From positions 1 to 36,744 of the forward strand of contig JACPGD010000167.1 of the NCBI GenBank assembly GCA_016182645.1: 36,744 nt of DNA, written 5' to 3'. The position numbers and the translations under genes are program-made. The notes beneath the pieces were generated by a model. The model did no database searches. It worked only from the letters and a program-made list of their open reading frames with translations, and was not told the DNA's origin. Positions within the stretch are counted from its first letter, which is position 1. Each line of letters starts with the position of its first letter. The stretch is from Candidatus Hydrogenedentota bacterium (GTDB lineage Bacteria > Hydrogenedentota > Hydrogenedentia > Hydrogenedentales > JACPGD01). Below are positions 1 to 36,744 of this stretch, piece after piece.

Positions 1-63
1 CGCTACATCATGCTCCTCATCAAATCCATCCCTGAGTGGCAATTCAAGAAGATGAAGTTGTAG
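1..63 (+). CDS. C-terminal end of an upstream gene (partial), possibly a short-chain dehydrogenase/reductase
   Basis: Frame 1 reads RYIMLLIKSIPEWQFKKMKL* with TAG at 61-63. The tail resembles C-termini of SDR proteins that neighbour UbiA/DprE-type genes. Confidence 0.45.
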   Translation, partial: RYIMLLIKSIPEWQFKKMKL

Positions 64-953
64 GCGTGGGTGAACTGGGCAGAAAGCTTATCCTGATTGG
101 GCGCACGTTGCGCGTGTACCAGTGGACGAAGAACCTGCTGGTGCTGGCGGCGCTCATTTTTTCGCAGGAATTCCTGGATCTCGACAAGGTCCTCATCAAC
201 CTGGCCGCGCTGCTGGCCTTCTGCCTGGCTTCGAGCGCCACGTACATCATCAATGACATTGTCGACATCGAGAAGGACCGCGCCCATCCGAAGAAACGCC
301 GGCGCCCCATTGCCAGCGGCGCGGTCGACGTCCCGGTGGCGGCGGTGCTGGCGGCCGTACTGCTGGCAGGCGCGGGCCTTGTGGGCTGGCTGGTGCGCCC
401 GCCATTTCTCGCGGCGATGCTCACCTATGTCGCCCTGACCCTGAGCTACAGTTTCTGGCTGAAAAACGTGCTGCTGATCGACGTGCTCTTGCTTGCCATG
501 GGATTCGTTGTGCGCGCCATCGCCGGGGCCATTGCGATCGAAGTGACGTTCTCGAACTGGCTCGTCGTCTGCACGTTATTCCTGGCATTGTTCCTGGGGC
601 TGAGCAAACGGCGACACGAACTGGCCCTGCTCGAAGACAACGCCGCCGAGCACCGGGAGGTGCTCCACCAATACAGCATCCAGTTCCTCGACCAACTCAT
701 CCTGATGATGGCCGGCGCGGCGCTCATCACCTATACCATCTATACCTGCTCCCCGGAGGTCATCGAGCGTCTCCATACGCAGAACCTCTATCTGACCCTG
801 CCCTTCGTCGTCTACGGCCTCGCGCGCTACCTCTACCTCGTCCACCACAAGACCGGCGGCGGCGACCCCAGCAGCACCCTCCTCAGCGACTGGCCCCTCG
901 GCGTCACCGTGCTGGGTTGGGGGATAGCCTGCGTCTTGATCATTTATGTGTAA
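36..953 (+). CDS. UbiA-family prenyltransferase, decaprenyl-phosphate phosphoribosyltransferase-like; GTG at 66 is an alternative start
   Basis: Polytopic protein with YQWTKNLLVLAALIFS and NDIVDIEKDRAHPKKRRRPIASG (NDxxDxxxD-type UbiA motif). Confidence 0.85.
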   Translation: MAIQEDEVVGVGELGRKLILIGRTLRVYQWTKNLLVLAALIFSQEFLDLDKVLINLAALLAFCLASSATYIINDIVDIEKDRAHPKKRRRPIASGAVDVPVAAVLAAVLLAGAGLVGWLVRPPFLAAMLTYVALTLSYSFWLKNVLLIDVLLLAMGFVVRAIAGAIAIEVTFSNWLVVCTLFLALFLGLSKRRHELALLEDNAAEHREVLHQYSIQFLDQLILMMAGAALITYTIYTCSPEVIERLHTQNLYLTLPFVVYGLARYLYLVHHKTGGGDPSSTLLSDWPLGVTVLGWGIACVLIIYV

Positions 954-961
954 AGTCTAAA

Positions 962-990
962 CCGCAGATTACGCAGATATTCGCAGATGT
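962..990. repeat. Short degenerate direct repeat, GCAGAT x3 with 9-10 bp spacing
   Basis: ccGCAGATtacGCAGATattcGCAGATgtg just 3' of the UbiA gene. Confidence 0.6.
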
Positions 991-1031
991 GCATGGTCCA
1001 CTTCAGTTACTTGCATTGAAGAATGGATGAG

Positions 1032-1160
1032 CCTAATTCCGGCAATTGGAACACATTCTGGAAACATGGGTGGCAGCTTTAAGCGCGGCGACGACTTGAG
1101 TTTTCGCAGGTCAGACTTGTGTCCCGCGCTTAAGGCTGCCCTCTCCAATTGGGTGAGCCT
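1032..1160. repeat. Half-copy of palindromic element A (one terminal repeat plus one hairpin)
   Basis: CCTAATTCCGGCAATT at 1032-1047, then GGCAGCTTTAAGCGCGG...loop...CCGCGCTTAAGGCTGCC (1072-1140). Homologous to the left half of 10364-10598. Confidence 0.8.
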
Positions 1161-1801
1161 CAGGCTTGCTTGTCCGCGCCCCGCGGACCGTACAATTCCT
1201 CGCGGTGTTTGTAATACTGCATGGCGGCGCGGTGCTGGCGGTCATTGCGCATGACGCAGGAGACGTCGGTGATGCGCAGCGTGGCCAGGCCGTCGGGCTC
1301 GCCCACCGTGGTGATGAGTTCCACCTGGACATAGCCGTCGCCCACGTATTGCACGAAACCGCCGACCTGGCTGTAGTCGTGGTCGGTGGTCACGCGCAGG
1401 GAGACGATTTCTTCCGCCTCGAGGGCGCGCTGTAACTCGTCTTCCACACAGTCTTCACTCTCTTCGCTGATCCCGGCATCGCCGCCGCCGATCAGGTGCA
1501 GGCCGCGCTCGTGCAGCAGTTGCACGCGCCGCAATTTTCGTGTGTTTTGCGCAATCTCGAGGATTTGGCGGATGCCGAAGGCGGTGGTGCCGTCGGGCTC
1601 GCCTTCGCAGGTCAATTCCTGCAAGAGCACTGTTTCCTCGCCCAGGCTGCGCACAAAACCAACGTGCGATTGTTCCAGGTTCTGCGGATTGGCATAAATC
1701 TGGACCAAAGTTTTCGAGACCCGTGCCTGTGTCAATATCTTCCGGAACAAATCGCCTTTATTCGCTTCCCGCAATATCTCGCGCAACAGGTCGTCGCTCA
1801 T
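1160..1801 (-). CDS. Hypothetical protein with two copies of a ~65-aa repeat; start taken at MSDDLLREIL rather than the longer ORF
   Basis: HVGFVRSLGEETVLLQELTCEGEPDGTTAFGIRQILEIAQNTRK...LLHE aligns with VGGFVQYVGDGYVQVELITTVGEPDGLATLRITDVSCVMRNDRQ...YKHRE. Confidence 0.7.
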   Translation of the reverse strand: MSDDLLREILREANKGDLFRKILTQARVSKTLVQIYANPQNLEQSHVGFVRSLGEETVLLQELTCEGEPDGTTAFGIRQILEIAQNTRKLRRVQLLHERGLHLIGGGDAGISEESEDCVEDELQRALEAEEIVSLRVTTDHDYSQVGGFVQYVGDGYVQVELITTVGEPDGLATLRITDVSCVMRNDRQHRAAMQYYKHREELYGPRGADKQA

Positions 1802-1994
1802 AGGAGGTATTTCCTGAATGTTATGCTTCCTTGACCAGACTTGAATACACGCCTCCCGCTGGCGGTGCACAAGGACGGTGAAGGGCATGCGCCCTTTGCC
1901 GCCGGAGATCCCCACCTCCGGCAAGCGACAGATCCCAAGTCGTCAACTGCCTCCCCCGAATAATACCACAGAAGCGGCCTGGCGTTGCGAGTCC

Positions 1995-2021
1995 ATGCAC
2001 GAGATGGACGAGGTGGACGAG
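1995..2021. repeat. 9-bp-period repeat (x3) at the 3' end of fumC
   Basis: atgcacgag/atggacgag/gtggacgag. Confidence 0.65.
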
Positions 2022-2025
2022 ACGC

Positions 2026-3417
<1,392 letters not shown>

Positions 3418-3606
3418 GCCATGATTCTCCCTGCGGCCACACCGCCGCGTGCTTGGATTTGCCCCTGCTCGAGAGCGCCAACGCTCTCCTCAGCCCCATG
3501 TCCGCTATCATAGAGGACGGCCCCGGCGCGCTTCCAACTCCAGCGCAATTCAATCCGGTTGCTCAACAGGTGTACACCCCGTATAATTACCCAAGTCCTT
3601 CTTGAG

Positions 3607-4035
3607 ATGATCTACTTGATGTGTACGCGCCACATAACGGGCCACATGATGGTCTTTCTGTTGTCCGCGCTTCTGGTGCTGTCCGGAAGTGCGGAGATCG
3701 GCCTATGTTTCAGCGAGGACCACGTGGGCGCCTGGGCCGCCAGCGCGCAGGACGGCTGCTGCTCTGCCTCCAGGGGGGTGCATGGGCTGGTGCCAACCTC
3801 GGTGTCGGGCGATGGCCGCGAGAGTGATTGCTTCGACTGCATGGACGTGCATCTGCCAAGCCTGACCCTCCCGCTGCGCGTTGTGCCAGTGGACACGCTG
3901 CCGCTGGTGTACACCGCGACAATGGCGCCTGAAGCGTGGTCTCTGCCGGCGCTCTCGTGCGCGCTGGCTGAGGCGGTGTCCGGTACGGGGCACGCGCCCC
4001 CTTCCCCCCTCCTCGGGGACTTCCTGCGTATTTGA
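3607..4035 (+). CDS. Small secreted Cys/His-containing protein heading a metal-efflux operon (ORF may start at 3559, 3607 or 3646)
   Basis: Hydrophobic signal-like MMVFLLSALLVLSGSAEIGLCF, then GCCSA...DCFDCMDVHLP; directly upstream of the RND genes. Confidence 0.6.
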   Translation: MIYLMCTRHITGHMMVFLLSALLVLSGSAEIGLCFSEDHVGAWAASAQDGCCSASRGVHGLVPTSVSGDGRESDCFDCMDVHLPSLTLPLRVVPVDTLPLVYTATMAPEAWSLPALSCALAEAVSGTGHAPPSPLLGDFLRI

Positions 4036-4124
4036 TACTTCCTTCCTTCACGCCTGCGCGGGGATAGTGTGTTTCCGCGGGGCGCCCTTCGTGTTCTGTT
4101 TAGCCTGCGAAGTGTTTCCTGAGA

Positions 4125-5672
4125 ATGCTTGAGAGTGCAATGTGCGGTGTTCTTGATTCAAGAGTGTTGTTGGCGATTCTGGTGCTGACACCTTGTCTGG
4201 CGTGGTCCCAGGGACGCGACGGGGACGTCGCGTCCACGGCTGATGATGCGGTATTGACCCTGGCGGCGGCGCTGGAACGGGTGGAACGGGAGAATCCGCG
4301 GCTGCGGGCGTTTGTCTGGGAACTGGAGGCCGCGCAGGCGCGAGTACTTCAGGCGCGGTTGCGGCCGAATCCGGAACTGGCGCTGGAAGTCGAGGATTTT
4401 CGCTTGGGCGGCGGGTCAGGAGGCGCGGCGTGGGAGCAGGAGTTTGGCCTGGGCCTGGAGAACGGCGGCTTCGACGCGGGCATCAGCAGAACGCGGGAGC
4501 CGGACGGCCCGAGTGGCCTCAGCGGTGCGGAAATCACGCTCAGCCTGGCTCAGGTGGTCGAGTTGGGCGGTAAACGGGCGCGGCGCGTGAAGGCGGCGAC
4601 GGCGGAAGAGGAAACGGTAGCGCGCGAATATGAAGTCTTGCGCGCGGACGTGTTGGCCGCGGCGGTCGTGGCCTTCATCGACGTGCTTGCCGTCGAAGCG
4701 GACCTGGCGGTGTCGCGGGAAGTATTGCGTGTTCTGACGGAGAGCGAGGCGGCCATCGCGTTGCGCGTCGAGGCGGGCAAAGTCTCGCCGCTGGAACTCA
4801 AGAAAATCCGCATCGAGCGGGAAAACCAGCGGATCGACGAGGAACGGACCGCGGCCCGCCTGCAAGCCGCGCGCCTGGCCTTGGCTGCGTTTTGGGGCGC
4901 CCCTCAGGCTGATTTCAGCGCGGTGGCGGGGGATCTCGCCGGGATTACGCCGGTTGCGCCGCTGGATCAATTGCAGGCGCGGGTGATGGAGAGCCCGGAC
5001 TTGTTGCGTTGGGCGGCGCAGGCGCAGGTGGAACTCGCGAAAGTTGCCCTACGCCGGGCGGAGGCTGTCCCCAATGTGACGGTGCGCCTAGGGGTGAGAA
5101 GCACGGCGTTGGATGCAGGCGGTGAGCGTGGCTGGCGCCTCAGTACGGACGAGGCGGTGTTCACACGCACGCGTGATGACGATGGGCGTACGGAATCACT
5201 GGTGTTTGAAGTGGGCCTGCCCCTGCCGCTGTTCAACCGCAATCAGGGCGCCATCCTTGAGGCGGAACACCTGGCGCGCCGCGCCGATGCAGAGGGCGGG
5301 GCCGTGACGGCAGAAGTGAACAATGGCCTGGCGCGCTTGCACGGGGAATTGGAGGCGGTCCGGAAGCAACTCGAAGCGCTGGGACAAGAGGTGATTCCCC
5401 TGGCCTCCGCGGCGCTTGAGGGAGCGCGGCTGGGATACCAGGAGGGCAAGTTCGGCATCCTGGACCTGATTGACGCGGAACGCACGTTTGCGAGTGTGCG
5501 GCAGCAGCGCACGGCGGCCCAGGCGGAATGGCACCGGCTGCGGGTACAACTGGAACGATTGATTGGGGCGCCGATGGCGGGGGAGGCAGGGGACCAAGAG
5601 GACGAAATGGACGAAAGCGATGGGACACCCGAAGCGGGTGGTCAGCGTGAGGATCTAAATCATGAAGAGTAA
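4125..5672 (+). CDS. czcC: TolC/CzcC-type outer membrane efflux protein
   Basis: Signal peptide, coiled-coil repeats RENPRLRAFVWELEAAQARVLQARLRPNPELALEVEDF, FEVGLPLPLFNRNQGAILEAEHLARRADAE, YQEGKFGILDLIDAERTF; precedes adaptor and pump. Confidence 0.88.
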   Translation: MLESAMCGVLDSRVLLAILVLTPCLAWSQGRDGDVASTADDAVLTLAAALERVERENPRLRAFVWELEAAQARVLQARLRPNPELALEVEDFRLGGGSGGAAWEQEFGLGLENGGFDAGISRTREPDGPSGLSGAEITLSLAQVVELGGKRARRVKAATAEEETVAREYEVLRADVLAAAVVAFIDVLAVEADLAVSREVLRVLTESEAAIALRVEAGKVSPLELKKIRIERENQRIDEERTAARLQAARLALAAFWGAPQADFSAVAGDLAGITPVAPLDQLQARVMESPDLLRWAAQAQVELAKVALRRAEAVPNVTVRLGVRSTALDAGGERGWRLSTDEAVFTRTRDDDGRTESLVFEVGLPLPLFNRNQGAILEAEHLARRADAEGGAVTAEVNNGLARLHGELEAVRKQLEALGQEVIPLASAALEGARLGYQEGKFGILDLIDAERTFASVRQQRTAAQAEWHRLRVQLERLIGAPMAGEAGDQEDEMDESDGTPEAGGQREDLNHEE

Positions 5673-7221
5673 ATGGCTTCTGAGACGCATTAATACGGCT
5701 GTGCTGGGGCTCGGCTGCGTGCTGGCGGCGATCATTCTTGCAAGCACGTTTGTGGACGCGTCCCGGAAGGGCGAAGCTCCCGCTGAGCCGGTCGAGGCCG
5801 CGAATCATGTCCACGAGGAGGGACCGCAGGCTGCCGCCGCCAACGCGGATGAATCCGCTGGTGCTGAAGAGCATGTGGTGGCGAAAGGGCAGCAGGGACA
5901 TGAACTACCAGATCCACCAAAATCACTAACGCCAGCGGACACATGTTGTCCGGCCCCAGGCGCGGCGCCAGGGTTGGCAAAGACGGCCACCGGGGCGGAG
6001 GGAGCCCCCGAGGTGGAAGGGCACGAGGGAGTGGAAATGCACGAGAGAGCGGAGGAGCACGAGGCAGCGGAAGAACACGAGGTAGAACTGTGTGGGGAAC
6101 ACAATGTGGCCGAGGCCGAATGCGGCATCTGCAATCCGGCCGCGACGGCCGCGCTTCGTCCCGGAGAAGGGCTGAAGATTCGGCTGGCGGCGGAACACGC
6201 TGCCGAGCGCGCAGGCGTTGAGGTGGGACCGCCGTCCGCGGGGGCCGCCGCGGAAGGGGCGGAGTTCCTGGCGCGCGTGACCTACAACCAGAACCGCGTT
6301 GCCCACGTCACGCCGCGTGTTTCGGGGGTCGTCGATGAAGTGTTGGCTGATTTGGGCGCGGAGGTGGGGGCCGGAACGCCGCTGGCCCGTGTGAGCGCAC
6401 CCGAGGCGGCCCAAGCCTGGGGCGAATTGCAGAGCGCCGAGGCGGAAGAGGCCCTGGCCCGGGAGATCCACGCGCGAGAGAAAATGCTGTGGGAGAAGGA
6501 AGTCAGTTCCACCCAGGAATACCGGACGGCCGAGGCGGCGCTGCGGCAAGCGCGGATTCGGACGCAACTCGCAGGCGAACAACTGAACAATCTGGGGGTC
6601 CAGGCCGAGGGCGGAGCGCGGGGCGGTTCGTCCATCACGGTGACCACGCCGCTTGCCGGAACGATTGTGGACCGGCATGCCGTGGTGGGCGAGACGGTCG
6701 AGCGGGGCGATGCGCTCTTCACCGTGGCCGATCTCTCCGGCATGTGGTTGGAACTAACGGTGCCCGTGGCGGCGGTGGCCGCGGTGCACACCGGCGACGC
6801 GGTGGAGGCGCGGTTTCAAGGTCTTGAGGGCATGGTCTTGGAGGGGACGGTCGAGTGGATTGACGCCAAGGTGGATCCAGACAGCCGCACGGTGCGGGCG
6901 CGCGCCTCCGTGGCAAACCCGGCGGCCGTGCTCAAGGACGGCATGGTGGGCAAGGTGCGGGTCCAGCATGGCGCGGCCCTCAGCGCGCTCCATGTTCCGG
7001 CAGAGTCCATCCAGGAATTTGACGGCAAGCCGTATGTCTTCGTGAAGCTCGCGGCTGATCTGTACGAGGTGCGGCAGGTCGCACTGGGGCAGGCGCGTGA
7101 AGGGCGCGTGGCGGTGGTGGAGGGGCTGGCGCCGGAAGAGGACATTGTGCTCGCGCGCAGCTTCACGGTGAAATCCGAATTCCTCAAGTCTCGCCTCGGC
7201 GCGGGCTGCACGGACGAATGA
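5662..7221 (+). CDS. czcB: RND efflux periplasmic adaptor with His/Glu-rich N-terminal metal-binding-like region
   Basis: Lipoyl/barrel-sandwich pattern VTPRVSGVVDEVLADLGAEVGAGTPLARV and TTPLAGTIVDRHAVVGETVERGDALFTVADLS; N-terminal (HExxEx)n and CGEHNVAEAECGIC. ATG overlaps the czcC stop. Confidence 0.9.
   Translation: MKSKWLLRRINTAVLGLGCVLAAIILASTFVDASRKGEAPAEPVEAANHVHEEGPQAAAANADESAGAEEHVVAKGQQGHELPDPPKSLTPADTCCPAPGAAPGLAKTATGAEGAPEVEGHEGVEMHERAEEHEAAEEHEVELCGEHNVAEAECGICNPAATAALRPGEGLKIRLAAEHAAERAGVEVGPPSAGAAAEGAEFLARVTYNQNRVAHVTPRVSGVVDEVLADLGAEVGAGTPLARVSAPEAAQAWGELQSAEAEEALAREIHAREKMLWEKEVSSTQEYRTAEAALRQARIRTQLAGEQLNNLGVQAEGGARGGSSITVTTPLAGTIVDRHAVVGETVERGDALFTVADLSGMWLELTVPVAAVAAVHTGDAVEARFQGLEGMVLEGTVEWIDAKVDPDSRTVRARASVANPAAVLKDGMVGKVRVQHGAALSALHVPAESIQEFDGKPYVFVKLAADLYEVRQVALGQAREGRVAVVEGLAPEEDIVLARSFTVKSEFLKSRLGAGCTDE
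6022..6093 (+). repeat. 18-bp tandem repeat encoding HEGVEM-HERAEE-HEAAEE-HEVELC
   Basis: Four in-frame cacgag-led 18-bp units. Confidence 0.8.
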
Positions 7222-7225
7222 GGCG

Positions 7226-7260
7226 TCTGACAGGTCTTACTGGTCCGACAGGTCTTCGAG
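7226..7260. repeat. 9-bp-period repeat between czcB and czcA
   Basis: tctgacagg/tcttactgg/tccgacagg/tcttcgag. Confidence 0.7.
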
Positions 7261-7276
7261 TTCACAGGAGGTACGC

Positions 7277-10200
7277 TTGCTCGATCAATTGGTTGCCGGG
7301 GCGCTGCGCCAGCGGCTGGTGTTATTGTTGGTGTTTGCGGCGGTGCTGGCCGCGGGCGCGTGGGCGTTGCTGCGCTTGCCCATCGACGCGTTTCCCGATA
7401 CCACGCCTATTCAGGTACAAATCAACACCGTGGCGCCGGCGTTGAATGGCGACGAAATCGAGCAGCAAATCACGCAGCCGATCGAGCTGGCCGTTTCCGG
7501 CCTGCCGGGGCTCGCGTCGGTGCGCTCGGTGTCGAAGTTCGGCCTGTCCCAAGTCGTGGCCACGTTCAGCGACGCCACCAGCATCTTCGACGCTCGCCAA
7601 TTCATTCTCGAGCGGATGGGCTCCGTCGAACTGCCGGAAAGCATTGAACGCCCGGAACTGGGCCCCATCTCGACGGGCCTTGGCGAAGTGTTCCATTACC
7701 TGGTGCGTTCCGAGGATCCGGAATGGACGCTCGAGAAATTGCGCACGCTGCACGACTGGGTGATCAAGCCGGAACTGCTCAAGGTCAGCGGTGTGGCCGA
7801 GGTGAACTCGTGGGGCGGTTATGAGCGGCAGTACGAAGTGGTAGCGAAGCCGGAATCACTCATCGCCTATGGGATCACCCTCGCCGAGCTCTTTGAGGCC
7901 CTCGAAAACAATAATCGCAATGTGGGCGGGGGCGAAATCGTCGAATCCGGCCAGTCCTATCTGGTGCACGGATTGGGCCGGGTCAGCGGCTTGGACGATA
8001 TCGGGCGGATTGTCATTCGTACAGTAAACGGACTGCCGATTCATGTGCACGACGTCGCCGGCGTGCAAATCGGCCACGAGATCCGGCGCGGCGCGGTCAC
8101 GGCGGAGGGCAAAGGGGAGGCGGTGCTCGGTCTGGCATTCATGCTCATGGGTGAAAACAGCCACGAGGTCACGCGCGCCTTACGCGAGCGCCTGGACAGC
8201 GTGCGCCCCTACCTGCCGGAAGGCGTGGAAGTTCAAGTTGTCTACGACCGGACGCAGCTCGTCTACGAAGTCCTGAACACGGTCCGGCACAATCTGACCA
8301 GCGGCGCTGTCCTGGTGGTGGCCGTGCTGCTCCTGCTGCTGGGCAGTATTCAGGCCGGAATACTGGTGGCCATCGCGATCCCGATGGCCATGCTCTTCGC
8401 CGCGCTGGGCATGTACGAATTGGGCATCGCCGCCAGCCTGCTCAGTCTCGGCGCCATCGACTTCGGCATTCTGGTGGACGGTTCCGTGGTGATGGCGGAA
8501 CTCAACCTGCGCCGTCTCGCCGAAAAGACGCGCGCCTTGGGGAGACGCTTGACCGAAGAGGAGCGCGTTGCCACTGTCGCCGCCTCAGCCACGGAAGTCG
8601 CGCGGCCCATTCTGTTTGGCATGGGCATCATCACCATTGTCTTCCTGCCCATCCTGACGCTCGAGGGCACGGAAGGCAAACTGTTCCGGCCGATGGCGCT
8701 CACGTTCATTTCGGCGCTGGCCGGCGCGCTGCTCATCGCGCTGTTTTTGTCGCCCGCCCTCTCTTATTACTTCTTGCCGCGGCGTTTCGGCCGCGCCCGG
8801 TTTTCGCCCATGCGCTGGATCGAAGAACTTTACGCCCGGATCTTGCGCGGGGCCGTGGCGGTGCGTGGCGTAATCCTGGGCAGTGTTGCGGTGTTGCTGG
8901 CCGTCACAGTGGTCCTCGCGCTACGGCTCGGCGGCGAGTTCCTGCCGCGTTTGAGCGAGGGATCGACCGTGGTCAACGTGGTGCGGCTGGCGGGTATCGC
9001 ACTTGACGAGAGTATTGCCTATAACACGAAGATGGAGCAGTTGCTCCTCGAAGAATTCCCGAACGAGATCGAACACATCTGGACGCGCATCGGCACGGCG
9101 GAAGTCGCCACCGACCCCATGGGAATCGAATTGAGCGACATCTTCATGACCCTGAAGCCGCGCGAACAATGGGTGCGCGCGTCGTCTCAGGAGGAACTGG
9201 TGGGCGAGATGGAGTCGGCGCTGGCGGGGCTTCCGGGACAGAATCCGGTCTTTACGCAACCCATCGAAATGCGCATGAACGAACTCATCTCGGGCATCCG
9301 CTCCGACATCGGCATCATCGTTTTCGGCGACGATTTTGCCGAACTTGATCGGATCAGCCAGGAGATTCAAGCCATCCTGGTGGAAATCGAAGGGGCAGCG
9401 GATGTGTCGGCCGATCAACTGACCGGGCTGCCGATTCTGTGGATCGATGTGCAGCCGGAGCACCTCGAACAATTCGGCGTGCCCGCAGCCGATGTCCTGG
9501 ATTTTATCCAGGCGCTCGGCAATCGCCAAGTCGGTGAAGTGTTTGAGGGGCAGCGCGTTTTTCCACTGGTGGTGCGGCTGCCTGAGGACCTGCGCGACAA
9601 TCGCGCGCTGCTGCGCCAAGTGCTTGTGCCCAACAGCGCGGGCGCGGTGCAGCCGCTCGCTCTGCTGGCCGATGTCCGCGAGGAAGGCGGTTACGCCACG
9701 ATCAACCGCGAATGGGGACGGCGCGTCATGCGCGTGCAAACGAATGTGCGTGGCCGCGACGTGGTCTCGTTTCTGGAGGAGGCGCAACGGCGCGTGGCGG
9801 AGTCCGTGAAGTTGCCGGAAGGCTACGTCATCGATTGGAGCGGCCAGTTCGAGAACCTGCAACGCTCGCAGCGGCGTTTGGCGCTAGTGGTGCCGCTCAC
9901 CTTGCTCATTGTCTTCATCCTGCTTTACTTCAGTTTGGGCCAGCTTCGCGACGTGCTGATTGTCTACTCCGGTATTCCGTTTGCCGCGGTAGGCGGAGTG
10001 CTCGCGCTGTATTGGCGCGGCATTCCCTTCAGTGTCAGCGCCGCCGTCGGATTCATTGCCCTCGCGGGGATTGCCGTGCTCAATGGCCAGATCATGATCG
10101 AAGCCATGCGCCGCGCCAGCACGCAACATGGGATTGCCCGTGGCCTCATCGAAGGCGCGCGCCAGCGCCTGCGCCCGGTGCTGGCCACCACCATCACCGA

Positions 10201-10354
10201 TGCGCTGGGTTTTCTGCCGATGGCCCTGTCCACCGGAGTGGGCGCGGAGGTGCAACGTCCGCTGGCGACCGTAGTCGTGGCCGGCGTGGCCAGCAGCACG
10301 CTGCTGACGCTTTTCGTGCTGCCGATCCTGTATCGCATGACGCACCGGGAGTAG
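7277..10354 (+). CDS. czcA: CzcA/CusA-type heavy-metal efflux RND transporter (TTG start)
   Basis: 1025 aa; PIDAFPDTTPIQVQINTVAPAL, GAIDFGILVDGSVVMAE, typical RND transmembrane blocks; SD caggagg at about 7265. Confidence 0.93.
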   Translation: MLDQLVAGALRQRLVLLLVFAAVLAAGAWALLRLPIDAFPDTTPIQVQINTVAPALNGDEIEQQITQPIELAVSGLPGLASVRSVSKFGLSQVVATFSDATSIFDARQFILERMGSVELPESIERPELGPISTGLGEVFHYLVRSEDPEWTLEKLRTLHDWVIKPELLKVSGVAEVNSWGGYERQYEVVAKPESLIAYGITLAELFEALENNNRNVGGGEIVESGQSYLVHGLGRVSGLDDIGRIVIRTVNGLPIHVHDVAGVQIGHEIRRGAVTAEGKGEAVLGLAFMLMGENSHEVTRALRERLDSVRPYLPEGVEVQVVYDRTQLVYEVLNTVRHNLTSGAVLVVAVLLLLLGSIQAGILVAIAIPMAMLFAALGMYELGIAASLLSLGAIDFGILVDGSVVMAELNLRRLAEKTRALGRRLTEEERVATVAASATEVARPILFGMGIITIVFLPILTLEGTEGKLFRPMALTFISALAGALLIALFLSPALSYYFLPRRFGRARFSPMRWIEELYARILRGAVAVRGVILGSVAVLLAVTVVLALRLGGEFLPRLSEGSTVVNVVRLAGIALDESIAYNTKMEQLLLEEFPNEIEHIWTRIGTAEVATDPMGIELSDIFMTLKPREQWVRASSQEELVGEMESALAGLPGQNPVFTQPIEMRMNELISGIRSDIGIIVFGDDFAELDRISQEIQAILVEIEGAADVSADQLTGLPILWIDVQPEHLEQFGVPAADVLDFIQALGNRQVGEVFEGQRVFPLVVRLPEDLRDNRALLRQVLVPNSAGAVQPLALLADVREEGGYATINREWGRRVMRVQTNVRGRDVVSFLEEAQRRVAESVKLPEGYVIDWSGQFENLQRSQRRLALVVPLTLLIVFILLYFSLGQLRDVLIVYSGIPFAAVGGVLALYWRGIPFSVSAAVGFIALAGIAVLNGQIMIEAMRRASTQHGIARGLIEGARQRLRPVLATTITDALGFLPMALSTGVGAEVQRPLATVVVAGVASSTLLTLFVLPILYRMTHRE

Positions 10355-10363
10355 ACGGATAAC

Positions 10364-10598
10364 CCTAAATCCGGTAGTTAAACAAACTGGGAGCACGTGG
10401 GTGACAGCTTTAGGCGCGGCGGCGATTGCTGGGTTTATGCTGTCGGATCGTCACTACCGCGCTTAAGGCTGCTCTCTCCAGGTGGGTGAGTGGGCAGCCT
10501 CAAGCGCGAAGAAGAAGCTGGACTGATAAGCTCAAGCCGGTGTCGCGCTTGAAGCTGCCACCCCCGAGTTTGAGTAGTCTCCAACTGCCGGATTTAGG
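10364..10598. mobile_element. MITE-like nested palindromic element A with 16-bp terminal inverted repeats and two internal hairpins
   Basis: CCTAAATCCGGTAGTT (10364-10379) vs AACTGCCGGATTTAGG (10583-10598), 15/16 match when reverse-complemented. Hairpin arms 10403-10419/10457-10474 and 10492-10509/10543-10563. Confidence 0.82.
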
Positions 10599-10625
10599 AT
10601 GACACGAGATCCCCGGGAAAGCTGC

Positions 10626-10661
10626 CTCCGTCCGATATGCCGGATCCGTCCGATCCGTCCA
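10626..10661. repeat. 9-bp-period repeat (x4) just past the 3' end of the minus-strand membrane protein gene
   Basis: ctccgtccg/atatgccgg/atccgtccg/atccgtcca (GGAC core on the minus strand). Confidence 0.7.
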
Positions 10662-10672
10662 AGATCGTAGCG

Positions 10673-12544
10673 CTATGGCCACGCGGGAAACGGCGCGCCG
10701 CGCTTCAATGTAATCTCTTCGCCGATGGACGGTGGTGTGACTTTTTCGTATCTGCCGGCGCCCCAGCGCACGAACAGATATTCTGGATCGTCCAGGTCCC
10801 GTTCAAACTCGACCGCGATGCGCAAAGGTTGGCCATCGAGCGTTTCGATCACCGTGATGTTCAATTCCCCCAGCGCCACTACCTCCCCCTCCCGGAACGG
10901 ATGCCTGTTATCACGAAATGTCTGCTCAAACCCATCGCGCAGGATGGGCCGCCGGAAACCGGCTTCCGCCGTAGGTTCTCCCGTGCGGCGGAACACCACC
11001 TCGTTGACGCCAATGGTCATGTTCCACCACTTTGCCGGCATCGGAGCGCCGGCGGCGGCGCGCATCATGGGGCCGAAGACGCCCACGAGCGGATCGGGCT
11101 GTGTCAAAACGATGAGCCGCGTGCGTGGTGCGGCCGCGGCGTCGAGCGGGATCGACTTCACCGCCTCCAGTCCCTGGCGGTTCATCTCACCTGTAGCATA
11201 CGACGCGGCGGCCCAGCAGAACGGCGCAAGCACGATATGCAGGAGGAACATACTCCCCGCCGCGGCAGGCAACACACGGCTGCCGCTCCCGCGCGCACGC
11301 CACCCTTCTTGAATAATCAGGGCCATCATGACCGCGGCGCCGATCGATGGAAAGAACAGCAACCGGCCACTGCCGGCGCCGCTGAGGGCGGGCAGGGCCG
11401 ACAGCGCAGCACCCACCGCAATCCAGCTAATCGTCTGCCAGAGCACGCCGTCCACGCGCAGCCAGAGCAGGGCAAGCAGCACAAGCAACGCCACGAACAC
11501 CGCCGCTCCGATGGCCGCCAGCGGCAATGCGCCGGCCAACTCGCGCTGGAGCAGCATGAATTCCGTCGCCACGGCGCCGAAAAAGTAGTCCGGAGCGGAA
11601 CGCAGGAATTGAAGCGGTTCCTTTGCCGGATCAACATAGCCGCCAGAACCGCTGACGCCATACCCGGCGACGCGATAGAAAAGCAGATACAACGTGCAGA
11701 GTAGTCCGGCGGGCGCCAGCGGCTTGAAAAAGGACCAAAAGGACGGAAAGGACAGAAAGGACGGCCGGGAGCGAAGAGCGGCGGGGAAGGGCCTGGTGCG
11801 ATCATGGAAAGCGTGAGAAGCTTCGTAGGCGGCAAGGTAGCCGAAAACCCCGAGGACGGATTCGCCCCCGAGGAGGCCCAGGGCATAGCCGAGCAGGGAG
11901 AGGGGAAGACCTGGGCGCCAGTGCTCCTCGCGCCAGCGCAGGTGCGCGCACAGCCCGAGCAGGGCGGGCACTGCGGCCACCAGCGCGCTGCGGCTGGACC
12001 ACCACCCCACCGGAATCATGTGCGAGACATCGAGCGCAAACACGAGCAGGCTCAGGGCGAGCAAATCGCCCGGCAGCAACCGGCGCAGCAGCAACCAAAC
12101 GGCCAGAATGGCGGCCAGATACCAGAGGACAGAATGTAGGTGGTACGCCGCGGCGGCCTCACCGAAGAGCACGTAGTCCAGCGCCATCGTGGCGCTGCTC
12201 AACGGACGGAAGAACCAAATCTTCAACTCAGGCAGTGTGAACCACGGCAGCAGGCCGCGCGCGAGGAACGGCTGCAATTCATCAGGATTGCCGCGGCCGA
12301 AACAGAACAGGTCGAACGGCCCGCCAGGCGTGGGCGCGCCGGAAAACGTCATGAGGTGGATGTAATCGTCGGTGAAGAAGCCCTGGGGAAGTGCGAACAC
12401 GCCCACGAGCAGTCCAGCCAGCACCCCCGTGAACAGCGGTCTGTGCGCCAACATCTGCCCTATGGGACGCATGCGTGCTTTCCTGCTTCGGCGCGGCTGC
12501 CGGTTCCTGGCGCCTTCAACGAAGCCAGGCGGCCTCGTGTTCAT
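10673..12544 (-). CDS. Large polytopic membrane protein, possible GT-C/PMT-like glycosyltransferase (start at MNTRPP 12544 or MRPIGQ 12472)
   Basis: Many hydrophobic segments, FFTDDYIHLMTF in the first loop and FRPLSSATMALDYVLFGEAAAAYHLHSVLWY. ATGA overlap with the upstream LAB_N gene at 12541-12544. Confidence 0.65.
   Translation of the reverse strand: MNTRPPGFVEGARNRQPRRSRKARMRPIGQMLAHRPLFTGVLAGLLVGVFALPQGFFTDDYIHLMTFSGAPTPGGPFDLFCFGRGNPDELQPFLARGLLPWFTLPELKIWFFRPLSSATMALDYVLFGEAAAAYHLHSVLWYLAAILAVWLLLRRLLPGDLLALSLLVFALDVSHMIPVGWWSSRSALVAAVPALLGLCAHLRWREEHWRPGLPLSLLGYALGLLGGESVLGVFGYLAAYEASHAFHDRTRPFPAALRSRPSFLSFPSFWSFFKPLAPAGLLCTLYLLFYRVAGYGVSGSGGYVDPAKEPLQFLRSAPDYFFGAVATEFMLLQRELAGALPLAAIGAAVFVALLVLLALLWLRVDGVLWQTISWIAVGAALSALPALSGAGSGRLLFFPSIGAAVMMALIIQEGWRARGSGSRVLPAAAGSMFLLHIVLAPFCWAAASYATGEMNRQGLEAVKSIPLDAAAAPRTRLIVLTQPDPLVGVFGPMMRAAAGAPMPAKWWNMTIGVNEVVFRRTGEPTAEAGFRRPILRDGFEQTFRDNRHPFREGEVVALGELNITVIETLDGQPLRIAVEFERDLDDPEYLFVRWGAGRYEKVTPPSIGEEITLKRGAPFPAWP
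11729..11764. repeat. In-frame 9-bp-period repeat (x4) inside the membrane protein CDS
   Basis: aaaggacca/aaaggacgg/aaaggacag/aaaggacgg, read on the minus strand as PSF-LSF-PSF-WSF. Confidence 0.75.
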
Positions 12545-13227
12545 TCCGGCGCAACTTCCTTGTGGTGGTGCATCAACCACAAGTTGCGCGCGTACACCGG
12601 CAGGTTTGCAAGCAAGCCGAAGGCAAACACCCATTCCTGCCGGTAGAGAAACGGCACGAGTTGCAACAGCGAGGCGGCGATGCTCAGGTACCAGAATGCC
12701 AGCGGCACGACGGACTTCTTGCTGGCCTCCGACACCAGCCACTGCAGCAAGAAACGGCAGGCAAACAGGGCGCTGCCCAGGCCGCCCAATCCGATCAGGG
12801 TCCAGTTGAGCCATAGGACGCTGCTGGGCGCCGCCTTTGTCACATGGATCTCTTTGCCCCAAGTATATACCAGCAAGGTGACCGCCAGCAGCACCACCGC
12901 AACAATCACGGCGTGCGTTACATAATAGCGTGCCCGCGACAGGGCCCCCTTCTCGCCCCAACCGAGCACCAGGTTGCGTGCATACACAACGATATTAAAT
13001 GCGTGGTTGAGCGCGCCGTTGGGCGATTGAGACACGGCGGCAAACAGCAGCAGCACGAACGAGCCCACGGCGCTCATGTACCAGAAGAGCATGGGGAATA
13101 CACTGCGCTTTTGCAGTTCCGATACTATCCACTGCACATAAAAGCGGCCATAAAAGGCCACGCCGCCGATCACGCCAATAACCTGCCAGTAGAGCGGCAA
13201 GTCGCTAAAACCCGATCCACCAATCAA
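12541..13227 (-). CDS. Membrane protein with two tandem lipid-A-biosynthesis N-terminal (LAB_N-like) domains
   Basis: FYGRFYVQWIVSELQKRSVFPMLFWYMSAVGSFVLL...VYARNL and LFACRFLLQWLVSEASKKSVVPLAFWYLSIAASLLQL...VYARNLWL. TTG start overlapping the GT2 stop (TTGA). Confidence 0.85.
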   Translation of the reverse strand: MIGGSGFSDLPLYWQVIGVIGGVAFYGRFYVQWIVSELQKRSVFPMLFWYMSAVGSFVLLLFAAVSQSPNGALNHAFNIVVYARNLVLGWGEKGALSRARYYVTHAVIVAVVLLAVTLLVYTWGKEIHVTKAAPSSVLWLNWTLIGLGGLGSALFACRFLLQWLVSEASKKSVVPLAFWYLSIAASLLQLVPFLYRQEWVFAFGLLANLPVYARNLWLMHHHKEVAPE

Positions 13228-13943
13228 TCTTCTTCCCCCTCGACCCGAATGACGACGTAGCGTCGCGTGAGCCAGCCGACCCCTAGTAAATCATAAATCC
13301 CGCGCCAGAGCCTATTGCCAATACCATATTTTGAAATTCCGTGCTGCCGGGCATGATGGCGCACGGGCGATTCGACAATGCTGAAACCGGCGGAACGCAG
13401 GAGGGCGCCCAGGAACCGGTGGGCGCCATTAAATGGAACAATATGCTCGATGCATACTTTCCGGAAGCCTTTTGCGCCGCAGCCGGCATCACGGATGCCG
13501 TCGTTCAGCAAGGCGTTGCGAACGGCGTTGGCCACGCGGCTCGAGACCTTGCGCACCAGCGTGTCGTGGCGTTCGGCCCGATAGCCGCAGACCACGTCGT
13601 GCACCTGCAACAACTCGAGGAAGCGCGGGAAATCGGCCGGATCATTCTGCAAGTCGCCGTCGAGCGTCAGGATGTAGGCGCCCTGGGCGCGGCGCATGCC
13701 CGCCACAACGGCCGCGGACTGGCCGCTGTTGCGCACCAGGTGGATTGGCCGCACCTGCGGCTGGTGCGCGCGCAGCATATCGAGGGCTTCGCGGGTGCCG
13801 TCGGTGCTGCCGTCGTTCACAAACACGCACTCGTATTCGTACTCCGGCAAGTCTGCAAAAACGGCGGCGATCCGCGCGAAGAGCAGCGGCACATTCTCGA
13901 CCTCGTTGTAAAACGGTACAACGACCGATACCAGTGGTTTCAT
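13224..13943 (-). CDS. Family 2 glycosyltransferase (polyprenol-phosphate sugar transferase-like)
   Basis: MKPLVSVVVPFYNEVENVPLLFARI, VFVNDGSTDGTREALD, LDGDLQNDPADFPRFL, C-terminal YGIGNRLWRGIYDLL. Confidence 0.92.
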   Translation of the reverse strand: MKPLVSVVVPFYNEVENVPLLFARIAAVFADLPEYEYECVFVNDGSTDGTREALDMLRAHQPQVRPIHLVRNSGQSAAVVAGMRRAQGAYILTLDGDLQNDPADFPRFLELLQVHDVVCGYRAERHDTLVRKVSSRVANAVRNALLNDGIRDAGCGAKGFRKVCIEHIVPFNGAHRFLGALLRSAGFSIVESPVRHHARQHGISKYGIGNRLWRGIYDLLGVGWLTRRYVVIRVEGEED

Positions 13944-14117
13944 CACCTGACCGACGACCCTCAACGTGAATTGGTTGTGCTCCGGCAGCAGCGTGCCGCG
14001 GAAAAGAAGACGGGCGGGATAATGCGCAAATTATACACGGACGACGCCTGCCGTTCCTCTCTCGGGGACCTGCCCACTCCCCGGGGACCACGGCCAGCAG
14101 CCCGTTGCAAAAATCCT

Positions 14118-14144
14118 GTAGCGCCCGTGCCTCCGTGCTGGGCG
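14118..14144 (+). repeat. GTAG-hairpin REP-like element B, diverged copy B4
   Basis: GTAG-CGCCC-GTGCCTCCGTGCT-GGGCG; compensatory stem change relative to CGTCC/GGACG in other copies. Confidence 0.65.
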
Positions 14145-14176
14145 TCACTTGACCTTGCGGATTTGCCCCCAATTCA

Positions 14177-14202
14177 CGTCCGGCACAGAGACCGGACGCT
14201 AC
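14177..14202 (-). repeat. GTAG-hairpin REP-like element B, copy B1
   Basis: Minus strand reads GTAG-CGTCCGG-TCTCTGTG-CCGGACG, perfect 7-bp stem. Confidence 0.85.
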
Positions 14203-14283
14203 CTTCATGTCTTCTCCGCGCGCCGTCCACTTTGTCGGCCCCGGAAACTGGTGTACAATGATGCTGTCGATTCGGGGGAACAA

Positions 14284-14298
14284 CCGGCGTAGCGCCGG
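14284..14298 (+). promoter_or_regulatory. Perfect 6-bp-stem hairpin in the leader of the Tat-type isomerase-like gene
   Basis: CCGGCG-TAG-CGCCGG, 18 nt upstream of the ATG at 14317. Confidence 0.45.
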
Positions 14299-14316
14299 AA
14301 CGAACGGGGGTATAGT

Positions 14317-15864
14317 ATGTGCTGTCACTGCAATCGCCGCGAATTCCTGGGCATCAGCACGGCCGCGTTGGCCAGCGCCACGTTTGCGCTGAATGCGGCG
14401 GCCATCGAGCCGGTCACGGGGGGATGGAACCCGGAACAGCCGCTGGTCCGGTTGGGCAAACCACTGCGCGTCCAGCCGATTCTCATGTACCGCGTGGCGG
14501 AACGCAAGCCCCAGACGAGTTGGAAGTCCTGGGGCGGCGTGCAGGACGAGGCCTCCGCGCAGGAAGAATCGGGACGCATTGCACAGGAACTGGAGGCGCT
14601 GCGCGGGCGGGCCGATTTCGAGGTCGAGTTTCTGGCGCCGCGTCTGGTGCGCAGTGAGGAAGAAGCGGTCCAGGCGAGCGCGGGTGACTTCCACGCGACG
14701 CTGATCTATCCCGCGTCCGGCGGCGGCAAGACATTGAACGCGTGTGCCCCGGATGGTAAGGACGCGCTGATCTTTGTGCGGCACCGCAGCGGGCCCATGT
14801 ACTACTTCTACGAATCGCTGAGCACGGAGTACCTGCGGCAGAACGATCGCGAAGCGCCCGCGGGCGACCCACGCCGTTTTTCCGTGGATGATGTCGTCGT
14901 GGATGAAACGGACGAACTGCTCTGGCGCCTGCGCGCGCTGTATGCGGTGCGGAACCTGCGCGGTACGCGCGTCTTCACGCTGGGCGGAAGTTGGGGCAAA
15001 TACGCGCCGGACGCGCCGCGAATTGCCCAGGAGAAGTTTGGCCTGGAGATTGTCGAATTCGGCTACGAGCAATTTGAACCGCGCCTGCAAGCGGCGTTGC
15101 AGGACAGTGCCGTCATGACGCGCGCCGCCCAGGCGGCCGAGCGTTACCTGAAGCTGCCGGGCACATCGCTGGAGACGGAGAAGCCGTTCGTGGTCAATGC
15201 CTTCGTTCTGCACGAACTGTTCAAGCAGTTGATGGCGGAGCACGACTGCGGGGCCTTCACGATCAAGTCGTGCATGGGCACGATCATGCCGATGGCGGCG
15301 ACGACCGCCTGTTTGACGCTGGAGACGATGAACGATGAAGGGCAAATCGCCCTGTGCGAATCGGATTATGTCGTCGTGCCAGCGGGCATTCTCCTGCGGC
15401 ACCTCGCGCAGCGTCCGGTGTTCATGCACAACTCGACCTTCCCGCACGGCGGCTTGGTCACGTGCGCCCACTGCACCTCGCCGCGGCGGATGGACGGCCA
15501 GCGCTACGAGCCCGCACGGATTGTCACGCACTACGAGTCTGAATACGGCGCTGCACCCAAGGTCGAGTTTCCGATCGGTCAACCCCTTACTTTCATCGAC
15601 CCTGAATACACGACGGGGCGGTGGGTCGGCTTCCGCGGCAAGGTCCAGGCGAACCCGTTCTACGACATCTGCCGCTCGCAACAGGAAGTGACCATCGAAG
15701 GGGATTGGCGGCGGCTTATCAACGAAGTGCGCGACAGCCACTGGATGATGGTCTACGGCGATTTCCTGAAGGAAGCGGGCTTCGCCGCCCGGCGCCTCGG
15801 GCTGAAGTGGGACAACATCACGGACGGGAGCCTTGACGGTCCCCACAAGGATGTTATAACATAA
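14317..15864 (+). CDS. Twin-arginine signal-bearing protein with L-fucose/L-arabinose isomerase-like C-terminal fold
   Basis: N-terminal NRREFLGISTAALASATFALNAAA; C-terminal GAFTIKSCMGTIMPMAATTACLTLETMNDEGQIALCESDYVVVPAG, HNSTFPHGGLVTCAHCTSPRRMDG, WRRLINEVRDSHWMMVYGD. Confidence 0.78.
   Translation: MCCHCNRREFLGISTAALASATFALNAAAIEPVTGGWNPEQPLVRLGKPLRVQPILMYRVAERKPQTSWKSWGGVQDEASAQEESGRIAQELEALRGRADFEVEFLAPRLVRSEEEAVQASAGDFHATLIYPASGGGKTLNACAPDGKDALIFVRHRSGPMYYFYESLSTEYLRQNDREAPAGDPRRFSVDDVVVDETDELLWRLRALYAVRNLRGTRVFTLGGSWGKYAPDAPRIAQEKFGLEIVEFGYEQFEPRLQAALQDSAVMTRAAQAAERYLKLPGTSLETEKPFVVNAFVLHELFKQLMAEHDCGAFTIKSCMGTIMPMAATTACLTLETMNDEGQIALCESDYVVVPAGILLRHLAQRPVFMHNSTFPHGGLVTCAHCTSPRRMDGQRYEPARIVTHYESEYGAAPKVEFPIGQPLTFIDPEYTTGRWVGFRGKVQANPFYDICRSQQEVTIEGDWRRLINEVRDSHWMMVYGDFLKEAGFAARRLGLKWDNITDGSLDGPHKDVIT
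15853..15860. promoter_or_regulatory. Possible TA promoter/operator palindrome
   Basis: Perfect palindrome GTTATAAC in a short AT-rich patch overlapping the isomerase 3' end, 30 bp before the antitoxin ATG. Confidence 0.35.
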
Positions 15865-15890
15865 GTTAGTTAATCCCGAGAGGCCCCGTC

Positions 15891-16115
15891 ATGCACAAGC
15901 TCAAGATCCGAAGAATTGGGAATAGCTTGGGCGCGATCCTTCCCGCGGACGTATTGGAACGTCTCCACGTGGGCGAAGGCGAGGAGCTGTTTCTTGTCGA
16001 GGAAGGGGATGGCGTCAAATTAAGTCCCTATGACCCCGAGTTCGAGGCCGTGTTGCGGGCGTTCGAGGACGGTCAGAAGAAATACCGTAATGCGCTGCGG
16101 AAGCTGGCGGAATGA
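15891..16115 (+). CDS. AbrB/MazE-type antitoxin
   Basis: KIRRIGNSLGAILPADVLERLHVGEGEELFLVEEGDGVKLSPYDPEFE, a SpoVT/AbrB swapped-hairpin signature; ATGA overlap with the downstream toxin. Confidence 0.88.
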   Translation: MHKLKIRRIGNSLGAILPADVLERLHVGEGEELFLVEEGDGVKLSPYDPEFEAVLRAFEDGQKKYRNALRKLAE

Positions 16116-16504
16116 TTCGATGGCTTCGCCCGCGGGACGTGCGGTATATGCACCAGCAGCTCATTCTCAAGTTCGGGGGTCTGGACGGGCTGCGGGACGC
16201 TGGCTTGTTGGAATCCGCCCTCGCGCGGCCACAGCAACTCCACGCTTACAAACAAGAGGATGACTTGTGCCGGCATGCGGGCGCTTATGGGTATGGGTTG
16301 CGCCGGAACCATCCATTTCTGGATGGCAATAAGCGCGTGGCATTGATGGTGATGTACACCTTCTTGCAGGTCAATGGTCTTCAACTCCACGCGCCGGAAG
16401 TGGACGCTTTTATGACGCTCACCCGGCTGGCATCGGGCAGCATGAGCGAAACTGAATTGGTCAAGTGGCTCCGCCGGAACAGCTCTCCGCAAGCGGAAAG
16501 GTGA
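16112..16504 (+). CDS. doc: Doc-type (Fic fold) death-on-curing toxin
   Basis: HPFLDGNKRVALMVMYTFLQVNG (Fic/Doc motif HxFxxGNKR) and N-terminal LILKFGGLDGLRDAGLLESALARP. Confidence 0.9.
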   Translation: MIRWLRPRDVRYMHQQLILKFGGLDGLRDAGLLESALARPQQLHAYKQEDDLCRHAGAYGYGLRRNHPFLDGNKRVALMVMYTFLQVNGLQLHAPEVDAFMTLTRLASGSMSETELVKWLRRNSSPQAER

Positions 16505-16527
16505 TGTTCGGATCTTTCACTGCCACG

Positions 16528-16578
16528 CCTGCCGGCCGATCCAGACTGGCTTCATTGATCCGAAGTCCGGTCGGCAGG
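16528..16578. promoter_or_regulatory. Stem-loop between doc and the rhamnulokinase gene
   Basis: CCTGCCGGCCG (16528-16538) pairs with CGGTCGGCAGG (16568-16578), 10/11 plus G.U. Confidence 0.5.
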
Positions 16579-16610
16579 GTATCCTGTCCGCAACAACGAG
16601 GGGAGCGGAC

Positions 16611-18074
16611 ATGGAACAATACAATTTTCTGGCATTTGACCTTGGCGCCGAGAGTGGCCGTGCGGTGCGCGGGACGCTGGCGGAGGGGCGAATCGCGCTC
16701 GAGGTGGTCCACCGGTTCCGCACGGAAGGTCTCATCATGCTGGGGACGCGGCAATGGGACCTGGCGCGGATCTACGAAGAAATGCGCACGGGGCTGGCGC
16801 GGAATGTGCAGGTGCATGGGCCCAAGCTCGACGGCATCGGGGTGGACACGTGGGGCGTGGACTTCGGGCTGATCGCACGGGACGGCACGGTGCTCGGCAA
16901 TCCGGTGGCCTACCGCGACAAGCGCACGGAGGGGATGCAAGAGTACGCATTCACGCTGGTACCGCGCGAAGAGATCTATCGCGAGACCGGCATTCAGTTC
17001 CTCGTCTTCAACACGGTCTACCAATTGCTCAGCCTGGTCAAGGCACGGTCGCCGCTGCTCGAGGTGGCCGACTCGGTCATGCTCATGGGCGACCTCTTTC
17101 ATTATCTTCTCAGTGGCCAGAAGTCCTGCGAATACACCAACGCTTCGACGAGCCAGTTGCTCGACCCGTACAAACGGCAGTGGAACGAAACGCTGATCGC
17201 GCGGCTGGGGATTCCGCGCGGGTTGTTGCTCGATTTGGTCAAGCCGGGGACAGTTTTGGGGCCGGTATTGTCGGAAATTGCGCAATTTACCGGCGTGTCG
17301 CCCGAGACGCGCGTTATTACACCGGCCACGCACGACACGGCCTGCGCCGTGGCGGCGGCGCCCGTGACGGCGGAAGGGGAGCCGTGGGCGTATCTATCGA
17401 GTGGGACGTGGTCGTTGCTGGGGGCGGAATTGGACGAGCCGTGCATCAGCCCGGAAAGTCTTGCGGAAGACTTCACGAACGAAGGCGGCGTGGGCGGGAA
17501 AATCCGTTTCTTGAAAAATATTTTTGGGTTGTGGCTGGTGCAGGAGTGCCGGCGGGTGTGGGAGCGCCAGGGAGAGACGCTGGATTATGCGGCGCTGACG
17601 GCCGAAGCCGAGGGGAGTCCAGCCTTCGCGTCATTGATTGAACTGGATGATCCACGCCTCCTGGCGCCGGAGAACATGCCGGAACTCATCCAGGCGCTGT
17701 GCCGGGAGAGCGGCCAGCCGGCGCCGGAGACGCGCGGGGCCATTGTGCGTTGCGCGCTCGAGAGTCTCGCGCTCAAGTACCGGCGCACGCTGCGCGCGAT
17801 GGACCGCGTGCTCGGCCGCCAGACGCAGCGCCTGCACATCATCGGCGGCGGCGTGCAGAACCGGTTACTCTGCCAGATGACCGCGGATGCGTGCGGCATT
17901 CCCGTGATCGCCGGGCCTATTGAAGCCACCGCGCTCGGCAACATCGGTGTGCAGGCGATGGCCGTCGGCGCCATCAAGTCCCTCGCGGAGTTGCGGAACG
18001 TCATCGCCAACTCGGTCAAACTTGAACACTACACCCCGCGGGACACCGCGCAGTGGGAGGCCCTGGGACGATAA
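16611..18074 (+). CDS. rhaB: Rhamnulokinase-type FGGY sugar kinase
   Basis: FLAFDLGAESGRAVRGTL, DTWGVDFGLIARDG, THDTACAVAAAP, YLSSGTWSLLGAELDEP, HIIGGGVQNRLLCQMTADA. Confidence 0.9.
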   Translation: MEQYNFLAFDLGAESGRAVRGTLAEGRIALEVVHRFRTEGLIMLGTRQWDLARIYEEMRTGLARNVQVHGPKLDGIGVDTWGVDFGLIARDGTVLGNPVAYRDKRTEGMQEYAFTLVPREEIYRETGIQFLVFNTVYQLLSLVKARSPLLEVADSVMLMGDLFHYLLSGQKSCEYTNASTSQLLDPYKRQWNETLIARLGIPRGLLLDLVKPGTVLGPVLSEIAQFTGVSPETRVITPATHDTACAVAAAPVTAEGEPWAYLSSGTWSLLGAELDEPCISPESLAEDFTNEGGVGGKIRFLKNIFGLWLVQECRRVWERQGETLDYAALTAEAEGSPAFASLIELDDPRLLAPENMPELIQALCRESGQPAPETRGAIVRCALESLALKYRRTLRAMDRVLGRQTQRLHIIGGGVQNRLLCQMTADACGIPVIAGPIEATALGNIGVQAMAVGAIKSLAELRNVIANSVKLEHYTPRDTAQWEALGR

Positions 18075-18164
18075 CGGGCGATGTTCAAAAGAACATCCTC
18101 GCGACGGTCCTGCTTAGTGCGTCGTTTCCGAATTACTGTGACGTATCCACCCACGATGATACTT

Positions 18165-18190
18165 GTAGCGTTCGGTCTCCGTGCCGGACG
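18165..18190 (+). repeat. GTAG-hairpin REP-like element B, copy B2
   Basis: GTAG-CGTTCGG-TCTCCGTG-CCGGACG. Confidence 0.8.
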
Positions 18191-18266
18191 GGAACACGCA
18201 GCACAGACCGGAAAGCAACGCAAACCGGGGAATTTGTTGTAGCTGCATGCTGGTATTGCAAAGTCG

Positions 18267-18292
18267 CGTCCGGCACAGTGACCGGACGCTAC
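18267..18292 (-). repeat. GTAG-hairpin REP-like element B, copy B3
   Basis: Minus strand GTAG-CGTCCGG-TCACTGTG-CCGGACG; inverted partner of B2. Confidence 0.85.
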
Positions 18293-18329
18293 GGAAGCTG
18301 GCATGCGTCACCGTTACGAAATCGAGGAG

Positions 18330-19790
18330 TTAGTAGCGGTAATGCTCCGGCTTGTAGGGCCCTTCCACGGGCACGCCCATGTACTTCGCCTGCTTGTCCG
18401 TGAGGCGTTCGAGGCGGGCGCCGAGTTTTTCGAGGTGGAGGCGCGCCACTTCTTCGTCGAGTTTTTTGGGCAGGGTGTAGACCTTGCCGGTCTCATACTT
18501 GGCGGTTTCGGCGTAGAGCGAGATTTGGGCGAGGGTCTGGTTGGTGAAGGAGTTGGACATGACGAAGCTCGGGTGGCCAGTGGCGCAGCCGAGGTTGACG
18601 AGACGGCCGCGCGCGAGCAGGATGATCGACTTACCGTCGGGGAAGATGAACTTGTCCACCTGCGGTTTGATGTTCAATTCCTTGATTTTAGGGTTGTTTT
18701 CGAGCCAGGCGACTTCAATTTCGGAGTCGAAGTGGCCGATGTTGCAGAGAATCGCCTCGTCCTTCATTTGTTCCATGTGGCGGCCAACGATGACGTCGCA
18801 GCAACCCGTGGTGGTGACGAAGATGTCGCCGAGGGACGCGGCGTCGTCCATCGAGAGCACCTGGTAGCCTTCCATGCAGGCTTGCAGTGCGCAGATGGGG
18901 TCGATCTCCGTGATGATGACGCGCGCGCCCAGCCCGCGCATGGCATGGGCGCAGCCCTTGCCGACGTCGCCGTAACCCGCGATGACCGTCACCTTGCCCG
19001 CGACCATCACGTCAGTGGCGCGCTTGATGCCGTCCGCCAGCGATTCGCGGCAGCCGTAGAGGTTGTCGAATTTCGACTTCGTGACCGAGTCGTTGACGTT
19101 GATCGCGCGCGTCAACAGCTTACCTTCTTGCATCATGTGGTAGAGCCGGTGTACGCCGGTCGTCGTCTCTTCCGAGACGCCAATCCAATTCTCGACGATG
19201 CGATGCCAGTACTCGGGGTCTTCCGCGTGTACCTGGTGGAGCAGCGTGTCGACGATTTCGATTTCCTTGTTCTCATTCGAGATGGCCGGCAGCGCGCCGT
19301 TCCGGTTGAACTGCTCCTCGAAGTCATAGCCACGATGGATCAGCAGCGTCGCGTCCCCGCCGTCATCCACGATCAGGTTCAGCGTCTGGTCCTCGCCGAA
19401 ATGGATGGCCTGGAAGGTGCACCACCAGTATTCTTCGAGCGTCTCTCCCTTCCACGCGAAGACCGGCACGCCCGCTTGGGCGATGGCCGCCGCGGCGTGG
19501 TCCTGCGTCGAGTAGATGTTGCAGCTCGCCCAACGCACCTCGGCGCCTAGGGCCTTCAACGTCTCAATGAGCACCGCTGTCTGGATCGTCATGTGGAGCG
19601 AGCCCATGACGCGCGCGCCCTTCAGCGGCTGCTCCGCCGCGTAACGCTCGCGCACGGCCATCAGCCCCGGCATCTCCTTCTCCGCCATGTCAATCTCTTT
19701 GCGGCCCCATTCCGCCAAGCTCAGGTCGGCCACCTTGTACTGGAGGTCCGATTTCAGTTGGGAAGAGGTCTCGCGAACGGCAACGGCCAT
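18330..19790 (-). CDS. ahcY: Adenosylhomocysteinase
   Basis: [77 protein letters not shown]-term [13 protein letters not shown] at 19790 with an aaggag SD. Confidence 0.96.
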
Positions 19791-19837
19791 GGTTCTCACG
19801 CTCCTTGTTGGTGTTAGTTCCCGCCGGATTTGGGGAG

Positions 19838-19859
19838 CGGGGCTGAATGCCCCGGCTAC
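19838..19859 (-). repeat. GTAG-hairpin REP-like element C, copy C1 (ahcY leader)
   Basis: Minus strand GTAGC-CGGGGC-ATTCA-GCCCCG. Confidence 0.75.
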
Positions 19860-20016
19860 GCGGCAGGTCTCAAAAGGATACCACATAAATGCTTGGGAGT
19901 CGAATGTTTGCAGCCGTGAAGCGTGTGCGGCATGGGCCATTCATGGTACGCTGATAATCAGGAGATGTAAGCAGCCGCCGCCCCAGGTGTGTTCCCGGAA
20001 CCTGAGGAGTAAGTGC

Positions 20017-21711
20017 TTGCTTCCCCTGAAAGCCCTCAAGACCAGCAATTTGGTCCGGTACCAGGCCATTGCCCGCCTGCTCATCAAATATGGGCGTAGC
20101 GACATTGTAAAGCAGGTGGGTCTCTACGAGGCGCTGAAGGAAACCCACGAGCGGCCCGGCAATGGGCGCGCCGACCCGCGGGAACTGGCGAACGACCTCG
20201 AGCTCCTCGGCCCCACCTACATCAAAATCGGCCAGAACCTCTCGACGCGCGCCGACATGCTGCCCTTCGAGTACCTCGAGGCCCTCGCGCGCCTCCAGGA
20301 CAACGTCGAGCCTTTTCCCTTCGCCCAGGTCCAACAAACCATCGAAGAAGAATTGGGCGTGCGCCTCAAGCGGGCGTTTCCGGAGTTTGAGGAGAAGCCT
20401 ATGGCGGCGGCGTCGCTCGGCCAGGTGCACCGGGCCGTATTGCCGAGCGGGCGGGCCGTCGCGGTGAAGGTGCAGCGGCCGCATATGGGCAAACAGATCG
20501 TCGAGGACTTCGAGGCGCTCGAATACCTGGCGGAGGCGCTCGACAAATACACGGAACTCGGGCGGCGTTACGAGTTCACGCTCTTGCTGGAAGAAGTCCG
20601 CCGCAGTCTCGTGCGCGAGTTGGACTACTCCGAGGAGGGACGCAATCTCCAACGGTTGGCGGCCAACCTCAAGCGGTTCCCCCGCATCGTCGTGCCGTTG
20701 CCCGTGGAAGAGTATACGACGCCGCGCGTCCTGACCATGGAGTACATCCACGGCACCAAGATCACGGCGTTAAGTCCGGTAGTGCTCCTCGAAATTGACC
20801 GGCGCGGTCTGTTGGAAGAAGTCTTTGCTTCCTACTTGCACCAGATTCTCGTCGAAGGCTTCTTTCACGCTGACCCGCACCCCGGCAATATCTTCTTGAC
20901 AGACAAACATCAAATCGCGCTGCTGGATCTTGGCCAGGTCTATCGCCTCGCGCCCCAGAAACAGGAGCAGGTCCTGAAGCTGTTGCTCGCCATGAGCGAA
21001 GGCCGCGGCGAAGACGCCGCCATGATCGTGTACCGGATGAGCGAGGCCAAGGCGGACGTCAATGAGACCGCGTTCTACCGCGAAACCAGCAGCCTCGTCC
21101 TGTCCGCGGAAGGCACCAAGCTCAAGAACAGTCGTTTCGGGCAGACCTTCATGTCGCTTCAGCGGGTGGCGGCGGAGAACGGCGTGCGCCTGCCCACGGA
21201 ATTTCGCATGATTGCCAAGGCGTTGCTCAACCTCGAGCGCGTGGCCGCCGTGCTCGATGACACGTTCAGCCCCAGCGAGGCCGTGCGCCGCAATGCCATG
21301 CGCATTACCCGGCGCCGGCTCTATCGCGACTTGTCCACAACCAATATCATCGCCAACATCGCCGAAGTGAAGGACCTCATCGAACGGTTCCCCCGGCGGC
21401 TCAACGCTTTCCTCGACACCATATCAAGCAAACGCTTCGAGCTTAGCGTGGACGCCATTGACGAAGCCCTGCTCATGACCGGTTTTCAAAAAGTCGCCAA
21501 CCGCATCACCGTCGGTCTGGTCATTGCCGCGATGATCATCGGCGCGGCGATCATTATGAACATCGAGACCCGCTGGACCATCTTCGGCTACCCCGCCCTG
21601 GCCATCGTCCTCTTCCTCTTCGCCGCGCTCGTCGGCGGGGGAATGGTCCTCCACATCCTCTGGCACGACATCAAAGGCCCCGATGCCCCGAAACCGCGCA
21701 GGAAGACGTAG
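20017..21711 (+). CDS. ABC1/AarF/UbiB kinase-like protein (TTG start with SD ctgaggag)
   Basis: LLGPTYIKIGQNLSTRADMLP, MAAASLGQVHRAVLPSGRAVAVKVQRP, FFHADPHPGNIFL, C-terminal hydrophobic helices. Confidence 0.92.
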   Translation: MLPLKALKTSNLVRYQAIARLLIKYGRSDIVKQVGLYEALKETHERPGNGRADPRELANDLELLGPTYIKIGQNLSTRADMLPFEYLEALARLQDNVEPFPFAQVQQTIEEELGVRLKRAFPEFEEKPMAAASLGQVHRAVLPSGRAVAVKVQRPHMGKQIVEDFEALEYLAEALDKYTELGRRYEFTLLLEEVRRSLVRELDYSEEGRNLQRLAANLKRFPRIVVPLPVEEYTTPRVLTMEYIHGTKITALSPVVLLEIDRRGLLEEVFASYLHQILVEGFFHADPHPGNIFLTDKHQIALLDLGQVYRLAPQKQEQVLKLLLAMSEGRGEDAAMIVYRMSEAKADVNETAFYRETSSLVLSAEGTKLKNSRFGQTFMSLQRVAAENGVRLPTEFRMIAKALLNLERVAAVLDDTFSPSEAVRRNAMRITRRRLYRDLSTTNIIANIAEVKDLIERFPRRLNAFLDTISSKRFELSVDAIDEALLMTGFQKVANRITVGLVIAAMIIGAAIIMNIETRWTIFGYPALAIVLFLFAALVGGGMVLHILWHDIKGPDAPKPRRKT

Positions 21712-21763
21712 TCTGTTTTGGGTCTTGTGCCCCCGGAGGGGCTGGGGAGCGCCAAGTGCGGGG

Positions 21764-23176
21764 TCACACTTCTGCTTGGGTCGAGGTCAGGAGGTTGGCG
21801 AGCGCTTCGGACGACATCTGATCGAGCCGGGTGAATGTCATGTGGTCGGGGCCGATGATGCCACCAGAGACGGCCATTTTGATGGCTTCCTCGACGGTGA
21901 GCGTGCAGGCGAAGACGTCGCGGGCTTCGTAGAACTGAAGGAGACCGACGCTGATGTTCGGCGTCGTGGGGAGGAACACTTTGTAGTAAACACGGCCGTC
22001 GAGCGTACCGATGGTGCCGACGATGAAGCCGATGGTGCGCACGCCGGGATAAGGGAAATGGACGAAGACCGCGACTTTGAGGTTCGGCCCACTCTTGCGC
22101 GAGAGGATCGCTTCCACCATTTGTTTTGAGGCGGAATAGATGGTGGTGACAATGGGAATGCGTTCGATGATGGTTTCGGTGATGCGGATGAGCCGCCCGC
22201 CCACGACGGCGGTGGCGATGTAGCCGACGGTGTAGAGCAAGACAAAAAAGAGCATCACCGAGATGATCGCTGTGACATAGCCGGGCAGGGATCCAGGCAG
22301 GGCCTTTGCGAGGGGAGCAATACGGCCGGCGGTGAAGGTGTAGAGCAGGTTCATGGCGAAGGCGGTGATGCCTAGCGGGACCAGGACGAGAAAGCCGGAC
22401 AGCATGCGGGTGCGCAAGAGATGTTTGACGCGCCCCAAAACGGAGACAGGGCCTTTGGCCGGGCGGTGGTCCGCCGCCTCGTGGGTGCTCGGCATCCGCA
22501 ATTCGGTATCGGCCAGAGGGGTGGAAGGGGTCAGGATGTCCGGCGTAACAATGCCGACGGACATGATCGCCTTGAAGGCGTCCTGGACACCCATCCCCAT
22601 CGGTTCGACGTGGCGTGGCGGGAAGATGCAGAAATAGCCGCTCGTTGGATTGGGGGTCGTGGGGACGAAGATGCGATAGTGCGGCCCTTCCCCTTCGAGG
22701 GCGACTTTGCCGGTCATGAAGGCCATGGCTTTTGAGCCGGGGTAGGGGAAATCCACCAGGACCGCGGACTGATAGGTGGGGTCGGCGTCCTGGAGGGAGA
22801 GGACGTCCACCGCCTGTTTCGAGGCGGTGTAGATGGTCTTCACGAGGGGGATGCGCCGCAGGAGCATCTCGCCGATTGCGATGAGGCGCCGCCCAAGCAC
22901 CCAGGCAGCCAAAAAGCCGATCAGGTAGAGCATGCTCGAGAACAGGATGACGGCGATGATCGGCTCCATGAACGGCGGGAACTGCACGACGTTGGCGCGC
23001 ACGAAGGGGGCGAGGTGCCCGGCGGTCAGCAAGTAGCACAGGCGCAGCACATAGAAGGTGATGCCGAGGGGGACAATCACCAGGAGCCCGCGCACGATAT
23101 AGCCGCGGATATTGGTGCGCAAGCGGTTGAGCAAGGTACGCGCCGCGCTGCTGGCGGGCTCGTGGCGAATTCGCAC
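21764..23176 (-). CDS. Membrane protein made of two tandem DUF502 domains (GTG start preferred over the longer ORF)
   Basis: Repeat 1 RGLLVIVPLGITFYVLR...IPLVKTIYTASKQAVDVL...VDFPYPGSKAMAFMTG...VFVPTTPNPTSG-like; repeat 2 SGFLVLVPLGITAFAMN...IPIVTTIYSASKQMVEAI...VHFPYPGVRTIGFIVG...VFLPTTPNISVG. Confidence 0.88.
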   Translation of the reverse strand: MRIRHEPASSAARTLLNRLRTNIRGYIVRGLLVIVPLGITFYVLRLCYLLTAGHLAPFVRANVVQFPPFMEPIIAVILFSSMLYLIGFLAAWVLGRRLIAIGEMLLRRIPLVKTIYTASKQAVDVLSLQDADPTYQSAVLVDFPYPGSKAMAFMTGKVALEGEGPHYRIFVPTTPNPTSGYFCIFPPRHVEPMGMGVQDAFKAIMSVGIVTPDILTPSTPLADTELRMPSTHEAADHRPAKGPVSVLGRVKHLLRTRMLSGFLVLVPLGITAFAMNLLYTFTAGRIAPLAKALPGSLPGYVTAIISVMLFFVLLYTVGYIATAVVGGRLIRITETIIERIPIVTTIYSASKQMVEAILSRKSGPNLKVAVFVHFPYPGVRTIGFIVGTIGTLDGRVYYKVFLPTTPNISVGLLQFYEARDVFACTLTVEEAIKMAVSGGIIGPDHMTFTRLDQMSSEALANLLTSTQAEV

Positions 23177-23231
23177 GGGGGGACCTCCGGTGGCGGCAGT
23201 CAACCTGCCTCTGATGGTTATTCTGGCACAA

Positions 23232-23281
23232 ACAGGGACATCAGGGACATCAGGGACGGAAGGGACAAGGGACAAGGGACA
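23232..23281. repeat. 9-bp then 7-bp period GGGAC repeat upstream of the DUF502 gene
   Basis: acagggaca/tcagggaca/tcagggacg/gaagggaca/agggaca/agggaca. Confidence 0.85.
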
Positions 23282-23409
23282 AGGGGGGAGCAGGGGCAAC
23301 GGGGACTATGCTCCCTCCTGCTCATTTGGCGCGACTTTCAGGGATTTCCTGATGAGCAGCCCGGCTGACCACGGCCTAGAATGGAGGGAGGGTATGAGGA
23401 GGCCCGTTC

Positions 23410-25371
23410 ATGCCACTGACAGCCGCGGAAAAACTGATTCTGGCGCACTTGGTCGAGGGCGAGATGGAGCCCGGGGCGGAGATTGGGTTGCGGATTGACC
23501 AAACGTTGACCCAGGACGCGACCGGGACCCTGGTGATGCTGGAGTTGGAGGCGATGGACTTGGAACGGGTGCAGACGGAGGTGTCGGTGCAGTACGTGGA
23601 CCACAACCTCCTCCAGGAAGACCACAAGAACCCCGAAGACCATCTCTTCCTGTACAGTGCCTGCCAGCGCTTCGGGCTGTGGTTCAGCCGGCCGGGCAAC
23701 GGAGTGAGTCACCCGGTGCACCAGGAACGCTTCGGCAAGCCGGGCAAAACGTTGCTTGGTTCGGACAGCCACACATGTGCGGCGGGGGCGTTGGGGATGC
23801 TGGCGATGGGCGCGGGAGGGATTGAGGTGGCCATGGCGATGGCGGGGCATCCTTTTTATGTAAAGATGCCCAAGGTGTTCGGCGTGAAGTTGACGGGAAC
23901 GCTGCCGGATTGGGTCAGTGCGAAAGACGTTATCCTGGAAATGTTGCGGCGTCACGGTGTGAAAGGGGGCGTCGGGAAGATCATCGAGTATTACGGCCCC
24001 GGCCTGGCGTGCCTGTCGGCGATGGATCGCCACGTGATTGCGAACATGGGGGCGGAACTCGGCGCAACGGCGACGGTGTTTCCTTCGGACGACGCGGTGA
24101 GAATGTTCTTGCGCAGCCAGGGGCGTGAGGCTGACTGGGTGTCCCTCAGCGCGGACGCCCGGGCGCACTACAGCCAGGAAGATGAAATTGATCTTTCGCG
24201 ATTGGAGCCGCTGATTGCGAAGCCGAGCAGTCCGGGCAACGTCGTGCCGGTCCGGGAACTGGCCGGCAAGAAGGTGTACCAGTGCTACATCGGCTCCTCG
24301 GCAAATCCGGGCTACCGCGACTTTGCCGTGGCGGCGGAGATGGTGAAGGAGCGGATGGTGCGCGAGTGGGTCTCGTTTGACGTAAACCCGTCGTCGCGCC
24401 AGATCCTGGAGAACCTCACGCGTGATGGGCATCTTGCCGCGTTGATCCGGGCGGGTGCGCGAATACACCAAGCGGGCTGCAATGGCTGCATCGGCATGGG
24501 TCAGGCGCCGGCGGTCAAGAAGATCAGCCTGCGCACGGTGCCGCGCAATTTTCCTGGCCGCAGCGGGACACGCGAAGACGCTGTCTACCTGGTGAGCCCG
24601 GAGACGGCGGCGGCATCCGCCCTGACGGGCGTGATCACCGACCCGCGAACCCTGGACATGCCGTATCCGCGTGTGGCCGAGCCGGAACACCCGGTGCTGA
24701 ATCTGGCGATGCTGACGCCGCCACCGCCGCTGGAGGAGGCACGGGAAATGGCCTTGGAAAAGGGGAAGAACATCATTTCGCTGCCGGAATTCGAGCCGCT
24801 GCCCGAGGAACTCGAGTTGCCGGTGGTGCTGAAATTGGGCGACGATATCTCGACGGACGAGATCCTGCCCGCGGGCGCGCGCGTGCTGCCTTTCCGCAGC
24901 AACATTCCGGAAATCAGCGCCTTCCTGTTTGAAGGGGTCGATTATCAATATGTACGGCGCGCGCGGGAAGTGCGGGAGGAAGGGGGGCACATCATCGTAG
25001 CGGGGCACAACTACGGCCAGGGCTCGAGCCGGGAGCACGCGGCCATCGCGCCGCGCTACCTGGGGCTGCGCCTGGTGGTTGCCCAGAGTTTCGCGCGGAT
25101 CCACTGGCAGAACCTGGTGAGTTTTGGGGTGCTGCCGCTGACCTTTGCGGAGGAGGCGGACTATGAGAGGCTTGTGCTGGGGGACCGCTTGGCGGCCGAT
25201 GACCTGCACGCGCAATTGCGCGCGGGCCACGACGTCGTGCTGAAGGAGAAAGGCAAGAACCGGGACGTGAAGACGGAGCATCAGTTGTCCACACGGCAGG
25301 TGGACATCTTGCTCGAGGGCGGATTGATACAATGGGCGCGCGAACAGAAAATGGCGGTCGCGCCGGGGTGA
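23410..25371 (+). CDS. Aconitate hydratase family protein (short ~650-aa type with fused swivel domain)
   Basis: LLGSDSHTCAAGALGMLAMGAGGIEVA, CNGCIGMGQAPA, DDISTDEILPAGARVLPFRSN, HNYGQGSSREHAAIAPRYLGLRLVVAQSFARIHWQNL. Confidence 0.92.
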   Translation: MPLTAAEKLILAHLVEGEMEPGAEIGLRIDQTLTQDATGTLVMLELEAMDLERVQTEVSVQYVDHNLLQEDHKNPEDHLFLYSACQRFGLWFSRPGNGVSHPVHQERFGKPGKTLLGSDSHTCAAGALGMLAMGAGGIEVAMAMAGHPFYVKMPKVFGVKLTGTLPDWVSAKDVILEMLRRHGVKGGVGKIIEYYGPGLACLSAMDRHVIANMGAELGATATVFPSDDAVRMFLRSQGREADWVSLSADARAHYSQEDEIDLSRLEPLIAKPSSPGNVVPVRELAGKKVYQCYIGSSANPGYRDFAVAAEMVKERMVREWVSFDVNPSSRQILENLTRDGHLAALIRAGARIHQAGCNGCIGMGQAPAVKKISLRTVPRNFPGRSGTREDAVYLVSPETAAASALTGVITDPRTLDMPYPRVAEPEHPVLNLAMLTPPPPLEEAREMALEKGKNIISLPEFEPLPEELELPVVLKLGDDISTDEILPAGARVLPFRSNIPEISAFLFEGVDYQYVRRAREVREEGGHIIVAGHNYGQGSSREHAAIAPRYLGLRLVVAQSFARIHWQNLVSFGVLPLTFAEEADYERLVLGDRLAADDLHAQLRAGHDVVLKEKGKNRDVKTEHQLSTRQVDILLEGGLIQWAREQKMAVAPG

Positions 25372-25543
25372 GGAGGGGGGAACGGACACGGCCCCACGTG
25401 GGCGCAAGGGATCGAACCCGCCATGAAGACTGAAAGAGTGCCGCAGGCCCTGGTGAGCGGGTAGAATAGGGACGGCTGGGCGAAGTGCCGGGCATTTCGG
25501 GGTCGTTGCAAACGGGAAGGGCCGTACCATCGCATCCGAATCG

Positions 25544-26203
25544 GTGGAAAACTATCTGAAAGCGGTGTACGAACTGGAGGAATTCCAGGAGCGGGCCGCA
25601 ACGACGACGGCGTTGGCGGAGAAGCTGAATGTGGCGTCGCCGTCGGTGACGGCGATGTTGAAGCGCTTGAGCCAGCAGGAGCCGGCCCTGGTGAATTACA
25701 CGTCGCACCGGGGCGTGACCCTGACGGAAGTGGGGCGGCTCCGGGCGTTGAAAGTCATCCGTTACCACCGCCTGATTGAGACATTCCTCTATGAGGTGCT
25801 GGGCTACACCTGGGACGAAGTCCACGAAGAAGCGGAACGATTGGAACACTACATCTCGGAGCGTTTCGAGGACCGGCTCGCGCGTTTCCTGGGGTATCCT
25901 GACTTTGACCCGCATGGCTCGCCCATTCCGCGCGAGGACGGGTCGGTGCCCGTGAGCAATACCCTGCCGCTCCACAAGCTGGAAGTGGGGAGGCCGGCGC
26001 GCGTAGTGCGGGTCGTGCATGAGCGGCAGGAGGTGCGCGATTATGTTGCTTCACTCGGGATCGTCCCCGACGCGACCGTGCAGGTCACGGAAGTGTCACC
26101 CTTCGAAGGGCCGGTCTATGTGCGCATAGGCGCGCGGGAGGGGGAGGCCGTGCATGGGTTGGGGGTGAATGTGGCCGGGAAGATTGAAGTGATGCCGGTG
26201 TAA
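25544..26203 (+). CDS. DtxR/MntR-type metal-dependent regulator with FeoA/SH3-like C-terminus
   Basis: VENYLKAVYELEE...TTTALAEKLNVASPSVTAMLKRLSQQEPALVNYTSHRGVTLTEVG; C-term SLGIVPDATVQVTEVSPFEGPVYVRIG. Confidence 0.9.
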   Translation: MENYLKAVYELEEFQERAATTTALAEKLNVASPSVTAMLKRLSQQEPALVNYTSHRGVTLTEVGRLRALKVIRYHRLIETFLYEVLGYTWDEVHEEAERLEHYISERFEDRLARFLGYPDFDPHGSPIPREDGSVPVSNTLPLHKLEVGRPARVVRVVHERQEVRDYVASLGIVPDATVQVTEVSPFEGPVYVRIGAREGEAVHGLGVNVAGKIEVMPV

Positions 26204-26230
26204 AATCGAGTGGGGTCTTGAGGGGTTATC

Positions 26231-26266
26231 AAGGACATATAAGACGTATAGGACGTATAGAATTGG
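26231..26266. repeat. 9-bp-period repeat downstream of the DtxR-type gene
   Basis: aaggacata/taagacgta/taggacgta/tagaattgg. Confidence 0.7.
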
Positions 26267-26308
26267 ATGGATCGGAGTGACGGGGGCCGGTCTGGGGACA
26301 CGCCATGG

Positions 26309-26410
26309 CACAAGATATTGGAAAATGCAATTTTCTAATTTGTTATACAAATCTTGTCACGACAATAACTTACTGAGATTGAGCGGAATTGACTAAATCT
26401 ATATCTTGTG
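26309..26410. promoter_or_regulatory. AT-rich island bounded by a perfect 10-bp inverted repeat, with an internal hairpin, upstream of fliQ
   Basis: CACAAGATAT (26309-26318) / ATATCTTGTG (26401-26410); internal GAAAAT-GCA-ATTTTC (26321-26335). Confidence 0.55.
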
Positions 26411-26433
26411 GTAGTCTGTCCCCCGAAGAAGAA

Positions 26434-26455
26434 CAGGGCAGGATGCCCCGGCTAC
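26434..26455 (-). repeat. GTAG-hairpin REP-like element C, copy C2 (fliQ leader)
   Basis: Minus strand GTAGC-CGGGGC-ATCCT-GCCCTG. Confidence 0.7.
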
Positions 26456-26466
26456 GAGGGGTTGCC

Positions 26467-26739
26467 ATGACGGTCGACGACATTATTGATCTTGGCCAGC
26501 GCGCGATGGTGATCACACTGCTGGCTTCAGCGCCGATGCTGATTTCCGGGATGATCGTGGGACTGGTCATCAGCATCTTTCAGTCCGTGACGCAGATTCA
26601 GGAAATCACGCTGACATTCATCCCGAAGATCGTCGTCGTGCTGTTATCGTTCATCTTGTTCTTGCCCTGGATGTCGGACCTGATGATTGTGTATGTGCGC
26701 GAATTGTTCGCCAGCATCGAGATAATTGTCAGGACCTAG
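26467..26739 (+). CDS. fliQ: Flagellar export apparatus protein FliQ
   Basis: MTVDDIIDLGQRAMVITLLASAPMLISGMIVGLVISIFQSVTQIQEITLTFIPKIVVV. Confidence 0.95.
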   Translation: MTVDDIIDLGQRAMVITLLASAPMLISGMIVGLVISIFQSVTQIQEITLTFIPKIVVVLLSFILFLPWMSDLMIVYVRELFASIEIIVRT

Positions 26740-26768
26740 GCGCTGACTGCGGTGTGCAGGAGGCTCGA

Positions 26769-27542
26769 GTGTTTGAACTGGATGTCTTCCGGTTGTTCCT
26801 GCTGGTGCTGGCGCGGTTCAGCGGCCTGATGATAGCCGCGCCGGTGCTGGGATCCGCCAACATTCCGGCGATGGCGAAGGCCGGCGCGGCGGGCCTGATG
26901 GCGCTCCTGGTGACCCCGGTGCTGCCGCCGCTGAGCGAACCCGTGAGCGCGATTCCCTTGCAGTTTGCGGTGATGGCGGCGGGTGAGTTGATGGTGGGTC
27001 TGATCATTGGATTTGTGATGGCGCTGACGTTCGCGGCGATCCAGTTGGGCGGTCAGATCATGGACATGCAGACGGGTTTCGGCATGATGAACGTGTTCAA
27101 TCCCGCACTCGAGATCCAGTTTCCGATCTTCGGTTTCTTCCTGTTTATCATCGCGGTGCTATACCTGCTGGTGATCAACGGCCACCACATGATGATCCAG
27201 GCGCTTGTGGCGAGTTATGAGCATGTGCCCGTGGGCCAGTTCGGCCTGAAACCGGCGGTGCTCTTCGAGGTGAGCCGCTGGGGGACGCAGATCTTTTTTG
27301 ATGGGCTGCGCATCGCGGCGCCGGTGGCTGGCGCAATGCTGCTGGCGTACATCACCATGGGCTTCCTGGGCCGGGTCGTGCCGCAGATCCACTTGTTCGT
27401 GATCGGATTCCCCTTGACGATGGCCGGGGGCCTGTTGCTGACCGCGCTGATTATCGGCGTTTACCTCCAACTGCTCGACGACATGTTCTACCAGATGTTC
27501 AAAAACGTGGACATGCTGCTGCACGGAATGGGTAATGCCTGA
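26769..27542 (+). CDS. fliR: Flagellar export apparatus protein FliR (GTG start with caggagg SD)
   Basis: FLLVLARFSGLMIAAPVLGSANIPAMAKAGAAGLMALLVTPVL; gene order. Confidence 0.93.
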   Translation: MFELDVFRLFLLVLARFSGLMIAAPVLGSANIPAMAKAGAAGLMALLVTPVLPPLSEPVSAIPLQFAVMAAGELMVGLIIGFVMALTFAAIQLGGQIMDMQTGFGMMNVFNPALEIQFPIFGFFLFIIAVLYLLVINGHHMMIQALVASYEHVPVGQFGLKPAVLFEVSRWGTQIFFDGLRIAAPVAGAMLLAYITMGFLGRVVPQIHLFVIGFPLTMAGGLLLTALIIGVYLQLLDDMFYQMFKNVDMLLHGMGNA

Positions 27543-28654
27543 TGCCTGAAGATACCGGTGCAGAACGGACCCTTCCCGCGAGCGGGATGAAGCGCCAGCG
27601 CGCGCGCGAGCAGGGCAATATCCCGCGCAGCCAGGACCTCAGCGCGGCGATTGCGCTGTTTGTCGCGCTGATCGCGATGCTCATTCTCGGGGGCCAGATG
27701 GCGGAGCGGATGGTAGCTACCGGGATCTACTACCTGGGCCAGGCCTACGAACTGCGGCTGGAGCAGGTGCCGGTGCAGTCGCTGGCGGTGCGGGCGATGC
27801 TGGACACGGGGTTGCTTTCCCTGCCATTCATGGTGCTGATGCTGTTGACGGGGCTTTTCCTGAACCTGGCGCAGGTCGGGTTCCTGTTTACGATGCAGCC
27901 GCTGCAGCCGAAGCTCGAACGCCTGAACCCGATCACGGGGCTGGGCCGCTTTTTTTCGCTGCGTTCCTTCGCCGAGTTGATCAAGTCGATATTGAAACTA
28001 ACCCTTGTGGTCATCATCGTCTGGCTTGCGCTGCGCACGCGCTGGAAGGAATTGGCGGGGCTGATGGCACTCGAGCCGTGGCCGGCGTTGCTCGCGGTGG
28101 CGGACCTGGTGGTGGCGGTGTGGTGGCGGATTGCGCTGGCCATGCTGGTGCTGGGTCTGCTCGACTATGCGTATCAGCGCTGGCAATACGAGCGGGACCT
28201 GCGGATGACGCCGCAGGAAGCCAGGCAGGAGGCGAAGGAACTGGAAGGCGACCCGCTGATCAAGCGCAAGATACGGCAAATGCAGCGGCAAATGGCCATG
28301 CGCCGGATGATGGCGGAGGTGCCGCGGGCCGAAGTGGTCATTACGAACCCGACGCACTATGCGGTCGCACTGCGGTACGACATGGGCACGATGGCGGCGC
28401 CAGTCGTTGTGGCGAAGGGTGCGCGGCTGCAGGCGGAACGCATCCGGCAGATCGCACTGGAACACAACGTGCCGATCGTGCAGCGGCCCGAACTCGCGCG
28501 CCTGTTGTACCGGACCGTGGAGATCAACCAGTCGATTCCGGAGAGTGTCTTCCGGACCGTGGCGGAAGTGTTGTCGTTTGTGTATCAGATTGACCGCCGG
28601 GCGGAAAAACAGCGCGAGCGGGAAAGCATGCTGTCCCCCAGGATGGCCGTGTAA
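27542..28654 (+). CDS. flhB: Flagellar export switch protein FlhB
   Basis: KRQRAREQGNIPRSQDLSAAI; autocleavage motif VVITNPTHYAVALRYD. Confidence 0.96.
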   Translation: MPEDTGAERTLPASGMKRQRAREQGNIPRSQDLSAAIALFVALIAMLILGGQMAERMVATGIYYLGQAYELRLEQVPVQSLAVRAMLDTGLLSLPFMVLMLLTGLFLNLAQVGFLFTMQPLQPKLERLNPITGLGRFFSLRSFAELIKSILKLTLVVIIVWLALRTRWKELAGLMALEPWPALLAVADLVVAVWWRIALAMLVLGLLDYAYQRWQYERDLRMTPQEARQEAKELEGDPLIKRKIRQMQRQMAMRRMMAEVPRAEVVITNPTHYAVALRYDMGTMAAPVVVAKGARLQAERIRQIALEHNVPIVQRPELARLLYRTVEINQSIPESVFRTVAEVLSFVYQIDRRAEKQRERESMLSPRMAV

Positions 28655-28660
28655 GGCAGG

Positions 28661-28696
28661 CGATGGACGGGATGGACCAGATGGACGAAATGGACA
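28661..28696. repeat. 9-bp-period GGAC repeat (x4) between flhB and flhA
   Basis: cgatggacg/ggatggacc/agatggacg/aaatggaca. Confidence 0.85.
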
Positions 28697-28724
28697 ACAA
28701 TCATAGGATCAGGAGCGGCTGAGC

Positions 28725-30809
28725 GTGGCGGTACCGGCACAACGATATCCGGCGGTGGGCCGCTTCACGCTGGGGCGCAATGCCGACATTGCGCTGTCGA
28801 TCTTCATCGTCAGCATTATCGTGGTGCTGCTTATTCCGATTCCCACGCCGCTGCTCGACATCCTGTTGACGATCAACATTTCGCTGTCGGTCGTGGTGCT
28901 GCTGGCGACGGTGTATTTGCAGCGTCCCATCGAATTCGCGGTATTTCCGTCCTTGCTGTTGATGTTAACGTTGTTCCGGCTGAGCCTGAACGTGGCTTCG
29001 ACGCGCTTGATCCTGGCGCAGGCGAATGCAGGCAACGTGATTCAGGCCTTCGGCGGCTTCGTCACCTCGGGCAACCTCTTCGTGGGGATTGTGATCTTTA
29101 TTATCCTGGTCGTGATCCAGTTTGTGGTGATCACGCGCGGCGCGACGCGCATTTCGGAAGTGGCGGCGCGCTTCACCCTGGATGCGATGCCGGGGAAACA
29201 GATGGGCGTGGACTCGGACCTGAACGCGGGCTTGATCACCGAGGACCAGGCGCGGACGCGCCGGCGCGACATCGAGCGCGAGGCAGACTTTTATGGGGCC
29301 ATGGATGGCGCCACGAAATTTGTGCGCGGCGATGCGATCGCCGGCATTATCATCACCATCGTCAATATCGTCGTCGGGTTCATCATCGGTGTGGCCATGC
29401 TGGGCCTGCCGTGGCCCGATGCCGCACGAGTGTACACGCAACTGACCATTGGCGACGGGCTGGTGTCGCAAATCCCCGCGCTGCTCATCTCGGTCGGCGC
29501 GGGCCTGGTGGTGACGCGGACCGCGTCGGACGAAAACCTCGGCACCGATTTGGGCATGCAACTCACGCGCTATCCGCGTGCCTTAGGCGTGGCCGCCGTG
29601 ATGCTCCTGCTGTTTGGAATGGTGCCCGGCATGCCAACGCTGGCGTTCTTCGCGGTGTCGGGATTGCTCGCGTTTCTGATGGTCTCGTCGCAGCGTTTGC
29701 AGGAGCGGGTGCGCCGAGAAGAGGCGGCGTTCGAACAGGCGCGTGAGCGCGAGGCGCGCGAGGAGCCGCCGCAGCGCACGGAAGATTTGCTCACGATTGA
29801 TCCACTCAAGATTGAACTGGGCTATGGCCTGATTGCGCTGGCCGATCCAAAACAGGGCGGCGACCTGCTGGCGCGCATCCAGATTATTCGCCAGCAGATT
29901 GCGTCGAAGATGGGATTCGTCGTGCCCGTGATCCGGATCGTGGACAACATGCGCCTGCGGCCGAACGAGTACCGGGTGAAACTCCGCGAGTCCGTCATCG
30001 CGTCCTACGAACTGATGCCGGACCATTTTCTCGCGATGAATCCCGGGTTGGCTGAAGAAGAAGTGGAAGGGTATCCGACGAAGGAACCGGCGTTTGGCTT
30101 GCAGGCGGTGTGGGTGTCGCGGGCGCAGCGGGACCGGGCCGAGCGGCTGGGCTATACGATTGTCGAACCATCGGCGGTGCTGGCGACGCACCTGACGGAG
30201 TTGATCTACGCGCACGCCGATGAATTGTTGACGCGCGAGGACGTACAGGCGCTGGTGAACCACCTGCGCGACAGCTCGCCGACCGTGGTGCAGGAACTCT
30301 TGCCGAACATTCTCACCTACGGGGAACTCCAGAAAGTGCTCCACCGGCTGTTGCGCGAGCGCGTGTCGATCCGGAACCTTGAAACTATTCTGGAAGTGCT
30401 GTGCGACTATGGGGCGCGCACGAAAGACACGGAGGTACTGGCGGAATATGTGCGGCACGCGCTGGCGCGCGAGATTTGCGCGGGTTATGCTGATGAGAAG
30501 CACGTGTTGCGCGTGGTGACGCTCGCGCCGGAACTGGAACAGGAAATCCTCGAGGCGCTACGGCAAGCGGAGACGGGCGAGTACATTCCGGTGGCGCCGG
30601 AACGCGCCGAAGTGATCGCGGAACGGACCGCGCGCTCGGTGCAGCCGCTGATCCTGGCGGGGCACGAACCGGTGGTGCTCACGTCGGCGCCGGTCCGCCG
30701 TTATTTCAAGCGCATCGTGGAGCGGCACATACCGAAGGTCGTCGTGCTTTCGTATAATGAGGTCGACCCGGCGCTGGTGTTGGAGAGCGCGGGACAGGTG
30801 AGTGCATAG
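28725..30809 (+). CDS. flhA: Flagellar export protein FlhA
   Basis: FPSLLLMLTLFRLSLNVASTRLIL, VITRGATRISEVAARFTLDAMPGKQMGVDSDLNAGLI, DFYGAMDGATKFVRGDAIAG. Confidence 0.97.
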   Translation: MAVPAQRYPAVGRFTLGRNADIALSIFIVSIIVVLLIPIPTPLLDILLTINISLSVVVLLATVYLQRPIEFAVFPSLLLMLTLFRLSLNVASTRLILAQANAGNVIQAFGGFVTSGNLFVGIVIFIILVVIQFVVITRGATRISEVAARFTLDAMPGKQMGVDSDLNAGLITEDQARTRRRDIEREADFYGAMDGATKFVRGDAIAGIIITIVNIVVGFIIGVAMLGLPWPDAARVYTQLTIGDGLVSQIPALLISVGAGLVVTRTASDENLGTDLGMQLTRYPRALGVAAVMLLLFGMVPGMPTLAFFAVSGLLAFLMVSSQRLQERVRREEAAFEQAREREAREEPPQRTEDLLTIDPLKIELGYGLIALADPKQGGDLLARIQIIRQQIASKMGFVVPVIRIVDNMRLRPNEYRVKLRESVIASYELMPDHFLAMNPGLAEEEVEGYPTKEPAFGLQAVWVSRAQRDRAERLGYTIVEPSAVLATHLTELIYAHADELLTREDVQALVNHLRDSSPTVVQELLPNILTYGELQKVLHRLLRERVSIRNLETILEVLCDYGARTKDTEVLAEYVRHALAREICAGYADEKHVLRVVTLAPELEQEILEALRQAETGEYIPVAPERAEVIAERTARSVQPLILAGHEPVVLTSAPVRRYFKRIVERHIPKVVVLSYNEVDPALVLESAGQVSA

Positions 30810-30810
30810 G

Positions 30811-32124
30811 ATGACGCAGGTATTTCAAAAGGTCCGCGGCCGCACGCTCGAGGAGGCGTACCGCAAGATGCGCCAGGACTACGGGCCCGACGCCGTCGTG
30901 ATCAGCACGAGCCAGGTCTCGGAAGGGGGCCTGCTGGGTTGGTTTGGCCGGAAGGTGGTGGAACTGACCGCGTCCGTGCCGGGTCAGGTGTTGCCCGCGC
31001 GTGCCCTGAGCCAGGCCGAAAAGAAGTACGCCGATGCGGGTGCCGCCGGCGGCGCGCACCGTGAAGAGACGATCCAGATGTTCGAGCAGATCGTGCGGGA
31101 CGCGCAGAAGCGGATGAACGCCCCGGCGAGCGCGGAAGGGCCTGCTCGTAAGGAAGTGACAGGCGATGCGCCCGCGCGGGCCGCGGCGGCCGGCGCGGCG
31201 CCCGTGCTGCCTTTCCCGAAGAAGAAGCAGGACGCGCAGCAGGCCGCGGAGACGCTAAGCCGCGAAGTGCAGGAAATCCGCGAGATGATGCAGGTGCTCT
31301 ACGCGGAAAGCCCGGGCGCCGGATTGCCCGCGGAGTTTGCGCCGCACTACCGCACGCTCGTGGACCGGGGCGTTTCACGCAAAGTGGCGGCGGCGTTGAT
31401 CGGCGCGGTCGTGAAGAACAGCGACATCGCGGTCATTCGGGAACCGCGGGTGTTTGTCGAACGGCTCCACTACGAAATCCGCAAGCTGATCCAGGTGAGC
31501 GGCGGCATTCAGCTCACACCGGGCGCGTGCCGGGTTGTGGCGCTGTGCGGGCCGACCGGCGTGGGCAAGACCACCAATCTGGCGAAGCTGGCCGCGCACT
31601 TCGCGGTGCACGAACGGCTGCGCGTGGGGATGATTACGACCGACAACTACCGTATTGCCGCGCCGGAGCAACTGCGCGTTTATGCCAACATTATCGGGTT
31701 GCCGATCCGCGTGGCGACGAACCCGAAAGAGTTGCAGGAAGGACTGTACGCCTTTCGCGAGTTCGACCTCGTGCTCATGGACACGGCGGGCGGCAGCCAG
31801 TTTAACCTGGAACAAATCCGCGAACTGCAACACGCGCTGCTCTGCGCGAAGCCGCACGAGATTCTACTGGTCATGAGCGCGAGCACGCAGCTCAGCGACC
31901 TGCGCAACATTGTTTCCAACTTCAGTTGTGTGCGACCCACCGCCGTCGTGTTCACCAAGCTGGACGAAACGAGCCAGTATGGCGGGCTCTTCAGCATGGT
32001 GATGGAAGCGGGGCTGAAATTGAGTTACTTCAGCATTGGCCAGAATGTGCCGGACGACATTCGCGTCGCGACGCCGGCGATGGTGGCCAAGCTGATTCTG
32101 GAAGGCAGGAATTCCCGTGGCTGA
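30811..32124 (+). CDS. flhF: Flagellar SRP-like GTPase FlhF
   Basis: MTQVFQKVRGRTLEEAYRKMRQDYGPDAVVIST, VALCGPTGVGKTTNLAKLAAHF, TTDNYRIAAPEQLRVYANIIGLP, VFTKLDETSQYG. Confidence 0.95.
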   Translation: MTQVFQKVRGRTLEEAYRKMRQDYGPDAVVISTSQVSEGGLLGWFGRKVVELTASVPGQVLPARALSQAEKKYADAGAAGGAHREETIQMFEQIVRDAQKRMNAPASAEGPARKEVTGDAPARAAAAGAAPVLPFPKKKQDAQQAAETLSREVQEIREMMQVLYAESPGAGLPAEFAPHYRTLVDRGVSRKVAAALIGAVVKNSDIAVIREPRVFVERLHYEIRKLIQVSGGIQLTPGACRVVALCGPTGVGKTTNLAKLAAHFAVHERLRVGMITTDNYRIAAPEQLRVYANIIGLPIRVATNPKELQEGLYAFREFDLVLMDTAGGSQFNLEQIRELQHALLCAKPHEILLVMSASTQLSDLRNIVSNFSCVRPTAVVFTKLDETSQYGGLFSMVMEAGLKLSYFSIGQNVPDDIRVATPAMVAKLILEGRNSRG

Positions 32125-32980
32125 TCAGGCACAACGGCTGAGAGAACTGGTATGGGGCCAGCGTGGGCGCGCGCGCGTGCTGGCCGTGACCAGCGGCAAG
32201 GGGGGGGTGGGCAAGACGAACACCAGCGTTAATCTGGCCATTGCGCTCGCCGCCTATCGCAAGCGCGTCATCCTGCTCGACGCGGACCTCGGGCTGGCCA
32301 ATGTGGAAGTGCTGATGGGGCTCAATTCGCTCTACAACATCGAGAATGTGATCGAGGGCGAGAAGACCATGCGTGAAATCCTGGCGCCGGGCCCTGGCGG
32401 CATCCAGGTCGTGCCCGGCTCTTCCGGACTGGCAAAGCTGGCCGACCTCAGCCCGGCCGGGCGCCAGAACGTGCTGAATGGGTTGAGCGACCTGCAGGAA
32501 CTGGCGGAGTTCGTGGTCATCGATACGATGGCGGGCATCGGGCGCAACGCGGTCTCGTTCGCGACCGCCGCGGATGAGGTGATCCTGGTGACCACGCCCG
32601 AGCCGTCGGCCATTGTGGACGCCTACGCGATGCTGAAGACCATCCACAACACACGGAAGGACGCCGTGGTGCGGCTGCTGGTGAACATGGTGGGCAATCA
32701 GGCGCAGGCGAAAGCGGTCGCGGCGAAACTGGCCGGCGTGGCACAGCAATACCTCAGTCGGAACTTGTCGTTGCTCGGCTATCTCCCGCGCGACCCGAGC
32801 GTGTCGCAGGCGGTCATGCAGAGCCGGCCCTTTATCCTGCAATACCCCAATGCGCCGGTTTCCAAGTACATGCAGATGATCGCCAGCCGCCTCGTCGAAC
32901 AGCAACCGGCCCCGGAACCGCAGCGGGAGAGCTTCTTCAAACGGTTCGCGACAAGTCTCGGAATCGCCGGGAACGGGTGA
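32117..32980 (+). CDS. flhG: MinD-like ATPase FlhG/YlxH
   Basis: VLAVTSGKGGVGKTNTSVNLAIALAAYRKRVILLDADLGLANVEVLMG (deviant Walker A). Confidence 0.94.
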   Translation: MADQAQRLRELVWGQRGRARVLAVTSGKGGVGKTNTSVNLAIALAAYRKRVILLDADLGLANVEVLMGLNSLYNIENVIEGEKTMREILAPGPGGIQVVPGSSGLAKLADLSPAGRQNVLNGLSDLQELAEFVVIDTMAGIGRNAVSFATAADEVILVTTPEPSAIVDAYAMLKTIHNTRKDAVVRLLVNMVGNQAQAKAVAAKLAGVAQQYLSRNLSLLGYLPRDPSVSQAVMQSRPFILQYPNAPVSKYMQMIASRLVEQQPAPEPQRESFFKRFATSLGIAGNG

Positions 32981-32986
32981 AGGATC

Positions 32987-33017
32987 AATTAGGAATGATG
33001 AATTAGGAATTAGGAAT
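32987..33017. repeat. AATTAGGAAT direct repeats between flhG and the methyltransferase gene
   Basis: aattaggaat-gatg-aattaggaat-taggaatgg. Confidence 0.7.
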
Positions 33018-33792
33018 GGTGAAGCCGGATGTTTCGCTTGATTCCACGCAACGTTTCTCGGAGCGGGTGGAGAATTATGTTCGATTTCGACCGGGGTATC
33101 CGGGGGCGGTGCTTGACTGGTTGCGCGCGCATGCGGGGCTTCGCAGTGAGGACGTGATTGCCGATATCGGCTCCGGCACGGGCATCCTGACCGGACTTTT
33201 CTTGCGCCACGGGAACACGGTCTTTGCGGTCGAGCCGAATGCCGCGATGCGCGCCGCGGCGGACAGGCTGCTTGCGCAGTTCCCGCGATATCACAGCGTG
33301 AACGGGACCGCCGAGCAGACGACGCTCGCCACTAGTAGCGCCGATGCGGCGGCCGCCGGACAGGCGTTCCATTGGTTCGACCTCGGCACCGCCCGGCAGG
33401 AAGCCCAGCGTATCTTGCGGCCGGGCGGGTGGGCCGCCATTCTGTGGAACACGCGCTCGCTGGACGCCACGGCTTTCCTCCGAGAATACGAGACGCTGCT
33501 GCGCCGTTATGCGACCGATTACGACACAATTGATCACCGCAATGTCACCCGGGACACCTTGCGCCCTTTTTTCGGCGGCCCCTTTGAGTACGTGACTTTC
33601 CCCAACGCGCAGCACCTCGATTACGAGGGCCTGAAAGGGCGCCTGCTCTCGGCCAGCTACATGCCCGGCCCCGGCCAGCCGGGGCACGAGGCGATGCTGC
33701 GGGACTTGCGAACGCTTTATGAGGCCCATGCACAAGAGGGGCGCGTACACCTGCTTTACGATACGGAGTTGTACTGCGGCGCACTCAGGTAG
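33016..33792 (+). CDS. Class I SAM-dependent methyltransferase
   Basis: DVIADIGSGTGILTGLFLRHGNTVFAVEPNAAMRAAA, GQAFHWFD, LRPGGWAAILWN. Confidence 0.9.
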   Translation: MVKPDVSLDSTQRFSERVENYVRFRPGYPGAVLDWLRAHAGLRSEDVIADIGSGTGILTGLFLRHGNTVFAVEPNAAMRAAADRLLAQFPRYHSVNGTAEQTTLATSSADAAAAGQAFHWFDLGTARQEAQRILRPGGWAAILWNTRSLDATAFLREYETLLRRYATDYDTIDHRNVTRDTLRPFFGGPFEYVTFPNAQHLDYEGLKGRLLSASYMPGPGQPGHEAMLRDLRTLYEAHAQEGRVHLLYDTELYCGALR

Positions 33793-33796
33793 AGGG

Positions 33797-35506
33797 TTAG
33801 GGAAGGGACGTGACTTCCCGAAGTTCGGCCTGCGGCACGGGGGACGGCGGCGCTTGTACTCGGCTCAATTCAGGCGGGCGCGGCGAACCCTCGGCCGGGC
33901 CTGGGGAGAGCGCCCGGCCATTCTTGGAACTGGGCGACAGTTCGGGGGGAAGTTTATCCCCTTTCTTGTTCTTCGCGTTCTTGCGGCCATTGACCGGCTG
34001 CCGTGGCGGCGCGGGGGCGGTCTGGGCGGCTTCCGCCTCGAGGCACACTTTGATGTAAGTTGTGTCTTTAATAGCGGCGGCATTGCGCAATTCCAGAAAA
34101 CTCTCTTCCAGGTACGCAGACAACAACTCGACCTCGCCGCCGGCCTGTCCGTCGCCGGAGACCGTGATGAATAACTGCTGATCATAGCTGGTGATCGCGA
34201 AATCGACCCCCATCTCCAGACAGACCGGCAGGGTGGGATAAATGGCCTCCAGACGGTGTCCCATGAGGTATAGGGGCACCTGGGGCCCGGGAACATTGGT
34301 GCAAATGAGGTTTGCGGGAGGAACCGCCGTAAAGTAGCTGAGGATATTCTGGATGGAGGGACTGGAAATGGCGCCCAGACTCATCGCCTGGGTCATGGGC
34401 GGCAGCCCCTGCAGTGCCTCGAACATCAGGTTGACCGCACCGGCCAAGCGGGCCTCCTTCATTTCGTTCATCACATGGTGCACCGAATGAAGCCGCTCCA
34501 CGGGGTCGTCCAGGCGTAGCGGCACTTCCACGGGCAGGAAAGAAATCCGGTTCCCCAAGGCCCCGCGCTCCGTCTCTTCGCGGATGTTGACCGGGACCAG
34601 TATACGCATCGTCTGCGGCAGGCTCTTCAGTTTTTTCGCGGGGTGACGCACCAGGTAGCGACGCACGGCGGCCGTCACGATGGCCAGGGCCACGTCGTTC
34701 AGGGTGCCGCCGCAGATGGCGCGAATCGCGCGCGCTTCCGCAAAAGAAAACGTGCGCCAGGCGATGCGCCGTTCTTCGGTGAGGGTGCGGTTGAAAGGCA
34801 GTTTCGTGAGCGGCAGCAGGAAGTTGCCAATCGTCACGGCGAATTTCTGCGCGGCCTGCCGCACTTCTTCCGGCGAAAAGCCCTCGCCGAAGGCCACCAA
34901 ACCACGTTGCAGGCGTGTCCAATGCGCCACGCGCTCGGACAGATTGTCCCACAGCGCGTCGTAGAGGCGCATGCCGGCATCTGGCATGGGGCGCGGACGG
35001 TACGGCTCCGCTTTAATCTCTCGCGGGACCGGCACGGGATCGAAAAGCACTTGGGTCAAACCCACACCCGCGATGCCATCAACCATGCAATGATGGATCT
35101 TGAAGATGATGGCTGTCCGCTTGCCGGACAGGCCCTCCACATAGTGCAGCTCCCAGAGCGGCTTGTCGCGATCCAACGTCCCCGTGAAGATGCGCCCAGC
35201 CAGGTCCTTCAATTGTTCATCGCCGCCTGGGGCATCCAGTTTATGACGCAGCACGTGCTTGCGCGGCTCAAACTGGGGATCGTCCTCCCAGGTCGGATGG
35301 CCGAAATTCAGGGGTGCTGAAACGACCCGCTGGCGGTACCGCGGCACGAGATGAAGCCTCGATTTGAGGTAGAGCAAGAGGCTGCGGTAGGAGAAGTGTC
35401 CCTCGAAGACAAAAACGGCCCCCACGTTCATGGGCTGATTGTCTTGTTCCATATACAAGAACATCGCGTCGACTGCGCCCAGCCGCCGTTGAAGCTGTGC
35501 TTGCAC
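33797..35506 (-). CDS. Wax ester synthase/diacylglycerol acyltransferase (WS/DGAT) family protein (GTG start)
   Basis: FKIHHCMVDGIAGVGLTQ (HHxxxDG), FLYMEQDNQPMNVGAVFVFEG, GTLNDVALAIVTAAVRRYL, TNVPGPQVPLYLMG. Confidence 0.92.
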   Translation of the reverse strand: MQAQLQRRLGAVDAMFLYMEQDNQPMNVGAVFVFEGHFSYRSLLLYLKSRLHLVPRYRQRVVSAPLNFGHPTWEDDPQFEPRKHVLRHKLDAPGGDEQLKDLAGRIFTGTLDRDKPLWELHYVEGLSGKRTAIIFKIHHCMVDGIAGVGLTQVLFDPVPVPREIKAEPYRPRPMPDAGMRLYDALWDNLSERVAHWTRLQRGLVAFGEGFSPEEVRQAAQKFAVTIGNFLLPLTKLPFNRTLTEERRIAWRTFSFAEARAIRAICGGTLNDVALAIVTAAVRRYLVRHPAKKLKSLPQTMRILVPVNIREETERGALGNRISFLPVEVPLRLDDPVERLHSVHHVMNEMKEARLAGAVNLMFEALQGLPPMTQAMSLGAISSPSIQNILSYFTAVPPANLICTNVPGPQVPLYLMGHRLEAIYPTLPVCLEMGVDFAITSYDQQLFITVSGDGQAGGEVELLSAYLEESFLELRNAAAIKDTTYIKVCLEAEAAQTAPAPPRQPVNGRKNAKNKKGDKLPPELSPSSKNGRALSPGPAEGSPRPPELSRVQAPPSPVPQAELREVTSLP

Positions 35507-35696
35507 GGCAACCCCCTTTCAAATCCCGCACCGCGGGACGGTTCCCACGAAAGCCCTCTTATTATAGGACCGTCCGCCCATTTACACAATAGGCAGCAGA
35601 TTGTAAACTACAGGCGACATCCTGGTTCCGCCCCGGGCGCCTGTTTGGGCAGGCCCAGAGCGGTTTTCGCATCGAGGATCTTAGAAAGGTTCCTGC

Positions 35697-36744
35697 ATGC
35701 CGGAGAGAGTGGCCATTTGCGCGGTGGCGCAGACGAAATTCGAAACCTGTAAGGCACGGCAGCGCGTACAGGGGCTGGTGTGGGAAGTCGTAAAGCAGGT
35801 CGTGGAGAGCACGGGGCTGGACTTCAGCGAGCGGGGCATCGAGGCGGCTGTGACCGTCTCTGACGATGTCTTCGATGCCCGGACGATTTCCGACAATGCG
35901 ATTACCGATGTCGTGGGCGCCCATTTGCGCGGCGAAGAGAAAGTCGCGGCGGACGGCGCGCAGGGCATCTACTATGCGCTCTCGACCATCCTTTCCGGGC
36001 ACCATGAAGTGATCCTCCTTGCCGGACACTGCAAGGAGTCGCAGGCCCAGAGCCGCAACATGATCACGCACTTGGCCTTTGACCCCTTCTTCACGCGGCC
36101 CGTCGGCCTCGACTATCTCAGCGCCGCGGCGCTGCAGGCCCGCAGCTATATGGAGCAGTCGAAAGTGAGCGAGGAACAGCTGGCCGACATCGTCGTGCGA
36201 GCGCGTCTGTGGGCGGCGAAGAACCCGGTGGCGCAAGAACAAGCACCGTTGACGCGCGAAGAGGTGCTGGCGTCGCCCTATGTTGCGGATCCGATTCGCG
36301 AGAAGTTCATGTATCCCGTTTCGGACGGCGCGATCGCCATGGTGCTCGCGAGTGAAACGCGGGCCCGCGAGATCTCGGACAGGCCCGTCTGGATCAGCGG
36401 CGCCGGCAATTGTTACGACGCCTTCCCGCTCGGCGAGCGCGACCTCACAGGCAACCTTGCGCTTGGCCGGGCAGCGGCGCGTGCCTTCCGCATGGCGGGC
36501 ATATGCTATCCCATTGCCGAACTCGACCTCATCGAGATTGCCGAGCAATACGCCCATCAACTGCTGCTCAGCGCCGAAGGGCTTGGGCTCTGCCCGCAGG
36601 GCGAAGGCGGGCGGTGGCTCGGTGACGGCGGGCCTGATCGTCAGCGCATCAATCTCTCCGGCGGGATGCTTGCCGGCAATCCGCTGATTCTGGGGGGCCT
36701 GGCCCGCGTGGCCGAGTGCGTGCTTCAACTTCGGGGCGAGGCGG
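35697..36744 (+). CDS. Thiolase / acetyl-CoA acetyltransferase-like protein, truncated by the window edge (not in the supplied ORF track)
   Basis: Open + frame MPERVAICAVAQTKFET...GAQGIYYALSTILSGHHEVILLAGHCKESQAQSRNM...YPVSDGAIAMVLASE...INLSGGMLAGNPLILGGLARVAECVLQLRGEA; thiolase C-terminal pattern. Confidence 0.85.
   Translation, partial: MPERVAICAVAQTKFETCKARQRVQGLVWEVVKQVVESTGLDFSERGIEAAVTVSDDVFDARTISDNAITDVVGAHLRGEEKVAADGAQGIYYALSTILSGHHEVILLAGHCKESQAQSRNMITHLAFDPFFTRPVGLDYLSAAALQARSYMEQSKVSEEQLADIVVRARLWAAKNPVAQEQAPLTREEVLASPYVADPIREKFMYPVSDGAIAMVLASETRAREISDRPVWISGAGNCYDAFPLGERDLTGNLALGRAAARAFRMAGICYPIAELDLIEIAEQYAHQLLLSAEGLGLCPQGEGGRWLGDGGPDRQRINLSGGMLAGNPLILGGLARVAECVLQLRGEA

Follow-up and report, generated by a model that had tools for sequence, protein, structure and literature searches.

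Two hairpin doublets and their surroundings

The window analysed here is a 36,744-nt stretch of DNA (positions 1 to 36,744 of contig JACPGD010000167.1) from the assembly GCA_016182645.1 of a Candidatus Hydrogenedentota bacterium, and it carries two inverted doublets of short hairpins tagged with GTAG. On ORF and Pfam evidence at these two loci both doublets are intergenic. Doublet 1 is situated between divergent genes, namely a glycosyltransferase (13224-13964, minus strand) and an ORF at 14317-15864 (plus strand), and doublet 2 (18165-18292) between the convergent genes for an FGGY kinase and an S-adenosylhomocysteinase. Their parts, named by the two layouts (types A and B) described below, are as follows:

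14098-14116, plus strand: left terminal inverted repeat of the type B shell, CAGCCCGTTGCAAAAATCC, with 1 mismatch to the consensus CAGCCCGTTGCAAAAGTCC
14118-14144, plus strand: left GTAG hairpin of doublet 1, GTAGCGCCCGTGCCTCCGTGCTGGGCG, 27 nt with a 5-6 bp stem; a homologous left arm is present in other type B copies
14145-14176, plus strand: type B spacer, 32 nt, conserved in the alignment of type B copies
14177-14202, minus strand: right GTAG hairpin of doublet 1, GTAGCGTCCGGTCTCTGTGCCGGACG, with a 7-bp stem
14203-14217, plus strand: type B right linker, CTTCATGTCTTCTCC, placed by alignment with other type B copies and by the window layout
18165-18190, plus strand: left arm of type A doublet 2
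18191-18266, plus strand: spacer of type A doublet 2, constrained in length and diverged in sequence in the alignment of 28 type A units
18267-18292, minus strand: right arm of type A doublet 2

The sequence, coordinates and 32-nt separation of the two hairpins of doublet 1 agree with those given in an earlier note on this DNA, and the GTAG ends lie on the outside of the pair. The two arms differ in quality as hairpins: as single-stranded DNA the right arm folds well (-8.1 kcal/mol, z -4.1), and the left, which is 27 rather than 26 nt long, is in the window copy a weak fold (-5.8 kcal/mol, z -1.3). The right-hand hairpin has 3 matches in the window at up to 3 mismatches, versus 0 in 100 shuffles. 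The conserved unit is larger than doublet 1, adding the spacer (89-94% identical to its closest copies in a DNA search), the left terminal repeat at 14098-14116 and the right linker at 14203-14217; the right terminal repeat expected after this linker is not recognisable in the window copy. The earlier reading overlooked that a larger element, which has terminal inverted repeats of its own, contains doublet 1 as its core.

Copy number, unit layout and stem covariation

A genome-wide search returned 112 matches to the right-hand hairpin (≤2 mismatches) versus 0 for a reversed-pattern control. The copy set used below comprises the genome matches listed together with those of the window, 110 places in all; a small number of these, at 6-7 mismatches, are likely to be spurious. 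The GTAG tag is kept in 98 of these 110 listed copies, and 68 are exact to the consensus outside the variable positions. Genome-wide, the majority of copies stand in inverted pairs, and among the listed copies we count approximately 29 convergent pairs with a constant start-to-start offset of 99-102 bp. The GTAG-tagged REP layout in inverted pairs proposed in the earlier note is thereby borne out, with GTAG-outward pairs at high copy number in the genome.

Two doublet layouts were found in the genome. Most copies belong to type A, in which two near-identical hairpins with GTAG outward span 125-128 bp end to end. Type B is a fixed heterodimer made of a left arm GTAGCGCCCGTGCCTCYGTGCYGGGCG, the common hairpin as right arm and a conserved 32-nt spacer. 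Between type A units (n=28) identity is 91.5% and 94.8% for the arms and 50.1% for the spacer, and in the 24 units left after removal of near-duplicates the 8-nt loops of the two arms agree in 13, where 5.1 would be expected (p=1.5e-4). Given this conservation of the arms and the matching of their loops, the two arms of a type A unit move or undergo correction together, and the spacer between them drifts. By its sequence pattern type A is classed as a classic REPIN (Bertels and Rainey 2011, PMC3116915), with which it shares inverted near-invariant REPs, a less conserved spacer and the doublet as apparent unit. It differs from the published case in that no cognate RAYT was found in this genome and in that its movement as a unit is putative here. 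Type B is unlike the REPIN in its spacer, which is conserved as well.

The family also resembles the GTAG REP families of Di Nocera et al. 2013 (PMC3733652), 24 in number, in its GTAG tag, 7-bp stem, GTAG-outward (HH) inverted dimers, spacers of 20-100 bp and presence in the PVC superphylum, and differs from them in an 8-nt loop that is longer than most. GTAG REPs, outward dimers, PVC hosts, the flanking and loss of RAYTs and REP-plus-palindrome composites have all been described already (PMC3733652, PMC2817692, PMC3116915, PMC8266576). In the literature searched we found no paper on this hairpin family or on REPs in Hydrogenedentota, in agreement with the earlier impression that the family was undescribed. 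The hairpins are an apparently new family, ordinary in kind, within the known REP/REPIN class of small parasitic repeats.

Could such hairpins be functional RNA elements, such as bidirectional terminators or mRNA-end structures, that are selected in place rather than being mobile DNA? Doublet 2 is suitably placed between convergent genes, and REPs are able to act at the ends of RNAs (PMC3733652). On the other side, doublet 1 lies between divergent genes, no Rfam family matches the window at gathering scores, and the conservation of GTAG, the constant 126-bp units and the combination of near-identical arms with diverged spacers are consistent with the unit being replicated as a whole. We regard this explanation as highly improbable.

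The earlier note took the exchange of T-A for C-G in one stem of doublet 1 as a sign that the fold is under selection. Stem pair 3 is T-A in 101 of the genome's copies, T-G in 4, C-A in 4 and C-G in a single one, and it is the only pair at which a double change occurs within this genome, once. The T-A/C-G difference is a fixed one between left and right arms in nearly all type B copies; it is one old difference and not a fresh compensatory change, and is therefore weak evidence for a selected fold. Covarying stems, hardly seen among the genome's own copies, do emerge across genomes. For this, 32 distinct hairpins were picked by their 5' arm, loop and partly pairing, a choice that in part favours paired rows; 95.1% of their cells are paired versus 85.7% in shuffles. 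The covariation score is 0.231 versus 0.065 shuffled (0 of 500 shuffles reach it, and slid controls are far lower), and double-changed cells, whose count is inflated by relatedness of the sequences, number 16 versus 3.0 in shuffles and involve 3 stem pairs. Concerted correction of palindromes could be an alternative source of the double changes.

RAYT genes and related hairpins

TnpA-REP binds single-stranded REP, uses the GTAG and cleaves near CT (PMC8266576). By analogy, a RAYT (TnpA-REP) Y1 transposase would recognise the GTAG together with the folded single-strand hairpin, and the inverted doublets (REPINs) would be non-autonomous units copied in trans by it; that the enzyme would act here as published for TnpA-REP is suggested by family membership.

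The earlier note had advised looking for a Y1_Tnp (RAYT) gene flanked by the same hairpin. The genome's own assembly (586 contigs, 95% complete) yielded no RAYT whose flanks carry matching hairpins; flanking by closely similar hairpins was found in Planctomycetota. Four loci of the assembly were considered and set aside, each being without GTAGCGTCCGG flanks: L031 is IS200-like with other repeats, L032 holds only a fragment, cut off by the end of its contig, L034 has a weak Y1_Tnp match, and L033, the genome's one clear RAYT, has TTCCCAAGTACAACTTGGGAA palindromes on both sides. Around the L033 gene perfect palindromes of the GTTCCCAAGTACAACTTGGGAAC type occur at 1288, 1336 and 1972, and a variant form is found beside L127. 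At L031 (1950-2395) the IS200-like transposase gene precedes at least 5 head-to-tail units with CGACCCCTACAGGGTCG and CCCGTAGGTTTACACC hairpins, an array of a palindromic repeat type different from the GTAG hairpins.

The three Planctomycetota RAYTs L117, L133 and L140 form one clade, with L133 57% and L140 48-53% identical to L117, and all three (3/3) have inverted GTAGCG(G/T)CC hairpins on both sides, an arrangement shared with the RAYT/TnpA-REP systems (Nunvar et al. 2010, PMC2817692; PMC8266576). L117 and L133 score above the NCBIfam cut-off for REP-associated tyrosine transposase, and in L140 a frame change interrupts the gene. They come from genomes other than that of the window, their flanking stems differ from the window hairpin at some pairs, and no close homolog was found in the window's own genome. 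In Phycisphaerae, GTAGCGTCCGG hairpins pair with GTAGCGGCCGA hairpins. The same REP hairpins are borne by L083, a contig labelled Candidatus Diapherotrites archaeon, which is probably mis-binned; its sample series, ZL495, also supplied a Phycisphaerae bin in which these hairpins abound.

Closer to the window's genome, G065 of the same order contains 26 exact copies of a hairpin form with its loop shortened by one base, next to which lies a RAYT relative. The locus concerned (L174/L265) was considered as a RAYT flanked on both sides; one of its hairpins lies inside the reading frame, and the case therefore counts only as an association. At L265 this GTAGCGTCCGG hairpin within the RAYT frame is apparently a REP insertion into the gene. 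At L127 (G047) a hairpin lies 100 bp upstream of a RAYT that carries CCAAGCTCCAGCTTGG palindromes of its own, and the neighbourhood is therefore treated as chance.

The mobilising RAYT would now be either absent from the window's genome or unassembled. A related reading holds that the family is orphaned, its cognate RAYT lost and its copies fossils maintained by gene conversion only; it fits the origin that we propose below and differs on present activity. The lack of a cognate RAYT in the assembly and the description of REPtron loss elsewhere (PMC3733652) speak for it, whereas the assembly is fragmented and the 68 of 110 listed copies exact to the consensus suggest either recent activity or strong conversion. 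We consider this a serious possibility that falls somewhat short of probable.

The type B shell and its proposed movement

The type B doublet is nested in an element of 135-144 bp with 19-bp terminal inverted repeats, CAGCCCGTTGCAAAAGTCC (in degenerate form CAGCCCGT(T/G)GCAAAAGTCC), and with a linker of approximately 15 nt on one side. The terminal repeat has 29 genome matches (≤3 mismatches) versus 4 for the reversed pattern, and the window's own genome yielded 9 type B elements with both ends, 135-144 bp long. Shells with a REP core were also found in four genomes of another family of the order: G046, with a 139-bp element, and G048, G052 and G053. Two-ended copies in the latter two are 141 bp (G052) and 139 bp (G053), with degenerate arms in both. 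In G033 and G034 the shell ends enclose a different, non-REP core, and in L309 the inner doublet is inverted relative to the shell.

Half of the 4-mers flanking shells in the window's genome fit YTAR, and CTAG is common on both sides. Direct flanking pairs occur as TTAG/TTAG in this genome and ATAG/ATAG in G046; overall, flanking 4-mers match at 2.33 of 4 positions within elements versus 2.03 between elements, barely above, so that target duplication is only suggestive. CTAG-like targets fit IS5-type elements. In G039 one left shell end adjoins a DUF772/DDE_Tnp_1 gene that scores highest in NCBIfam against IS1182 and IS5, in both cases below cut-off. No right shell end was found in the G039 contig of this gene, making the DDE link that of a single left end, and the search for the shell ends in the window's own genome turned up no full-length insertion sequence that bears them.

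Because of the 19-bp terminal inverted repeats and the CTAG-like flanking 4-mers, we propose that the 135-144 bp shell would be moved by a DDE (IS5/IS1182-like) transposase, judging by its ends. These two traits and its small size are shared with the MITEs of DDE insertion sequences; it differs from them in having a REP heterodimer as its core and an autonomous partner that is here only a candidate. The shell might instead be no MITE, its outer inverted repeats being the extended end of a REPIN and the whole unit moved by the RAYT alone. A REP core does lie within every two-ended copy of the shell in the window's genome, and Pseudomonas is known to carry repeats that combine a REP with a palindrome (PMC3733652). 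The non-REP core of G033 and G034, the inverted doublet of L309 and the DDE transposase gene beside a shell end in G039 all argue against it, and we think this alternative rather unlikely.

Taking these results together, we hold it very probable that the hairpins are a GTAG REP family spread mainly as RAYT-copied REPINs, and that doublet 1 is a REP heterodimer within a putatively DDE-moved shell. Direct observation covers the number of copies, their pairing, the conservation of the arms and the nesting, as well as the RAYT clade that in other genomes goes together with near-identical hairpins. A bolder view, which we offer tentatively and consider less probable than not by some distance, is that fusion of a REP doublet with a DDE-type MITE has produced a composite movable by two unrelated transposases and persisting across families of the order, in which a single-strand Y1 enzyme would act on the GTAG hairpins and the DDE enzyme on the outer ends.

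The only unusual part of the system is the nesting of a REP doublet in a MITE-like shell. For Candidatus Hydrogenedentota and Planctomycetota, both thinly covered groups for such elements, the data add a GTAG REP/REPIN family and a flanked RAYT clade, and a REP doublet nested in a shell, seen in two or more families of the order, would let one ask how REPs spread without a RAYT of their own. Were the composite to prove true, hitchhiking on an insertion sequence would be a testable answer to the RAYT-less spread of REP doublets.

Elsewhere in the window, a repeat pair with the motif CCGCGCTTAAGGCTGC (1068-1157 and 10457-10563) lies around approximately 9.4 kb, its members matching at 91% in direct orientation over 34 nt and at 83% in inverted orientation over 36 nt.
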